A DNA stretch of 64,000 nt from Hoyosella altamirensis (lineage in GTDB: Bacteria; Actinomycetota; Actinomycetes; Mycobacteriales; Mycobacteriaceae): the NCBI RefSeq assembly GCF_014191505.1, contig NZ_JACHWS010000003.1:620001-684000 (forward strand). Direction: 5' to 3'. Of this stretch, positions 1-64,000 are shown in pieces. Under the pieces are notes generated by a model that saw only the letters and a list, made by a program, of their open reading frames with translations, had not been told where the DNA came from and made no database searches. The position numbers were made by a program, and so were the translations under genes. Numbering within the stretch: position 1 is the first letter of the stretch; every line of letters begins with the position of its first letter.

Positions 1-27
1 GTCGATGCGGTTGGACTTGCCTGCCAC
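1..27 (-). CDS. glyS: Glycyl-tRNA synthetase, first nine codons only (partial)
   Basis: A GTG codon at 27-25 opens a minus-strand frame that runs off the left edge and reads M-A-G-K-S-N-R-I-D. A GGAG lies about ten bases upstream. In mycobacteria glyS lies divergently next to smtB-zur and its product starts with a similar short basic stretch before I-D-T. The call rests on that synteny plus nine residues, so it is tentative. The rest of the gene lies outside the window. Confidence 0.45.
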
Positions 28-156
28 TGAAGGAGCACTCCATCTCGTCGATTAGGTAATTCTGGGTTCCCAGCCGAAGTCAGTGTAGGCGGACTCACGC
101 GCGTACGGTAAACCGGCGCCTGGCCGCACCGGCTGAGCAACACGCCACCCTCATCG

Positions 157-185
157 TTGACATGCGCATCAATGCATACAACAAT
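157..185 (+). promoter_or_regulatory. Promoter of smtB-zur
   Basis: A perfect TTGACA (157-162) is followed after 17 bases by AACAAT (180-185), which shares four of six positions with the -10 consensus. This predicts transcription starting near 192. The ATG and TTG codons at 157, 172 and 184 would then lie upstream of the transcript, so they are unlikely to be the smtB start. Confidence 0.5.
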
Positions 186-201
186 GGATATTGTTTCCAT
201 T
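183..201. promoter_or_regulatory. Imperfect palindrome, candidate SmtB or Zur operator
   Basis: AATGGATATTGTTTCCATT is a 19-base imperfect palindrome with six-base outer arms AATGGA and TCCATT. It overlaps the predicted -10 element and transcription start of smtB-zur. In mycobacteria the equivalent operon is repressed by its own ArsR-type product in a zinc-dependent way. Which of the two regulators would bind here cannot be told from the sequence. Confidence 0.45.
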
Positions 202-222
202 TTCGACAAGGAGAGCGCCGTT

Positions 223-612
223 CTGAACACCCCTGGCGTAACATCCGGTGACCCCACCGCTGAGCCGCTGCATGTGCAGTCAGCACGCCCCGACCACAGA
301 GACCGGGCAATTCCGCCCGCGCCGATGCCACCGCAGCGATCCCTGATCGCTGCGGGCGAGCTGCTGCGCGCCCTTGCCGCGCCAGTCCGGATCGCGATCG
401 TGCTGCAATTGCGCGAGTCCGAGCGCTGCGTACATGAGCTCGTCGATGCCCTGGGGGTTACGCAGCCGCTGATCAGTCAGCACCTTCGGGTTCTGAAGTC
501 CGCTGGTGTCGTCCACGGGGAAAGGGCGGGACGCGAGGTGCTCTATAGCCTCGTGGACGATCACCTTGCCCACATCGTTGCCGACGCCGTCGCACACGCC
601 GAGGAGGAATAA
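223..612 (+). CDS. smtB: ArsR/SmtB-family zinc-responsive repressor
   Basis: Winged-helix repressor of the ArsR/SmtB type. The core (about residues 45-125 of this version) contains LLRALAAPVRI, the recognition helix region QPLISQHLRVLKSAGVV and the wing GREVLYSLVDDHL, followed by a His/Glu-rich tail (DHLAHIVADAVAHAEEE) that fits an alpha-5 metal site. The frame is open back to 157, but the predicted promoter occupies that stretch. An AAGGAG at 208-213 sits nine bases before a CTG at 223, giving 129 residues, close to the roughly 135 of the mycobacterial homologue. GTG at 274 is the next conventional option. It ends two bases before zur, and the pair is almost certainly co-transcribed. Confidence 0.85.
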   Translation: MNTPGVTSGDPTAEPLHVQSARPDHRDRAIPPAPMPPQRSLIAAGELLRALAAPVRIAIVLQLRESERCVHELVDALGVTQPLISQHLRVLKSAGVVHGERAGREVLYSLVDDHLAHIVADAVAHAEEE

Positions 613-614
613 GT

Positions 615-1055
615 ATGTCCGCGCCCGCAGGATCTCAACGCAAGCGTCCCTCACCGGCGATCGGAGTCCGCTCAACCCGGCAGCGCTCTGCCGTGACAGC
701 GCTGCTAAACGACGTCGAAGAGTTCCGTTCCGCCCAGGACATACACGATGAGCTGCGCCGCCGCGGCGAAGGCATCGGGCTGACAACGGTGTATCGCACG
801 CTGCAGTCACTGGCAGAGACCGGCGCTGTCGATGTGCTTCGTACTGACAACGGCGAAGCCGTGTACCGCAGATGCTCGTCGGGCCACCATCACCACTTGG
901 TGTGCCGGGACTGCGGATTCACCGTCGAAATCAAGGGCGACGAGGTTGAGCGGTGGTCTCATTCGATCGCCTCAGAGAACGGTTTCACCGACATCAGTCA
1001 TATCGTCGAGGTTTTCGGAATCTGCCGAGACTGCCAGCGCTCAGAGAGCGTTTAA
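615..1055 (+). CDS. zur: Zinc uptake regulator of the Fur family (Zur/FurB)
   Basis: Fur-superfamily repressor of 146 residues. The N-terminal winged helix includes [21 protein letters not shown] and [12 protein letters not shown]. The C-terminal dimerisation half carries [13 protein letters not shown] with a CxxC pair, and a second CRDC pair near the end, the structural zinc site of Fur proteins. A strong GAGGAGG overlaps the end of smtB. Zur represses zinc import and ribosomal-protein paralogue genes when zinc is sufficient. Adjacent smtB and zur form the zinc-balance pair known from mycobacteria. Its stop codon overlaps the stop of the convergent uppS. Confidence 0.93.
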
Positions 1056-1891
1056 GGCCTCACACCTCCGTACCGGCGGTCCCGCTTCGCGTATTCCACA
1101 CATGCGTCCCATAGATCGCGCCGGTCGAAGTCAGGGAAAAGTTTCTCCTGAAAGACGAACTCTGCGTATGCCGACTGCCACAGCAGGAAGTTCGAAGTGC
1201 GCAGTTCGCCCGAGGGGCGGAGGAACAGGTCGACATCGGGCATGTCCGGCTCGTCGAGATGCCGCGCGAACATCGCTTCGGTAATCCGCTCGGGGTTGAT
1301 TTCCCCCGCCGCTGCCTTGCGTGCGATCTCCCGCGTGGCGTCGACGATCTCAGCGCGGCCCCCGTAGTTGACGCACATCGTCAGGGTCATGACCGTGTTG
1401 TGTTTCGTCAGTTCTTCGGCGATCTCGAGTTCGCGTATGACGCTGCGCCACAGCCGCGGACGCCGGCCTGCCCATCGGACGCGTACGCCCATCTCGTTCA
1501 TTTCGTCGCGGCGCCGACGGATCACATCGCGGTTGAATCCCATGAGGAAGCGGACTTCTTCTGGGCTGCGACGCCAGTTCTCTGTGGAGAAGGCGTAGGC
1601 AGATAGCCACGAAACCCCCATCTCGATGCAACCGCAGACAGTGTCCATGAGGACGGCTTCACCTTGCTTGTGTCCTTCGGTGCGCGGCAAGCCCCGCTCC
1701 TCGGCCCAGCGGCCGTTGCCGTCCATGACGAGGGCGACATGCTCCGGCACGAATTCTCGCGGCAGCTTGGGCGGTTTGGCGCCGGATGGGTGCGGGTCAG
1801 GCGGACGCACCGAACGCGCGGCTGCCTCTGCGCTGCTAGATCCCGCTCGCCAGGGGCTCCGTCGGTAATGTCGCTGTGTCACACCCTTCAT
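1052..1891 (-). CDS. uppS: Long-chain (2Z) polyprenyl diphosphate synthase
   Basis: Cis-prenyltransferase that builds the decaprenyl or undecaprenyl diphosphate carrier for cell-wall and arabinogalactan synthesis. The first active-site motif is [17 protein letters not shown], followed by GH(K) and FSTENW. The C-terminal signature [30 protein letters not shown] is intact. Like the mycobacterial decaprenyl synthase it has an N-terminal extension of roughly 50 residues before the core. ATG at 1891 has a GGAG about ten bases upstream and gives 279 residues. It overlaps the end of recO by 56 bases. An in-frame start at 1933 is possible but less likely. Confidence 0.93.
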
Positions 1892-2651
1892 CTTGCACGA
1901 CTCCGGCCTGCGCATGAGGGCGGGATCGCTCAATCAGCGGGAGTGTGCGAAGCTGCCGCTCGAGGTGCCATTGAAGGTGTGCTGCAGTGAGGCCACTTGC
2001 CTGGCCACGCACCTGCGAGACTGTCTGCTCGGCGTAACCCCATTCCCCTGTCACCAAGGCGTCCATGAGGTCGAGAACCCCGGCTGAAGGCGTCGCCGCG
2101 CCCGGCGGGCGGCAATGAACACACACTGAACCCCCCGCTGCAACATGAAAAGCACGATGCGGCCCGGGCGCGCCACAGCGTGCACAGTCCCGCAGCGCGG
2201 GAGCCCAGCCTGCAAGCCCCATCGCGCGCAGCAGAAACGCATCAAGCACCAAGCCCGTTTCCCGCTGCCCCTGCCCGACCGCGCGCAGTGCACCGACCGT
2301 CAGCTGGTAGAGACGCGGAACCGGTGCGTGTTCCTCCCCAGCGAGACGCTCTGCGGTCTCGAGAATCGCGCAGCCCGTCGTATAGCGCCCGTAGTCGCAG
2401 GCGATGTCGGACGCGAACGTATTCACTGCATGGACCTGAGTGACAATGTCGAGGTTTCGGCCAGGATGAAGCAGCACGTCAACATGGTTGAAGGGCTCAA
2501 GTCGTGCACCAAACTTCGACCTGGTGCGCCTTATACCCTTCGCGACAGCACGCACGATGCCGTGGTCGCGGGTCAAGAGCGTCAGGATACGGTCAGCCTC
2601 GCCCAGCTTGTGCTGGCGCAGCACCACCGCGCAATCCCGGTACAACCTCAC
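1836..2651 (-). CDS. recO: DNA repair protein RecO
   Basis: RecO of the RecFOR pathway, which loads RecA onto SSB-coated single-stranded DNA. The protein has 271 residues. The N-terminal OB-fold starts [31 protein letters not shown], and [17 protein letters not shown] is typical of the family. A zinc site is visible as CARCG and CVHC in the second half. The start is GTG. It lies between the pst-linked regulator and uppS on the same strand, with the 3' end overlapping uppS, so the two are translationally linked. Confidence 0.93.
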
Positions 2652-2708
2652 CCGTACAGTCTCTCACTGACCTCTGACAGTTTGCGGACTCCGCGCGGGG
2701 GTGTTCCG

Positions 2709-3461
2709 TCAAGCGCTGGGCGCACAGAACTGGTATCCGAACCCGCGTATCGCTCGTATCCACTGCGGATTCGCCTCATCGTCCCCGAGACGCCGCCGCA
2801 ACCGCGCGATATGAACTGTCAGTGTATTGCTGTGCGTCGCCGAGCCATGCCAGGCCGCGTCGATCAGTTCCTGCCTGCTGACAACCGTGCCTTCATGCTC
2901 GGCGAAATATCGGAGCAGTGCGAACTCCCGCGGCGGCAGACGTGTGCACTCGCCATCTAGCCACATCTGCGGAGTAACTGCGTCCACCCGCAGCCGGCCG
3001 AGGCTCAGGGCCTCCGGTCGCGGCTGCCATGGGCTCCCCGCCTGGACATAGGACTGCAAAAGCGCAGGCAATTCACGCAGCCTGTACGGGCGCGGAATGA
3101 CGATGTTCGCCTTTGCGGCCGCACGCGCTGCGAAAACGCCAGAGTCCGCATCCACTCCCGCAAAGATCGGCAGATCAGGTTCGGAGGCACGGACGATCGA
3201 CAAAAACTCGATCGTGCCGATCCGTCCGCCCACGTTCGCGGCGATCACGACATCGGGCTGGAGACGCCCGACGAGCAAGAGCGCCTCAGCAGGGTCAGGA
3301 CAGACGTGAATATCAAACCCGCAACTGCTGAGCCCAACAATGAGTTCGTCGACGAGTTGACGATCATCATCCACGACAAGAATGAAGGGCCTTACACGGG
3401 CCGTCCCGCGGCTGTCCCCCGATCTTGCATTCGCGACACGCATGTCCATGTTCGCTACCAT
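2709..3461 (-). CDS. OmpR/PhoB-type regulator with a degenerate receiver domain
   Basis: Two-domain regulator of 250 residues. The receiver (about 26-140) keeps the acidic cluster VVDDD (29-33), but the position of the phosphoacceptor Asp is Ala75 in PDVVIAANVGG. The conserved Thr/Ser region reads PIFAGV, and the conserved Lys is Arg124 in IPRPY. The C-terminal winged helix (about 150-248) looks intact: LPPREFALLRYFAEHEGTVVS, then HIARLRRRLGD and IRAIRGFGYQF. It therefore probably binds DNA without Asp phosphorylation. It follows pstB by 57 bases and looks like the last gene of the pst operon. No histidine kinase is nearby. Start is the first of three closely spaced ATGs; the choice is uncertain. 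Confidence 0.85.
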   Translation of the reverse strand: MVANMDMRVANARSGDSRGTARVRPFILVVDDDRQLVDELIVGLSSCGFDIHVCPDPAEALLLVGRLQPDVVIAANVGGRIGTIEFLSIVRASEPDLPIFAGVDADSGVFAARAAAKANIVIPRPYRLRELPALLQSYVQAGSPWQPRPEALSLGRLRVDAVTPQMWLDGECTRLPPREFALLRYFAEHEGTVVSRQELIDAAWHGSATHSNTLTVHIARLRRRLGDDEANPQWIRAIRGFGYQFCAPSA

Positions 3462-3518
3462 TGCCTGCCCACTGCCGATACCCCGATCCTTGACCTCGCA
3501 CGGATAACTGTCTGCAAC

Positions 3519-4415
3519 TCAGCCGAAGCGGCCGGAAATGTACGCTTCAGTGCGCTCGTCGGCTGGATTGCTGAACATCTTCGCGGTGTCGTCGAACTCG
3601 ACTAGTCTCCCCGTGCGATCGCCGTGCTCGTCGGCCTCCGCGGTGAAGAACGCGGTGCGCTGCGAAACACGCGCAGCTTGCTGCATGTTGTGTGTGACGA
3701 TGATGATCGTGAACTCCTGCGCGAGGGAATCCATCAGATCTTCGATCTTGAGCGTCGCAATCGGGTCAAGCGCGGAACACGGCTCATCCATCAGGATCAC
3801 TTCAGGCTTGGTCGCGATCGCACGAGCGATGCAGAGCCGCTGCTGCTGACCGCCAGAAAGGGCAAGCGCACTCCCCTTCAGGTTGCTTTTCACCTCATCC
3901 CAGATTGCGGCTTTACGCAGCGCCTCTTCGACGAGGTCATCCATGCTGTCGACCTGCATCTTGGTTACGCGCGGGCCGTACGCGACGTTGTCGTAGATCG
4001 ACTTCGGGAACGGATTCGGCTTCTGGAAAACCATGCCAATCCGGCGCCGTACCTCGTTGACATCTACTCCGGCACCGTAGATGTCCGTGCCCTCGAAACG
4101 GATCATCCCTTCCACCCGTGCACCGGGAACGAGATCGTTCATCCGGTTAAGGCAACGCAGGACGGTCGACTTACCGCAGCCCGACGGTCCGATCAGAGCT
4201 GACACCTCATTGCGGTTAAACGTCATGTTGACGTCCCGCACCGCGAGGAACTTCTTGTAGAACACCTTGACGTCATCGCAGGTGATTGTGGGACCGCTGC
4301 GGCTGACTGATCGCGCTGCCTTCGCGTGCTGCAAGTCGATCTGAACGCCAGGTGTTCTTGCCTGCGATACGGCACCGGTGCGGACCGTACTGTCTGTCGG
4401 GACTGTGTGGGTCAT
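3519..4415 (-). CDS. pstB: Phosphate ABC transporter ATPase, copy 1 (promoter-distal)
   Basis: ATPase subunit of the high-affinity phosphate importer PstSCAB. It has Walker [10 protein letters not shown], the PstB-typical CLNRMNDL, Q-loop [20 protein letters not shown], signature [14 protein letters not shown] and Walker [14 protein letters not shown], ending [12 protein letters not shown] at 4415 follows AAGGAGG at good spacing, giving 298 residues with about 40 extra N-terminal residues before the ABC core. A longer open frame upstream to 4616 overlaps the preceding gene and is not needed. It is separated by 76 bases from the second pstB and is clearly a diverged paralogue of it. Confidence 0.93.
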
Positions 4416-4491
4416 GGGCGTTCCTCCTTGAGTGTCGTTAGGCAACTCGCCGGAGCGCGACGGGGACCCCGTCGCGCCCGGCGGCCTCCGG

Positions 4492-5313
4492 TCAGCCGAA
4501 TCGACCACTGATGTAGTCCTCGGTCCGCTTGTTCGTTGTTTTCGTGAAGATGTATTCGGTGTCCGCAAATTCGACGAGCTCACCTGGGCGACGGTCGGCG
4601 TCACCGTCTTCGACACTGAAGAACGCGGTCTTGTCGGACACGCGGCCCGCTTGCTGCATGTTGTGGGTGACGATGACGATCGTCAGCGTGCCAGCGAGCT
4701 CACGGATGAGATCCTCGATCTTGAGCGTCGCAATGGGGTCGAGTGCAGAGCACGGCTCATCCATGAGTAGTACCTCGGGCTCGACCGCGATTGCGCGCGC
4801 GATGCACAAGCGCTGCTGCTGGCCGCCCGAGATCGCGGTGCCGCTGTCTTTCAGCTTCTTGTAGACCTCATCCCACAGTCCCGCTCGCTGCAGCGACCGC
4901 TCGACAAGGTCGTCCATGTTGCCCTTGTAGCCGTTGAGCCGCGGGCCGAATGCAACGTTGTCGTAGATCGACATCTGGAACGGGTTCGGACGCTGGAAGA
5001 CCATGCCGATCCGGCGGCGCACTTCGGCGGCATCGATGTCATCGTCGTACATGTTCTCGCCGTTGAAATTGATGGTTCCGCCGACCGTCGTGCCCGGGAT
5101 CAGATCATTCATCCGGTTCAGGCAGCGCAGCAGCGTCGACTTGCCACAGCCCGACGGGCCGATCAGCGCGGTGACCCGGTTGCGTGGGATGTCGAAGCTG
5201 ACGTTTCGCAGCGCCACGAAGCTCCCATATGTCACCGAGGCGTCGGCAATCTCGAACACGGGATCGTCAACAGCGCTCCGGTCTGCCGTGGTTTCAGTGA
5301 GGTGTGCAGTCAC
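4492..5313 (-). CDS. pstB: Phosphate ABC transporter ATPase, copy 2 (promoter-proximal)
   Basis: Second PstB of 273 residues. It shows [56 protein letters not shown] and [13 protein letters not shown], and ends [12 protein letters not shown] at 5313 begins directly after the pstA stop and is preceded by AAGGGA, so this copy is tightly coupled to pstA. It is probably the ATPase made stoichiometrically with the permeases. Mycobacteria carry several pst paralogues at separate loci, whereas here two pstB genes are in tandem. Confidence 0.93.
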
Positions 5314-5317
5314 TTCG

Positions 5318-6241
5318 TCATCCCTTCCGCTTGTTGGCTCGAGCACCGATGAGGCGCGCGCCGACGACCATGATGAGGACGAGGCCGAAGAGGCTCAGCG
5401 CACCGCCGAATGCACGCTCGATTCCCGCCTCGAATGCCTGACGTGCGCCGTCATAGATCTGCAGCGGCACAGCGCCCTGAGGGTCGCCCTGCAGCGACGT
5501 CACAATCCAAGAGGCGCCGAGCGCCGTCAGGATCAGTGGGGCCGTTTCACCTATGCCGCGCGCAATGGCCAGCATGACTCCCGTGGTGATGCCTGGAGCG
5601 GCAGCCGGCAGCACTGTGCGCAGAATCGTTTGAGCTTTGCCAGCGCCGAGACCGAAACTGGCGTTTCGCCACTCGTCGGGGACGAGCTTGAGCATCTCCT
5701 CGGCTGCTCGGGTAACGATCGGCAACATGATGATCGCGATGGCAACCGCAGCGACGAATGTTCCGAAGCCCCAGGTCACCCAGCCAGATACCAGAAGGCC
5801 ATAGACGAAAAGACCAACAAAGATCGATGGGATGCCTGTCATGACATCCGTGAAGAATCGAATGACGAGCGCGAAACGTCCCGTGCCGTATTCCACGAGA
5901 TAGATCGCTGTGGCAATACCGAGCGGCACAGCCATCGCGATGGAGAGCAGCATGATGTAGAGGGTGCCGAAAAAGCCAGCTGCGTAACCGCCGCCCTCGC
6001 GGCGGTATGGGGGCTCATTCTGTGTGAAGAAGTCCCACCCGATCACACCGTAGCCGCGGTAGGCGACGTATCCGATGATCAGGAAGAGCGGGACCATCGC
6101 GATGGCCATCGCGACCGCCAGAACCCCGGTGCTGAACGAGTTTATGCGGGTTCGCCGCGGCGCGTTGCCTTGCCGGTCGCGGAGACTGCGGTGCCCGGTT
6201 GGCGTGGAGCGCGTGGCTGACTGGGCTAACTGGGTGCTCAT
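5318..6241 (-). CDS. pstA: Phosphate ABC transporter permease PstA
   Basis: Inner-membrane permease of the phosphate importer, 307 residues. About six hydrophobic segments are visible, starting with [20 protein letters not shown]. The cytoplasmic EAA-type loop is present around [20 protein letters not shown], and the C-terminal half carries [14 protein letters not shown], typical of PstA. ATG at 6241 overlaps the pstC stop as ATGA, indicating translational coupling. An in-frame upstream ATG at 6277 would overlap pstC more deeply. Confidence 0.94.
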
Positions 6242-7227
6242 ACTGCGGAATCTCCCGTCATACGGCCGAGGCGCCACACCAGCAGCCGCGCCAGAACGTT
6301 AATGGTCATGGTGACGATGAAGAGAGCGACGCCGATCGCCATGAGGCCCTGCACCGTTTCCGGCGATGCGTCCTGGAAGGTATTGGCGATGTGGGCGGCC
6401 ATGGTGTTGCCTGGCTGGGCAAGGCTGGTGCTGAGAGTCTGGGCTCCGCCAACCAGGAAAAGTACCGCGACGGTTTCACCGAGCGCGCGGCCGAGGCCCA
6501 GCATGGTGCCACCCACGATGCCGGAGAAACTCGACGGCAGGATGACTTTGCGCATCACCTCGAAACGTGTAGCCCCGAGACCGTAGGCGGCGTACTGCTG
6601 GTCAATCGAGTTGACCGCGAAAACCTCACGGAAAATCGCTGTCATGATCGGGAGGATCATGATGGCCAGAATGATGCCGGCGCTGAGGTAGCTGGTCCCG
6701 TACACGGGTCCCTCGAACAGGAAGAACCATCCGAAGGTACGTTCGAGTGGTTCCAGAACGTAGGGCCGCAGAACGTTCGGCATCAGCCAGAAGAACCCCC
6801 ACATGCCGAAGATGATGCTCGGCACTGCTGCAAGCATTTCCACGGTGTAAGAAAGCGGGTTGCGCAGCCGGGATGGCGCCAGCTGCGTCAAGTACAGCGC
6901 GACCGCGAGGGCGAGCGGAAGCGCGATGATGATGCCGACAACCGCAGTGACGATCGTGCCGTAGATGAACGGCCAGGCACCGTACGTGCCGGTGATCTCG
7001 TTGCGCGAGTAGCCCGCCTGCCACTCCGTGCCAAATAGGAAACCGAAGAATCCCTCATGCTGCAGGATCGGCCAGGCCTCCTGGACCGTCCGCACGACCA
7101 TCAGCGCGAGAACGATGAGGACAGTCGTTCCGGCGATCGTGACGAGCCAGCGGAACATGGGGTCAGCGAAACGCGACGAACTCCGGTTCTTCAGGTCAGG
7201 ACCACGTTGTGGTGAAAGAACTGACAT
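6238..7227 (-). CDS. pstC: Phosphate ABC transporter permease PstC
   Basis: Second permease of the phosphate importer, 329 residues. The first membrane segment is around WLVTIAGTTVLIVLALMVV, followed by a periplasmic stretch and five further segments. Family motifs include YLTQLAPSRLRNPLSYTVEMLAAVPSIIFG (read as two adjoining parts) and GLGRALGETVAVLFLVGG. It lies 112 bases downstream of pstS with a strong hairpin in between, and it is coupled to pstA by an ATGA overlap. Confidence 0.94.
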   Translation of the reverse strand: MSVLSPQRGPDLKNRSSSRFADPMFRWLVTIAGTTVLIVLALMVVRTVQEAWPILQHEGFFGFLFGTEWQAGYSRNEITGTYGAWPFIYGTIVTAVVGIIIALPLALAVALYLTQLAPSRLRNPLSYTVEMLAAVPSIIFGMWGFFWLMPNVLRPYVLEPLERTFGWFFLFEGPVYGTSYLSAGIILAIMILPIMTAIFREVFAVNSIDQQYAAYGLGATRFEVMRKVILPSSFSGIVGGTMLGLGRALGETVAVLFLVGGAQTLSTSLAQPGNTMAAHIANTFQDASPETVQGLMAIGVALFIVTMTINVLARLLVWRLGRMTGDSAV

Positions 7228-7278
7228 GTGATGTTGCTCCAGTTGATGTCGGGTTGTGGAGTGCTGTGGAGCGCATCT

Positions 7279-7308
7279 GGCGCGGCCGGATAGGAACCCG
7301 GCCGCGCC
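7279..7308 (-). terminator. Hairpin between pstS and pstC
   Basis: An 11-base perfect inverted repeat (7279-7289 against 7298-7308, GGCGCGGCCGG) encloses an 8-base loop in the pstS-pstC gap. No T-run follows on the minus strand. Such hairpins after a binding-protein gene usually stabilise the upstream message or partially stop transcription, so that more PstS than permease is made. That role is inferred here. Confidence 0.55.
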
Positions 7309-7339
7309 GTTTGCTAACTCCGTGTGCTCGTCACGTCGA

Positions 7340-8449
7340 TCAGTTCTGCGAGTTGATGCGCTCGACCTGAGCCTGAACGCGCCCCTTCAGCTCGGCTCCC
7401 ATGGGCGCATAACCCAGTTCAAGAGCCAGCTCATTGGCCTCATCAGAGGTAAGAACCCAGTTCCAGAAGGACTTCAGCATCTCAGCGGTGTTGTCGTCGT
7501 AGCCGCACTCGTAGGCGAAGATCCAGTTGGTACCCGTGATGGGGTACCCCTCGCCGCCGATGTTGTCGATGTCGAACTGGAAGCTGTCCGGGATCTCTGC
7601 AAGCTCAGATGCCTCGGTGGTTGCTTCGAGCGTAGGGTAGATCGGCTCACCGTCTTCGTTCACGACGCTGGCCTGAGCCATTCCCGTCTCGATGGCGTAC
7701 GCCTGGTTGACGTATCCCAACGCGCCACGGTTCTGGTTGACCTGCGCGGATACGCCCTCGTTCCCCTGGCCTCCGACGGTGCCGGAAGCCCACTGGACCT
7801 CAGTGCCTTCGCCGTACTTGTCTGCCCACTCTTCGTTCTCGGTGCTCAGGTAGTGCGTGAACACGTAGGTGGTACCCGAGCCGTCAGAGCGGTGTACCGG
7901 GATGATGTCCTGGTCGGGCAGGTCCATATCCGGGTTGAGTTCCTGCAATTCAGGATCGTTGAAGTTGGTAATCTGGCGGTCGTAGATCTTCGCGATGGTA
8001 TCGGCCGTCAGGACCATGCCGTCGAGTTCGGGATCGTTGAACGCGATGACCACCGAGCCGAAGATGACAGGGAACTGTACGCCTTCGCAGCCGCGGCCAG
8101 AGGCTGCCTCTTCGAGGTCCTCATCGCTCAGGTAACGCTCGGATGAGCCGAAGTCGACGGTGCTACGGATGAACTGTTCGATGCCGCCACCGGAACCGAT
8201 GCTCTGGTAGTTGATCCGGACACCGGGCTCCACTGCGCCGAAATCTGCAGCCCATTCCTGGAAGACGGGGTTGGGGAAGGTCGCGCCCGCACCCGTCAGG
8301 TTCCCGCTGAGTGAGCCACCGTTTCCACCGGTTGCTCCCCCTTCTCCATTGGCCCCTTCTCCGTTGCCGTTGTCGCCACCACATGCGGCAGCGAAGGCGA
8401 CGACAGGAAGTGTCGCGCCAACGGCAACCAGGGAACGCCAATTACGCAT
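7340..8449 (-). CDS. pstS: Phosphate-binding lipoprotein PstS
   Basis: Periplasmic-side phosphate receptor of the PstSCAB importer, 369 residues. The N-terminus has a lipoprotein signal peptide ending AFAAACGG, with the lipidated Cys at residue 23. A low-complexity Gly/Asn/Glu linker follows, then GAGATFPNPVFQEWAADF, the GSGGGIEQF phosphate loop and VHRSDGSGTTYVFTHYL. ATG at 8449 is preceded by AAGGAGATCACT. It is the first gene of the operon, and a PHO-box-like repeat lies about 70 bases upstream. Confidence 0.95.
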   Translation of the reverse strand: MRNWRSLVAVGATLPVVAFAAACGGDNGNGEGANGEGGATGGNGGSLSGNLTGAGATFPNPVFQEWAADFGAVEPGVRINYQSIGSGGGIEQFIRSTVDFGSSERYLSDEDLEEAASGRGCEGVQFPVIFGSVVIAFNDPELDGMVLTADTIAKIYDRQITNFNDPELQELNPDMDLPDQDIIPVHRSDGSGTTYVFTHYLSTENEEWADKYGEGTEVQWASGTVGGQGNEGVSAQVNQNRGALGYVNQAYAIETGMAQASVVNEDGEPIYPTLEATTEASELAEIPDSFQFDIDNIGGEGYPITGTNWIFAYECGYDDNTAEMLKSFWNWVLTSDEANELALELGYAPMGAELKGRVQAQVERINSQN

Positions 8450-8507
8450 AGTGATCTCCTTCGGAGGTTCGACCTGGCAGAGCGGCACTGTCTGCCAATC
8501 GAGTCGA

Positions 8508-8513
8508 AACGTA
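8508..8513 (-). promoter_or_regulatory. Candidate -10 element of the pst operon
   Basis: On the minus strand TACGTT fits the TANNNT pattern and lies about 60 bases before the pstS start codon. The PHO-box-like units begin six bases further upstream and would cover the -35 region, the usual position for an activator site. Confidence 0.35.
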
Positions 8514-8518
8514 TCCGG

Positions 8519-8561
8519 GGAGGGTGAACAGAATGTGCGACTGGGCGAACGGAAGGTTAAC
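8519..8561 (-). promoter_or_regulatory. PHO-box-like direct repeats upstream of pstS
   Basis: Read on the minus strand, three 11-base units occur: GTTAACCTTCC (8561-8551), directly followed by GTTCGCCCAGT (8550-8540), then after ten bases GTTCACCCTCC (8529-8519). The last matches the GTTCACC core of the PhoP direct-repeat unit described in Streptomyces, and the 11-base phasing is right. This supports phosphate-starvation control of the operon by a PhoP-type regulator encoded elsewhere. Confidence 0.5.
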
Positions 8562-8687
8562 GGCGAGGGTGTCGTGAATGAATATGTTTGTCGTACACGT
8601 ATGAACCCTTAATTCCGCGGCAGCTGACAGGCTCTCAACAACACCGAACTACCTCAGGAGCTCCCCCACGCCACTGGTTCCGCCGAC

Positions 8688-9614
8688 TCAAAAACCTAAC
8701 TTGCCCAGCTGTTTTGGGTCGCGCTGCCAATCCTTGGCAATCTTTACGTGCAGGTCGAGAAACACTTTGGTTCCGAAGATTCGCTCCAGTTGGGCGCGCG
8801 CCTTTATGCCCACTTCGCGAAGTCTCGCGCCGCCCTTTCCAATGATGATGGACTTTTGAGATGAACGCTCGACATAAAGATTTGCGAAGATTGTCAGAAT
8901 TGGATCCCCACGACGAGTCTTGCTGTCGTTCACCTCTTCGATGACAACCGCTAACGAATGAGGGAGTTCGTCACGAACGCCTTCGAGCGCAGCCTCCCGA
9001 ATGAGTTCGGCCATCAGAACGTTCTCTGGCTCGTCGGTCAGCTCGCCGTCTGGATAGAACGCCGGTCCGGGCGGCATGAGCGAACGCAGCAACGCGACGA
9101 CACGGTCAAGGTTCTCGCCTGAGGTCGCGGAAACCGGAATGACTTCCCGTTCCGGCCCTAATAGCTGCGACACTGCCAGCAGTTGCTCGACAACCCTGCT
9201 CTTCGACACCTTGTCAATCTTCGTGACTATGCCGAACAGGGTGGTCTTCGGCGCAACAGCACCGATCTGCTCGTGAATCCAGCGGTCGCCCGGTCCGATC
9301 TTCTCATCTGCGGGGATGCAGATCCCTACTGCATCCACCTCGGTGTACGTGTCACGCACCAGATCATTCAGCCGCTGCCCCAGCAGGGTTCGCGGTCGGT
9401 GCAAGCCCGGCGTATCAACGAGGATGATCTGCGCGTCCTCACGGTGAATGATCCCGCGAATGGTGTGGCGGGTGGTTTGCGGCCGTGATGAAGTAATCGC
9501 GACCTTTGCCCCCACAAGCGCGTTGGTCAGTGTTGATTTCCCGGTATTCGGACGACCGACGAGGCACACAAAGCCCGACCTGAAGTCGTCTGAACCCTCC
9601 GAAACATCACTCAC
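8688..9614 (-). CDS. era: GTPase Era
   Basis: Ribosome-assembly GTPase that binds the 3' end of 16S rRNA. G1 is [11 protein letters not shown]3 is [16 protein letters not shown] and G4 is [11 protein letters not shown]. The C-terminal KH domain includes [23 protein letters not shown] at 9614 overlaps the stop of the upstream CBS-domain gene and has AGGGAGA upstream, giving 308 residues, close to the family's usual 300. Era, the CNNM/CBS protein, ybeY and phoH form the standard actinobacterial cluster. Confidence 0.94.
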
Positions 9615-10947
9615 CACGTGTCTCCCTGCTTCCCTGAGTTGAGTCAGCCCGAGATTCACCCTCAGGCTTACTGTTGGCGCCGATGGATTCGCGGGCGATC
9701 ACGGTATGAACACGCACTCGGCCGCGAACGTCCTCTCCCCCTTCAGCGGTGAGGTGGAGCCCCTGAACGTCCACTGTCGAGCCTGGCAGTGGCACGCGGC
9801 CCAGCACGTGCGCAATCAGACCACCAACAGTCTCAACCTCATCGTCTTCGACGCGCGTCCCGAACAGTTCGCCGAGGTCTTCGATGGGCAGCCGCGCCGA
9901 GACGCGGTATACACCGTCACCAAGCGGCTCGACCGGAGCCTGCTCATTCGTGTCGTACTCATCAGCGATTTCACCGACAATTTCTTCCAGAATGTCTTCG
10001 ATCGTGACGATCCCCGCGATTCCGCCGTATTCGTCGACGAGCACAACGAGGTGGTTTCGGTCGCGCTGCATCTCACGTAGAAGACTGTCGAGCGGCTTCG
10101 TGTCCGGCACGAACACCGCGGGACGCATGAGGTCGCGCACGATGACACTTCGGCCACCGTCGACCGCCGTGTAGGTCTGCCGGACGAGGTCTTTCAGATA
10201 GACGACGCCGCGGATGTCATCAATGTTCTCGCCGATCACGGGGATTCGCGAATGGCCACTGCGCACCGCGAGAGTTGTCGCCTGCCCGGCGTTCTTATCC
10301 TCTTCGATCCACACCATTTCAGTTCGCGGAACCATCACTTCACGAGCAATGGTGTCGCCGAGTTCGAACACCGACTGGATCATGCGGTGCTCGTCCGCTG
10401 CCACCACCCCGCGTTCCTGCGCGAGATCGACAAGTTCGCGCAGTTCGATTTCCGACGCGAACGGTCCGTTACGGAATCCCTTTCCTGGTGTTACTGCGTT
10501 GCCGAGGAGGATCATCACCCGCATCAGCGGGCCAAGCAGCGAGCCGAGCAGACGCAGCGGCCAGGAAGTCGCGATGGCAATCGAGTATGCGTGCTGACGT
10601 CCGAGAGTCCTCGGCCCCACACCGATCAGCACGTAGCTGACAACAACCATGATGGCCGCGCACAGGAGCAGTGCCCACCGCGTCTCGAACTGGTCGAGCA
10701 GAAAAGCGGCGAGCAGCACTGTGGCTGCTATCTCACACGCGACACGGAGCAAAACTGTCAGATTGACGTACTGGGGCCGGTTCCGCACGAGCTGCGTCAA
10801 CCCGCTCGCACCAGCCTGGCGGCTTTGCACAAGCTCTTCGATGCGCGCGAGCGACAAAGTGTTCAGCGCAGCATCCGTCGCCGCGAAGAGCCCGCCAAGA
10901 AGCACAAGGAGGACGACGCCGCCGAGCAGCATCACATCAGTAGTCAC
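9607..10947 (-). CDS. CNNM/CorC-family membrane protein with CBS domains
   Basis: Integral membrane protein of 446 residues. The N-terminal CNNM (DUF21) region starts with [20 protein letters not shown] and has about four hydrophobic segments to residue ~150. A CBS pair follows ([20 protein letters not shown] and [20 protein letters not shown]), then a CorC/HlyC transporter-associated domain near the C-terminus ([20 protein letters not shown]). The family is linked to Mg2+ or Co2+ efflux and is often annotated as hemolysin-like, but the substrate is not shown here. It overlaps era by 8 bases and follows ybeY by 9. Confidence 0.88.
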
Positions 10948-10956
10948 CTGTGATGC

Positions 10957-11505
10957 CTATCGGAGCTCATCGGGGTCGTTCAGCAGGCCGACCTTGCCTA
11001 GCAACCTGCGGTCGCGCTCGATTTGCGCAACTTTGCGTGCCTCCGCTTGGCGCAGCTCAAACCAGTCGCTGAGGAGCGAGTTCTGCAGCGCGAACATCTC
11101 CTTCTCCTCATCGGGCTCGGCGTGGTCATAGCCGAGGAGGTGCAGGACGCCGTGGATGGTCAGCAATGCCAATTCATGATCGACAGAGTGACCGGCCTGT
11201 TTAGCCTGCTTCGCCGCGAACTGGGGACAGATCACGATGTCGCCCAGCATCGCCGGTCCCGGCGAGGAGGCGTCAGGGCGCGCCCCGGGGATCATCTCGT
11301 CCATCGGGAAGGACATCACATCTGTAGGTCCAGGCAGGTCCATCCACCGTTGATGAAGCTCGGACATCGCGTCGAGGTCAACGAAGACCATCGAGAGTTC
11401 CGCCGCTGCGTGTACGTCGAGCTGATCTAGTACGTAACGTGCAACAGCGCTGAGGTCTTCCGCGGGTACCGCGACGCCACTCTCGTTGTTCACCTCAATG
11501 CTCAC
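10957..11505 (-). CDS. ybeY: Endoribonuclease YbeY
   Basis: Metal-dependent endoribonuclease involved in 16S rRNA maturation and ribosome quality control, 182 residues. The zinc-binding signature [11 protein letters not shown] is at residues 118-128. MSFPMDE and [11 protein letters not shown] are further family motifs. A C-terminal extension of about 45 residues after the core is common in actinobacteria. It lies between phoH and the CNNM/CBS gene and is probably co-transcribed with both. Confidence 0.94.
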
Positions 11506-11547
11506 TGCGAGAGCTCACCTTTCCCCGTCTCAGTTGTCCGCGAGCGA

Positions 11548-12684
11548 TCACCTGCGAGGAAACCGATGCTCGGCACGCCGCTGCGCCCTGTTGGCGAAGC
11601 GCCGCGCGTCATCCGAATCGGCCTCTTCCTCGAACCGTTCGTAAGCGTCGACGATATCCGACACCAACCGATGCCGCACCACGTCCCCACTCGTGAGGCG
11701 AATCAAATGGATTCCCTCGATGCCGGCGAGAATTTCTGTCGCGACGTGCAGCCCTGAACGTGTTCCCGTGGGGAGGTCCACCTGTGTCACGTCACCGGTC
11801 ACAACGATCTTCGACCCGAACCCTAAGCGAGTGAGAAACATTTTCATCTGCTCGCGTGTCGTGTTTTGGGCCTCGTCGAGAATGATGAAGGCATCGTTAA
11901 GCGTGCGGCCACGCATGTAGGCCAGTGGCGCCACCTCGATGACACCCGCCTGCATGAGCTTCGGGATCGCCTCAGGATCAATCATGTCGTGCAGTGCGTC
12001 GTACAGCGGACGCAGATAAGGGTCGATCTTCTCGTTCAAGGTGCCCGGGAGGAAGCCGAGGCGCTCTCCGGCTTCCACCGCTGGCCGGGTGAGGATGATG
12101 CGATTGACCTGCTTGGCTTGGAGTGCTTGAACTGCCTTCGCCATCGCGAGGTAGGTCTTGCCTGTACCGGCGGGACCGATACCGAAAACGATCGTTGCCG
12201 CATCAATCGAGTCGACATACGTTTTCTGGTTGAGAGTTTTCGGGCGGATGGTCTTGCCGCGCCGGGAGATGATGTCGAGGCTCAGCACCTCAGCAGGTGA
12301 CGTGGCGGTGCCGTCCGTGAGCATGGCCACTGATCTCTCGACGACATCCGTGGGGAGGTGCTGATCACGGCGCGCAATGGTCAAGAGTTCGCCAATCACA
12401 CGTTCAGCGAGCGCGACATCTGAAGCCAGACCAGTCAGCGTGACCTCGTTACCGCGGACGTGGATGTCTGCGTCGAGAAGATTCTCCAGCAACCTCAGAT
12501 TTTCATCCGCCGACCCGAGCAGCGGTAGCACCGATTGAGGCGGCAACTGCATAGTCGAGCGAACCGTCCGCTCTACGGGGCGAACCTGCTCTTCACCAGC
12601 GGGCCCGTCGGGCCCAGCACCGCCAATGTTGTCCTGAGGCGTCACGAGTGGAGTTAGACCTGCTTCCTCTGAATCCGGCAGCAC
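11548..12684 (-). CDS. phoH: PhoH-like ATPase
   Basis: Predicted ATPase or RNA helicase-like protein of the PhoH/PhoL family, 378 residues. Walker A is GPAGTGKTYLAMAKA, and FIILDEAQNTTREQMKMFLTR holds Walker B. An N-terminal KH-like region (about 60-130, DADIHVRGNEVTLTG) precedes the ATPase. The start is a GTG without a clear ribosome-binding site; an internal ATG at 12552 is an alternative that would give about 334 residues. It begins the phoH-ybeY-CNNM-era cluster. Confidence 0.9.
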   Translation of the reverse strand: MLPDSEEAGLTPLVTPQDNIGGAGPDGPAGEEQVRPVERTVRSTMQLPPQSVLPLLGSADENLRLLENLLDADIHVRGNEVTLTGLASDVALAERVIGELLTIARRDQHLPTDVVERSVAMLTDGTATSPAEVLSLDIISRRGKTIRPKTLNQKTYVDSIDAATIVFGIGPAGTGKTYLAMAKAVQALQAKQVNRIILTRPAVEAGERLGFLPGTLNEKIDPYLRPLYDALHDMIDPEAIPKLMQAGVIEVAPLAYMRGRTLNDAFIILDEAQNTTREQMKMFLTRLGFGSKIVVTGDVTQVDLPTGTRSGLHVATEILAGIEGIHLIRLTSGDVVRHRLVSDIVDAYERFEEEADSDDARRFANRAQRRAEHRFPRR

Positions 12685-12791
12685 ACCGCGTGGCTGCAGA
12701 CTTTGTGTCTTGTCTCAGTCTAGGACGCGCAACGCGTTTCGTCGCCCCGGTATTGATCAGGCGTTAGGGCCAGGAGGGCAACTGAGCAGGA

Positions 12792-12829
12792 ATGGGTTGA
12801 CGGTTCCCGCGCGGGAACCGTCAACCCAT
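12792..12829. terminator. Perfect 38-bp palindrome between the DUF1876 gene and phoH
   Basis: Bases 12792-12810 are an exact reverse complement of 12811-12829, with no spacer. The arm starts ATGGGTTGACGGTTCCCGC. It lies 35 bases after the stop of the DUF1876 gene and about 110 bases before phoH, both on the minus strand. The simplest reading is an I-shaped terminator lacking a T-run, as is common in actinobacteria. A protein-binding site for phoH control is the alternative. Confidence 0.6.
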
Positions 12830-12864
12830 AGGGAAGCCAGGAGCGCTTCGAGCTTTTTCGGCCT

Positions 12865-13134
12865 CTACGTCGTCACGTGCGCTGGCACGTGTGTGCTCGA
12901 CTCGATGTCCGTAGCCGTTTGCTCAATCAGCTGATGTGAAAGATCAGCGAGCGCGCGCGCCGCGGCTAATTCGTCACCGATTAGAGGGACGTCCCGGTCA
13001 TCCGGATTCTTCCGGGCGACACCGGTGGCGACAAGCTTTCGCGAGCCTTCGTCGGCATGCAGCCGGGCTTCAGCGTGCGTCTGCCCATTTCTCTCATCGA
13101 TAAGGATCTCTACCGACCAGTGCTTGTCCTGCAT
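12865..13134 (-). CDS. DUF1876 family small protein
   Basis: Protein of 89 residues that starts MQDKHWSVEILIDERNGQTH and contains ARLHADEGSRKLVATGVARKNPDD and AARALADLSHQLI. This matches the DUF1876 family, which in M. tuberculosis includes dormancy-induced members (Rv1738, Rv2632c) with a fold resembling ribosome hibernation factors. Its biochemical role is not established. ATG at 13134 is preceded by GGAAGGAGAAGTG, a strong site, so the upstream in-frame ATG at 13176 is unlikely. Confidence 0.82.
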   Translation of the reverse strand: MQDKHWSVEILIDERNGQTHAEARLHADEGSRKLVATGVARKNPDDRDVPLIGDELAAARALADLSHQLIEQTATDIESSTHVPAHVTT

Positions 13135-13200
13135 CACTTCTCCTTCCGCCGTATGTCCAGGTTCGTCCTGTTCCATTCCGATGTCCAGAGGAGAAGGTGA

Positions 13201-13974
13201 TCAATATCTCATCGGAGTGTTGTCCCATCGCGCCGTCAGCACTCCCAGCGCACCGAGTGTCACCGCCGCAGCAGTGGAAGTGCGCAGGATTGTCGGGCCC
13301 AAACGCACAGGCTGCGCACCGGCTTGCGTGAATTGTTCCGTCTCTTCGGGGCTCACTCCGCCTTCGGGGCCCACGATGAGCAGGATCGATCGGACGTCGC
13401 CGACCGCGTGCACGACAGTGGCAAGCGCCTCGGTCGCGTCTTCGTGGAGGACTACCGCTGTTCCGCTGGCTGCAACGGTCGCAGCGATTGCAGCCGCGAC
13501 GTCGCGGCTTGTCGCAAGTTTATGGACCAGCGGGATATGCGCACGCCGCGCCTGCTTCGCCGCGCTCGCAGCCACGCGTTGCCAGCGTTCAACGTTCTTG
13601 TGGGCCTTCGGGCCCTGCCAGCGCGCGACGCACCGAGCTGCCTCCCAAGGGATGATCTCGTCGGCACCCGCCTCAGTCATCAACTCGACTGCAAGCTCGG
13701 ACCGGTCCGACTTGGGCAGCGCCTGAACCACCACAACCCGCGGGACAGGCTCAGCAATGGATTCCCGGCGCTCGACTCGAACCTCAAGGGTGTCCTTGCC
13801 GACGGTCACAGCAGTCCCCCAGGCGACACCTCCGCGGCCATCAGCCAGCACCACCTGTTCGCCGATTCTGATACGCCGAACCGTCGCCGCATGTCGGCCC
13901 TCTGGCCCGTCAAGGATGGCTAGGTCTCCGGCGCTGGGCGGCAATGGGTCGAGATAGAAGACCGTCGCCGCCAC
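13201..13974 (-). CDS. rsmE: 16S rRNA (uracil-1498-N3)-methyltransferase RsmE
   Basis: SPOUT-class methyltransferase of 257 residues that modifies U1498 in the decoding region of 16S rRNA. The N-terminal PUA-like part includes GPEGRHAATVRRIRIGEQVVL. The knotted SAM-binding end contains LLIVGPEGGVSPEETEQF and VRLGPTILRTSTAAAVTLGAL. It starts two bases after dnaJ and is surely in its operon, the same order as in mycobacteria. Confidence 0.94.
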   Translation of the reverse strand: MAATVFYLDPLPPSAGDLAILDGPEGRHAATVRRIRIGEQVVLADGRGGVAWGTAVTVGKDTLEVRVERRESIAEPVPRVVVVQALPKSDRSELAVELMTEAGADEIIPWEAARCVARWQGPKAHKNVERWQRVAASAAKQARRAHIPLVHKLATSRDVAAAIAATVAASGTAVVLHEDATEALATVVHAVGDVRSILLIVGPEGGVSPEETEQFTQAGAQPVRLGPTILRTSTAAAVTLGALGVLTARWDNTPMRY

Positions 13975-13976
13975 CG

Positions 13977-15131
13977 TCAGCGCCCGCTCACGAAGTCCCG
14001 GAGCTTGGAGAAGATCTTGCTGCCGTGGTGCGATGCGCTGGTCACCACTTCGGCTGCGTCGCGTCCACGTGCATTTCGGAACGACTCGAGAAGGTCAGCC
14101 TGCTTGCCGTCGAGTTTCGTCGGGATCACTACCTCGAGGTGTGCGTAAAGGTCCCCACGTGTACCCGCCCGGAGCCTCGGCATGCCCTGGCCTGGAATCG
14201 TGGCAACTGCACCCGGCTGAGTGCCTGGCTCCACCGACAACTCGATCGGGCCGTCGATGAGGCTCTCGACAGTGACGGTGGTGCCCAGGGCAGCATCAAC
14301 CATGGGGATTTTCACTGTGCAGTGCAGCGAGTCGCCATCACGCACGAAGACCTCGTGCGGCTGCTCGACTACCTCGACGTAGAGGTCTCCAGCGGGACCG
14401 CCGCCAGGCCCTACTTCGCCCTGACTTGCGAGCCTGACCCGCATCCCGTTTGCCACACCTGCCGGTATGCGCACAGCGATGTCGCGGCGAGCACGCACGC
14501 GACCTTCGCCGGCGCACTTCCGGCAAGGGTCGGGAATGATCTGACCGAAACCGTTGCACGTCGGGCATTGCCGTGTCGTCATGACCTGCCCGAGAAAACT
14601 GCGCTGAACTGACTGGATTTCGCCGGCCCCGCGGCAGGTGTCGCACTGCACTGGTTTCGAGTCACCATTCGCGCCGGACCCCGTGCAGGTATCGCACAAG
14701 ATCGCGGTGTCCACGGTGACGTCCTTGGTGACACCCTCCGCGCATTCAGCGAGGTCGAGCCGAACCTTGATGAGGGCATCAGCGCCAGGCTGGACACGGC
14801 TTCGGGGGCCGCGTGACCCCATTCCCCCGGCACCGCCGAAGAATGCCTCGAATACGTCGCCGAGACCACCGAAGCCTTGCGCTCCGAAACCGGCACCGGC
14901 GCCTCCGCCTGGACCGTCGAGCGGGTCCCCGCCCATGTCAACGATCTTCCGCTTCTGCGGGTCGCTCAGAATCTCGTACGCCGTCGTCGCGTCTTTGAAC
15001 CGTTCCTGGGCCGCCGGGTCGGGATTCACATCGGGGTGAAATTCCCGTGCGAGCTTCCGGTACGCGCGCTTGATCTCCTGATCAGTCGCCGTCTTGGAAA
15101 CGCCGAGCGTCCCGTAATAGTCACGTGCCAC
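13977..15131 (-). CDS. dnaJ: Chaperone DnaJ (DnaJ2)
   Basis: Full-length type I DnaJ of 384 residues. The J domain at the N-terminus ([20 protein letters not shown]) carries the HPD motif in [11 protein letters not shown] Gly/Phe-rich linker follows, then four zinc-binding CxxCxGxG repeats: [27 protein letters not shown] and CRKCAGEGR. It stimulates DnaK ATPase in protein folding. It sits downstream of hrcA and upstream of rsmE, the usual hrcA-dnaJ2-rsmE order. Confidence 0.95.
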
Positions 15132-15297
15132 GTTTGTGTTCTGTCCTGTTCCTCATCATGCGGATCTCAACTTGACCCGAAGAATGCCACCCAGAAATGT
15201 CACTAATGGGCGCGGCGGATAACCAACCTCTGACGGTACTCCCCTTGACGCCCGGCACCATACTGCATGGCTGCAGAGCCGGCGCACGCACCTCGTC

Positions 15298-16332
15298 TCA
15301 TCTCGCGGAGAGGACCTCCCCCACGTAGCGGGCGACCGCTGACACAGCGGCGATTGCCCACGGGTAGTCCATACGGGTCGGGCCGAGTACGCCAACGCCA
15401 CCGAAGGTCGCGCCCGCGGCGCCATACCCAGTCGAGATGACGGACGTCGCCCGGATCTGTTCGTCTTCCATTTCCTCACCGATCCGGACTGTCACCATTC
15501 CCGGGTGCTGAGCCGCGGCGAGTAGTTTGAGAACGACTACTTGCTCCTCGAGCGCCTCCAGAATCTGCAGCATCGCCCCAGGGCTGCCGCCAAAGTCAGC
15601 AGCATTGGCGGTCAGATTCGAGGTACCGCCGAGAACCAGCCGGTCCTCGCTGCGCTCAACGAGCGTCTCGACAAGGACGGTCGCTGACCGCACCACCGGG
15701 TCGCGCATGTCATGATCGACCTGATTTGCAAGTTCAGCGACGGCGACCGAGGCCGCTGAAAGATGTTTACCTTCGAGCGCTTGACCGAGCAGCACCCGGA
15801 GTGTGCTCACCTGCTCTTCACTGATGACGTCACCGAGTTCCACCAGACGCTGGTCGACGCGTCCGGTGTCCATGATCACCACAAGCAGCAGTCGCGCTGG
15901 ATTCAGCGGCACGACCTCGATATGCCGCACTTTCGATGACGTCAAGGTGGGGTACTGCAGCACTGCCACCTGGCGGGTGAGCTGTGCAAGCAGCCGTACC
16001 GCGCGGCGCAAGACGTCATCGAGGTCGACTCCGCCCTCGAGAAACTCCATGATCGCGCGCCGCTCGCCCTGCGAGAGTGGCTTAACTTCGGCTATCCGGT
16101 CGACGAACTGCCGATATCCCTTGTCGGTCGGCACCCGCCCCGACGACGTGTGTGGCTGCCGAATGTAGCCCTCAGCCTCGAGAACTGCCATGTCGTTACG
16201 AACCGTGGCGCTCGACACCCCAAGCCCGTGACGATCAACCAGAGCCTTGGACCCGACCGGCTCATGCGTCGAAACGTAGTCCGACACGATGGCTTGCAAC
16301 ACCGCGAAGCGCCTGTCATCCGTGCTCGGCAT
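15298..16332 (-). CDS. hrcA: Heat-inducible transcription repressor HrcA
   Basis: Repressor of 344 residues with an N-terminal winged helix ([20 protein letters not shown] and [21 protein letters not shown]). A GAF-like and dimerisation region follows, ending [20 protein letters not shown]. HrcA binds CIRCE elements in front of groEL-type genes. I found no CIRCE sequence (TTAGCACTC inverted repeat) next to this gene. A 165-base gap to dnaJ shows no obvious feature. Confidence 0.94.
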
Positions 16333-16435
16333 CGTTCACCACCTCCCCGACATCGATATGCCGCAACGAAGACCCATTTTAGCCCGGTCTATAACCAGCA
16401 GTTATGCCATAGGCGAAGTGAAGATTGCCACGTCT

Positions 16436-17635
16436 TCATTCTGCGGTCACGATCTGTCTCACCACACCGTCCGCAAGCAGACGTCCCCGGCCAGTCAGCC
16501 GCAGCCTACCCCCGGCGATCTCAGCAAGCCCCTCATCGGCGCATCTCTCTGCTGCCGCGCGCTCCGCAGGAGACAACCGGCGAAGCGAGAGGCCAGCCCG
16601 CATCCGCACCGCGAGCATCACGTACTCGAGGTGCTGATCTTCCGGGGAGAGCGTCTCGACGCCTCCTACTGGCAGTAGACCGGAAGCGAGTTGATCGGCG
16701 TAGCGAGCTGGATGTTTGGCGTTCCACCAGCGCACACCCCCGACATGACTATGCGCTCCGGGCCCCAATCCCCACCAGTTCGACTCGTTCCAGTACCCGA
16801 CGTTGTGGCGGCAGATAGCCTCCTCATTCGCGGCCCAGTTCGATACTTCGTACCACTGAAACCCAGCTGCGGCGAGACGCGAGTCAATCAGCTCATACCT
16901 CGCTGCCAGCACATCATCGTCAGGCGCGGGCATCTCTCCCTTTCTGATCCTGCGCGCCAGCGCCGTACCGTCTTCAACTATGAGTGCGTAGGCCGAAACA
17001 TGGTCAGCCCCAGCTGCGAGAACCGCGTCGAGCGACGCGTCGAGGTCGCTGTCTCGTTCGCCGGGAGTTCCATAGATGAGGTCGAGATTCACGTGTTCAA
17101 ATCCGGCCTCGCGTGCTTCTCGAGCCGCGGAAATGGCGCGTCCCGGGGTGTGGGTCCGGTCAAGCGCGGCCAGCACGTGCTGCGCAGCCGACTGCATGCC
17201 CAGAGAGACCCTGGTAAAGCCTGCCTCTCGAATAGCCTGAAAGAACTGTGGCGATGTGGACTCCGGGTTCGCTTCAGTAGTGACCTCAGCGTTCGGCCGC
17301 ATGCCGAAGTTGTTCGAGATCGTGTCGATAACGTCAGCAAGAGCCGCGGCACCCAGTAACGACGGCGTCCCACCGCCCACGAAGACGGACTCAGCCTGCG
17401 GTACTCCGGCCGCACTCAGCATCTTCGCCGCGAGTTCCGTCTCTCGCTTGAACGCCTCGAGCCAGGATTCCGGCGATGCCGAACTGCCGAGTTCCCCGGC
17501 TGTGTAAGTGTTGAAATCGCAGTAGCCGCAGCGCGTCGCACAAAACGGGACGTGCACGTAGATGCCGAATCGCCTTTCAGACACCGTGTTCATGGCCGAC
17601 GCCGGGAGGACTAACTCGTGGGCGGGAAGTGACAT
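16436..17635 (-). CDS. hemW: Radical SAM heme chaperone HemW (HemN-like)
   Basis: Radical SAM protein of 399 residues. The cluster motif is CATRCGYC, next to FGIYVHVPF. GGTPSLL and TEANPES are also present, and the C-terminal HemN_C region is there. Proteins of this group were long called oxygen-independent coproporphyrinogen III oxidase, but most are now considered HemW, which inserts heme into target proteins. ATG at 17635 has GGAACGG upstream. It is divergent from the cysteine leader and sirA operon. Confidence 0.88.
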   Translation of the reverse strand: MSLPAHELVLPASAMNTVSERRFGIYVHVPFCATRCGYCDFNTYTAGELGSSASPESWLEAFKRETELAAKMLSAAGVPQAESVFVGGGTPSLLGAAALADVIDTISNNFGMRPNAEVTTEANPESTSPQFFQAIREAGFTRVSLGMQSAAQHVLAALDRTHTPGRAISAAREAREAGFEHVNLDLIYGTPGERDSDLDASLDAVLAAGADHVSAYALIVEDGTALARRIRKGEMPAPDDDVLAARYELIDSRLAAAGFQWYEVSNWAANEEAICRHNVGYWNESNWWGLGPGAHSHVGGVRWWNAKHPARYADQLASGLLPVGGVETLSPEDQHLEYVMLAVRMRAGLSLRRLSPAERAAAERCADEGLAEIAGGRLRLTGRGRLLADGVVRQIVTAE

Positions 17636-17811
17636 TTTTTCCGTTCCTGGGCTGGACATGTGCTTCCAGTGTGCCCGCTTCTCGCATCCGGTCCGAAACA
17701 CAATCGGACGAGACACGCTGCTGATACGCGGTACCGGGTATCGAAAACATGCCTTTTTCAGCGTCTACCTGCGCGTTCGGGACGTATCCCGATCCATGGC
17801 ACAATGGACGG

Positions 17812-17907
17812 GTGAGTGGACCAGGGGTATGGCTGGCTGGCACGCGGCTTGTGCAGCGCCGCCATATTGATTTCAAGCGTGTCAATAGCTGCGGCTGTCG
17901 CCCGTAG
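17812..17907 (+). CDS. Cysteine-rich leader peptide upstream of sirA (putative attenuator uORF)
   Basis: A 31-codon frame starting at GTG 17812 and ending TAG 17907. The C-terminal part reads QRRHIDFKRVNSCGCRP. The RRH-hydrophobic-D-hydrophobic-xRV core followed by terminal cysteines resembles the short leader peptides that precede cysteine and sulfur genes in actinobacteria. A CACAAT sequence six bases before the GTG fits a -10 element of a leaderless transcript. The stop lies 126 bases before sirA. In mycobacteria such leaderless cysteine-codon ORFs act in cis: ribosome stalling when Cys-tRNA is low raises downstream expression. Function here is inferred. Confidence 0.7.
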   Translation: MSGPGVWLAGTRLVQRRHIDFKRVNSCGCRP

Positions 17908-18033
17908 CTGCCTGCGCATGCCCGGTTCAACGGGGAAGTCCGCTCGGCTGAAAGCGCCAGCCTCACACGTCCAGGTAGCTTGAACTCGCGCAAACCGGAC
18001 AGTCCACGTCAGATCTTGTTTCAGGAGCATTGA

Positions 18034-19824
18034 ATGTCGTCAGCCCACGACGCTGCCTCCCCAGCTGAGCCGACCGCGGCTCCCGTGCGCCGTGAGCGGC
18101 CTGCACGGACCGCCACGAAGGCTGGTGGAGCGAACGGCGCCGCAGCAGGGGGCCGTGCCCGGGCCGCACGGCCGAAGCGTCGCAAAGCCGAGGGCCAGTG
18201 GAAACTCGGGTATCGCGAACCGCTGAACCCGAATGAGCAGACGAAGAAGGATGACAATCCCCTCAACGTTCGCCAGCGTATCGAGAACATCTACGCGATC
18301 CGCGGTTTCGACAGCATCGACAAAGCCGACCTCCGCGGGCGTTTTCGCTGGTACGGCCTCTACACCCAGCGCAAGCAGGGGTATGACGGCAGCTGGACGG
18401 GCGATGAGAACATCGACATCATCGAAGACAGCTATTTCATGCTGCGGATCCGTGTCGACGGCGGGCAGCTGAACCTCGAACAGCTACGGACCATCGGTCA
18501 GATTTCGAAAGAGTTCGGCCGCGACACCGCCGACCTGTCCGACCGCCAGAACGTCCAGTGCCACTGGATCCGGGTCGAGGACGTGCCAGAAATCTGGCGC
18601 CGCGTTGAAGGGTGCGGCCTCACCACAACGGAAGCGTGCGGTGACACACCTCGCATCGTTCTCGGTTCTCCGTTAGCTGGCCTGGCCGAGGATGAGGTCC
18701 TGGACCCGACACCGGCGATCGAGGAGATCGTTCGCCGCTACGTCGGTGATCCGCGGTACTCGAACCTGCCCCGCAAGTTCAAGACAGCGATGTCGGGCCT
18801 TCAGGACGTCGCTCACGAGGTGAACGACTGCGCATTCATCGGTGTGAACCATCCAGAGCACGGGCCCGGTCTCGACGTGTGGGTCGGCGGCGGGCTCTCG
18901 ACCAACCCCATGATCGGGCAGCGCCTCGGCGCTTGGGTGCCTCTGGAGGAAGCGCCCGATGTGTGGGAAGGCATCGTCTCGATCTTCCGCGACTACGGGT
19001 ACCGCAGGCTGCGCGCCCGGGCACGCATCAAGTTCCTGGTAAAGGACTGGGGCCCTGAAAAGTTCCGTGAGGTCCTGGAAACCGAGTACTTGGGCCGAAA
19101 GCTGATCGATGGACCGGCACCTGAACCACTGACAAAGCCCCGTGACCATGTCGGCGTGCAGAAACTGAAAAACGGCAACTACGCGGTCGGAGTCGCGCCC
19201 ATCGCCGGTCGCGTGTCGGGAACCACACTTCTCGCTGTGGCCGATGCGGCCGAGCGGGCTGGCACGGACAAGGTCCGCCTCACTCCGTACCAGAAGCTGA
19301 TCATCGTCGATGTACCCGAGGATAAGGTCGAGCCGCTGATCGCTGAGCTCGATGCGCTTGGGCTCCCCGCCCGCCCGTCACTGTGGCGCCGGAACCTCAT
19401 GGCCTGCACCGGCATCGAGTTCTGCAAGCTATCGTTCGTCGAGACACGCAAGCGTTCGCAGGATCTTGTTCCTGAGCTTGAGCGGCGCCTCAAAGATCTC
19501 AACGAAAAGCTCGACACCGCGGTGACGATCAACATCAACGGCTGCCCTAACTCCTGCGCCCGTGCACAGGTGGCCGACATTGGGTTCAAGGGCCAGCTCG
19601 TCCCGGATGAGGACGGCAATCACGTCGAGGGCTTCCAAGTGCATCTTGGCGGTCACCTCGGCCTCGAACCAGCCTTCGGGCGCAAGCTCCGCGGCCATAA
19701 GGTCACCACTGAAGAACTCGGTGACTACGTAGAGCGCGTCGTTCGCAATTTCGCTGACAGCCGCGTGAACGGCGAGCACTTCGCCGACTGGGCCGTGCGA
19801 GCCGGCGAAGAACTGCTTCGGTGA
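18034..19824 (+). CDS. sirA: Ferredoxin-dependent sulfite reductase (siroheme, NirA/SirA type)
   Basis: Assimilatory sulfite reductase of 596 residues that reduces sulfite to sulfide using siroheme and a [4Fe-4S] cluster. The cluster Cys set is visible in MACTGIEFCKLSFVETR (about 457 and 463) and NGCPNSCARAQ (about 504 and 508). Two nitrite/sulfite reductase half domains are present. About 60 residues at the N-terminus are Ala/Arg-rich and low complexity. CAGGAG precedes the ATG. It is first in sirA-cysX-cysH-cysD-cysN. The family also contains nitrite reductases; the cys context decides for sulfite. Confidence 0.92.
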   Translation: MSSAHDAASPAEPTAAPVRRERPARTATKAGGANGAAAGGRARAARPKRRKAEGQWKLGYREPLNPNEQTKKDDNPLNVRQRIENIYAIRGFDSIDKADLRGRFRWYGLYTQRKQGYDGSWTGDENIDIIEDSYFMLRIRVDGGQLNLEQLRTIGQISKEFGRDTADLSDRQNVQCHWIRVEDVPEIWRRVEGCGLTTTEACGDTPRIVLGSPLAGLAEDEVLDPTPAIEEIVRRYVGDPRYSNLPRKFKTAMSGLQDVAHEVNDCAFIGVNHPEHGPGLDVWVGGGLSTNPMIGQRLGAWVPLEEAPDVWEGIVSIFRDYGYRRLRARARIKFLVKDWGPEKFREVLETEYLGRKLIDGPAPEPLTKPRDHVGVQKLKNGNYAVGVAPIAGRVSGTTLLAVADAAERAGTDKVRLTPYQKLIIVDVPEDKVEPLIAELDALGLPARPSLWRRNLMACTGIEFCKLSFVETRKRSQDLVPELERRLKDLNEKLDTAVTININGCPNSCARAQVADIGFKGQLVPDEDGNHVEGFQVHLGGHLGLEPAFGRKLRGHKVTTEELGDYVERVVRNFADSRVNGEHFADWAVRAGEELLR

Positions 19825-19840
19825 GGCGCAAGGACCAGCG

Positions 19841-20062
19841 ATGACAGAACACAGCGCGGAAAATCATGGTGCCGGAGGGAACACTCCGGTGTCCCGCGCT
19901 GTTCCTTTCTATTGCCCCTATTGCGCGGATGAAGATTTGCGACCTGATCTGGCCGACGGCACAGCCCTGCCGCACGGTCAATGGCGATGCGGCGGATGCA
20001 GGCGTGTTTTTGCGCTGAAGTTCCTGGGTGCATCGGCGGTAAAGCGAAAGGTTTCACGATGA
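19841..20062 (+). CDS. cysX: Small zinc-ribbon/ferredoxin-like protein (CysX-like)
   Basis: Protein of 73 residues with two Cys pairs, CPYC (in VPFYCPYCADEDLRPD) and CGGC (in WRCGGCRRVFALKF), which would bind zinc or an iron centre. AAGGA precedes the ATG, and its end overlaps cysH as ATGA. In Corynebacterium glutamicum a similar small gene, cysX, lies between cysI and cysH and is thought to be a ferredoxin-like partner. The four-Cys spacing here looks more like a zinc ribbon than a classical ferredoxin. Assignment rests mainly on position. Confidence 0.7.
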   Translation: MTEHSAENHGAGGNTPVSRAVPFYCPYCADEDLRPDLADGTALPHGQWRCGGCRRVFALKFLGASAVKRKVSR

Positions 20063-20760
20063 GTATCGCGACGGAAACGGATCTGCGGCGGATCGCCGAA
20101 CGCGGCGCCGCTGACCTTGACGGAGCATCCGCCGAGGATTTGCTCCGCTGGACGGAAGAGAATTTCGGCGGCCGCTACATTGTCGCTTCGAATATGCAGG
20201 ACGCCGTGCTGGTTCATCTCGCAGCGCAGGTCCGGCCCGGGGTGGAGATCTTGTTTCTCGACACCGGCTACCATTTCGCGGAAACGCTCGGTATGCGCGA
20301 TGCCAGCGAAGCTGTGTACGGCGTGAACATCCGCAACGTCACGCCCGAGCAGACGGTGGCTGAGCAGGACGCTTCGGAGGGCAAAGACCTCTTCGCCCGC
20401 GAACCCAACCGCTGCTGCGCGCTTCGTAAAGTCGCGCCGCTGAAGAAAACCCTCGCAGGTTATGACGCCTGGGTGACCGGAATCCGGCGGGTCGAGGCAC
20501 CCACCCGGGCGAACGCGCCGCTCATCTCTTACGACGAGGCGTTCGGTTTGGTGAAGATCAACCCGCTCGCGGCGTGGTCCGACGACGACATGCAGAATTA
20601 CATCGACAAGCACTCGATTCTGGTTAATCCGCTTGTCGACGAGGGGTATCCCTCAATCGGGTGTGCGCCGTGCACCATGAAGCCAGCACCCGGCTCAGAT
20701 CCGCGCAGCGGTCGCTGGGCGGGCAAAAACAAGATTGAATGTGGGTTGCACTCAACATGA
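20059..20760 (+). CDS. cysH: Adenylylsulfate (APS) reductase, iron-sulfur type
   Basis: Reduces activated sulfate (APS) to sulfite using thioredoxin, 233 residues. The paired cysteines of the [4Fe-4S] cluster are in NRCCALRKV (about 119-120) and GCAPCTM (about 201 and 204). The catalytic Cys is in the terminal ECGLHST. Presence of the CC and CxxC ligands marks it as an APS rather than PAPS reductase, consistent with the absence of a cysC APS kinase here. ATG at 20059 overlaps the cysX stop. An earlier in-frame ATG at 19981 is inside cysX and lacks support. Confidence 0.94.
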   Translation: MSIATETDLRRIAERGAADLDGASAEDLLRWTEENFGGRYIVASNMQDAVLVHLAAQVRPGVEILFLDTGYHFAETLGMRDASEAVYGVNIRNVTPEQTVAEQDASEGKDLFAREPNRCCALRKVAPLKKTLAGYDAWVTGIRRVEAPTRANAPLISYDEAFGLVKINPLAAWSDDDMQNYIDKHSILVNPLVDEGYPSIGCAPCTMKPAPGSDPRSGRWAGKNKIECGLHST

Positions 20761-21800
20761 CAATCGAAACCGCCCAATGGGGCATGACCGGCCGAGATCA
20801 GAACGGAGTGATGCCTGCCGTGGGCGCACACACACCTCCCGATGAGGCACTGACTCCTGATGAGGTGTCACACCAGCCTGCTGAAAAGGCTCGCGTCGAT
20901 ATGGCGGCGAACTTCGATACGCTGACCGCACTTGAAGCCGAGTCGATTCACATCTTCCGTGAGGTTGCAGGCGAGTTCGAGCGTCCGGTCATTCTGTTCT
21001 CGGGCGGCAAAGACTCCACCGTGCTCCTGCACCTCGCGGTCAAGGCCTTCTGGCCCGCTCCCCTTCCCTTCCCGGTACTGCACGTCGATACCGGGCACAA
21101 CTTTCAAGAGGTCCTCGACTTCCGCGACCGCATGGTCGAGAAGTACAACCTGCGCCTGCACGTAGCGAGTGTTGAGGACTACATCGCCGACGGCCGTCTG
21201 GAAGAACGCCCCGACGGTATCCGTAACCCATTGCAGACGGTCCCCCTCCTCGACGCGATCAGTGAGCACCGGTTCGATGCGGTATTCGGTGGCGGCCGCC
21301 GGGACGAAGAACGCTCCCGGGCGAAGGAACGAATTTTCAGCCTCCGCAACGCTTTCGGCCAGTGGGATCCGAAGAAGCAGCGCCCCGAGCTGTGGAACCT
21401 GTACAACGGACGGCATTCCCCTGGTGAACATGTGCGCGTGTTCCCGCTCAGCAACTGGACTGAGCTGGACATCTGGCGCTACATCGCCCGCGACAACGTC
21501 GAACTTTGCCCGATCTACTACGCACACGACCGTGAGGTCTACCAGCGTGACGGCATGTGGCTTGCGCCCGGCCCCTGGGGCGGGCCGCGTGAGAACGAGT
21601 CGCTCGAGACCCGTTCGGTGCGTTACCGCACGGTGGGTGACGGTTCCACGACAGGTGCGGTGCTGTCCGACGCTAGCGACAACTTCGCAATCCTCGCCGA
21701 GGTCGCGGCGTCACGTTTGACCGAGCGCGGAGCTACCCGCGGCGACGACCGAGTTTCAGAGGCCGCCATGGAGGACCGCAAGCGAGAGGGATATTTCTGA
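20757..21800 (+). CDS. cysD: Sulfate adenylyltransferase subunit 2 (CysD)
   Basis: Small subunit of ATP sulfurylase, which forms APS from sulfate and ATP. It has 347 residues. The PP-loop is PVILFSGGKDSTVLLHL (about 77-93), followed by HVDTGHNFQEVLDFRD and the DEERSRAKERIFS basic motif. The first ATG overlaps the cysH stop as ATGA. About 45 residues precede the usual family start, and an internal ATG at 20811 (MPAVG) may be the true one. Confidence 0.94.
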   Translation: MTIETAQWGMTGRDQNGVMPAVGAHTPPDEALTPDEVSHQPAEKARVDMAANFDTLTALEAESIHIFREVAGEFERPVILFSGGKDSTVLLHLAVKAFWPAPLPFPVLHVDTGHNFQEVLDFRDRMVEKYNLRLHVASVEDYIADGRLEERPDGIRNPLQTVPLLDAISEHRFDAVFGGGRRDEERSRAKERIFSLRNAFGQWDPKKQRPELWNLYNGRHSPGEHVRVFPLSNWTELDIWRYIARDNVELCPIYYAHDREVYQRDGMWLAPGPWGGPRENESLETRSVRYRTVGDGSTTGAVLSDASDNFAILAEVAASRLTERGATRGDDRVSEAAMEDRKREGYF

Positions 21801-21802
21801 GC

Positions 21803-23098
21803 ATGAGCGACCTTTTACGCCTGGCTACCGCAGGCAGCGTGGATGACGGTAAATCCACCCTTGTTGGCCGATTGCTCTACGACACGAAATCCGTTCTCGC
21901 CGATCAGATTGACGCGGTCACCCGTGCGTCAGTGGACCGCGGCCTTTCCACACCGGACCTGTCGCTGCTCGTTGATGGCTTGCGCGCCGAACGCGAGCAG
22001 GGCATCACGATCGACGTGGCGTACCGCTACTTCGCGACGCCCCAGCGTTCGTTCGTGCTGGCAGACACCCCCGGGCACGTGCAGTACACGCGGAACACGG
22101 TCTCGGGAGCTTCGACAGCCCAGCTCGTGATCCTCCTCGTCGACGCCCGCAAGGGCGTTATCGAGCAGACGCGGCGTCACGCGGCCGTGATGGCGCTGCT
22201 AGGGGTGCCGAAGCTCGTCCTGGCAGTGAACAAGATTGATCTTGTTGAAGATCCGGCCGCAGTATTCGGTCAGATCTGCGATGAGTTCAACGCGCTCACC
22301 GCCGCGCTCGGCTGGGGCCCCGACGATGTCCAGGAAATTCCGGTGTCCGCGCTGTTCGGTGACAACATTGCGAGCCGCTCAGAGCGAACCCCCTATTACA
22401 CGGGGCCATCGCTCATCGAGCACCTCGAAGCGGTGCCTGTCGATGCTGAGCCGCACAATGTGGGATTGCGATTCCCGGTCCAGTACGTCATTCGTCCCCG
22501 CACTGCCGACTATCCCGATTATCGGGGCTATGCGGGGCAGGTCGCCGCAGGTGAAGTGCGCACCGGAGATGAAATTGTGGTTCTTCCCGCCGGTATCCGC
22601 TCCACTGTCACGAAGATCGACACTGCTGATGGTGAACTCGACCATGCTGAAGCGGGGCGGAGCGTCACTCTGCTTCTTGCTGACGACATCGACATTTCTC
22701 GCGGTGATGTGATCGCGTCCCCCTCGGATGCGCCCGACGCGATCGATGACTTCGAAGCGACGGTGTGCGTCCTGGCGGAGAAGCCGCTGCGCCCGGGTGC
22801 GCGTTTGCTGCTGAAACAGGGCACGAAAACCACGCAGGCGATCGTTGGCTCTATCATCGAGCGGTTCGATGAGCAGGAACTGACCGCGGACCCTGACCCG
22901 GGCACTCTTTCGCTCAACGAAATCGGGCGCATCCACATTCGGGTGGCCGAGCCGATCGTCGCGGACAACTATCGCGTCAACCGGCACACCGGCAGCTTCC
23001 TGCTGATTGATCCGTCGAGTGGCAACACCCTCGCTGCAGGTCTTGTGGGTGACGCACTCTCCGCCGTGGAGATCGGCGAACGCGGCGTTCCCACCTGA
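21803..23098 (+). CDS. cysN: Sulfate adenylyltransferase subunit 1 (CysN GTPase)
   Basis: GTPase subunit of ATP sulfurylase, 431 residues. G1 is AGSVDDGKSTLVGRLLYDT, G3 is LADTPGHVQYTRN and G4 is VNKIDLV. Translation-factor-like beta barrels follow (YPDYRGYAGQVAAGEVRTGD). The protein ends without a fused APS kinase domain, unlike mycobacterial CysNC, which agrees with direct APS reduction by CysH. It begins two bases after cysD. It ends 15 bases before the convergent lipoprotein gene, with no terminator visible in the gap. Confidence 0.94.
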   Translation: MSDLLRLATAGSVDDGKSTLVGRLLYDTKSVLADQIDAVTRASVDRGLSTPDLSLLVDGLRAEREQGITIDVAYRYFATPQRSFVLADTPGHVQYTRNTVSGASTAQLVILLVDARKGVIEQTRRHAAVMALLGVPKLVLAVNKIDLVEDPAAVFGQICDEFNALTAALGWGPDDVQEIPVSALFGDNIASRSERTPYYTGPSLIEHLEAVPVDAEPHNVGLRFPVQYVIRPRTADYPDYRGYAGQVAAGEVRTGDEIVVLPAGIRSTVTKIDTADGELDHAEAGRSVTLLLADDIDISRGDVIASPSDAPDAIDDFEATVCVLAEKPLRPGARLLLKQGTKTTQAIVGSIIERFDEQELTADPDPGTLSLNEIGRIHIRVAEPIVADNYRVNRHTGSFLLIDPSSGNTLAAGLVGDALSAVEIGERGVPT

Positions 23099-23113
23099 GG
23101 GGCGCACAAGAGC

Positions 23114-25444
23114 TTACTCGGCTGCGGGATCGACCTGTGGAACGACGTGCACGGGCACTCCGAGCTCGGAGTCCATGGTGACGATGATCCCGTCACCAAA
23201 CTTCGCCACATCGCGCGTGATTCCGTCTGTCAGGGAGGGGATCCGCCACGGTGTCCACCGCACTCCATTCGGTGATAGCCATACGACCGGGCCGCTGCCG
23301 TTGTCCGATGTGAATCGGCCCGGTGCCGCGAATCCGCCTGGTATGGAGACAGGCTTCAACATGCTCGACCCGTACTCAGTGCGGAATACGCCTTCGAACT
23401 GGATACCGTCTTCGGTGCGAAGGACGATGTTCCTGCCCCCCGTGCTAGCACCGATGACGGTCCCATCACCCGTGGTCGCACACCCGGTGAGTTCTCCCGT
23501 ACCGGTTGTGAGGATCTCCGCTGTGGCTCGTTCCCAGCCATCGTCGGTGCCGCGCCAAGCGGCGGGTACGCGCACGTCGCCGTCGAGAAGGTAACCGACA
23601 GCCAGCAGCAGGCCATCCGGAAGCGTACACACGCCAGTAGCTTCACCTGCCGCCTCGTCAAGAGCAGTGGCGTCCTCCCAGCCCCGCCCGTCACCCGAGC
23701 GCCACAGTGACGCACGCCGGACCGTGTCGTCTGGGTTCTCAGGGTTCTCGGGGTCTTCGGTAGCCGCTTCCCTGCTAGCCCCGACTGCAACCCACCCATC
23801 GGCTGTGCGCTGCACCGCGCTGAACTTCGCATCGATGACATCCCCGAAGCCGCCCGCCGGTTCCCACGGCTGGTCAGGTCCGCCGCGGAACCACCCGCGG
23901 GGTTCGACACGCTGGCGCGAGGGACTGAATCGGGAACCCAGCAGCACAGTGTCGCCGGGGTCACTTGTCCCCACCACGGTGTCGGTGAGTTCGGCCACCT
24001 CGGGAGGGTCGAAGGGTATTTCGTTCACCTGCCGGTCCGGGGTGAGTTCGAAGAGGGCGCGCTCTGGAATTGCAGAGAAGTTCGGGCCGTCCACCTCGTA
24101 CCGCACGCGCAACGTCTTGATGAAGGCGCGTTCCGCGTCGGCTGCACCCGCAACGGTGGCCAGGGATTCCACCTGGGCAACCTGTTCGATGGACCCTACA
24201 CGTTCAAGTTCACGCCATGCATTTTCACGGCCATGCACGCCGACGACTGCCTGACCGGTACCGAACGGGCTCAGAATTGCGATCTGCTCGTCTGGATTGA
24301 CGGACAACGTCAGGCCACCGACACCGGGATAGTCCATCAAATCTGAGGTGCCGGTGAAAGCCCAATCCCCTTCCGCGTTCCGGTTGTAGAAGCCCGCACG
24401 CAGCGAATCGTCGTTGCTAGCCACAACGAAGGCGATACCATCGCGCACCGCGGGCCGCCCCAACACAGTGTCGACGCCCTCTGCGACATAGAAGACGGAT
24501 TCTTCGGGTGGCGGCGGGACGACTTCGGTGTCCCAGTCTGCTCCGTCGTCTGACGACCATGCAGCGGGAATGAGCCCACCGGTACTGGGATCTCGGCTGC
24601 CGCCGGTCACCACATAGCGGTCGCCGGTCCACGCCATCCCTGAAAGGAACGTATCGGGGTCATCCGCGACGGCGGCAGGACCGCTCCATGTCACTCCCGC
24701 ATCGTCCGAAGTGTATGTTTCGAAAGTGCCCCCGGCGCCTTCTTCGCCGCGCTGGACGAGGATCACTGCGGAATCCTCATGCGCTGCCATATCGACGATG
24801 ACTCGCTGTTCTCTATCCGCGATGCCGGGCAGTCGCACATATTCAGTGCGGTCCCCGTCGAGGATCGCCACACCCAGCTCTTTCTCGACCGAGGTGCCCG
24901 CCACCAACAGTCGTGACTCTGCGGCCGCGCCCGTCACCACACGGTAAGTGCGTGCGAAGTCCTCGGGGAGTTCCACTTCGTGCCAGTCACGGCGGTCGAA
25001 CGCTCGCCACACGCGTGACACGAGCGCGCCGTCTTCGAAGGAGACTCCGACCAAGCCACTCACGTCGGGGTTCCCGACGAGCCCTCCAGTGAAGGATGCG
25101 TTGTAGTCGCCTGCCACGTCGGCCCGGAACCAGCCAAATCCGTCGTCGGAAAGCCAAACCTGTGGGCGCGCTGCTTCTCGTGGCGCTGCGACATTCAGCG
25201 CAAACGCGAACGGCACACCCTCGGCCGGCGGTAAGAAATCCATCCCCAGCCCGGCATATTCGTCGCCGCGATACCACTCGCCCGGCACATCAACCGGCTC
25301 CGATGGAAGTTCACGCAGAGCCTCCGCAACATCTGGGGCTTCGCCCGTCTCGACTTCCGGATCTTCCGTGGGGGTCGCGCATCCCGCGAGAGCGAGCGCC
25401 GCAGCGATGAGCACGGCGCCTGCCCGACGGGCGGTTATCACCAT
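23114..25444 (-). CDS. Large secreted lipoprotein of unknown function
   Basis: A 776-residue protein with a clear lipoprotein signal peptide (AGAVLIAAALALAGCATP, Cys22). The mature part is acidic and built of repeating segments with Trp and Asp, such as WLSDDGFGWFRADV, YTSDDAGVTWSGPA, WSSDDGADWDTEVV, WRSGDGRGWEDAT and WLSPNGVRWTPWR. These look like Asp-box/BNR-type propeller blades. No catalytic signature was recognised. It sits between the two sulfur operons, on the same strand as cysA but 67 bases after it. Whether it has anything to do with sulfur is unknown. Confidence 0.8.
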   Translation of the reverse strand: MVITARRAGAVLIAAALALAGCATPTEDPEVETGEAPDVAEALRELPSEPVDVPGEWYRGDEYAGLGMDFLPPAEGVPFAFALNVAAPREAARPQVWLSDDGFGWFRADVAGDYNASFTGGLVGNPDVSGLVGVSFEDGALVSRVWRAFDRRDWHEVELPEDFARTYRVVTGAAAESRLLVAGTSVEKELGVAILDGDRTEYVRLPGIADREQRVIVDMAAHEDSAVILVQRGEEGAGGTFETYTSDDAGVTWSGPAAVADDPDTFLSGMAWTGDRYVVTGGSRDPSTGGLIPAAWSSDDGADWDTEVVPPPPEESVFYVAEGVDTVLGRPAVRDGIAFVVASNDDSLRAGFYNRNAEGDWAFTGTSDLMDYPGVGGLTLSVNPDEQIAILSPFGTGQAVVGVHGRENAWRELERVGSIEQVAQVESLATVAGAADAERAFIKTLRVRYEVDGPNFSAIPERALFELTPDRQVNEIPFDPPEVAELTDTVVGTSDPGDTVLLGSRFSPSRQRVEPRGWFRGGPDQPWEPAGGFGDVIDAKFSAVQRTADGWVAVGASREAATEDPENPENPDDTVRRASLWRSGDGRGWEDATALDEAAGEATGVCTLPDGLLLAVGYLLDGDVRVPAAWRGTDDGWERATAEILTTGTGELTGCATTGDGTVIGASTGGRNIVLRTEDGIQFEGVFRTEYGSSMLKPVSIPGGFAAPGRFTSDNGSGPVVWLSPNGVRWTPWRIPSLTDGITRDVAKFGDGIIVTMDSELGVPVHVVPQVDPAAE

Positions 25445-25511
25445 AAATCTCGACCCTAGTCCGATTTGGGTCGGCCAGTAGGTGATATGCCCGGATTGCG
25501 TTTACCGCGCT

Positions 25512-26489
25512 TTACACTCCATTCGCGACCGGAATAGGCGCGCCACCCGGCACGTGCGTTGCGCGGACGTAAATTCCCTCCCCGCGAACAAGATTCAGAT
25601 CGTCTGCGTCCCCCCTCGTGATCTGGGCAGACAACCGCGGATCACCATTCACCGGCACAAGTTCCACGCGCACTTCGAATCCAAGCCGCACAATGCGATC
25701 CACGACGGCTTCAATGGCACCCGGATGGTAAACACGGTCGAGGTGAAGGTCGTGGGGCCGCACCATTGTTCCATTGATTGTCGCCACCGGCCCCAGGAAA
25801 GACATCACAAACTCGTTGGCAGGCCGCTCATAAAGGTCGTCCGGTGACCCGACCTGTTCGATGCGACCTTTGTTCATCACAGCGATCCGGTCCGCCACAT
25901 CGAGCGCTTCTTCCTGATCGTGAGTGACAAGCACTGTCGTCACGTGCACTTCGTCATGCAACCGACGGAGCCATTCGCGCAGATCGGCACGCACCTTCGC
26001 GTCCAGCGCACCAAACGGTTCGTCGAGCAAAAGCACCTTCGGGTCGACAGCAAGCGCACGCGCGAGTGCCATGCGCTGCCGCTGCCCACCTGAAAGCTGT
26101 GACGGGTACCGGCGCTGAAAACCATCGAGCCCGACAATCCGGAGCAGATCGTCAACGCGGTCGGCAATCTCGTTCTTCGGACGGCGGCGAATCTTCAGGC
26201 CGAACGCGATGTTGTCACGGACCGTCATGTGCTTGAACGCGGCATAATGCTGGAAAACGAAGCCGATGCCCCGCTTCTGAGGTGGCACCCCAGTGACGTC
26301 GTTTCCTCCGATGGTGATTGCACCACCATCGGGATGCTCAAGGCCCGCGATCGATCGCAACAGGGTCGACTTCCCCGATCCGGATGGACCCAGTAGTGCT
26401 GTGAGCGACCCTGACGGAATGTCCAGGGTGACATTGTCCAGCGCCTTGAAGTCGCCGTAGTTCTTCCGAACCCCAGTCACAGTGATCAT
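25512..26489 (-). CDS. cysA: Sulfate/thiosulfate ABC transporter ATPase
   Basis: ATPase of the sulfate importer, 325 residues. Walker A is [20 protein letters not shown], the signature is [15 protein letters not shown] and Walker B is [12 protein letters not shown]; the Q-loop [16 protein letters not shown] and H-loop [10 protein letters not shown] are also present. A C-terminal TOBE-like part follows after residue ~235. The start codon overlaps the cysW stop (ATGA). It is last of subI-cysT-cysW-cysA. Confidence 0.94.
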
Positions 26490-27295
26490 GTTGTGCTCCT
26501 CTTGCGGTCGAGGACAGTCATCAGAAGCAAAGTCAGGATGGCGAGCATCATGAGCAGCGTCGCTGCCGTGTAAGCGCCGAACGTGTTGTGGTCATCGATG
26601 TAGCGCGCGTGCACGAGCAATGTCAGCGTCTGCGAAACGCCCGCAAAACCGGAAGAAACGAAGAGCACCGCACCGAACTCGCCGAGTGCACGAGCCACCG
26701 TGAGGACCACGCCATAGGTCAGCCCCCACCGGATCGCGGGCAACGTGATGCGGGAGAACGTCTGCCACGAGTTCGCACCGAGCGTCGCGGCAGCCTGTTC
26801 TTGTTCCTCGCCGATCTCACGCAGCACCGGCTCAACTTCGCGAACCACGAAGGGCAATGTCACGAAGATAGTGGCGAGGACCATGCCCGGGATGCCGAAA
26901 ATGACACGGAAACCGATGTTCTCCACAAACGTGCCGAACCAGCCGCCTGCGCCCCACAAGGTAATGAGCGCAACGCCGACGACCACTGGTGAGACGGCGA
27001 AAGGAATATCAACTACGGCCTCGAGCAGCCGGCGGCCGGGGAACCGCCCGCGGGCGAGCGCGAGCGCGGTCACAATGCCGAATATCACGTTCACCGGCAC
27101 CACGATGACCACGATGAGCAGCGACAGATTCAGCGCCGATATTGCCGCTGGCGTTGTGATCGACTCCCAGAACGCCAGGATTCCGTTCTCGAATGTGCGG
27201 TACAGAATCATCCCGATGGGGACGAGTACGAGCAGCGCCAGGTAACTGAGGGCGAGGGTGCGAAGCGAGAGCCGCCAGCCGCGAGTCACGATCAT
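26486..27295 (-). CDS. cysW: Sulfate ABC transporter permease CysW
   Basis: Permease of 269 residues with about six membrane segments, beginning [20 protein letters not shown]. The EAA loop region is [21 protein letters not shown] and the motif [16 protein letters not shown] is typical of sulfate permeases. It overlaps cysT at its start and cysA at its end by four bases each, indicating translational coupling through the operon. Confidence 0.93.
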
Positions 27296-28131
27296 GCCGC
27301 ACGCTCCTCACGCCGTACCGCACGGTGCGCAAGCACGCGCAACACGAGCAGGGTGATGAACGCGATGATTAGTAAGACAACGGATACGGCTGCCGCGTTC
27401 TCGGGCCGATCCATTTCGAGTTGTTGCTGAATGTACTGCGAGGCGACCTGGGTTTCGCCGCGAATATTGCCGCCGATCAAGATGATCGAGCCGAACTCTC
27501 CGATAGCGCGTGCGAAAGCAAGCCCAGCGCCACCAAAAATCGCCGGAGACAAAACTGGCAGAACAACCCTCCAGAAAATGGTGAAGTTGCTCGCCCCCAG
27601 CGAGGCCGCCGCTTCCTCTACGTCTTTCTCGAGTTCGATCAATACCGGCTGCACCGACCGGACGACGAAGGGAAGCGTGACAAATGCAAGCGCAACGATC
27701 AGGCCCGGCTGAGTTGCATTGAGGTGCACGTTGATCGGACTGGCAGGGCCGTACAGCGAGAGGAGCACAATGCTCGCGACGATCGTGGGCAGCGCGAAAG
27801 GTAGATCGATCAAGGCATTGACGATTCGCTTGCCTGGAAAGTCATCGCGCACAAGCACCCAGGCGATCAGCGTGCCGAAAACCACATTGATCAAGGCAAC
27901 CACCGCCGACACGAACGCGGTTATCCGAAGCGCAGCGACTGCGCCGGGAGCGGTGATCGCGTCCCAGAACCCGCCGAGTCCGTTCTCGAACGACGTCGCA
28001 GTGAGCGCGGCGAGCGGCAACAGAACGATGATGCTGAGCCACAACACCGCGACTCCGATGCCGAGAGGCCCCACAGTGCCGGTGAAGCGGCTCATCCGCA
28101 CCGGTGGGCTTGCTGTTTCCTGAATCGCCAC
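27292..28131 (-). CDS. cysT: Sulfate ABC transporter permease CysT
   Basis: Partner permease of 279 residues with about six membrane segments. The EAA-type loop is KDVEEAAASLGASNFTIFWRV and AFARAIGEFGSIILIGGN is the conserved permease motif. It starts five bases after subI and overlaps cysW by four bases. Together with CysW it forms the channel of the sulfate importer. Confidence 0.93.
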   Translation of the reverse strand: MAIQETASPPVRMSRFTGTVGPLGIGVAVLWLSIIVLLPLAALTATSFENGLGGFWDAITAPGAVAALRITAFVSAVVALINVVFGTLIAWVLVRDDFPGKRIVNALIDLPFALPTIVASIVLLSLYGPASPINVHLNATQPGLIVALAFVTLPFVVRSVQPVLIELEKDVEEAAASLGASNFTIFWRVVLPVLSPAIFGGAGLAFARAIGEFGSIILIGGNIRGETQVASQYIQQQLEMDRPENAAAVSVVLLIIAFITLLVLRVLAHRAVRREERAA

Positions 28132-28136
28132 GTCTG

Positions 28137-29189
28137 CTACCTCAGCGCCTCGTAGTACAGGGTGGAAATCGCACCATTGTCAGGATCAAACAGCTCTGTG
28201 TTGACGACCTTCCATCCGCCGAAGTCGTCCACCCCCCATACGGTTTCTGGCTGGGGGAAGACGTTTTCGAACTCAGCGCGAATGGCGGGGTCTGCTGGCC
28301 GGAATCCCGCACGAGCCCATGTGCGCTGCCCTTCCGGCGAGAACTGGAAAGCGAGGAAGTCTTCCGCCATGTCGCGGTTCGGGCTGTTCTCAATGATCGC
28401 CATCGGGTTCTCGATACGAAGTGTCTCGTCTGGCGTGACAAATTCGATCGGATCTCCCAGGCGTTCGAGGAAGATAGCTTCGTTTTCATATGTCAGGAGG
28501 ACGTCGCCGCGTCCCTGGAGGAAGGCCTCCGTCGCTTCCCTGCTCGACCCGGGCTGAATTTTGATGTGCTCCTGAATGAGAGTGCGCACATACTGCAGGC
28601 CCCGCTGAGGGTCTTCGCCACCACGGCTCATGACCGCGTACGGCGCGAGGAGGTTCCACTTGGCAGATCCTGAACTGAACGGGTTCGGGGTTACAACCTC
28701 GACGCCCGGTTCCACGAGGTCTTCCCAGGTCTGGATATTCAGCGGGTTCCCCTCACGAACCACGAACGTCACCATCGAGCCGAAAGGGATGCCACCGGAT
28801 TTCCCATCGTTCCAGTTGGGAGCGACCAGACCTGCATCGACGAGGCGGGTGACATCGGGTTCCACCGAGAAGTTGACGACATCAGCGGGGGCCCCGTTTG
28901 CCACTTTTCGTGACTGATCCGCGGAGGCACCGAAGGACTGCAGGAACGCGACGCCCTCCCCCTCGGGCGTATCCGCGAACTCGGGGATTACTTCATCGAA
29001 ACCGATTTTCGGCACCGCGTAGGCGAAGAGCCCTAATGTCCCGCGGGTTCCGTCTCCGCCGATCGTGCGCTGCCCTGGAATGTCGCTTGGGCCACCCGCG
29101 CAGCCAGCGGCAAGGAGAGCCAATCCCAGCAGAGCCGCGACCGCGCCAGCGGACTGTCTGCTAATGGAGGTGGCCCAGCGTATTCGCAT
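28137..29189 (-). CDS. subI: Sulfate-binding lipoprotein SubI
   Basis: Substrate-binding protein of the sulfate importer, 350 residues. The signal peptide ends LALLAAGCAGG with the lipidated Cys at residue 30. The mature domain contains FAYAVPKIGFDEVIPEF, SFGASADQSRKVANGAPADV and YENEAIFLERLG, as in bacterial sulfate-binding proteins. ATG at 29189 has GGAAGG upstream. The 140-base leader before it carries the stop of a cysteine leader ORF. Confidence 0.93.
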   Translation of the reverse strand: MRIRWATSISRQSAGAVAALLGLALLAAGCAGGPSDIPGQRTIGGDGTRGTLGLFAYAVPKIGFDEVIPEFADTPEGEGVAFLQSFGASADQSRKVANGAPADVVNFSVEPDVTRLVDAGLVAPNWNDGKSGGIPFGSMVTFVVREGNPLNIQTWEDLVEPGVEVVTPNPFSSGSAKWNLLAPYAVMSRGGEDPQRGLQYVRTLIQEHIKIQPGSSREATEAFLQGRGDVLLTYENEAIFLERLGDPIEFVTPDETLRIENPMAIIENSPNRDMAEDFLAFQFSPEGQRTWARAGFRPADPAIRAEFENVFPQPETVWGVDDFGGWKVVNTELFDPDNGAISTLYYEALR

Positions 29190-29329
29190 GGATATTCGAT
29201 GCCTTCCGTCTGCTGACTTGGACGCACGCCGCAGCTGCGGCAGTCCCGTAAAGTTGTCGCCGCCAGAAATTCGGGGACGGCACCCGGCCAGCTCGGCGGG
29301 TACCCCACGCACCCGTCAGCAAGGCTTGA

Positions 29330-29422
29330 CTAGCGACAACACATGATGTCAGCGACCGCGGGCAAACCGACAGCGATCAGCGCCAACTGATGGCGCACTT
29401 CGTACTGTCCGGCCTTATCCAC
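29330..29422 (-). CDS. Cysteine leader peptide upstream of subI (putative attenuator uORF)
   Basis: A 30-codon frame from GTG 29422 to TAG 29332-29330. It ends ADIMCCR, with two adjacent cysteine codons just before the stop. A TAAGAT at 29435-29430 lies seven bases upstream of the GTG, the spacing expected when transcription starts at the first base of the codon, so the ORF is probably leaderless. The stop lies 140 bases upstream of subI. It parallels the leader in front of sirA and fits the mycobacterial polycysteine leaderless ORFs that attenuate sulfur operons. Function is inferred. Confidence 0.65.
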   Translation of the reverse strand: MDKAGQYEVRHQLALIAVGLPAVADIMCCR

Positions 29423-29429
29423 GGCGACA

Positions 29430-29435
29430 ATCTTA
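29430..29435 (-). promoter_or_regulatory. -10 element of the subI-cysTWA leader
   Basis: TAAGAT on the minus strand matches TANNNT and is seven bases before the GTG of the cysteine leader ORF. No good -35 lies at 17 bases; a TTGACG occurs 25 bases upstream, which is too far for a normal promoter. Confidence 0.5.
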
Positions 29436-29489
29436 GCAGCGATCTTTCGCGCCGCCACATCGTCAAAGCGGCATTACGCAGACGGTGAC

Positions 29490-29570
29490 CTACCACACAG
29501 ATAGAGCCCAGGCGATGACGATGAGAATCAGAAGCGCGCAGAGCGCGAGCGTGACCCTAGACTTCGGCAT
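29490..29570 (-). CDS. Very small membrane peptide, 26 residues
   Basis: The frame starts at ATG 29570 and overlaps the last 14 bases of the preceding small membrane gene. AAGGAGAGG lies upstream at good spacing. The product is a basic N-terminus (MPKSRVT) followed by one hydrophobic helix of about 18 residues (LALCALLILIVIAWALSVW). The well-placed ribosome-binding site, the overlap and the membrane helix argue that it is translated. No function can be assigned. Confidence 0.5.
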   Translation of the reverse strand: MPKSRVTLALCALLILIVIAWALSVW

Positions 29571-29793
29571 CACCGCCCACCTCTCCTTCAGTTTCGGAAC
29601 CGCGCGCACCAGAGGCTCGCCTAGTTCGCTCAAGCCGTTCGAAAAGCGGCCCCATGACTCGATCAAGCACCGTAGCGAATACGAAGCACAATGGCACCAT
29701 TACCGCCACTACCAGGACCACCTGGGGTACGAAAGGCAGCCCGGCTATCCATAGCTCGACGCCATCCCACCAACGCGCGATCGCATCCACCAC
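29557..29793 (-). CDS. Small membrane protein of unknown function
   Basis: Protein of 78 residues from tandem GTG codons at 29796/29793 (GGTGGG upstream). It has an amphipathic start (AIARWWDGVELWIAGLP), one long hydrophobic segment (FVPQVVLVVAVMVPLCFVFA) and a charged tail (DRVMGPLFERLERTRRAS). A small membrane protein occupies the same position between subI and the GH15 gene in mycobacteria. It overlaps the 26-residue peptide gene downstream and is divergent from the GH15 gene. Confidence 0.6.
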   Translation of the reverse strand: MVDAIARWWDGVELWIAGLPFVPQVVLVVAVMVPLCFVFATVLDRVMGPLFERLERTRRASGARGSETEGEVGGDAEV

Positions 29794-29890
29794 CCCACCA
29801 TATCGGTGCCGGCCCGCGCGGATCTCCACACAGTCCACGGATTGAGTGTTTCCCTCAGCACACCGAAGCCCCACCCGTCACAATGAGGCA

Positions 29891-31867
29891 ATGTCACTGT
29901 CTGAGGACGCACCGCCCCACGGAAGCCACGTGAATCCCGGCATGCCGACGCCACCGCGAGCGCATCACACGGGCTTCCCGCCGATTGGAGACTACGGCTT
30001 TCTCTCAGACTGTGAGACAACCTGCCTGATCGCTCCCAGCGGCGCGGTCGAATGGATGTGTCTCCCCCGTCCTGATTCGCCGAGCGTCTTCGGCGCAATA
30101 CTGGATCGCAGTGCGGGGCATTTCCGGATCGGCCCCTACGGACAGAACCAGCCCGCAGCGCGCCGGTATCTGCCCGGTGGGCTCATTCTCGAAACAACTT
30201 GGCAAACCGAAACCGGCTGGCTGACGGTGCGCGACGCACTGGTCATGGGAAAGTGGCACAACACTGATCAGCGATCACGCACGCACCGCCGCACACCAAC
30301 CGATTGGGATGCGGAGCACATGCTGCTGCGCACGGTGAAATGCGTCAGCGGCCGCGTCGAACTCGAACTGAGTTGTGAGCCCGCATTCGACTATCACCGG
30401 AAGGCCGCGACGTGGCAGTACAGCGGCAAGGTGTACGAGCAAGCCACCGCCTACTGCACTGATTCGCCGGAAGGCGAGCCAACTTTGACTCTGACAACTA
30501 ATTTGCGTCTAGGCATCGAGGGCCGTGAAGCACGGGCACGCACACGCCTCGTCGAGGGGGACCAGGTGTTTGTCGCCTTGTCCTGGAGTGATCTCCCCTC
30601 CCCGCAGTCCTACGAGGAAGCAGCGAAGAAGATGTGGGACACCGCCGAATGCTGGCGCCAGTGGATCACTATTGGACGGTTTCCAGATCATCCGTGGCGC
30701 GGCTACCTTCAGCGGAGCGCGTTGACGCTGAAAGGCCTCACGTACGCACCGACGGGTGCTCTGCTCGCCGCGGCCACTACGTCCCTCCCGGAAACTCCTG
30801 GTGGCGAACGCAATTGGGACTATCGTTACGCCTGGATACGCGACTCGACGTTCGCACTGTGGGGTCTTTACACGCTGGGCCTCGATCGGGAAGCCAACGA
30901 TTTCTTCGCCTTCATTTCCGATATGGGTGTCAGCGAATCCGGTGACCCACTGCCGCTCCAGGTGATGTATGGCGTCGGTGGCGAACGTGAACTGATCGAG
31001 GAGGAACTGCACCATCTCAGCGGTTACGAAGGCGCGCGGCCAGTCCGGGTCGGAAACGGCGCGTACAACCAGAAACAGCACGACGTGTGGGGCATCATCC
31101 TCGACTCTGTGTATCTGCACGTGCGGTCACGCAACCAAGTGCCCGAATCGCTGTGGCCGCTGCTCAAGCGGCAGGTGGAAGAAGCAATCACCAACTGGCG
31201 CAAGCCCGACCGGGGCATTTGGGAGGTACGCGGTGAACCGCAGCATTTCACCTCATCGAAAGTGGTGTGCTGGGTCGCATTAGATCGGGGTGCGAAACTC
31301 GCGACGATGCACGGCGAAATCGCGTACGCAGAGGAATGGAACGCGATCGCCGACGAGATCAAGGAGGACATCCTGGAGAACGGCGTCGACGAGCGTGGTG
31401 TGTTCACACAGCGCTACGGGGACCCCGCACTGGACGCGTCACTCTTGCTGGTTCCGCTGATGCGCTTCCTCCCCGCATCCGACGATCGTGTTCGCAACAC
31501 TGTTCTCGCGGTTGCGGACGAGCTCACCAAGGACGGACTCGTCCTGCGATACCGCGTCGAGGAAACCGATGACGGCTTGAGCGGTGAGGAAGGAACCTTC
31601 ACGATCTGCTCGTTCTGGCTGGTATCCGCGCTCGTCGAGATCGGCGAGGTCGAACGCGCGAAACGGTTACTCGAGAAACTCCTCAGCTACGCGAGTCCGC
31701 TAAAGCTTTATGCGGAGGAGATCGATCCTTCCAATGGACGGCACTTGGGGAACTTCCCTCAAGCGTTCACCCACCTCGCATTGATCAATGCCGTGGTCCA
31801 CGTCATCAGAGCTGAGGAGGAGTTGGAGGCAGGGGCGTTCCACCCCGCCCACCATTCTCCCCACTGA
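29891..31867 (+). CDS. Glycoside hydrolase family 15 enzyme (trehalase/glucoamylase-like)
   Basis: Protein of 658 residues. The N-terminal beta-sandwich region begins GFPPIGDYGFLSDCETTCL and the (alpha/alpha)6 barrel includes NWDYRYAWIRDSTFALWGLY, GNGAYNQKQHDVWG, PDRGIWEVRGEPQHFTSSK and YRVEETDDGLSGEEGTF. These are GH15 signatures. The mycobacterial orthologue next to subI has been described as a trehalase, so trehalose hydrolysis is the likely reaction. No signal peptide is seen. ATG at 29891 has only a short GAGG upstream. A GTG at 29846 is an alternative start. Confidence 0.88.
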   Translation: MSLSEDAPPHGSHVNPGMPTPPRAHHTGFPPIGDYGFLSDCETTCLIAPSGAVEWMCLPRPDSPSVFGAILDRSAGHFRIGPYGQNQPAARRYLPGGLILETTWQTETGWLTVRDALVMGKWHNTDQRSRTHRRTPTDWDAEHMLLRTVKCVSGRVELELSCEPAFDYHRKAATWQYSGKVYEQATAYCTDSPEGEPTLTLTTNLRLGIEGREARARTRLVEGDQVFVALSWSDLPSPQSYEEAAKKMWDTAECWRQWITIGRFPDHPWRGYLQRSALTLKGLTYAPTGALLAAATTSLPETPGGERNWDYRYAWIRDSTFALWGLYTLGLDREANDFFAFISDMGVSESGDPLPLQVMYGVGGERELIEEELHHLSGYEGARPVRVGNGAYNQKQHDVWGIILDSVYLHVRSRNQVPESLWPLLKRQVEEAITNWRKPDRGIWEVRGEPQHFTSSKVVCWVALDRGAKLATMHGEIAYAEEWNAIADEIKEDILENGVDERGVFTQRYGDPALDASLLLVPLMRFLPASDDRVRNTVLAVADELTKDGLVLRYRVEETDDGLSGEEGTFTICSFWLVSALVEIGEVERAKRLLEKLLSYASPLKLYAEEIDPSNGRHLGNFPQAFTHLALINAVVHVIRAEEELEAGAFHPAHHSPH

Positions 31868-31871
31868 TCAT

Positions 31872-32852
31872 TCAGCATCGTCCTGAAACGCATTCGAGTT
31901 GCGGACGGAGCGAGCTCAGGACCCATTCAGTGGAGAGTGCGCTGGGCGTGTTCAAGGCGATCACGGTCTCGATGTCGACGGCCGCGAATCCGCCGCCCTG
32001 GACTGAGGGCAAATCACTGAACCCTGGGATCTGCATAAGCTCCTCGGGGTCGCCGCCGTTGGGCCAGGTTATGAGAAGGTCACTGCGCAGGATGTCAACT
32101 CTCTCTGGGCTTACGATGAGCCGTCCTGTCCCGGCTGCTTCGGTGACGAGGTGATCGGGCAGGGCCATGCCCAGAGCGTAGAAGAGCGTGCTGGCGCCGT
32201 CCTCAGGGTCCGCTACTGCGACGATCTGGTCGCTGTCGAACATGAACTGCGAGAGCACAGCAGTTTTCCCGGCCAGCTCCGGTAGCTCGCTCGCGATGGC
32301 CGTAATCTCATTGTTCACACGATCGATGATCTCGTCGGCTTGCGCGGTTTTGCCGAGAATCTCACCGATCACCCGAAGCTGCTTATCCCAGGGGTCCACC
32401 TGCTCATCGCCCAGCATTCCGATCGTCGGAGCGATTGCATTGAGCTGGTCGTAGACCTGCTGCTCCCCCGCGCTGTAGTCGGCCAGAATCAGATCGGGTT
32501 CAGCGGCCGCGATTCGCTCAAGAGGCAAACCCGTGTCGGAGGCAGTGATGGCGTCCGCATCGCCTATGTGCGGATGCTGCCAGACATAAAGGCCATCGTC
32601 ACCAGCAAGGGGGTCCTCGAGATACGCGACGGGCTGGACATCCAATGCCAGCAGGGCATCGAGCCACTGTGAGCTCAGTGCTACCACTCGCTGTGGCTGC
32701 CCGATGATCTCCGCTGCGCCGAAACGATGTTCGACAGACAGCGGTGCCGTTTCGGCGCCCGCGTCCCTGTCGCTGCTACCGCAGGAAACTGCGGTAGCAA
32801 GGGTGGCGATGGACAAAGTGACGTACATGATGGCTCGCTGAGTCGCGCGCAT
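31872..32852 (-). CDS. Iron-siderophore ABC transporter substrate-binding lipoprotein (FecB/FepB-like)
   Basis: Lipoprotein of 326 residues. The signal peptide ends LATAVSC with the lipidated Cys at residue 24. The binding domain includes QRVVALSSQWLDALLALDVQPV, EPDLILADYSAGEQQVYDQL and the long linking helix around KTAQADEIIDRVNNEI, typical of type III (FecB) binding proteins. GGAGG precedes the ATG. An IdeR-like iron box lies 18 bases upstream. No permease or ATPase genes are adjacent, so it is an orphan receptor. Confidence 0.87.
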   Translation of the reverse strand: MRATQRAIMYVTLSIATLATAVSCGSSDRDAGAETAPLSVEHRFGAAEIIGQPQRVVALSSQWLDALLALDVQPVAYLEDPLAGDDGLYVWQHPHIGDADAITASDTGLPLERIAAAEPDLILADYSAGEQQVYDQLNAIAPTIGMLGDEQVDPWDKQLRVIGEILGKTAQADEIIDRVNNEITAIASELPELAGKTAVLSQFMFDSDQIVAVADPEDGASTLFYALGMALPDHLVTEAAGTGRLIVSPERVDILRSDLLITWPNGGDPEELMQIPGFSDLPSVQGGGFAAVDIETVIALNTPSALSTEWVLSSLRPQLECVSGRC

Positions 32853-32869
32853 TCTTCAGCCTCCGAGGG

Positions 32870-32888
32870 TTTGGTGAGGCTTACTTTG
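32870..32888 (-). promoter_or_regulatory. IdeR/DtxR-type iron box
   Basis: On the minus strand CAAAGTAAGCCTCACCAAA matches the mycobacterial iron box TTAGGTAAGCCTAACCTAA at 14 of 19 positions, including the whole AAGCCT centre. It sits 18 bases upstream of the siderophore-binding lipoprotein gene, as expected for iron-dependent repression. Confidence 0.6.
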
Positions 32889-32930
32889 GCACAGCTCTGG
32901 CTGTCGTGGGGAAGTTGCCTCGCACACAGA

Positions 32931-32965
32931 CTGGGCCCCGCTACTGCGTAAGTAGCGGGGCCCAG
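32931..32965. terminator. Strong hairpin downstream of rpf
   Basis: A perfect 15-base inverted repeat (32931-32945 against 32951-32965, starting CTGGGCCCCGCTACT) with a five-base loop. It lies 20 bases after the rpf stop on the minus strand and separates rpf from the iron-regulated gene. No T-run follows. Confidence 0.7.
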
Positions 32966-32984
32966 GATGAGGCTGCGCGATCTA

Positions 32985-33866
<882 letters not shown>

Positions 33867-34295
33867 TTACTTTTTCGGCTTCTTATCTGAACTGCTCTTT
33901 TCACTCCCCGACGCGGCTTCTGCTTCAGCAGCATCGGCTCCCCCGGCCGCTTCCTTGGCCGTAATGCCTTCCTTCGCGCTGCCGCGCGGCATCAGGCGCT
34001 TGAGTGGCTTACGCAACGACTGGGCTGGGCTCAGCATCCAGTCCGCATTCTCGAGAACGTTATCGAGACGCCCCAGCGAACTATCGAGGGAATCAAGCGA
34101 TGAGTTCAGCGTCGTGAGGCTGGTATCCAGCTTCGAGAGCGTCGTATCGAGCTTCTCCAGGACGAGCAGTAGACGCTCAGTGATGACGTCCAAACGAGAC
34201 AGCGTCTCGTCGAGGTTGAGAACCGCATTGGTGAGCTGCTTGATCTTGCGCCCCGGGCGCCAACCCGTACTTTTCTCCTGGGCTGGAACGGTCAT
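33867..34295 (-). CDS. Small protein with heptad-like helical repeats, unknown function
   Basis: Protein of 142 residues; ATG at 34295 is preceded by AAAAGGAG. The middle (about 25-75) is a regular series of LDxxLxx units: LDVITERLLLVLEKLDTTL, SKLDTSLTTLNSSLDSL and DSSLGRLDNVLENADWM. This predicts a long amphipathic helix or coiled coil. The N-terminus is basic and the C-terminus is a low-complexity Ala/Glu/Ser/Lys tail ending KKPKK. No signal peptide or catalytic motif. The pattern recalls surface-associated helical proteins, but no family was recognised. Confidence 0.7.
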   Translation of the reverse strand: MTVPAQEKSTGWRPGRKIKQLTNAVLNLDETLSRLDVITERLLLVLEKLDTTLSKLDTSLTTLNSSLDSLDSSLGRLDNVLENADWMLSPAQSLRKPLKRLMPRGSAKEGITAKEAAGGADAAEAEAASGSEKSSSDKKPKK

Positions 34296-34415
34296 GAAAA
34301 CTCCTTTTGTCACGCGGCTCCTGCCGCCTGAAAAAGCCCGGCCTGCCGCAGTTCGGTCTGTGTGAATCCTAGGTCACTGCGACAAAACCGGCGCGGGCCG
34401 CGGGGGTCATGCCGG

Positions 34416-35369
34416 TCACATGCCACACACGCGAGTCAACTGCTTTTCCGCATCATGGGCGATGTTTTTCACTACCTCGAAGACGGGTCTGCTGGCGGTG
34501 ACGAGACCCGCAGCCTGCCCCGCGTACACGACGCCGCAATCCGGGTCAGCCGGGTCGTAGACGTCGGCGATCTCGTCTTCTGAGGCCCCCGCACCATCGA
34601 ACTTGTCGCTCAAATTGTTCACGATCGCTCGCCCGAACCATCGCGCAGGCCAGGGCTGATGGCGCGCCTTGTCAAAAACATCGGTGTAGACGGTGTCCGT
34701 GCTGCGCGCCGCGAGGAGCCTGCCGATTGCGTACTCCGGACCCGTCGTTTCGGGACTCGCCAGCAATGCCGTACCCACGAACGCGCCGTGTGCACCCGCC
34801 GCGAGCACGGCTGCCAATCCGCGCCCAGTCGCGATTCCACCTGCGGCGAGCACCGGCAGTCTCGTGGCTTCCAGCACCTCTTGCAGCAACGTCAGCGTCG
34901 CGATGCGGCCGGTATGACCACCCGCTTCTGTCCCCTGCGCGACGATCGCATCGACACCGGCAGCTTCGGCGACTGCCATGTCTTCGACGGTGCTGACCTG
35001 CGAAACGACGAGCGCGCCCGCGTCCTTTACGCGGTCGACGTACGGTGCGGGATCGCCGAACGAGAGGGACACCAGGGCTGGTTTCTCGGCCAGCGCGGCA
35101 GTCAGCAGCGCATCATCATCGTCGAGAGCCCACGACATAAGCCCCACCCCGAAGCTGCCGCCAACTCTGCGGGCAATCGCAGCCTCGGCGGCGACCCATT
35201 CGGGTGTCGTGTATCTCGCGGCACCCAGCATCCCCAAACCGCCGGCGCGACTTACCTCCCCTGCCAGCAGGCCACCGGCCCGCCCGCCCATGGGCGCGCC
35301 AATGATGGGAATCTCCAAGCCAAGTTGTTTGGTCAGCCATGTGTTCAGCACACCTAGTGCGTACCACAT
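34416..35369 (-). CDS. Nitronate monooxygenase-like flavoprotein
   Basis: FMN-binding TIM-barrel protein of the 2-nitropropane dioxygenase family, 317 residues from ATG 35369. It starts LNTWLTKQLGLEIPIIGAPM and has AGGLGMLGAA, GVDAIVAQGTEAGGHTGR (the conserved His is in GGHTG) and PVLAAGGIATGRGLAAVLAAGA, all typical. GTG at 35351 is an alternative start. Coding begins just beside the left copy of the 107-bp repeat. Family members oxidise alkyl nitronates or act on enoyl substrates; the true substrate is unknown. Confidence 0.88.
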   Translation of the reverse strand: MWYALGVLNTWLTKQLGLEIPIIGAPMGGRAGGLLAGEVSRAGGLGMLGAARYTTPEWVAAEAAIARRVGGSFGVGLMSWALDDDDALLTAALAEKPALVSLSFGDPAPYVDRVKDAGALVVSQVSTVEDMAVAEAAGVDAIVAQGTEAGGHTGRIATLTLLQEVLEATRLPVLAAGGIATGRGLAAVLAAGAHGAFVGTALLASPETTGPEYAIGRLLAARSTDTVYTDVFDKARHQPWPARWFGRAIVNNLSDKFDGAGASEDEIADVYDPADPDCGVVYAGQAAGLVTASRPVFEVVKNIAHDAEKQLTRVCGM

Positions 35370-35371
35370 GG

Positions 35372-35478
35372 CCGACACGATGGTGCAAGACGTCCGCGAT
35401 ATGCCCTGACGTCGCGCAAATCGGGCACCGTGCTGGGGAAACCGGTTCGTGGCCAACACATCGGCATATCTCGGACGC
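35372..35478. repeat. 107-bp direct repeat, left copy
   Basis: It matches 36485-36591 at 105 of 107 positions; the two differences are at T/C and G/C. Within the unit an imperfect 14-base inverted repeat (35392-35405, GTCCGCGATATGCC, against 35463-35476, GGCATATCTCGGAC; 13 of 14 pairs) encloses 57 bases. The copy abuts the start of the nitronate monooxygenase-like gene. Confidence 0.92.
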
Positions 35479-35578
35479 ATGGGACCGTTTGTCCACAGGA
35501 ACTCGAGCCAGCAGTGGTTATCCACAGAATCGGATATTGCCCCTGGTCCGCCGTCCTGCTGCCCGAGATCCTCTACCT

Positions 35579-36481
35579 ATGCATCGAGAACTTGACCTGT
35601 TGCGGCGACAGCAAGAAGGGGTGTTTAGCCGGCAGCAGGCTCTGCGGTTCCACTCGGCCGCCTATCTCACCAATAAGGTTCGCGAGGGAAAGTGGACCAA
35701 GATTCTGCCTGGAATCTTCACTCTGCAAGGCACGTCACCCACCACACGGGTACGTATCCGCGCTGCTGCGTTATACCTTGGGCGCGAAGTAATAGTGACA
35801 CACCAGACCGCCGCCGAAGTGCACGGATTTGCGATCTTCAATGACTCCAGCACCCATATCCTGATGCCTCCTGGTCGCAGGCTAACCACCGCAGGCCTTA
35901 CAGCCCACCGCGATATTGTTTCGAGTTCGGATATCCAGTGCGTGAGCAACAACTTGGTGACTTCTCCCGCCCGTACCGCTGTCGACCTCGCGCTTCAATA
36001 CGACCGACTCGATGGCCTTGCGATTCTCGATCGCGCAATCCGTGCGCACAGGAACCGAAGCGCGCCTGCGACACTCGAGGAGTTGCTCGCCCAGGTGAGC
36101 CGTATCGCTGGCAAAAAGGGCGCCCGGAAGGTTCGTGAACTGCTCGCAATAGCCGACCCTGGCGCTGCATCGCCGATGGAATCACGTGTGCGCCTCCGCT
36201 GCCTTGATGCTGAACTGCCGCGGCCTGACACTCAGGTCCGAGTTCACACACCAGAGGGCGACAAGTTCCTTGACCTTGGCTGGCGCGAATACCGCATTGG
36301 CCTCGAATACGACAGCGTCCAACATCACAGTGGATCCGACGCAGTCAGGCGGGACTATCGCAGGCACAATGCCATCAGCGACTCAGGGTGGCTCCTCTTC
36401 TATGCGACCGCCGAACAGGTACGTCTACGACCGTGGGAGTTTACGGAGCCGATCAGACGCGCGATCCGCCGACGCAGCTAG
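35579..36481 (+). CDS. AbiEi/DUF559-type protein (antitoxin-like N-terminus, endonuclease-like C-terminus)
   Basis: Protein of 300 residues from ATG 35579. The N-terminal half resembles the AbiEi antitoxin-type winged helix (GVFSRQQALRFHSAAYLTNK, TKILPGIFTLQG) followed by VTSPARTAVDLAL. The C-terminal half carries a PD-(D/E)xK-like set: MESRVRLRCLDAELPRP, FLDLGWREYRIGLEYDS and RRDYRRHNAISDSGW, as in DUF559/Vsr-like nucleases. Such proteins are frequent and patchily distributed in actinobacteria. It lies exactly between two 107-bp direct repeats and no partner toxin gene is beside it. Confidence 0.8.
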   Translation: MHRELDLLRRQQEGVFSRQQALRFHSAAYLTNKVREGKWTKILPGIFTLQGTSPTTRVRIRAAALYLGREVIVTHQTAAEVHGFAIFNDSSTHILMPPGRRLTTAGLTAHRDIVSSSDIQCVSNNLVTSPARTAVDLALQYDRLDGLAILDRAIRAHRNRSAPATLEELLAQVSRIAGKKGARKVRELLAIADPGAASPMESRVRLRCLDAELPRPDTQVRVHTPEGDKFLDLGWREYRIGLEYDSVQHHSGSDAVRRDYRRHNAISDSGWLLFYATAEQVRLRPWEFTEPIRRAIRRRS

Positions 36482-36484
36482 CCA

Positions 36485-36591
36485 CCGACACGATGGTGCA
36501 AGACGTCCGCGATATGCCCTGACGTCGCGCAAATCGGGCACCGCGCTGGGGAAACCGCTTCGTGGCCAACACATCGGCATATCTCGGACGC
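36485..36591. repeat. 107-bp direct repeat, right copy
   Basis: Second copy of the unit at 35372-35478, 1,113 bases away in the same orientation and starting three bases after the stop of the DUF559 gene. Its internal inverted repeat is at 36505-36518 and 36576-36589. Both copies keep the pairing arms unchanged; the two differences fall in the loop. Confidence 0.92.
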
Positions 36592-36625
36592 GTCGAACAT
36601 TTATCACCCCCGTTAGGCTTGTCGC

Positions 36626-37411
36626 ATGCCACCGTTCTGGATTGTCGACGCTTTCACCTCCCGCCCGTTCGCGGGCAATCCCGCGGCCGTTGTCCTCATG
36701 GACCAGAAGTACGAGGACGCGTGGGCTCAGCAGGTAGCGGCGGAGTTCAATCTTTCTGAAACAGCATTCGCCCGTCACCTGGCGGACCATGCGGGGTGGG
36801 AGCTGAGATGGTTCACGCCGACTACAGAGGTGGACCTTTGCGGGCATGCGACGCTCGCGACGGCGCACGTTCTTGCCGGTGAAACCTCGGTTGGTCCGCT
36901 CAGATTCTTCACTCGCAGTGGAGAACTCGTCGTCACAAACACGGATGGCCGTTACTGGATGGATTTTCCGTCCGCGGCCCCGGTACCCGCTGATGAACCG
37001 CCAAGCCTCGCTGATGCTCTGGGTGTGAAACCTGTGGGTGTCTGGTCAGGAGCAACGGGTGACCTCCTCGCGGAACTGCCCGACGCGGAGACGGTGCGTG
37101 ACCTCACACCCGACCTCGCGCTGCTGAAGCATATTCACGCGCGCGGGGTTATCGTCACGGCTCCAGGTTCACCCCAGTACGACTTCGTTTCGCGGTTCTT
37201 CGCACCGTCGGTGGGGGTACCTGAAGATCCTGTCACCGGGAGCGCGCACACCGTTCTCGCGCCCTTCTGGGCGGAGCGACTCGAGCGATCTGAGCTTCTC
37301 GCGCGCCAGTGTTCTGTCCGCGGAGGTGACGTGTACTTGCGTCTGCAGACACCCGGCCGGGTAATGATCGGTGGCGACGCGGTCACTGTCATGTCGGGCG
37401 AGCTCAGCTAG
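36626..37411 (+). CDS. PhzF-family isomerase/epimerase-like protein
   Basis: Protein of 261 residues. It starts FWIVDAFTSRPFAGNPAAVV and contains LSETAFARHL with the catalytic-type Glu, then VDLCGHATLATAHVL and PEDPVTGSAHTVLAPFW. All are PhzF motifs. The family folds like diaminopimelate epimerase. Members outside phenazine clusters have largely unknown substrates, and there are no phenazine genes here. Its stop overlaps the stop of the convergent hydrolase by four bases. Confidence 0.9.
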   Translation: MPPFWIVDAFTSRPFAGNPAAVVLMDQKYEDAWAQQVAAEFNLSETAFARHLADHAGWELRWFTPTTEVDLCGHATLATAHVLAGETSVGPLRFFTRSGELVVTNTDGRYWMDFPSAAPVPADEPPSLADALGVKPVGVWSGATGDLLAELPDAETVRDLTPDLALLKHIHARGVIVTAPGSPQYDFVSRFFAPSVGVPEDPVTGSAHTVLAPFWAERLERSELLARQCSVRGGDVYLRLQTPGRVMIGGDAVTVMSGELS

Positions 37412-38235
37412 CGCAGATGCTGCGTGAACCATTCCACAGTCAGAGCGTCTACTTTGCTGGCGTGCGGCAGCTGCGGTGTTGCCTCTAAACCCGGCTCGTC
37501 GGCGAGAGCATGGGCCATATTGTCGACGAACTGCAGGTCAGTGGGGGTTCCGTTGTAAACGGAGCGAACTGCGCCAATGAAGTTTTCGGCGGGTTCGATG
37601 AAGCCGTCGGTTTCGTCGTCCGCACCGACGATGGCGCGGACCGGCGGAGTGCCCGCGCGAGCGAAGTCAGACGCACGCGCGACGAAGTCGAGCCGGTCCG
37701 CAACCCGATTCGCTTCGGGCGTCCACTCGTAATCGATCCCGTACACGCGGCTCATCGCTGCGACAACTGCCCGCAATTGCAGGAGCGGCGACACGAGTAC
37801 CGCGGCACGGACCGGCATGACTCGTTCGGCAATGATGAGGGAGGCAATCGCAGCGCCGAGTGATCCGCCCATCACGCCGAGGGCGGCGTCTCCGAAACCA
37901 AACTTCTCCCTCAGGAGTGGGTAGACATCGGCAAACTCCCGCACAGCCTGGTCAGCGATTGGGCCGTGCAGATTGAGGACAGCGTCCTCCATTCCCAGTT
38001 GCATGATCTCGTCGAAACCACCCGCTGGCATACGGGAACCGCATAGGGGAAGCCCCAGATAGATGCGCCAGGCGTCGAGGCCCTCCATCGGGACAGCGGC
38101 CTCGAAGGCCACCTCACTCCGGGGAGAGTCCATGAGATGCCATCCGAACACCACTGGCGCGTTCTCTGCCGCCCCACTGATAGGGGGCTTCGCCACGTAA
38201 GGGACGCCCGCCGCGATGCCGCGCTGTAGGTTCAT
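37408..38235 (-). CDS. Alpha/beta hydrolase-type protein
   Basis: Protein of 275 residues from ATG 38235 (GAGAGG upstream). The nucleophile elbow is GVMGGSLGAA, and the late His is probably in VDNMAHALAD. The order VVFGWHLMDSP, GLPLCGSRMPAGG, elbow, then RAIVGADDETDGFI fits an alpha/beta hydrolase. No signal peptide. It is divergent from a TetR gene, and a long palindrome lies in between, so it is the probable target of that repressor. The substrate is unknown. Confidence 0.78.
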   Translation of the reverse strand: MNLQRGIAAGVPYVAKPPISGAAENAPVVFGWHLMDSPRSEVAFEAAVPMEGLDAWRIYLGLPLCGSRMPAGGFDEIMQLGMEDAVLNLHGPIADQAVREFADVYPLLREKFGFGDAALGVMGGSLGAAIASLIIAERVMPVRAAVLVSPLLQLRAVVAAMSRVYGIDYEWTPEANRVADRLDFVARASDFARAGTPPVRAIVGADDETDGFIEPAENFIGAVRSVYNGTPTDLQFVDNMAHALADEPGLEATPQLPHASKVDALTVEWFTQHLR

Positions 38236-38257
38236 GCTGGTCCTCTCAAGGTACGTA

Positions 38258-38292
38258 CTGTACACCGTCCAATATAACTGGACGGTGTACAG
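38258..38292. promoter_or_regulatory. 35-bp palindrome, TetR operator between divergent genes
   Basis: Perfect 14-base arms CTGTACACCGTCCA (38258-38271) and TGGACGGTGTACAG (38279-38292) with a seven-base AT-rich spacer (ATATAAC). It fills most of the 65-base gap between the hydrolase and tetR starts, so a bound dimer or dimer pair would shut off both promoters. Confidence 0.8.
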
Positions 38293-38300
38293 TTAGCAAG

Positions 38301-38879
38301 GTGACGGCACCCCGAGGGCCCGGTAAACGGGCAGGAATTACCTTGCGTGACATCCTCGATGCCGCCCATGGGCTGCTCAAAGCAAAGGGCCACGAAGGGC
38401 TGTCCATGCGGGCGATCGCCCGCGTGCTCGGTGTCGCACCAAATGCCCTGTACAGCCACACGCCGAGCAAGCAGGCACTCATCGACGAGTTACTCGACGA
38501 CGTTCTCGCCGCAGTACCCTCCCCCACTGAGGAAGATGCCACGCAGGCACTGAGCACAATGATGACGTCCACCTATGACACATTGCTCAGACACGGTGAA
38601 CTTGTCCCGCTCTTCCTTGCCCGGCAAGGCGCGCGCGGCCGTAACGCCTGGCGGCTCGGGGACCAGATGCTGCTACTCCTCGAGCGGGCCGGGGTAGACG
38701 CCGAGGCGGCCCGGGAAGCACAGCGCGTGCTGATCGTCTACACGATTGGCTTCGCTGCGATAGCGGCCCAGTCCACTGTCGAAGTCGGCGCCACCGCACG
38801 ATTGCAGCCGCGCGATTTGCGCCAGAACTTCATGACCGGACTCGAATGGCTGCTCCGCGGCGTCACCGGCCAGCAGTGA
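38301..38879 (+). CDS. TetR-family transcriptional regulator
   Basis: Regulator of 192 residues. The N-terminal HTH region includes TLRDILDAAHGLLKAKGHEG, LSMRAIARVLGVAPNALYSH and TPSKQALIDELLDDVL, typical of TetR. The C-terminal ligand domain is helical and unremarkable. GTG is the start; the gene begins eight bases after the long palindrome, so autoregulation is likely. It ends directly against the stop of lepA with no gap. Confidence 0.9.
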   Translation: MTAPRGPGKRAGITLRDILDAAHGLLKAKGHEGLSMRAIARVLGVAPNALYSHTPSKQALIDELLDDVLAAVPSPTEEDATQALSTMMTSTYDTLLRHGELVPLFLARQGARGRNAWRLGDQMLLLLERAGVDAEAAREAQRVLIVYTIGFAAIAAQSTVEVGATARLQPRDLRQNFMTGLEWLLRGVTGQQ

Positions 38880-40736
38880 CTACTTCTTAGGCTTGTCGGT
38901 TGAAGACTCCGTCGACAACGCCGCCACGAACGCCTCTTGCGGTACGTCGACGCGGCCGATTGTCTTCATCCGCTTCTTGCCTTCCTTCTGCTTCTCGAGC
39001 AGCTTGCGCTTCCGGCTGATGTCACCGCCGTAACACTTAGCCAGAACATCTTTTCGGATTGCGCGGATATTCTCGCGTGCGATGATCTTCGAACCGATGG
39101 CTGCCTGAATCGGGACTTCATACTGCTGCCGCGGAATGAGATCTTTGAGTTTGTTGGCCATTTTGTTCCCATAGGCCTGCGCGGCGTCTTTGTGCACGAT
39201 CGCACTGAACGCATCCACCGCTTCCCCCTGCAAGAGGATGTCGACCTTCACAAGCTGCGCTTCCTGTTCACCTGACTCTTCATAGTCGAGTGATGCGTAA
39301 CCGCGAGTACGCGACTTCAATGCGTCGAAGAAGTCGAAGATGATCTCTGCCATCGGGATCACGTAGCGCATCTCTACTCGAGTCTCCGAAAGGTAGTCCA
39401 TGCCCTTCATGTCGCCGCGGCGAGACTGACAGAGTTCCATCACTGGGCCGATGAACTCTGACGGCGTGATGATCGTGCATTTCACCATAGGCTCGAAGAC
39501 CGACCGGACCTTTCCTGTCGGCCAGTCAGATGGGTTGGTCACGATTGTCTCCGCCCCGTCTTCCATGACCACGCGGTACACAACGTTCGGAGCGGTCGAG
39601 ATAAGGTCGAGCCCGAATTCACGCTCGAGCCGGTCACGAGTGATTTCCATGTGCAGCAAGCCAAGGAACCCGCAGCGGAAACCGAATCCAAGCGCCACCG
39701 AGGTTTCAGGCTCGTACGTGAGCGCTGCATCATTCAGCTGCAGCTTGTCGAGTGCTTCACGAAGGTCCGGATAGTCAGAGCCGTCGACCGGGTACAGGCC
39801 GGAGTACACCATCGGCTTTGGGTCGCGGTAACCCGTCAGCGCTTCCGAGGCACCCTTCCGCGCAGCGGTAACGGTGTCCCCAACTCGTGACTGGCGAACG
39901 TCTTTCACACCCGTGATTAGATAACCGACCTCACCGACGCCGAGCCCGGCACACGGTTTGGGGTCCGGCGAGATGATTCCCACTTCGAGCAGATCGTGTG
40001 TCGCTTTCGTCGACATCATGAGGATCTTCTCCCGTGGCGTGATCTTGCCGTCCACCACGCGCACATAGGTGACGACGCCACGGTACGTGTCATAGACCGA
40101 GTCAAAGATCATTGCTCGCGCGGGCGCATCCGAGTCGCCCACCGGTGGTGGCACCTTCTTCACCACAGCATCCAGGAGTTCCGTAACCCCGATACCCGTC
40201 TTTCCCGATACGCGGAGCACGTCCTCAGGCTCACAGTCGACGATGTGCGCGATCTCTTCCGCGTAGCGATCAGGATCAGCTGCGGGCAGATCGATCTTGT
40301 TCAGGACAGGGATGATTTCCAGTTCTCGTTCGAGCGCCATGTACAGGTTCGCCAGGGTCTGCGCCTCGATACCCTGCGCCGCGTCAACGAGCAGAACTGC
40401 GCCCTCGCATGCCTCGAGCGCGCGGGAAACCTCATAGGTGAAGTCGACGTGCCCGGGGGTATCGATCACCTGAAGAACGTAGTCGTCCTTCGTTCCGTCG
40501 GGACCTTCCACGCTCCACGGCAAACGCACGTTTTGTGCCTTGATGGTGATGCCGCGTTCGCGCTCGATATCCATACGGTCGAGGTATTGATCACGCATAG
40601 ATCGTGCGTCGACCACCCCCGTGAGCTGCAGCATACGGTCGGCAAGCGTCGACTTCCCGTGGTCGATGTGCGCGATGATGCAGAAGTTCCGGATCCGGGA
40701 CGGATCGGTGAACGTCGTGTCCGCAAAGCTAGGCAC
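38880..40736 (-). CDS. lepA: Elongation factor 4 (LepA)
   Basis: Ribosome-associated GTPase of 618 residues that promotes back-translocation or aids initiation and assembly. G1 is [17 protein letters not shown]3 is [18 protein letters not shown] and G4 is [13 protein letters not shown]. The LepA-specific C-terminal part includes [20 protein letters not shown] and [23 protein letters not shown] at 40736 has AAGGAG upstream. A 5' extension of the frame to 40796 is not supported. Confidence 0.95.
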
Positions 40737-40840
40737 TCGGCTCCTTACGTGGCGATCAGTTGGCGGCGGATGCTGAGCGAGCAAACGTGCGTGCAAACAC
40801 CCTTAGGGTCTTGATTCTATGGCTACTCGCTGGACATAAG

Positions 40841-40875
40841 AAAAAACCTGCCCTTCCGGTGACCGGATAGACAGG
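40841..40875 (-). terminator. Intrinsic terminator reading toward lepA
   Basis: On the minus strand a hairpin formed by CCTG and TCCGG against CCGGA and CAGG (40875-40847, loop TGA, one internal loop) is followed directly by TTTTTT (40846-40841). It lies about 105 bases before the lepA start codon. It is the most classical hairpin-plus-T-run terminator in this region, yet no annotated minus-strand gene lies upstream of it. Confidence 0.65.
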
Positions 40876-40985
40876 ACGAAATGGGGTGGCAGCTGCGACA
40901 CGGGTGACTAACGAGGCGGTCACAAGGTGGGCGGTTCTGAGGAAAGCGCGCGCCTAGTCCACCACCCTCTAGACAACAAGGTTAC
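40841..40985 (-). ncRNA. Candidate small RNA or attenuated leader upstream of lepA
   Basis: The minus strand between the divergent amidase gene and the terminator at 40841-40875 contains no ORF but ends in a good terminator. A possible promoter is TTACCG followed after about 16 bases by TAACCT, which would start a transcript near 40975-40985, roughly 140 bases long. It could be a free small RNA or a terminated lepA leader. I could not match it to a known RNA family such as 6C, 4.5S, tmRNA or RNase P RNA. Confidence 0.3.
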
Positions 40986-41033
40986 TCGCGGGTTTTTTGC
41001 GGTAAGAGTGACACGTGAGGTCAAGGAGTGCGG

Positions 41034-42176
41034 ATGGCAATCAACCGCCGGAAGTTCGTTGTCGGCTCATCGCTCGCGGTGGCGGGTGCGGCCGCGATCA
41101 GCTCGGGTGCTGCGCCCGCCGTCGCCACACCACGCGAACGACATATCCTGCCCATCGGGCAGCCGGTGGCGCCTCCCCAAGAAGCCGATTTTGTGGGTGT
41201 CACCTTCAGCCAAAGACCCACCTCAAGCGCTCGCATCCGCTTCACATCAGGTACGTCTGCCAGCGAATGGATACCGGTTAGGCCGACCTCGCATAGTCCC
41301 GACTTCCAGCCCTACGGGACCGCCGCAGACCTCGTGCCGATTCCACCTGAGTGCACCAGCATCGAAATCGAGAATGATGACGTTTCCGCGGCGGCGACTC
41401 CGGTTGCGATCAGCGGTTTGCGAAATGCGACTAGTCCCCTCTCACAAACCGCAAACTTGTTCTCCTTGCCGGTGATCACGCGCGCTGGCTGGGGTGCGGA
41501 AGAGGCGCTCGGCCGACGTCCCAGCGGGGGTCTCAGGTGGAGTCCCAGTTTCGCCATCCCACAGATCATCACTGTGCACCACTCTGCGATCGGCACCGCT
41601 CGCAACGCCGCCGCGACGGTACGGGGCATCCACCGCTACCACACTGCGACCCTCGGCTGGGGCGACATCGGCTACCACCTGCTCATTGACCCGGCCGGCC
41701 TGATCTATGCAGGGCGCAGCACCGGTGAGGTCCAATCCCCCGTTTTTGGGGGTAACGGCCCGTCACTCGATCAGCTTGTGGTGGGCGGGCACGCCTACGC
41801 ATTCAACGAAGGCAACCTGGGGATCTGCCTGCTCGGCGACTTCACGAGCCAAGCGCCAACACAGGCAGCCCGCGAAACCCTCATCGCAGTACTCACCGAA
41901 CTCTGTCGCGCACTGAACATCGACCCCGAAGGGCAGACCAGCTACACGAACCCCGAGACCGGTGCCACCGCTCTAGTCTGGTCGGTGGCACAGCACAGGG
42001 AACTCAACTCGACGAGTTGCCCCGGTGACGCGGTCGCGATGGACTTCCGTGACATCCGTGCCGCGGTAGCCCAGCGCCTTGGCTCTGGGGCGGCCCCTAC
42101 GCAGAACGCCGCAGGGGCCGTGCCCGCTTCCGCGACCGTGGCAGAGGTTATCCCCGTCCAGGTTCAGGACGCGTAG
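41034..42176 (+). CDS. Tat-exported N-acetylmuramoyl-L-alanine amidase / PGRP-type protein
   Basis: Protein of 380 residues with a Tat-type signal (INRRKFVVGSSLAVAGAAAI) cleaved near VATPRE. The C-terminal amidase_2/PGRP domain (about 145-355) contains ITVHHSAIGTARNAAATVRG, IHRYHTATLGWGDIGYHLLI and SVAQHRELNSTSCPGDA. The zinc ligands (His in VHH, His in AQHRE and Cys in SCPG) are present. It should cleave or bind peptidoglycan outside the membrane. ATG at 41034 is preceded by AAGGAG. Confidence 0.88.
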   Translation: MAINRRKFVVGSSLAVAGAAAISSGAAPAVATPRERHILPIGQPVAPPQEADFVGVTFSQRPTSSARIRFTSGTSASEWIPVRPTSHSPDFQPYGTAADLVPIPPECTSIEIENDDVSAAATPVAISGLRNATSPLSQTANLFSLPVITRAGWGAEEALGRRPSGGLRWSPSFAIPQIITVHHSAIGTARNAAATVRGIHRYHTATLGWGDIGYHLLIDPAGLIYAGRSTGEVQSPVFGGNGPSLDQLVVGGHAYAFNEGNLGICLLGDFTSQAPTQAARETLIAVLTELCRALNIDPEGQTSYTNPETGATALVWSVAQHRELNSTSCPGDAVAMDFRDIRAAVAQRLGSGAAPTQNAAGAVPASATVAEVIPVQVQDA

Positions 42177-42189
42177 GCGCGGTCCAGGC

Positions 42190-43032
42190 TCACGCTAGCC
42201 GGGTGATCTCAACGACCACGTCGAGGGCGTTCGATTCGCCACCAATGTAAATACCCCGCAAGGGCGGCACGTCTCTATAGTCGCGGCCCACACCCACCGC
42301 AACGTGGCGCTCGGTCACTTCAATCGCGTTGGTTGGATCGAAGCCCCACCAACCGCCAGTCCAGGCTTCGATCCATGCGTGGCTTTCCCCCTGTACCGTC
42401 TCTCCCACGGCAGCGTCGCGCCGCGGGTGCAGGTAACCAGAGACGTAGCGGCACGGTACGCCAACACCGCGCAGCATCAGCAGCGTCAGGTGCGCGTAAT
42501 CTTGGCACACTCCTTTGCGTTCCTCCCACGCTTCAACCGCGGAGGTGTGCACACCGGTCGTGCCGGGGACATACGACATGCTGTCATGTACCCAGCCCGC
42601 GATCTCCGCGACCGCGTCATCAGGAGCCTTCCCCTTCTTGAGCTCCTTTGCGACACCTATCAATTCCTTGTCGTACGGAACGTATCGGGTATTGGAGAGC
42701 GCCTCGTTAAACCAGTCGGTGACGCGGTCGGTTGCGAGTTCCTTCCACGTGATCTTCTCCTCTGGACGCGTACTACTATCTGTCTCGACAACCGACGAGC
42801 CGACGACCTCGAGTTCTGTGTGCGGGGCGTGCAGGTCGAAAGCAGTCACCTGCGTGCCCCAGTAGTCGGTGTAGCGGTACGAGCGGGTGGCCGGGGTCGT
42901 TTCCACCCTGTTCAGAATGACGTTCTGTCGCGGTTCATTGCGCGGGCTCAGCCGTGCCTCGTTGTACGACCTCGTAACTGGCGCCTCGTACGCGTAGCCA
43001 GTGGTGTGGACGATCCGCATGCGGGTGTTCAC
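42190..43032 (-). CDS. Transglutaminase-like cysteine protease family protein
   Basis: Protein of 280 residues. An N-terminal beta domain (MRIVHTTGYAYEAPVTRSYN) precedes a transglutaminase core whose Cys-His-Asp triad is in KGVCQDYAHLTLLMLRGVG, ESHAWIEAWT and GFDPTNAI. No signal peptide. It is coupled to the alpha-E gene by a four-base overlap, with the ATP-grasp gene upstream. The trio is conserved in mycobacteria (Rv2409c-Rv2411c). The reaction is unknown; proteolysis or amide chemistry on a peptide is the usual prediction. Confidence 0.88.
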   Translation of the reverse strand: MNTRMRIVHTTGYAYEAPVTRSYNEARLSPRNEPRQNVILNRVETTPATRSYRYTDYWGTQVTAFDLHAPHTELEVVGSSVVETDSSTRPEEKITWKELATDRVTDWFNEALSNTRYVPYDKELIGVAKELKKGKAPDDAVAEIAGWVHDSMSYVPGTTGVHTSAVEAWEERKGVCQDYAHLTLLMLRGVGVPCRYVSGYLHPRRDAAVGETVQGESHAWIEAWTGGWWGFDPTNAIEVTERHVAVGVGRDYRDVPPLRGIYIGGESNALDVVVEITRLA

Positions 43033-44000
43033 AGTTCAGCCTCCACATGGACGTCATCGACACGGGTCCCGGCATCAGTCCATGCGACCCAGGGGGCGGA
43101 ATGGAAGTACTGCAAGGCGACGGCTTCGTTCACCTCGGTGCACAATTCGAGAAGACTGAGAAGCCGCGTCTGCAAATCCTCGAGGAGCATGCCCGGACGA
43201 AGGAACTCCAATTCACTCCGTGCGCGCCCGAGCAGCCGCAGAGCTTCGGCACGCGCACCGATCCGGCTGCGTGGACGGTGATCAAGTTCTTCCAGCGCGA
43301 CCTCTGCCGTCCGGATCGTGTGGAACACTGACCGCGGAAACAGCCGGTCGAGAAGGAGGAACTCGACGACGCGGCCTGCGTCGAGCGCACCCCGATAGGT
43401 GCGCAGGTATGTATCGTGTGCGCCCGCAGAACGCAGCACGGTCACCCACGACGGGGATGAGGCCCTATCGCCCGCCCGGGAAAGCAGCAGACGCACGAGC
43501 ATGTCAATCCGCTCCACCGAACGGCCGAGGATTAAGAAGCGATACCCGTCGTCCCGGCTCAGCGTCGTATCCACCAAGCCGGCGAACATCGCCGCGCGTT
43601 CCTCGACGTAACGGAAGAACTCGTGCGGACCGAGCAACCGCGCCGCGCGCTCACGGGACGCGAGGCCGTTGACGGTGGTGTTCAGGCATTCCCACATCTC
43701 GGCGGATGTCACTTCGCGTGCGCCGCGCGCGTTATCTCGTGCGCTGGTCAGTGAGTCGACGATGGATCCTGAATCCTCACGGCTATACGCGACGCGTTCG
43801 GTCAGCGACCACACGTCGAGCGGACCGTCCGGCGGATTGGTGCCCAGAACACGGAGAAGCACCCGCGACGCGCGATCTGGATCGACGGTCGAATCCTCAA
43901 GGAGATGATGGACTGCTACATCGAGAATTCGCGCGAGATCATCAGCGCGTTCGACATATCGCCCTATCCAGTACAGCGATTCTGCATTTCGTGCCAGCAC
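43029..44000 (-). CDS. Alpha-E domain protein
   Basis: All-helical protein of 323 residues in the DUF403/alpha-E family. It starts MLARNAESLYWIGRYVERAD and has many conserved Arg/Glu positions, such as FRYVEERAAMFAGLVDTTLS and DDGYRFLILGRSVERIDMLV. It carries no known catalytic motif and always occurs with the circularly permuted ATP-grasp and transglutaminase-like partners. It lies 13 bases after the ATP-grasp gene and overlaps the transglutaminase gene. Confidence 0.9.
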   Translation of the reverse strand: MLARNAESLYWIGRYVERADDLARILDVAVHHLLEDSTVDPDRASRVLLRVLGTNPPDGPLDVWSLTERVAYSREDSGSIVDSLTSARDNARGAREVTSAEMWECLNTTVNGLASRERAARLLGPHEFFRYVEERAAMFAGLVDTTLSRDDGYRFLILGRSVERIDMLVRLLLSRAGDRASSPSWVTVLRSAGAHDTYLRTYRGALDAGRVVEFLLLDRLFPRSVFHTIRTAEVALEELDHRPRSRIGARAEALRLLGRARSELEFLRPGMLLEDLQTRLLSLLELCTEVNEAVALQYFHSAPWVAWTDAGTRVDDVHVEAEL

Positions 44001-44013
44001 CGACCGTCACCTC

Positions 44014-45675
44014 CTACTGCTGCTGTTGTTGTTCTTGGTCGATCGCAAGTTCGGGACCGGTCTCCGCTTTGTGCGCGGTCTTGACCTCACTGACGAGCTC
44101 CTCGCCCGCGAGTTCGCGGTCCTGAGCCGCCGAGCGCGTCGTCGCCAGCACCCACGTGTCCTTACTCCCCCCGCCCTGGCTGGAATTCACCACCAGGGAA
44201 CCCTCCGTCAGAGCTACACGTGTAAGGCCACCTGGAAGCACCCAGACGTCGTCGCCGTCGTTGACCGCGAAGGGACGCAGGTCGACGTGACGCGGCGCTA
44301 GCTCATCTCCTGATTTCGTCGGCACCGTCGATAGCTGGACCACAGGCTGCGCGATCCAGTCACGGGGCGAATCACGGAGTTGCTTGGAGAGCTTCTTCAA
44401 CTGAGCGGGCGAAGCATCCGGCCCGAAGACGATTCCGTATCCGCCTGAGCCCTCCACTGGTTTCACAACGAGTTCGTCGATCCGGTCGAGAACTTCCTCG
44501 AGTTCCTCGGGAATCCAGCAGCGGAATGTATCCACGTTAGGCAGGCTGGGCTTCTCGTTCAGGTAATACTCGATGATCGTCGGTACGTAGGTGTAGATGA
44601 GCTTGTCGTCACCCACGCCGTTGCCAACAGCACTGGAGATCACGACGTTTCCTGCCCGGGCCGCGTTCAGAATGCCAGGCACACCGAGAACCGAATTGGG
44701 CCGGAACTGCAGCGGATCGAGGAATTCGTCGTCGATGCGACGATAAATGACATCGACCTGCTGCTCACCCTCGGTCGTGCGCATGTAGACAATGTTGTCG
44801 CGGCAGAACAGGTCCCGGCCCTCGACGAGTTCGACTCCCATTTGCCGAGCGAGAAGCGAATGTTCGAAGTACGCGGAATTGGCGACACCGGGAGTCAGCA
44901 CGACAACCGTGGGGTCGGCTTCGTTCAGCGCAGCGGAGTTGCGCAGCGCCCGGAGCAGATATGCGGGATAGTCGGCTACCGCACGCACCCGGTGGCTTGC
45001 GAACAGATCCGGGAAAACTCGCGTCATTGTCCGCCGGTTTTCCAGCACGTACGAGACCCCTGACGGCGAGCGCAGGTTGTCTTCAAGCACCCGAAAAGTC
45101 CCGTGATCATCACGGATCAGATCGATCCCCGCGACGTGGATGCGGACCTCGTTGGGCGGAACAATACCCGCGGCTTCGCGGTGGAAGTGCTGGCATGAGG
45201 TGATCAGCCGCCGAGGCAGGACTCCATCTCGCAGAATGTTCTGCTCGCCGTACACATCGTCAAGGAAGAGTTCCAGGGCCTGTACTCGCTGCTTGATTCC
45301 CCGCTCGAGCTTCGTCCATTCGCCAGCGGCAATCACACGCGGGATGAGGTCAAGCGGAAACGGCCGCTCCTGCCCGGACAGTGAGAACGTGATGCCCTGA
45401 TCGAGGAAAGCACGCCCCAGCGCGTCTGCCCGTGCAGCGAGGTCATTCGCGGTCGCTGGCGCGAGAGCTTTGAAAATGCCCTTGTACGCTGACCGCACGT
45501 TGCCTTCGGCGTCGAACATCTCGTCGTGCGCGAGAGCGTAGTGCTCATAATGCGGTCCCGTATCCGCATACCCCCCAAAGACGTATTCACCGTTGCCGGC
45601 CGCGGGATCATCGGACTTGTGCAGTGCCTCGTATAGCGCGCTCTGCGCACTCAGCGACTTCGTTCGGGAACTCAC
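44014..45675 (-). CDS. Circularly permuted ATP-grasp protein
   Basis: Protein of 553 residues of the type 2 circularly permuted ATP-grasp family. LDLIPRVIAAGEWTKLERGI and FLDDVYGEQNILRDGVLPRR are at the front, RVLEDNLRSPSGVSYVLENR is central and LVVKPVEGSGGYGIVFGPDA near the end binds nucleotide. It is first of the three-gene set with alpha-E and transglutaminase-like genes. It presumably activates a carboxylate to make a peptide-like bond, but the substrate is unknown. The C-terminus is a short poly-Gln tail (EQQQQQQ). Confidence 0.9.
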   Translation of the reverse strand: MSSRTKSLSAQSALYEALHKSDDPAAGNGEYVFGGYADTGPHYEHYALAHDEMFDAEGNVRSAYKGIFKALAPATANDLAARADALGRAFLDQGITFSLSGQERPFPLDLIPRVIAAGEWTKLERGIKQRVQALELFLDDVYGEQNILRDGVLPRRLITSCQHFHREAAGIVPPNEVRIHVAGIDLIRDDHGTFRVLEDNLRSPSGVSYVLENRRTMTRVFPDLFASHRVRAVADYPAYLLRALRNSAALNEADPTVVVLTPGVANSAYFEHSLLARQMGVELVEGRDLFCRDNIVYMRTTEGEQQVDVIYRRIDDEFLDPLQFRPNSVLGVPGILNAARAGNVVISSAVGNGVGDDKLIYTYVPTIIEYYLNEKPSLPNVDTFRCWIPEELEEVLDRIDELVVKPVEGSGGYGIVFGPDASPAQLKKLSKQLRDSPRDWIAQPVVQLSTVPTKSGDELAPRHVDLRPFAVNDGDDVWVLPGGLTRVALTEGSLVVNSSQGGGSKDTWVLATTRSAAQDRELAGEELVSEVKTAHKAETGPELAIDQEQQQQQ

Positions 45676-45732
45676 TCACTCAATGGTGCTACAGATCCAC
45701 CCGCTCAGCACGCGACTTCGGCGCATCTGGCG

Positions 45733-46227
45733 TTAAGGTCGCGTTTCGGATTTCGTAACGGGAGCCAGCGTCGCTCCTACGGCTCCCGCGACGAGAGCTG
45801 CCACGAACGAAATTGCGATCATGGACCAGTCAGGTGCTGGCGCTTCGAGAGCCGCCTGCGCGCCACGCTGTCGCGCTAGGAGCATCAGAACCAGCGCGGA
45901 AATCAGAACCGAAACGAACCAGCCCAGTGCGTACGCGAGCCGGATGCCCCATTGCGCGAGCGATGAGTCGCCCGTCTGGTAGTGCCCAATGACGAGCGGG
46001 ATCAAGATCGCGACGAAAATGGGCAGCAAGTAGGTGACGAGCATGACGAAAGGAGAACTCTGGCTAGTCACCTGTCCGTCGGCTGACCATTGCGTCGCAA
46101 TCTGACTTGGGAGATCCGGAAGCCACATCAGTATCGTCACCATGGTCGCCGCCACGACCAGCGCTGGGAACCCCAGATACGCCTTCCAGCGAGGATTGTT
46201 GTCTTGCCACATTTCGCCCATCGCCAT
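45733..46227 (-). CDS. DUF1648 domain membrane protein
   Basis: Protein of 164 residues with four predicted membrane helices: YLGFPALVVAATMVTILMWL, VMLVTYLLPIFVAILIPLVI, ALGWFVSVLISALVLMLL and IAISFVAALVAGAVGATL. The short loop LPDLPSQIATQWSADGQVTS after the first helix is the DUF1648 signature. Function unknown. The start is uncertain; several ATGs lie between 46236 and 46209, none with a clear ribosome-binding site. Confidence 0.72.
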   Translation of the reverse strand: MAMGEMWQDNNPRWKAYLGFPALVVAATMVTILMWLPDLPSQIATQWSADGQVTSQSSPFVMLVTYLLPIFVAILIPLVIGHYQTGDSSLAQWGIRLAYALGWFVSVLISALVLMLLARQRGAQAALEAPAPDWSMIAISFVAALVAGAVGATLAPVTKSETRP

Positions 46228-46398
46228 CGACAGTACATGCGGCGTTTGTACTGAGGTCACCGCAGGTGGTAGCCTTCTCCTTCGGCGCGCACGGTCAGCC
46301 AATGACTGCTGCGCACGCACTCCCCTCACGCCTTGAGCGAAGGTTACGGGAAGTGCCAGTTTTTCCCTTTAATACCAAACTGACCAGAGGTTGTACGC

Positions 46399-46662
46399 GT
46401 GGCCAACATCAAGTCCCAGGTGAAGCGGATCCGCACCAACGAGCGTAACCGGCTCCGCAACCAGTCGGTTAAGTCCGCGCTGCGCACCGCCATCCGGAAG
46501 TTCCGCGAGGCGGCTGCCGCAGGCGACAAGGCCGAAGCACAAGAGCGCCTGCAGGCTGCAAGCCGTCATCTCGACAAGGCTGCGACTGCTCGTGTCATCC
46601 ACAAGAACCAGGCCGCGAACAAGAAGTCTGCGATGGCGCAGGCTTACAACAAGCTCGGCTGA
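46399..46662 (+). CDS. rpsT: 30S ribosomal protein S20
   Basis: Basic protein of 87 residues: [20 protein letters not shown], then [20 protein letters not shown] and [20 protein letters not shown]. It binds 16S rRNA early in small-subunit assembly. The start is GTG with AGAGG upstream. It stands alone between convergent or divergent neighbours and is followed by a strong terminator shared with holA. Confidence 0.97.
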
Positions 46663-46680
46663 GTTCTAACCCAACTCGTC

Positions 46681-46713
46681 AAAGAGCCGCACAGGGTCCC
46701 TGTGCGGCTCTTT
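46681..46713. terminator. Bidirectional terminator between rpsT and holA
   Basis: A perfect 16-base inverted repeat (46681-46696 against 46698-46713, AAAGAGCCGCACAGGG) with T-runs on both strands. It ends 19 bases after the rpsT stop and 11 bases before the holA stop, serving both convergent genes. Confidence 0.9.
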
Positions 46714-46723
46714 TGCGCACTTC

Positions 46724-47680
46724 TCAGCGAGCGAGGGCGGCCACGCCGATAACCGCACGCTCGAGGGCGTAACTCGTGTCGGCCGCGCCGCCTTTGACAT
46801 CACCGTTGAGACGGGCAACGATTCCGAGAGCACGCCCCAACGTGTCCGGATTCCAGTTCCGTGCCTGCGCCTGCGTTTTCCGTACCTTCCACGGAGGCAT
46901 ACCGAGTTGCGGTGCGAGCCGGTTGGGGTCACCCCGCCCTGCTGCGCTCACCCGCGCGATGGCACGGACGGTCTCTCCCAGCGCGTCAGCCAGAACGACG
47001 TGCGGCACACCGCTGTGATGGGCCCAGCGCAGCGCCTCGAGCGCTGCGGCACGGCTGCCCGTGACCGCTTTCTCCGCGACATCGAAGCCGCTGACCTCCG
47101 CGCGGCCTGAGTAATAGCGTGTGACTGCCGCGGCGTCGACCTTCCCGCCGGTGTCGGCGGCCAGCTGAGAACAGGCCGAGGCAAGTTCACGCACATTCGA
47201 GCCGACGGCCTCGACCAGCGTGGTGATGACTTCGGGAGACGCTCGTACCCCATGCGAACGGAACTCCGATCGCACGAACTCAGCACGCTCCGTGGCATTG
47301 AGTTTCAGGCACCTATGCACCTCGGCACCACGCTTCTGCAGGTCGCTGGCAAGGGTTTTCGCGCGCCCGCCACCAGAATGGATCACCACCAGGGTGACTC
47401 CGCTGGGGAGGTCAGCCGCGATATCCCGCACAAGCGCAACTGCATCCTTTCCCGCTTCATGCGCTGACTCGAGAACGACGACTCGGTCCTCACCGAAAAG
47501 AGACGGGCTGAGTAACTCAGCTAGCTGCGCAGTGCCGAGGTCGCCCGCGCGCACCCGGCTTACCTGGATATCGCTGTCTCCGGACGCAGCGCGGACAGCG
47601 GACAAGACAGACCCGACTCCCCGTTCGATCAGGAATTCCTCGTCACCGAGGAGAAGATGCAGCGGCTCTACTGTTGGCAC
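46724..47680 (-). CDS. holA: DNA polymerase III delta subunit
   Basis: Clamp-loader delta subunit of 318 residues. It starts [20 protein letters not shown] and has [20 protein letters not shown] and [20 protein letters not shown], as in actinobacterial HolA. The C-terminal part includes [18 protein letters not shown]-like sequence (seen as [17 protein letters not shown]) and [19 protein letters not shown] at 47680 is one base past the comEC stop, so the genes are coupled. An open frame continuing upstream overlaps comEC and is not used. Confidence 0.92.
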
Positions 47681-47681
47681 G

Positions 47682-50108
47682 TCACGATACTGGCACACTG
47701 GCCCGCTCTCCCACCACGACCAGTTCCCCGTCCCTCGCCAACACCGCCACAAGACCGTGGTCATCAGCCCGGCCGATAATGCTGTCCACTGTCTGAAGAG
47801 TCGCAAGCACATCGGCGTGGGGGTGACCGTATGAGTTGTCGGCTCCCACACCAATAAGTGACACCGAGGGACCGACGGTGCTGATGAACCGCGGTATTGT
47901 CGTCCCCGCGCCGTGATGCGGAACTGTGAACACATCTGCCCGCAAGTCCGACGGCTCGTACTCGGCTAGCAGCCACTGCTGCGATTCCTCCTCCGCGTCG
48001 CCCGTAAACAAAGCTGTGAAGCCAGGCCAAGGGTGTGTCCGCGACGTGATGGACACGACCAGTGACTGGTCGTTCGGCGCAAGGAACCGCGCCCGGTCCG
48101 TCGGAGGACCTAGGACCCGCAACACGGCATCACCGAGCTGCAGTTCCTGACCCTCGTTAAGTTCGACAAGGGCGACCCCTGCTGACGCCACAGCGTCCTG
48201 GACCACGTCGAAGCCCGTACTTGGATCGCGGCCCACACCCACAGCGACAGCACCGACCTGTCTGCCACGCAACACACCTGGCAGGCCTGTGACATGGTCT
48301 GCGTGCATATGCGTGAGGATGACGAGATCGATTTCGCGAACCCGTAACCGCCTGAGACATCTGTCAATGGCCTCCGGGTCAGGTCCGGCATCCACGATGA
48401 CGGTGGTCCCAGGGCTGAGTGATAGCGCGAACCCGTCTCCCTGGCCGACGTCACACGCGGCAACTATCCAATCCCTGGGCGGGAAGCCAGGGCCGTACAG
48501 CCCCGCGACACTCAGCAGCTTCACCGGCACGAAGAGCGCCACGAACCCCGCCGCCGCCGCGAGAACCACACCTCGCGAACGGCGGAACCGGATCGAGAGG
48601 ACCCCCGCGACGATAACCACCACCATCGCCCCCGCACCTGCAAGGCCCGCAGGTACCGTGATCAGCGCGTGGGGCAGGCCCGCGCAATACCTCGCCACAG
48701 CGAGCAGCCAGGTGACTGGTATGCCCGTGACAGTCAGAACAGCTGCTGCCCCGCCCGTCCAGATCGGCGCAAGCAGAAGACCGGCATAGCCACCGACTAT
48801 CGACACAGTCACAACGGGAGCGGCAAGGAGATTCGCGAGAACTCCGACGACGCTGAATTGCCCCGCAAACCCCGCTATGAGCGGGGCAGTGACGAAGTGT
48901 GCGGTCACCGACACAGCCAGCACGGAAGCGAGGAGCTTCGGCACTCTCCTGCGCACCAGCAAGTCCGTCAGTGGCGGTGTAAGCACCACGATCCCGGCGG
49001 TCGCGGTGACGGACAGCGCGAAGCCAAGATCGGTCGCCAGCTGCGGTCGCACAAGCAGCAGGACGATGACGGCTGCATGCAGCGCTGGCAATGCTTGGCG
49101 CCGTCGCCCGCTGATGAGGGCAAGGAGAGTCACCGAACCCATCGCGGCAGCACGCAGCACGCTGGGTTCAGGACGGCACACGATCACGAACCAGAGCAGC
49201 GCCACACCGGTCACAACGGCGGACAGCCGCCTCGATCCCGTCGCGTACCGCGCCGTGAGGAGCACGGCACCGCACACGATCGTCACGTGCGTACCGGACA
49301 CCACAGTCAGATGCGTCAGGCTCGTTGCGATGAAGACGTCGCGCAACCGTTGGGACATCGCAGAACGGTCGCCAATCACCAGCCCGGGCAGAAGCTGCGC
49401 CTGCTCCTCACCGAGGGTGGACGAGACTACTCCGATGAACGATGCCCGAACATCCGACGCGCTCCGCTGCAGCGCTGAGGACTCCGCGATGACCTGCGGA
49501 TCGCCGCGCGCAAAGAGTGTCGCGACGGTGAAGTCCCGCCGGGAAGGTTCGGATACTTGCCCCCGCAGGACAACCGTCTCTCCCGGTCGGAGCTCTTGCC
49601 ACGCGTGCCCACTCGCGAAGACCGTGAGCACTCCGCGGGTCTGCGCCCATTGGTCGGGCTGTGTTGCCGACTGGTACGCGCGGGCGGACGCGCGAATCAG
49701 GAAGCGCGGCCTCCCATCGGGGCCTGGACTGACTAGCCGCGGATCGCTGCGCACGATCACCTCCAGCTGTGCCTGTGACGCTTCGACAGCCAGGCTGCGC
49801 AGCGGGCTCATTTCAGCCGAATATGCGCGCGCCCCTGCTGCTGCGCACACCGCCGCACCGAACAGCAGCACGGCGACCAGAACTCGAGCAACTGAGCGAT
49901 GAATCGTGAAACTAACCCGAGGCTGCATCACCGCAAGCCCGAGGGCAGCCACGCTGAGAATCAGCGCACCAATAAGCACAGCCCGGTACCCGGCGTACGC
50001 GGCAAGCAGAACTGAAGCCCACGTCAGCAAAGCAGCTGGCAGCAGTCTGACATCGAGTGCCCGGACCTGGCTTGGTGGTGCAGCCGCGTCAGACAGTGAC
50101 GTGGTCAC
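47682..50108 (-). CDS. comEC: ComEC/Rec2 DNA-uptake channel protein
   Basis: Protein of 808 residues with the full domain order: N-terminal membrane helices and OB-like DUF4131 region (about 20-190), the Competence domain with many helices (about 210-500, including [20 protein letters not shown]), and a C-terminal metallo-beta-lactamase-like domain (about 540-790) with [16 protein letters not shown]. In natural competence ComEC carries single-stranded DNA through the membrane. The M. tuberculosis homologue is shorter, as I recall. GTG start overlaps comEA by 20 bases. Confidence 0.93.
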
Positions 50109-51006
50109 GGATCTGGTCGAGCTTAGCCGGACCGATTCCCCGTACTTGCCTCAGCTCTTCGATGCTGCTGAACTGGCCATTCGTTGACCGCCATTCGATT
50201 ATCGCGCCAGCAGTGACCGGACCGACGCCAGGCAGGGCAACGAGGTCGCTCTCAGTCGCGGTGTTGAGGTTGACGAGTGGCGCCGCGGTTGCGCCACCAA
50301 CAGTTCCACCTGAATCCCCAGCCATTACTGGGGCACCGGTGCGGAGAATCATGCTGACATGCGGGATGTCGTCACTACCTCCGTCTCGCCGTCCCACTAC
50401 GATCTGGTCGCCATCGGAGAGCGGCTGGGCAAGGTTGAGAGTGATGAGATCCGCCTTAGGCAGGGCGCCACCCGCGCTGCTGAGCGCGTCCGCGACGCGA
50501 GCGCCCTCGCTGAGCTCGACCAGGCCGGGCTGCTGGACATGTCCCGCGACACTCACGATCACATAGGCGGAATGCTCCACCTCCGCACCCGGAGATTCGC
50601 CGACTCCCGGGGAGGGGCCATGGCCATGACCGGCGTCCGCCGAGTCGGGTGCGCTCAATGCTGCCAGGTCTGTACCGTCCGTGACCGGCACAACCCCGAC
50701 TGTCGCGCCGGTGCCGTGGCTGTCCCTGAGCATTACGAAACCCGCGAAGAGCGCGCCAAGCAGCCCGACACTAACCAGCGCGACCGCTCCGGCTCTGGTC
50801 AGGTCCAGGCGTATTCGCTGCCGCCACGACGCTGACCGAGGCTCCGTCTCGGTGAACCAAGGAGGCGCTGCGCATTCGGTTTCGTTGTCCGCCTGGAGCA
50901 GGCCCGCATCATGCCCCGGCCGGAGACCTGAAGCTCGCAACGGCATCTCCATCAGCTGCCGAAAACGTGCCTGGGCGTCGTCGGCAGTTCGGCTTTCGTC
51001 ATGCAT
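50089..51006 (-). CDS. comEA: ComEA-type DNA-binding competence protein
   Basis: Protein of 305 residues: an N-terminal cytosolic part, one membrane helix (AGAVALVSVGLLGALFAGFVM, about 72-92), an SLBB domain (YVIVSVAGHVQQPGLVELSE, about 145-200) and a C-terminal helix-hairpin-helix pair (VNLNTATESDLVALPGVGPV and [20 protein letters not shown]). ComEA captures DNA outside the membrane and passes it to ComEC. The N-terminal region of about 70 residues is longer than in Bacillus ComEA. Confidence 0.92.
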   Translation of the reverse strand: MHDESRTADDAQARFRQLMEMPLRASGLRPGHDAGLLQADNETECAAPPWFTETEPRSASWRQRIRLDLTRAGAVALVSVGLLGALFAGFVMLRDSHGTGATVGVVPVTDGTDLAALSAPDSADAGHGHGPSPGVGESPGAEVEHSAYVIVSVAGHVQQPGLVELSEGARVADALSSAGGALPKADLITLNLAQPLSDGDQIVVGRRDGGSDDIPHVSMILRTGAPVMAGDSGGTVGGATAAPLVNLNTATESDLVALPGVGPVTAGAIIEWRSTNGQFSSIEELRQVRGIGPAKLDQIRDHVTV

Positions 51007-51111
51007 GATGCGAAGGTAACTACAACCCGGCGATACCGTCAGTTCTGGCCCGCGGCCGACTGTGGATAACTCGATCCTGTGGATAACAAGAAATATCCAG
51101 AGGTCGCGGGC

Positions 51112-51954
51112 TCAGCAATGCCGGTATACCGAGATGCTCAGCGCGCCAGGCCCCAGGTGCACACCGAGCACCGCGCCAAGGTCACCGACGAGCGATTCCT
51201 CCACGTCTGGAACCTTCTTTCTGAAACGCTCAAGCACCTCGTGGGCACGCTCCTCCGCTTCGAGGTGCTGGACGGCCACGCAGAGCCTCCCATCAGCTCC
51301 TTTAGCTCGCGCGGCCTCAGCCGCAACATCGACGAGGCGGACGAGCGCCTTCGACGCAGTGCGCGTCTTCTCCCGAACCGTCAGCTTCCCGTTCGAGAGC
51401 TGCAGGACGGGTTTGATCGCAAGGGCAGTCCCGAACATCGCGGCTGCGGTACCAATCCGGCCGCCTCGCCGCAAGTTGTCGAGCTGATTCACATAGACGA
51501 AAGAATATGCGCGCTTCGCAGCGTCCACTGCGGCCGCGTATACCGTGTCAAGGTCAGATCCATTCGATGCCTCAACTGCCGCGGCCCGCACCGCGAAGCC
51601 AAGGCCTAGCCCGGCGGCTGCAGAGTCGACAATCCGGACTCTCCCAACCTCCAGCGCTGCCTGTCGCGCAGCATCCCACGTCGACGACAGCTGGCGAGAT
51701 ATGAACACACCTACCACGCCGTCACCACCACTGAGCTGATGAGCCCGCTCGAACGCCTCCCGCATTTCCAGCGGGGAGGCCCCGGCCGTGGAGACTCCCG
51801 TTGCCCGCCACACCGAATCCGGTATCGCGTCGATGCCCTCACGGAAATCATGGCCGTCCGAGAGGATATGCAGTGGCACCACCCGAATGCCGTACTCGCC
51901 GGTGATTTCACCGGGCAGGGTGGATGACGAGTCAGTTACCACGATGACTGCCAA
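51112..51954 (-). CDS. DegV family fatty-acid-binding protein
   Basis: Protein of 280 residues. It starts MAVIVVTDSSSTLPGEITGE, then VSTAGASPLEMREAFERAHQ (the conserved T-S/A-P loop), VFISRQLSSTWDAARQAAL and FVYVNQLDNLRRGGRIGTAA. DegV (FakB-type) proteins bind a fatty acid and in Gram-positives present it to the FakA kinase. No FakA homologue is seen here. The position upstream of octT is the same as in mycobacteria. Confidence 0.9.
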   Translation of the reverse strand: MAVIVVTDSSSTLPGEITGEYGIRVVPLHILSDGHDFREGIDAIPDSVWRATGVSTAGASPLEMREAFERAHQLSGGDGVVGVFISRQLSSTWDAARQAALEVGRVRIVDSAAAGLGLGFAVRAAAVEASNGSDLDTVYAAAVDAAKRAYSFVYVNQLDNLRRGGRIGTAAAMFGTALAIKPVLQLSNGKLTVREKTRTASKALVRLVDVAAEAARAKGADGRLCVAVQHLEAEERAHEVLERFRKKVPDVEESLVGDLGAVLGVHLGPGALSISVYRHC

Positions 51955-51971
51955 AGCTGCACCGTCTTTCG

Positions 51972-52730
51972 TTAGGCCTGGCTTAGGTCGTCTACTGGAT
52001 GGGTTAGCGATTCACCCACACCGGACACGATAGCGTCGCGCATGAGTCCGGCAACCCGGCGGTGCGCGTCGAAATTCCAGTGGATGCCGTCTGGGTTCCC
52101 CTCACCTGCTCTGAGGTGAGCGATGGTGGCAGCAGCGAGGTCGACGAGCGGGACCGCATGCTGCGCGGCCCACGCCGACACTGCCCGTGAAGTGCGGGGC
52201 TGCCCAGGCTGCGAATAGCTGTAGTACTTGCTGTGCTGCAGCGCAGGCAAGGTGGCGAAAACAGGCAGATCGGGCCGCACTGCGTTGAGCGCAGACCGCA
52301 TCTCCTCCAGATAGGACACGGTGAGGCGCGGCGGCAACGCCATCGGCCACCCAACAGGAGACAACGCTGACTGGACGTGACGGTACGCGCCACGGACCAC
52401 GCGGCGCAGAGCCGGCGGTCTCACATAACGGATGTGTTCACGCAGAGCTGTCGGAAGTGGTGATGGCAGCGAGTCCATGCCGCCGACCGCGATCACGACT
52501 GCACGCGCACGCGGAATCACTGACCACACCTGTGGATCCTGCGTCAGCGCCCACCACGCGTCCCTCGTCGTCCATCCGACTCGCGCGCACAGATGCGCTC
52601 TTAGCCCAAGTTCTTCCGCGACGAGGTTAGGCCAGAGCCGGGGATCGTCCGCAGGCAATCCACCCTTCGGCCCATAAAACGCCAGCGAATCACCAAGGAC
52701 CAGCAGCGTATCGCTCGTGTCAGACGGCAT
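51972..52730 (-). CDS. octT: SGNH-type octanoyltransferase (OctT-like)
   Basis: SGNH hydrolase-fold protein of 252 residues. Block I is LLVLGDSLAFYG with the nucleophilic Ser, block III is around VVIAVGGMDSLPS, and the terminal Asp-His pair is in NPDGIHWNFDAHRRVA. The mycobacterial orthologue in the same position, next to gpgP, octanoylates early precursors of methylglucose lipopolysaccharide. ATG at 52730 overlaps the gpgP stop by about ten bases. Function assigned by synteny plus fold. Confidence 0.82.
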   Translation of the reverse strand: MPSDTSDTLLVLGDSLAFYGPKGGLPADDPRLWPNLVAEELGLRAHLCARVGWTTRDAWWALTQDPQVWSVIPRARAVVIAVGGMDSLPSPLPTALREHIRYVRPPALRRVVRGAYRHVQSALSPVGWPMALPPRLTVSYLEEMRSALNAVRPDLPVFATLPALQHSKYYSYSQPGQPRTSRAVSAWAAQHAVPLVDLAAATIAHLRAGEGNPDGIHWNFDAHRRVAGLMRDAIVSGVGESLTHPVDDLSQA

Positions 52731-53388
52731 CGGGGGCGACCTCAGCAGACGAGTTCCACACATCGAGCCGCCATTGTCCGCTGGTCGGCTCCGCAGTGCT
52801 GAAATGGCGGAGCTGAACCCAGCTGGCGTTGCCTAGGCCCCCAAGGATCGGCCAGCGCGACACCGGAAGGTCAAGCAACTGCGCGGTCAGCGCGGCGATC
52901 AGGCCACCGTGGGCGACGAGAACGATTGGGCGCGTCGACCAGTCGGCGTACTCGTCACTCCCGAGCAGCTCGTCAACGACCGGCACTGAGCGCCGAGCGA
53001 CATCGACTCGGCTTTCTCCGCCGGGCGGTGCCCACGTCGCGTTGTCTCGCCAGTAGGCGCGTGCACCGGGGTACTCGGTATCCACTTCCGTGTGTGTACA
53101 CCCCTGCCACACTCCGAGGTGTGTTTCGCGCAGACGCACATCAGTGATGACGTCGATGCCCACTTCCGCACCTAGCGCAAGTGCCGTGTCGTGCGCCCGT
53201 TTCAAGTCTGAGGAAAGCACTGCTGATGGCTTGCAGCGGGCGAGGACCTGGGCGGCGCGGACGGCCTGCTCAACACCGAGTTCGGAGAGTTCCGTGTCAA
53301 TCTGGCCCTGCATGCGCGCATCAGCGTTATAGACGGTCTGTCCGTGGCGGAGCAAAATGAGACGCCGGACCCTGGCTGGCGTAGTCAT
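52720..53388 (-). CDS. gpgP: Glucosyl-3-phosphoglycerate phosphatase
   Basis: Histidine phosphatase of 222 residues. The phospho-His motif is LILLRHGQTVYNADARMQGQ, the second catalytic His is in IVLVAHGGLIAAL, and WQGCTHTEVDTEYPGARAYW lies between. In mycobacteria GpgP removes phosphate from glucosyl-3-phosphoglycerate, the second step of methylglucose lipopolysaccharide synthesis. ATG at 53388 follows the rsfS stop by 11 bases, with AGGG upstream. Confidence 0.87.
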   Translation of the reverse strand: MTTPARVRRLILLRHGQTVYNADARMQGQIDTELSELGVEQAVRAAQVLARCKPSAVLSSDLKRAHDTALALGAEVGIDVITDVRLRETHLGVWQGCTHTEVDTEYPGARAYWRDNATWAPPGGESRVDVARRSVPVVDELLGSDEYADWSTRPIVLVAHGGLIAALTAQLLDLPVSRWPILGGLGNASWVQLRHFSTAEPTSGQWRLDVWNSSAEVAPDAV

Positions 53389-53399
53389 CAAGTGCCCTG

Positions 53400-53780
53400 T
53401 CAGCTCGGTGCAGAGCCGGCGTCGAGGCCCTCGACCTCGATTGCGGGACAGTCTTTCCACAGCCGCTCGAGACCGTAGAAGTTGCGTTCATCGTCGTGCT
53501 GAATGTGGACGACGATGTCGACGTAGTCCAGGAGCGCCCAGCGCCCCTCCCGCGCGCCTTCACGCCGTGCTGGTTTGTGGCCAGCCTCGCGCAGCTTCTC
53601 TTCCACGCTGTCAACGATCGCTGTCACCTGGCGTTCGTTGGAGCCGGACGCGATGACGAAGCAGTCCGTGATCACCAGCTGCTCAGAGACGTCCAGCACG
53701 ACCACGTTGGTCGCTTTCTTGTCGGCAGCGGCGAGAGCGGCAATGCGTGCCGCGCGGATCGCATCATCGGATGCTGTCAC
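53400..53780 (-). CDS. rsfS: Ribosomal silencing factor RsfS
   Basis: Protein of 126 residues with [20 protein letters not shown], then [20 protein letters not shown] and [20 protein letters not shown], the RsfS signature. It binds ribosomal protein uL14 and blocks subunit joining when nutrients run out. The GTG start overlaps the nadD stop by four bases, so expression is coupled to NAD synthesis. Confidence 0.95.
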
Positions 53781-54514
53781 GTGTCGTCTCCTGAAGTCTT
53801 ATGGTGGTTCCCCTGGACATCGTTGCCCCCGTTATTCTGCCTTGGCGCGGACGCAGATGCAGCATCGCGGTCTCGTGGCTGGTAGAGACCACGCTTCGTG
53901 ATGTACTGCACCACCCCGTCCGGAACGAGATACCAGACGGGGCGTCCCGAACGGGCGCGCTGTCGGCATTCGCTCGATGAGATGGCCAGCGCGGGGATCT
54001 CGATCAGTGTCACTGTGTCGTCTGGGTAGTCACCCAGGTGGCCGGAGAGATGCTCGATATGCAATTCATACCCCGGCCGGCTCACACCCACGAACCGTGC
54101 GAGATCGAACAGTTCCTTCCACGCCTGCCACGATAATATGCTGGCCAGCGCGTCGGCTCCGGTAATGAAGTAGAGCTCCGCGTCCGGATGCATACGGCGC
54201 AGATCTCGCAGTGTGTCGACGGTGCGGGTGATGCCCTGACGATCGATGTCGACGCGACTGACCGAGAAGCGCGGGTTCGAGGCTGTTGCGATGACGGTCA
54301 TCAAATACCGGTCTTCCGCCGCGCTCACGTCGCGGTCGGCCTTCTGCCACGGCTGCCCCGTAGGAACGAAGATGACTTCATCGAGCCCGAATCGGTCAGC
54401 CACTTCGCTCGCTGCGACGAGGTGGCCGTTGTGGACGGGATCGAAGGTGCCTCCCATCACCCCAATTCGGCGATTCCGTTTTTCGTGCCCTCCTGCTTCC
54501 GGCTGTTGCTGCAC
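53777..54514 (-). CDS. nadD: Nicotinate-nucleotide adenylyltransferase
   Basis: Makes nicotinate adenine dinucleotide in NAD biosynthesis; 245 residues. The nucleotidyltransferase motif is [20 protein letters not shown] with the HxGH, and [20 protein letters not shown] near the end. A tail of about 40 residues rich in Asp, Asn and Ala follows the domain ([18 protein letters not shown]). The GTG start has no clear ribosome-binding site. Confidence 0.94.
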
Positions 54515-54532
54515 GAGTGTTCACCTTACGGC

Positions 54533-56005
54533 TCACACGGGCAGCAGCCGCGCAACGACTGCTGCGAGGTGCTCCGCGGTGCGACATTCATGCATTGGGA
54601 TCAGCTGCCGGTACGCCTCCGCAGCCGAGTCACCAGTCGCCCACTGCCGGGCAGGTTCGGGGTTCAGCCAATGCGCGTGCTTCGCGAGCGTCACCATGTG
54701 CGCGAGTGCCGCCAGATTCGGGTCGCGATAGTTGGTGCGTCCATCACCGAGGATGAGCAACGAGGATCTGCTGGTGAGAGCATCACCGAACTTCTCGACA
54801 AAAGTGCCAAGCGCGTGCCCGTAATCGGAGTGCCCGTCGTAGGTGATCAGGCGGGCTTCACGGATCATCCTCGAGACAGCGACGCCGAGCTCGGAACCCG
54901 CGTCGAGAAAATTTGTGACTTCGTCCGTGGTGTCGATGAACGCGAACACGCGGACGCGTGAGAATTGTTCCCGCAGTGCGTGAACGAGCTGGAGCGTGAA
55001 GTTGCTGAATCCCGCAACCGATCCCGACATGTCGCACAGCACCACGAGTTCGGGGCGCGCTGGCCGCGGCGTATGAAGCACTAGGTCGATTGGTACCCCA
55101 CCTGTGGTCATCGATTTGCGCATCGTGCGGCGAATGTCGATCGCGCCGGTGCGATAACGCTTCCGCCGCGCGGCGAGCCGTGTCGCAAGCAATCTGGCTA
55201 GCGGGGCAACAGTGCGCCGTAACGCGGCAAGGTCATCATCGGATGCTCGCAGGAAGTCCACCTGCTCGGCCACCTTAGGCACCGCGTAGGAGGTGACTTT
55301 CTCCTTGCCGAGACGCTCGGCAACGCGACGCCGGGTTTCCCGCTCAATCGAGCCGCGCAGCCGCGAGACCAATTCTGCCGCATTACGTTTCGCGATCTCT
55401 TCGGCGAACGGTTCCGGGGCCTCCGAGTTTTCCGGGGCGTCCGCAGGCGGCTTGAGTAGCCCATCGAGTACCTTCTTCATCACGACATCGGGTGCTACCG
55501 ACTGCATTGCCTGATACGCCGAATACGACTCCCCGTTGATGGACCGGTACGCGCCGAGTTCGTCAACGATTATTGTGACGAGGGAATCGAGGTCGTCTTG
55601 CAAATCCATTGAGTCGCTGGCGAGTATTTCCGCAAGCAGATCTCGCAGTGCGGGAACGTCGATGTCGCCGTCTGGAGTGCGCGGCACGTCGAACTTCGCG
55701 TCGGGAGTAACCTTCGCACCAACCGCTGCCGGGAACCACAGGTCGAACAAGTCGTCAAAGATGGGCCGGTGTGTCGCACGGCGAACCAACGCGCAGGCAA
55801 GACCTTCCCGCAGTACCGCCCGGTCGAGGAGGTCAAGGTGTGTGATGACGCGTCCGGCATCAACAGTCTCAGCTGGACCGACCGGAAGCCCTTTGGCGCG
55901 CAATGCTTCCACAAATCCCGCCAGATGCCCGGGCAGCCCGTACGGCGCTAGCGGACCCCGCCCCCCAGGACCTTTCGGGGGCTTCGGAATCTGGTGCTGC
56001 GCCAT
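54533..56005 (-). CDS. VWA domain protein of the CoxE family
   Basis: Protein of 490 residues. The N-terminal half is CoxE-like (HLAGFVEALRAKGLPVGPAE). The C-terminal VWA domain carries a metal-dependent adhesion site DMSGSVAG and TYDGHSDYGHALGTFVEKFG. A Pro/Gly-rich start is present. It is paired with the MoxR ATPase upstream (nine bases apart). Such pairs act as metal-insertion or protein-remodelling machines; the client here is unknown. Confidence 0.88.
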   Translation of the reverse strand: MAQHQIPKPPKGPGGRGPLAPYGLPGHLAGFVEALRAKGLPVGPAETVDAGRVITHLDLLDRAVLREGLACALVRRATHRPIFDDLFDLWFPAAVGAKVTPDAKFDVPRTPDGDIDVPALRDLLAEILASDSMDLQDDLDSLVTIIVDELGAYRSINGESYSAYQAMQSVAPDVVMKKVLDGLLKPPADAPENSEAPEPFAEEIAKRNAAELVSRLRGSIERETRRRVAERLGKEKVTSYAVPKVAEQVDFLRASDDDLAALRRTVAPLARLLATRLAARRKRYRTGAIDIRRTMRKSMTTGGVPIDLVLHTPRPARPELVVLCDMSGSVAGFSNFTLQLVHALREQFSRVRVFAFIDTTDEVTNFLDAGSELGVAVSRMIREARLITYDGHSDYGHALGTFVEKFGDALTSRSSLLILGDGRTNYRDPNLAALAHMVTLAKHAHWLNPEPARQWATGDSAAEAYRQLIPMHECRTAEHLAAVVARLLPV

Positions 56006-56014
56006 CGCAAGTCC

Positions 56015-56896
56015 TCAGTTCAGCCTGAGTTCGGCGGCGGCCCGCAGTTGATCGCTGCGATGTTTCAGCACTACTCCTAGCGTCATGCGGACAGCGGCAT
56101 CGTCGACGGTGTCCAGGCCGAGTGCCAGCAGCGTCCTCCCCCAATCGATGGTTTCCGCCACTGACGGCGCCTTCTTCAGGTGCATACCGCGTAGCACGCT
56201 GATGACCCGAATGAGTTGCTCCGCGAATGCTTCTGGCAGTTCCGGGACCCGCGCCGCAAGAATTTTGCGTTCTCGGTCGGGATCCGGGTAGTCCATGTGA
56301 AGGAACAAACACCGGCGCTTCAGTGCCTCTGAAAGTTCCCGCGTGGCGTTTGACGTGAGGACGACAAACGGGCGACGCACCGCCTCAATCGTGCCGAGTT
56401 CAGGGACGGTGACCGCGAAATCACTGAGGACTTCGAGGAGCAGCCCTTCGAACTCGATATCTGCCTTGTCGGCTTCATCGATGAGCAGCACGGTGGGATC
56501 TTCACGCCGGATCGCTGTGAGGAGCGGCCGGGACAGCAGGAACTCCTCGGAGAAAACATCGTCGCGAGTTTCCTCCCAGCTGTTTTCGTGTGCGGCCTGA
56601 ATACGGAGAATCTGCTTTGCGTGATTCCACTCGTAGAGGGCCCGGGCCTCATCGACGCCTTCGTAACACTGCAGCCGAACGAGCGCTGCGTCGGCGGCTT
56701 GTGAGACCGCGCGCGCGAGTTCCGTCTTGCCCACCCCAGCGGGCCCCTCGATGAGCAGTGGCTTACCCAGCCTGTCCGCGAGAAAGACTGCGGTCGCGGT
56801 CGCGGTGTCGGCAAGGTAGCCGGTCTCAGCGAGTCGCTCAGTGACATCCGCTGGGCTCGAGAATATCGGGCGCGAGGCGGGCATGGAACGGTCCAA
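56015..56896 (-). CDS. MoxR-family AAA+ ATPase
   Basis: ATPase of 293 residues. Walker A is IEGPAGVGKTELARAVSQAA, Walker B is LLIDEADKADIEFEGLLLEV and sensor 1 is in VVLTSNATRELSEALKRRC. A TTG start at 56896 follows AAAGGA; ATG at 56884 is also possible. It drives the adjacent CoxE/VWA protein in the usual MoxR-VWA pairing. It sits 41 bases downstream of proA on the same strand. Confidence 0.92.
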   Translation of the reverse strand: MDRSMPASRPIFSSPADVTERLAETGYLADTATATAVFLADRLGKPLLIEGPAGVGKTELARAVSQAADAALVRLQCYEGVDEARALYEWNHAKQILRIQAAHENSWEETRDDVFSEEFLLSRPLLTAIRREDPTVLLIDEADKADIEFEGLLLEVLSDFAVTVPELGTIEAVRRPFVVLTSNATRELSEALKRRCLFLHMDYPDPDRERKILAARVPELPEAFAEQLIRVISVLRGMHLKKAPSVAETIDWGRTLLALGLDTVDDAAVRMTLGVVLKHRSDQLRAAAELRLN

Positions 56897-56937
56897 GCCG
56901 GGTCCTTTCCTAAGTCAGCTTTCGCTGGGCAGACCTG

Positions 56938-58239
56938 TCACACAGGTCTGGTGTGGCCCTCACCCCAGACGATCCACTTTGTCGAGGTCAGTTCGGGTAG
57001 CGCCATGGGGCCGCGTGCATGCAGCTTCTGTGTGGAGATACCAATTTCGGCACCAAAGCCAAACTGCTCCCCGTCGGTAAAGGCGGTGGAGGCGTTCACC
57101 ATCACCGCTGCCGCGTCGACACGGTTCGTGAATTCCCGCGCAGCCGCCAGATCTTGCGTGACGATCGCTTCGGTGTGGCTGGTTCCCCATCGGTCGATGT
57201 GCTCGATAGCCTCATCGATACCGCTCACCACTTTGACCGCGATATCGAGGCTCAAATACTCGTCGCCCCAGTCGGAATCCGTCGCGGGAACCATCCCAGG
57301 TAAATCACCATGCACGGTGACGTTGCTTTTCTCCAGCGCCTTCATCAGACGTGGCAGAGCGGTCGAGGCAATCGACTCGTCGATAAGCAGAGTTTCCGCC
57401 GTATTGCACACACTCGGCCGACGGGTCTTCGAGTTGAGAACGATTTCCTCGGCCATGTCCAAGTCAGCGTTGCCGTGCACGTAAACGTGGCAGTTTCCAA
57501 CACCAGTTTCGATTGTCGGCACGGTCGCGTCGCGCACGACCGCACTGATCAGTCCAGCGCCACCACGTGGAATGACAACGTCAACAAGCCCACGTGCCTG
57601 AATCAAGTGCGTTACCGAGGCGCGGTTCTCGCTCGGCAGCAACTGAACAGCGTCGGCAGGGAGACCGAGTTCGGTGAGCGATCGGCGCAAGGTGTGGACT
57701 AGCTGGGCGTTCGATGCCGCTGCCGAGCCTGAACCGCGCAGCAGCACTGAGTTTCCGGATTTCAGGGCCAGGCCGAACGCATCCACTGTGACGTTTGGGC
57801 GCGCTTCGTACACGATCCCAACCACACCGAGAGGGACGCGTTTCTGCACGAGTTCAAGCCCGTTCGGCAGCGTCGTGCCGCGCAGAACTTCACCCACAGG
57901 ATCTGCGAGCCCCGCTACTTGCCGCAAGCCGGAGGCAATACCTTCCACGCGTGCCTGGGTCAGCCGCAGACGGTCGAGGAGGCTCTCCGCCGTACCAGCA
58001 GCCCGTGCACGCTCAATGTCGCTGTCATTGGCGGCGATGATGTCCCCTGCACCAGCGAGCACAGCGTCAGCGGCAGCATGAAGCGCCCGGTTCTTCTCCT
58101 CAGTGGTGAGCAACGCGAGTGTGCGCGCGGCGCCTCGCGCACGGCGGGCCGCGTCGTGAACGGCGTCGCGGAGATCCTCCGCACCTGACGAACTAGTCGC
58201 AGTCGCACTGGCGGCAGACCCCTGAAAACCCGTAGTCAT
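56938..58239 (-). CDS. proA: Gamma-glutamyl phosphate reductase
   Basis: Second enzyme of proline synthesis, reducing gamma-glutamyl phosphate to the semialdehyde; 433 residues. Motifs include [37 protein letters not shown] and the catalytic Cys in [23 protein letters not shown] at 58239 is preferred over 58266 because it lies closer to the family's usual start. It is divergent from the ribokinase gene. Confidence 0.95.
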
Positions 58240-58298
58240 GACCACCAGGGTAGCGGGTTGCGTCACAAGACCGAACTACGTGATGCGATGCTGTCCAC

Positions 58299-59162
58299 AT
58301 GAGCCGGATCGCGGTCCTCGGCAGTATCAACATGGACCTTGTCGTCCGGGCGCAGCGCTTGCCTGCACCCGGAGAAACAGTTCTCGGCGAGTCACGGCGA
58401 GAACTGCCCGGCGGCAAGGGCGCCAACCAGGCGATCGCAGCCGCCCGCATGGGGGCGCAAGTCTGGTTTCTCGGAGCGGTCGGGACTGACAGCTATGCGG
58501 AGCCCCTTAGGGATCGCCTGCTTTCGGCAGGTGTGCACACATCTGAGCTGCGCACGATCGAGGGCCCCAGTGGATTCGCGGCGATCACGGTCAACCCGGC
58601 GGGCGAGAACTCGATCGTCGTCGTCCCCGGCGCGAATCATGCGCTCCGCGAACTCACGCCTGCAGACCAGGCACGCATCCGTGACTGTGATGTCTTGCTG
58701 CTCCAGCTCGAGGTGCCCATCAGCGTCGTCGCCGACGCCGCCGAGTTCGCGTATGAGGCAGGCACGACCGTGATGCTGAACCCTTCGCCCTATCAGCAAC
58801 TCCCCCGGAAGCTGCTCACCCACGCAGATGTGGCGATCGTCAACGAGATCGAGGCTGAACAACTCGGGCGCGACCAGGAGCGGTTCCGTCAGCTCGTCAT
58901 CACCCGCGGGCGCCGCGGTGCGCATTTTCGGGGCTGTGGGGGCGAAAGCTTGGATGCACCCGCTCCGGAGGTAGATGTGGTCGACACCACGGGTGCTGGA
59001 GATGCATTCGCGGGGGCATGCGCAGCGCTCTGGCGCAGCGGCCCATCTGTCGCCGTGCCGTGGGCCTGCACAGCAGGGGCACTCGCAGTAACTCGAGAGG
59101 GAGCGTACAGTCCGGGATATACCGATGTGGCGGCAAGAATGCCTAGCTTGGGTAGTAGCTAG
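58299..59162 (+). CDS. rbsK: Ribokinase (PfkB family)
   Basis: Sugar kinase of 287 residues. The substrate motif is ELPGGKGANQAIAAARMGAQ and the ATP/catalytic motif is DTTGAGDAFAGACAALW. MLNPSPYQQLP and IVNEIEAEQLG are ribokinase-like. It probably phosphorylates ribose to ribose-5-phosphate. No ribose transporter is adjacent. An N-terminal VLGSINMDLVVRAQRLPAPG fits ribokinase better than fructokinase. Confidence 0.88.
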   Translation: MSRIAVLGSINMDLVVRAQRLPAPGETVLGESRRELPGGKGANQAIAAARMGAQVWFLGAVGTDSYAEPLRDRLLSAGVHTSELRTIEGPSGFAAITVNPAGENSIVVVPGANHALRELTPADQARIRDCDVLLLQLEVPISVVADAAEFAYEAGTTVMLNPSPYQQLPRKLLTHADVAIVNEIEAEQLGRDQERFRQLVITRGRRGAHFRGCGGESLDAPAPEVDVVDTTGAGDAFAGACAALWRSGPSVAVPWACTAGALAVTREGAYSPGYTDVAARMPSLGSS

Positions 59163-59225
59163 CCGTGCCTATCACACCTGGTCAATGATCACAATGTAAT
59201 GATCGTCACATAGTGTCTTTAACCA

Positions 59226-59259
59226 GGGGATTCGCTAGTCATCCCATGTCCGAATCCCC
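59226..59259 (+). terminator. Hairpin between rbsK and ectA
   Basis: A nine-base perfect inverted repeat (59226-59234 GGGGATTCG, 59251-59259 CGAATCCCC) with a 16-base loop. It lies 64 bases after rbsK and about 48 bases before ectA. It could end rbsK transcription or form part of the ectA leader. Just upstream, AATGATC occurs twice (59183-59204), giving an AT-rich stretch that could be a regulator site. Confidence 0.4.
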
Positions 59260-59306
59260 CTGCCACCCTGACATCGCTAATGCATCTTGTTAACCTCGGG
59301 TTACCG

Positions 59307-59828
59307 ATGAATTCGACAGCAGAACGCCCAAACACCGCCCGGAGTGCGGTGCGATTCCGCTTCCCGGAGCCCAAGGATGGGGTCCGGCTGTGGGAGATTG
59401 CCCGCGATTCACAGGTCCTCGATCTGAATTCCAGTTATGCCTACGTCCTGTGGTGCCGCGATTTCCGTGAGTCATCCGTAGTCGCTGAGGTCGACGGCAG
59501 AGTGGCCGGATTTGTCACTGGCTTCTTCCGTCCGCAGGACCCACTAACGCTGTTTGTCTGGCAGGTTGCCGTTGACAGCGATTACCGCGGGATGAAGATC
59601 GCCCACGGGATGCTCGACTGGCTGCTCGATCAGCCACCTGTGCGCCGGGCAACCCACCTCGAAACGACCGTAAGCCCTGACAACAAAGCCTCGATCGCGA
59701 TGTTCACCTCGCTCGCGCGCACCCGAAATACCTCTATTACGCGCAGCGATTTGTTCCCGCCTGATCTCTTCCCGGACAGCCACGAGCCGGAGGATCTCTA
59801 TCGAATCGGCGAATTCGAACCGCGCTAA
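59307..59828 (+). CDS. ectA: L-2,4-diaminobutyrate acetyltransferase
   Basis: GNAT acetyltransferase of 173 residues, the second step of ectoine synthesis. FRFPEPKDGVRLWEIARDSQ, LDLNSSYAYVLWCRDF, VAVDSDYRGMKIAHGMLDWL (acetyl-CoA loop) and ETTVSPDNKASIAMFTSLAR are EctA motifs. ATG 59280 is an alternative start nine codons upstream; neither has a good ribosome-binding site. It is followed by ectB and ectC, the classical order. Confidence 0.93.
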   Translation: MNSTAERPNTARSAVRFRFPEPKDGVRLWEIARDSQVLDLNSSYAYVLWCRDFRESSVVAEVDGRVAGFVTGFFRPQDPLTLFVWQVAVDSDYRGMKIAHGMLDWLLDQPPVRRATHLETTVSPDNKASIAMFTSLARTRNTSITRSDLFPPDLFPDSHEPEDLYRIGEFEPR

Positions 59829-59902
59829 GCGCGTAACAGGGCTAAACCTGGCAAACGCTGGGTAATAGAACTTATCCGTATCTCTCTTATGAGGAGTAAC
59901 TC

Positions 59903-61213
59903 ATGACTATCGCTCACTTGCCAACTGATGAAAAGGCAGAGAAGCCCGGCACCGGACCTGGGGTTCCGAGCATCATCGAAACACGTGAATCCGAGGTTCG
60001 GGGTTACTGCCGAGGCTGGCCGACCACGTTCGACACCGCCCAGGGCGCGTGGATCACGGACACGTCCGGCCGCAAGTTTCTCGACTTCTTTGCCGGCGCC
60101 GGTTCACTGAACTACGGGCACAACAATCCTATTCTCAAAGAAGCGCTGATCGACTACATCGCGCGCGATGGCATCACTCACGGCCTCGACATGGCTACGG
60201 TCGCGAAGAAGGAATTCCTCGAGACCTTCGAGGACGTCATCCTCAAGCCGCGCAAACTCGACTACAAGGTCCAGTTCCCCGGCCCGACCGGCACCAACTC
60301 GGTCGAGGCCGCACTGAAGCTTGCACGCAAGGCTACTGGCCGTGAAGCGATCATCAACTTCACCAACGCGTTCCACGGGATGACGCTCGGCGCGCTGTCC
60401 GTCACCGGTAACTCGATGAAGCGCGCAGGCGCGGGCATCCCGCTGGTACACGCCACACCGATGCCGTACGACAACTACTTTGGCGGCGTCACCGAGGACT
60501 TCCAGTGGTTCGAGCGCGTCCTCGACGATTCAGGTTCCGGCCTCAACCGCCCGGCGGCCGTCATCGTTGAGACCGTTCAGGGTGAGGGTGGCGTCAACGT
60601 TGCCCGGCCCGAGTGGCTCGCCGCTCTCGCCGAGCTTTGCGCTCGCCGCGACATCCTCCTGATTGTTGACGACGTCCAGATGGGCTGCGGCCGTACCGGA
60701 CCGTTCTTCTCCTTCGAGATCGCTGGCATCACCCCGGACATCGTCACCGTGTCGAAGTCGATCAGCGGCTACGGCTTGCCGATGGCACTGACTCTCTTCA
60801 AACCGGAACTCGACATCTGGGCTCCCGGCGAGCACAACGGCACCTTCCGCGGGAACAACCCTGCATTCGTGACCTCGAAGGTCGCGCTGGACACCTACTG
60901 GTCGAACAACGCGCTTGAGCTCGACACCATCCGCAAGGGCCAGAAGATCGCCGAGAATTTCGATAACCTCGCCAAGAAGTACGAGGGCGAGGTCCACGGC
61001 CGCGGAAGGGGCATGGTCCAGGGTCTGGTGTTCGACAAGCCCGAACTCGCTTCGAAGGCATGCGAGATCGCATTCGGGAACGGGCTGCTCGCCGAGACTT
61101 CCGGTCCGTCAGATGAGGTCGTCAAGCTGCTGCCGCCGCTGACTCTCACGGACGATGAGCTCGACCAGGGCCTCGCGATTCTCGCCGATGCCACTGAGCA
61201 GGTCCTCAGCTGA
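59903..61213 (+). CDS. ectB: L-2,4-diaminobutyrate aminotransferase
   Basis: PLP-dependent class III aminotransferase of 436 residues, converting aspartate semialdehyde to diaminobutyrate with glutamate as amino donor. Motifs: FFAGAGSLNYGHNNPILKEA, FPGPTGTNSVEAALKLARKA, IVDDVQMGCGRTGPFFSFE and VSKSISGYGLPMAL with the PLP-binding Lys in SKS. TGAGGAG precedes the ATG. Ectoine protects against osmotic stress. Confidence 0.96.
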   Translation: MTIAHLPTDEKAEKPGTGPGVPSIIETRESEVRGYCRGWPTTFDTAQGAWITDTSGRKFLDFFAGAGSLNYGHNNPILKEALIDYIARDGITHGLDMATVAKKEFLETFEDVILKPRKLDYKVQFPGPTGTNSVEAALKLARKATGREAIINFTNAFHGMTLGALSVTGNSMKRAGAGIPLVHATPMPYDNYFGGVTEDFQWFERVLDDSGSGLNRPAAVIVETVQGEGGVNVARPEWLAALAELCARRDILLIVDDVQMGCGRTGPFFSFEIAGITPDIVTVSKSISGYGLPMALTLFKPELDIWAPGEHNGTFRGNNPAFVTSKVALDTYWSNNALELDTIRKGQKIAENFDNLAKKYEGEVHGRGRGMVQGLVFDKPELASKACEIAFGNGLLAETSGPSDEVVKLLPPLTLTDDELDQGLAILADATEQVLS

Positions 61214-61225
61214 TCTCCCACGAAG

Positions 61226-61263
61226 ACGCGCCCCGGGATCGACAACCAATCCCCGGGGCGCGT
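61226..61263 (+). terminator. Hairpin between ectB and ectC
   Basis: A 12-base stem (61226-61237 ACGCGCCCCGGG, 61252-61263 reverse complement) with a 14-base loop, followed by only two or three T. It begins 12 bases after the ectB stop and lies 63 bases before ectC. It may partly terminate and so set the ectC level below ectB, or stabilise the ectAB message. Confidence 0.55.
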
Positions 61264-61326
61264 TTCCGTCGGGCATCACCACATTTCGAAAGTCGCTGAT
61301 CACTTCACAACAGAAAGGCCGCTCCC

Positions 61327-61722
61327 ATGATCGTGCGCACCACCCAAGAGATCACCGATACTGAGCGCGATGTAACCGCCGAGAACGGAAACTGGCGCAG
61401 CAAGCGGATCGTCCTCGCTGACGACCGCGTAGGCTTCTCTTTCCACGAGACCACGATCAAAGCGGGCACCATCAACGAGTTCCACTACGCGAACCATGTT
61501 GAGGCCGTCTGGCTGGTGGAAGGCCGGGGCAAGCTCACAGACCTCGAAACCGGCGAGGTGTACGAACTGTCAGCTGGTTCGATGTATCTGCTGAACAAGT
61601 ACGAGAAGCATCGTCTCGAGGTCGACGAGCAGATGCGGATGCTGTGCGTGTTCAACCCGCCCGTTACCGGACGCGAAGTACACGACGAACACGGGGTTTA
61701 TCCGCTGATCGAGCTTGACTGA
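61327..61722 (+). CDS. ectC: L-ectoine synthase
   Basis: Cupin-fold enzyme of 131 residues that cyclises gamma-acetyl-diaminobutyrate to ectoine. MIVRTTQEITDTERDVTAEN, GFSFHETTIKAGTINEFHY and NHVEAVWLVEGRGKLTDLET are EctC motifs. GAAAGG precedes the ATG. No ectoine hydroxylase (ectD) follows, so the operon makes ectoine but not hydroxyectoine at this locus. Confidence 0.96.
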   Translation: MIVRTTQEITDTERDVTAENGNWRSKRIVLADDRVGFSFHETTIKAGTINEFHYANHVEAVWLVEGRGKLTDLETGEVYELSAGSMYLLNKYEKHRLEVDEQMRMLCVFNPPVTGREVHDEHGVYPLIELD

Positions 61723-61840
61723 TCGCAGTAAACGAACAGGCGGGGCTACGGGGCGGCCACCAAAGCCGCACCGAACGGTAACAAAACCAAACTTCTGATA
61801 TCGGATGACGGGGACTGTCAGTCCAGCCTGATACAACGGT

Positions 61841-61880
61841 AGAGACGCGGGGCAGCAAGGGAAGGTTGCCCCGCGTCTCT
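61841..61880 (+). terminator. Terminator after ectC
   Basis: A 14-base perfect stem (61841-61854 AGAGACGCGGGGCA, 61867-61880) with a 12-base loop, then a T-rich stretch (CTGTGTCTTTCC). It lies about 120 bases after ectC and before the sirtuin gene, and is a good candidate for the end of the ectoine transcript. Confidence 0.65.
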
Positions 61881-61920
61881 GTGTCTTTCCGTGCCTTCTG
61901 TGTCTTTCTGCGGTCTCGCT

Positions 61921-62796
61921 ATGCTGGATGGGGTGAAACCCGTGGGCTCAGTGATCAGCGAGCAGCAGACCATCAGCCGGGCGCACACCGTGCGGCTGAT
62001 CGAGTGTTTGGCAGGGCAGCGCATTCTTGCCCTTACGGGCGCTGGAATCTCGACGGAGTCTGGTGTGCCAGATTACCGGGGCCCTGACTCCCCCAAACGG
62101 ACTCCGATGACCTTTCAGCAGTTCGTCGGCAGCTCCGTGAACCGTCAACGCTACTGGGCACGTAACCACCTCGGCTGGCAGTACATGGAATCACGGTCGC
62201 CCAACCCAGGACACGCAGCGCTTGCGGAACTCGAACGTTCCGGCGCAGTCGCCCATCTGATCACCCAAAACGTTGATCTGCTCCATACCAAGGCCGGTCA
62301 CCGCACCGTCATTGATCTTCACGGCACCTACCGGTCTGTCGTTTGCCTCAATTGCGGGAGTACGACCGACCGCAAAGCCCTCGCGAAGCGGCTCACCGAA
62401 CTCAATGCAGACTTCGGAGCCCGCGCTGCTCTCGACGGGCTTGAGATAGCGCCGGATGCGGATGCGATCGTGCACGCCGTCGAACATTTCCGCGTCGCGG
62501 CCTGCGTTGCCTGCGGGGGCATCCTCAAGCCAGACATCGTGTTCTTCGGCGAGTCCGTCCCGCGTGAACGGGTCGAACATGCGTATGCCGCCGTGGACGA
62601 CGCGACGGCACTTCTTGTTGCGGGGTCATCACTCACCGTCATGTCAGGGCTCCGGTTCGTGCGGTATGCGGCGAAGCAGGGAAAACCCATCGTCATTATC
62701 AATCGGGGTCAGACTCGCGGCGATGATCTCGCGGCACTCAAACTTAATGCGGGATGCACCGAGGTCCTCACGACTCTGGCGCGGCTGCTGACGTAG
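61921..62796 (+). CDS. NAD-dependent protein deacylase (Sir2 family)
   Basis: Sirtuin of 291 residues. The Rossmann part has LTGAGISTESGVPDYRGPDS and LITQNVDLLHTKAGH, the catalytic His is in DLHGTY, and the zinc ribbon uses CLNC and CVACGG. VAGSSLTVMSGLRFV and VIINRGQTRGDD complete the NAD site. It removes acyl groups from lysines using NAD. ATG at 61921 was chosen; ATG 61891 and GTG 61933 are alternatives. There is no obvious link to the ectoine or arsenic genes on either side. Confidence 0.9.
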   Translation: MLDGVKPVGSVISEQQTISRAHTVRLIECLAGQRILALTGAGISTESGVPDYRGPDSPKRTPMTFQQFVGSSVNRQRYWARNHLGWQYMESRSPNPGHAALAELERSGAVAHLITQNVDLLHTKAGHRTVIDLHGTYRSVVCLNCGSTTDRKALAKRLTELNADFGARAALDGLEIAPDADAIVHAVEHFRVAACVACGGILKPDIVFFGESVPRERVEHAYAAVDDATALLVAGSSLTVMSGLRFVRYAAKQGKPIVIINRGQTRGDDLAALKLNAGCTEVLTTLARLLT

Positions 62797-62809
62797 CGTT
62801 TGCGCTTTG

Positions 62810-62823
62810 GATAGATATCTATC
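62810..62823. promoter_or_regulatory. Palindrome in the arsR promoter
   Basis: GATAGATATCTATC is a perfect 14-base palindrome between the sirtuin stop and arsR, followed by related half-sites (ATAGATGGATG). It is the natural candidate for the ArsR operator, lying 12 bases before the first ATG of arsR. Confidence 0.55.
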
Positions 62824-62834
62824 AATATAGATGG

Positions 62835-63179
62835 ATGTCAATGGCACCACCTGGCCATCAGCCGCTAACGGCTGAGGAAGCCAAGTTGCGGGCGCACACG
62901 CTCAAAGCCCTGAGTGACCCCGTGCGATTACGAATAGCGAGCCTCATCGCGAGTGATCCTCGCGGCAAAGTCTGTGTCTGCGACATCACGCCCCAATTCA
63001 GCCTCTCGCAACCGACGATTTCTCATCACCTCAAGGTGCTGAAAGAAGCCGGTCTTCTCTCCTGTGAGCGCTCTGGAACCTGGGTGTACTACTGGATCGC
63101 CGCAGGAGCTGAACCACTAGTAAGCGCTCTGCTGGGCCCCTCCGCTCCCACCGTTGCACCCGACCCGAACTGCTGCTGA
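62835..63179 (+). CDS. arsR: ArsR-family arsenite-responsive repressor
   Basis: Repressor of 114 residues. The HTH core has LKALSDPVRLRIASLIASDP, then VCVCDITPQFSLSQPTISHH and LKVLKEAGLLSCERSGTWVY. The CVC motif at the start of the recognition-helix region is the As(III)/Sb(III)-binding site of ArsR, and the C-terminus ends NCC. ATG at 62835 or 62841. The ACR3 transporter follows 20 bases later, so it controls arsenite efflux. Confidence 0.92.
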   Translation: MSMAPPGHQPLTAEEAKLRAHTLKALSDPVRLRIASLIASDPRGKVCVCDITPQFSLSQPTISHHLKVLKEAGLLSCERSGTWVYYWIAAGAEPLVSALLGPSAPTVAPDPNCC

Positions 63180-63199
63180 TACCTCGAGAAGGAGTGTCG

Positions 63200-64000
63200 T
63201 GAGTAACTCACGCACGGACGCTGTCACGTTAACCCCTCCCGCTGCCGCGGGGCCGCGACTGTCTACCCTCGACCGCTTCCTTCCCCTATGGATCGCCCTC
63301 GCAATGGGGGCGGGCCTGCTGCTGGGCCAGTTTGTGCCCGGACTCGGTTCGGCGATCGACGGTATCAAGATCGATGGTATTTCCCTGCCCATTGCGCTCG
63401 GCCTGCTGATCATGATGTACCCGGTTCTGGCAAAGGTCCGGTACGACCGACTCGACTCGGTGACCGGAGACCGACGGCTGCTCGCAAGTTCAATATTCCT
63501 GAACTGGGTCATCGGCCCTGCGGTCATGTTCGCTCTCACCTGGGTATTCCTCGCCGACTTACCGGAATACCGCACCGGTCTCATCATCGTCGGGCTTGCC
63601 CGGTGTATCGCGATGGTGATCATCTGGAACGATCTGGCCTGCGGTGACCGTGAAGCCGCGGCTGTTCTAGTCGCCCTCAATTCGGTGTTCCAGGTTTTCA
63701 TGTTCGCGGTGCTCGGCTGGTTTTATCTTGCTCTCCTGCCCAGCTGGCTGGGGTTCGAGCAGGCATCGATCGACGCATCCCCGTGGGACATCGCACGATC
63801 CGTGCTGATATTTCTGGGCATCCCTCTGCTGGCCGGATATCTGACACGCCGATTCGGCGAACGCGCGAAGGGACGCGAGTGGTACGAAGCTAAGTTCCTG
63901 CCAGTAATCGGTCCATGGGCCCTCTATGGGCTGCTATTCACAATCGTCGTCCTCTTCGCCCTGCAGGGTGAGCAAATCAGCTCGAACCCGCTGGACGTCG
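63200..64000 (+). CDS. arsB: Arsenite efflux transporter, ACR3 family (truncated by the window end)
   Basis: The frame starts at GTG 63200, with AAGGAGTGTC upstream, and stays open to the last base: 267 codons are visible of an expected 340-370. Motifs: LSTLDRFLPLWIALAMGAGL, LPIALGLLIMMYPVLAKVRY and GLARCIAMVIIWNDLACGDR with the conserved Cys that is essential in ACR3. About seven membrane helices are visible so far. It exports arsenite and is co-transcribed with arsR. Confidence 0.93.

Follow-up and report, generated by a model that had tools for sequence, protein, structure and literature searches.

The 30-codon ORF upstream of the sulfate-uptake operon subI-cysT-cysW-cysA of Hoyosella altamirensis is very probably a cysteine-responsive attenuator on a leaderless short ORF, as judged from its sequence and by analogy with known leaders. 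By its features it falls into a kind already published from mycobacteria, the leaderless cysteine attenuators, and cysteine attenuation as described in mycobacteria appears to extend to a Hoyosella-type genome. What is added here is within-family evidence that points to selection on the codons of a hairpin inside the ORF and on a C-terminal peptide motif. All coordinates refer to the window, the whole stretch of 64,000 nucleotides that was analysed.

The leader ORF, its operon and its distribution

The leader, its predicted promoter element and the genes behind it are the following.

29430..29435, minus strand: -10 box TAAGAT, 7 nt 5' of the GTG; the predicted transcript start is the GTG or an adjoining base (leaderless)
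29330..29422, minus strand: leader ORF, GTG start, 30 codons and stop, peptide VDKAGQYEVRHQLALIAVGLPAVADIMCCR; NCBIfam NF042937, 43.9 bits against a cut-off of 31
28137..29189, minus strand: subI, sulfate-binding lipoprotein, first structural gene, 350 aa, ATG at 29189, lipobox-like LLAAGC
27292..28131, minus strand: cysT permease, TIGR02139
26486..27295, minus strand: cysW permease, TIGR02140
25512..26489, minus strand: cysA ATP-binding protein, TIGR00968

The ORF extends from the GTG at 29422 to a TAG at 29332-29330, and its 3' end reads TGT TGT CGC TAG, with adjacent Cys codons near the stop and MCCR as the C-terminus of the peptide. The preliminary description had placed a 30-codon ORF ending MCCR, with its GTG seven bases after TAAGAT and with adjacent Cys-Cys codons, in front of subI-cysTWA; the positions of the ORF (29422-29330) and of the box (29435-29430), the TGT TGT pair and the downstream gene calls all hold. 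The match of the peptide to NF042937, "Ms4533A family Cys-rich leader peptide", has E = 2e-11, and in a six-frame search of the 4.76-Mb genome the ORF was the sole NF042937 match above the cut-off (41.4 bits). Because of this E value and of the sole over-cut-off match, the ORF is not regarded as a chance one. A chance ORF without function is barely credible: 30 codons are short and a -10 box alone is a weak signal, but the family match, the fixed context and the codon-level selection already contradict this reading by comparison.

A TANNNT box stands 5' of an in-frame start at 91 of 92 family loci, with a spacing of 7 nt in 85, 6 nt in three and 8 nt in three, and leaders of 29 and 30 codons occur at 61 and 24 loci, respectively. 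Since the family starts were picked among in-frame starts by the presence of a TANNNT box, some selection is built in, and the 7-nt spacing is supportive, not independent. A sigma-70 consensus scan requiring also a -35 box gave no promoter at 29100-29500, and Rfam at gathering thresholds gave no match. Directly upstream of the leader are two small overlapping ORFs on the minus strand, 29557-29874 and 29490-29570, of 105 and 26 aa, respectively, each with a hydrophobic stretch; the former has no NCBIfam match, and neither matches Pfam.

Downstream of the leader, subI, cysT, cysW and cysA follow in this order on the same strand, the last three named by NCBIfam. A 140-base spacer lies between the leader stop and the subI ATG, a start codon that is our choice. 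A related-locus search with subI as query gave no match. Between cysN and cysA, an ORF of 776 aa at 23114-25444 on the minus strand gave only BNR-like and F5/8 type C matches, both weak and short of the Pfam cut-offs.

In the proposed mechanism, transcription would start at or beside the GTG at 29422, as suggested by the -10 spacing and the family comparison, and ribosomes would translate the 30-codon ORF first. With charged tRNA-Cys plentiful, the ribosome would clear both TGT codons and depart; with charged tRNA-Cys scarce, it would stall on TGT TGT, immediately 5' of the last sense codon. By comparison with the relatives in M. smegmatis, the stalled ribosome may then alter the RNA fold or the ribosome traffic near the subI start, upon which the sulfate transporter would be made. 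The attenuation mechanism of M. smegmatis is summarised in passages of PMC9031893 and PMC13236596.

NF042937 was matched in 84 of 151 genomes of the family, in 72 of them above the curated cut-off, and in 33 of 298 genomes drawn order-wide, 30 of which belong to the same family. The 84 genomes hold 92 places, and 91 of these are directly upstream of a sulfate-binding protein gene (subI), the adjacency being assigned by the lipoprotein signature for 84 and by coordinates for seven. This gene is present in 128 of the 151 family genomes and in 83 of the 84 with a leader, the exception being G011 (weak match, without a -10 box). L122, which has no -10 box, no subI in its genome and E 6.6e-5, was excluded from the leader counts. 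The same leader was traced through 19 genera of the family sample and was found in three of three genomes of the own genus and in four of four of the neighbouring genus g21. By leader DNA, the nearest named records are Hoyosella sp. YIM 151337, Hoyosella rhizosphaerae and three Lolliginicoccus species.

The 92 places gave 91 leaders, of which 84 had an automatic subI start (seven failed the lipobox pattern). Removal of loci with an identity of 80% or more in the 50 bases that begin at the stop left 71 dereplicated leaders from 18 genera, and the codon, pN/pS and structure tests were run on these. Five of 25 extra loci (L126-L150) were left out, and seven duplicate places were omitted from an alignment of 84 rows.

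Two leaders each are present in eight genomes, seven of genus g10 (G009, G039, G058, G074, G090, G129 and G141) and G026, and according to coordinates every leader precedes its own copy of the binding-protein gene. The seven g10 genomes have neighbouring subI paralogues with one leader match apiece. In other genomes, e.g., G025, G042 and G062, a second sulfate-binding gene occurs without a second leader match. Genomes G068, G123 and G135 (g29) and G042 (g16) have a second, much higher-scoring sulfate-binding gene (E < 1e-90) beside the usual subI, possibly acquired from elsewhere.

Twenty subI upstream regions from 19 genomes had no HMM match. In six of them, one each from g2, g7, g13 and g19 and two from g29, a leaderless Cys-ended ORF is convincing; by eye, none was in the other 14, the candidates at L206 and L208 being among those judged unconvincing; subI is therefore not always under leader control. 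In the g2 leader, the inverted repeat described below is kept exactly despite a His to Gln change. L214 (G068, g29) is an 18-codon leader, MREASGVFECAAFVHCCR, upstream of subI, in which the -10 spacing and Cys-Cys are kept, without the hairpin and without the V-x-D motif. It represents a natural deletion test of the leader body.

Constraint on codons, peptide and hairpin

Three elements inside the ORF were compared among the family leaders.

29380..29396, minus strand: hairpin GCGCCA-TCAGT-TGGCGC, 6 bp here; the family core is 5 bp, CGCCA/TGGCG
29345..29356, minus strand: V-A-D-I codons, part of the motif V-x-D-[IV]-x-C; conservation at the amino-acid level
29336..29341, minus strand: TGT TGT (Cys-Cys), the regulatory codons; all 71 dereplicated leaders have TGT as their first Cys codon

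TGT accounts for 109 of the 124 Cys codons in all leaders, versus 10 of 89 in subI stretches and 13 of 47 in 13 ORFs of the window. According to a passage of PMC1183508, attenuators are known for a bias in the choice of their regulatory codons.

V-x-D-[IV]-x-C is kept by 70 of the 71 dereplicated leaders, with third bases free, and in the full set of 91 leaders it is present in 87. Val and Asp are each present in 71 of 71, written with four codons and with both codons, respectively. For the V-A-D-[IV] codons, pN was 0.085 and pS 0.612 (71 leaders, 18 genera); a control stretch of subI had pN 0.136 and pS 0.620, and the N-terminal leader codons were free (pN 0.540, pS 0.608). The L-I-A-V-G stretch between the hairpin codons and V-A-D-[IV] is also conserved, with pN 0.082 and pS 0.540. 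The hairpin codons are low in synonymous change, with pS of 0.327 for R-H and 0.323 for L-A; Arg is CGC in all 65 leaders where present, and Ala is GCG in 66 of 71. Selected information thus lies not only in the Cys codons but also in the C-terminal motif and in the middle of the ORF, a reading to be taken with the limits that related rows are not independent and that L214 has neither motif nor hairpin. Since this 18-codon leader has neither, a minimal leader may need no more than the Cys codons.

The preliminary description had taken codon content rather than peptide sequence to be the signal, on the ground that the two leaders of the window differ in their peptides. This is unsupported: the two belong to different families, so their difference is uninformative about constraint within either, and within NF042937 both V-x-D-[IV]-x-C and the hairpin codons are constrained. 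A somewhat unlikely alternative lets the conserved peptide itself do the work, with the Cys codons as only part of the signal: the nascent chain in the exit tunnel, with V-x-D-[IV]-x directly ahead of the Cys codon, would set or sharpen the stall, or the peptide would act as a small protein elsewhere in the cell. It would suit the fixed Val and Asp with their varied codons, the frequency of the motif, and a pS of V-A-D-[IV] that is like those of the N-terminus and the subI control, yet with so low a pN. The motif-less 18-codon leader before subI in one g29 genome speaks against it, and conservation cannot separate action in cis from action in trans.

The repeat CGCCA-N5-TGGCG is exact in 83 of 91 leaders, four have the compensated form GGCCA-N5-TGGCC and four are imperfect; 18 of the 19 genera have one intact copy or more. 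In the 84-row alignment (82 distinct rows), 98.3% of the hairpin cells pair, versus 93.0 +/- 0.7 in shuffles. The outer pair is C-G in 63 rows, G-C in 14 and unpaired in five, and one row (L141) has a U-G pair. Double-sided changes (14 cells) and a covariation score of 0.111 were above all 500 shuffles, and the numbers of covarying pairs (one) and of pair types (two) in this alignment were not above shuffles. The double changes are confined to one genus, where a single event may account for them, and a shift by +3 columns gives an equal score, though only 54% of cells then pair; support for the hairpin thus comes from codon constraint more than from covariation.

The symmetry of the repeat and its paired C-G to G-C change would suit a dimer site equally, and the repeat could thus be an operator site in the DNA, bound by a regulator of sulfur genes, and not an RNA hairpin. 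This is quite improbable: CGCCA-N5-TGGCG shows no genomic enrichment (15 places, with 20 for a reversed control), which disfavours an operator common to a regulon; it was found within 75 bases of an RRH[IV]D stretch at none of 30 loci of the sister family NF042936, and it is absent from the first leader of the window. The G-U pair of L141 also speaks for RNA.

A pause signature of RNA polymerase is given in a passage of PMC12288461 as G-10, Y-1 and G+1 with a hairpin 10-13 nt upstream. The window and 51 of 71 leaders have a pause site of this pattern 12 nt after the hairpin, against a background of 5.9%. This candidate was rejected; other leader positions, pushed higher by conserved codons, reach 71, 70 and 69 of 71, so the pattern is no evidence alone. 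Passages of the literature on such leaders, Canestrari et al. 2020 lying outside this scope, contain no mention of the in-ORF hairpin or of V-x-D-[IV]-x-C, and a literature search with the string Ms4533A gave no match.

Speculatively, and with considerable doubt, the leader could be a three-part sensor made of the hairpin, the nascent V-x-D-[IV]-x and the TGT codons, and not a bare counter of Cys codons. The hairpin, at +27 to +43, would delay RNA polymerase or the next ribosome and so keep transcription and translation of the leader coupled; V-x-D-[IV]-x, in the exit tunnel while a Cys codon is in the A site, would tune the ease of stalling; and the TGT codons would sense the charging of tRNA-Cys. 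Such a sensor, if true, would combine an amino-acid attenuator with an arrest peptide.

Possible routes from stalling to subI

For the attenuator proposed above, masking of the subI ribosome-binding site is a reasonable last step in terms of modelled pairing, and its unmasking is preferred over relief of termination as the downstream step, at somewhat better than even confidence. The segments concerned are the following.

29315..29325, minus strand: candidate anti-Shine-Dalgarno strand GCCTTGCTGAC, just 3' of the leader stop; -16.5 kcal/mol, suggestive
29253..29260, minus strand: GCGACAAC, complementary without mismatch over 8 bases to the Cys-codon stretch GTTGTCGC (29340-29333)
29201..29217, minus strand: partner GTCAGCA-gacgga-AGGC, overlapping the subI Shine-Dalgarno sequence GGAAGG (29207-29202)

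A helix as good as that between GCCTTGCTGAC and 29217-29201 was formed by 6.4% of 1000 shuffles. Three Lolliginicoccus genomes have a different, stronger helix at the same two places, of -19.5 to -21.0 kcal/mol (1.1-2.7% of shuffles). The corresponding helix is ordinary in H. rhizosphaerae (-13.3 kcal/mol, 40% of shuffles as good) and weak in Hoyosella sp. YIM 151337 (L095, the third genome of the own genus; -6.7 kcal/mol, 84% of shuffles). An anti-Shine-Dalgarno strand right after the stop was rejected as a general family feature, with the best window at -8..+12 in five of 71 loci and 7.0 expected.

In a pairing map of 64 cells, the lowest cell was that of the post-stop and Shine-Dalgarno regions (t = -3.8, also -2.7), with noise elsewhere reaching t = +4.0. 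Spacer windows six and nine bases past the stop paired with the remaining spacer better than shuffles did (t = -2.7 and -3.7, respectively). Cognate pairs of post-stop and Shine-Dalgarno segments were not better than genus-swapped ones in 67 loci from 18 genera (p = 0.93 with one placement and 0.50 with the other), and because this control was not significant by genus, the pairing is kept as suggestive only. The predicted unmasking of the subI Shine-Dalgarno sequence upon stalling was 0.042, versus 0.022 with shuffled spacers (p = 0.31, 71 loci).

Pairing between the ORF and the region just upstream of subI, which had been raised in the preliminary description, is present here as the exact 8-base complement of GTTGTCGC and GCGACAAC, with P = 0.0084 in shuffles for what was a post hoc choice. 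This pairing would cross the anti-Shine-Dalgarno helix and occurs in two of seven Hoyosella/Lolliginicoccus loci. In the family, no leader segment had a pairing with the spacer that was clearly above shuffled spacers, with t between -2.5 and +2.5 and none beyond -2.5.

The main rival, considered rather unlikely, is that the RNA stays occupied by ribosomes when these stall at the Cys codons, and that Rho-dependent termination within the 140-base spacer is thereby prevented. A scan for intrinsic terminators (stem and T run) at 29100-29500 gave 0 sites, with 0.3 +/- 0.5 in shuffles; this speaks against the termination reading and leaves Rho or another factor as its only route. In favour of Rho are the mostly negative results of the family-wide tests of Shine-Dalgarno masking, the RNA of leader and spacer, whose fold is more stable than that of shuffled-spacer controls (-103.3 vs -99.8 kcal/mol, p = 1e-6), and a slight richness in pyrimidines in the first 12 bases past the stop (Y 0.67-0.68, against 0.54-0.66 in later bins, 71 loci). 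A passage of Seliverstov et al. 2005 (PMC1262725) also proposes Rho for mycobacterial cys leaders, because these were found without terminators, and calls the prediction weak. Against it, the cysteine genes of M. smegmatis are cited as under translation attenuation in a passage of PMC13236596.

Related leaders and probable role of the subI leader

A second cysteine leader, the first in order of position, precedes the reduction operon of the window.

17812..17907, plus strand: first leader, before the operon sulfite reductase-cysH-cysD-cysN, peptide VSGPGVWLAGTRLVQRRHIDFKRVNSCGCRP; NF042936, 44.9 bits against a cut-off of 45

This leader, with a score just under the cut-off and C-G-C in place of adjacent Cys residues, may be missed by automatic annotation. 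In the family, 126 of 151 genomes match NF042936 at E <= 0.001, and only 31 pass the cut-off. The view that both operons are wired to the same cysteine signal probably stands, since each has a Cys leader, of sister families, the one of the reduction operon falling marginally short of its cut-off. That the two leaders share only their terminal Cys codons was inexact: both contain an R-H dipeptide written CGC CAT, and the first one ends C-G-C-R-P, without an adjacent pair.

The last Cys codon of NF042936-type leaders (L167-L196 and the first leader of the window) was TGT in 42 rows and TGC in 0, counted in 44 rows from 30 loci and the window that include alternative starts of one leader and are not independent. 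Since TGT is used at the last Cys in these as well, Cys leaders in general may prefer TGT. The Ms4527A family (NF042936) thus shares with the subI leader the genome, the presumed signal and TGT at the last Cys codon; it differs in its peptide, RRH[IV]D..KRV, in the lack of CGCCA-N5-TGGCG (0 of 30 loci) and in a window member without adjacent Cys. NF042935, tried as a further leader family, was unrelated.

With the Ms4533A family (NF042937), presumably named after an M. smegmatis locus, the subI leader shares the score above the cut-off, the terminal Cys codons and the place before a sulfate-binding gene. It differs in its Hoyosella-type genome and in ending CCR with two Cys codons, where several g29 leaders have three or four. 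Canestrari et al. in 2020 reportedly described leaderless polycysteine attenuators of M. smegmatis. As far as partial accounts of these tell, the leaderless-type short ORF, the adjacent Cys codons near the stop and a cysteine-metabolism operon downstream are common to them and the subI leader. In contrast to them, the cysteine response of the subI leader is a predicted one, and a structure masking the Shine-Dalgarno sequence can be drawn for it but was not confirmed by the family comparison. Conserved Cys-rich small ORFs on leaderless mRNAs of M. smegmatis are described in a passage of PMC4633059, with ribosome occupancy for a different one, before cysA2.

The subI leader is like the enterobacterial trp and his attenuators in that the regulatory codons would be read by a ribosome, and differs from them in its leaderless-type start and in that no intrinsic terminator was found at 29100-29500. 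The trp and his attenuators have pause hairpins, which the early in-ORF hairpin of the subI leader resembles.

For the organism, the subI leader most likely serves to raise the sulfate-uptake genes when cysteine is short. By comparison with the family, it carries information beyond its Cys codons, in a hairpin at the nucleotide level and in a motif at the amino-acid level. Leader peptides are usually viewed as dispensable carriers of regulatory codons, and this view would be directly testable here by small, separable changes.
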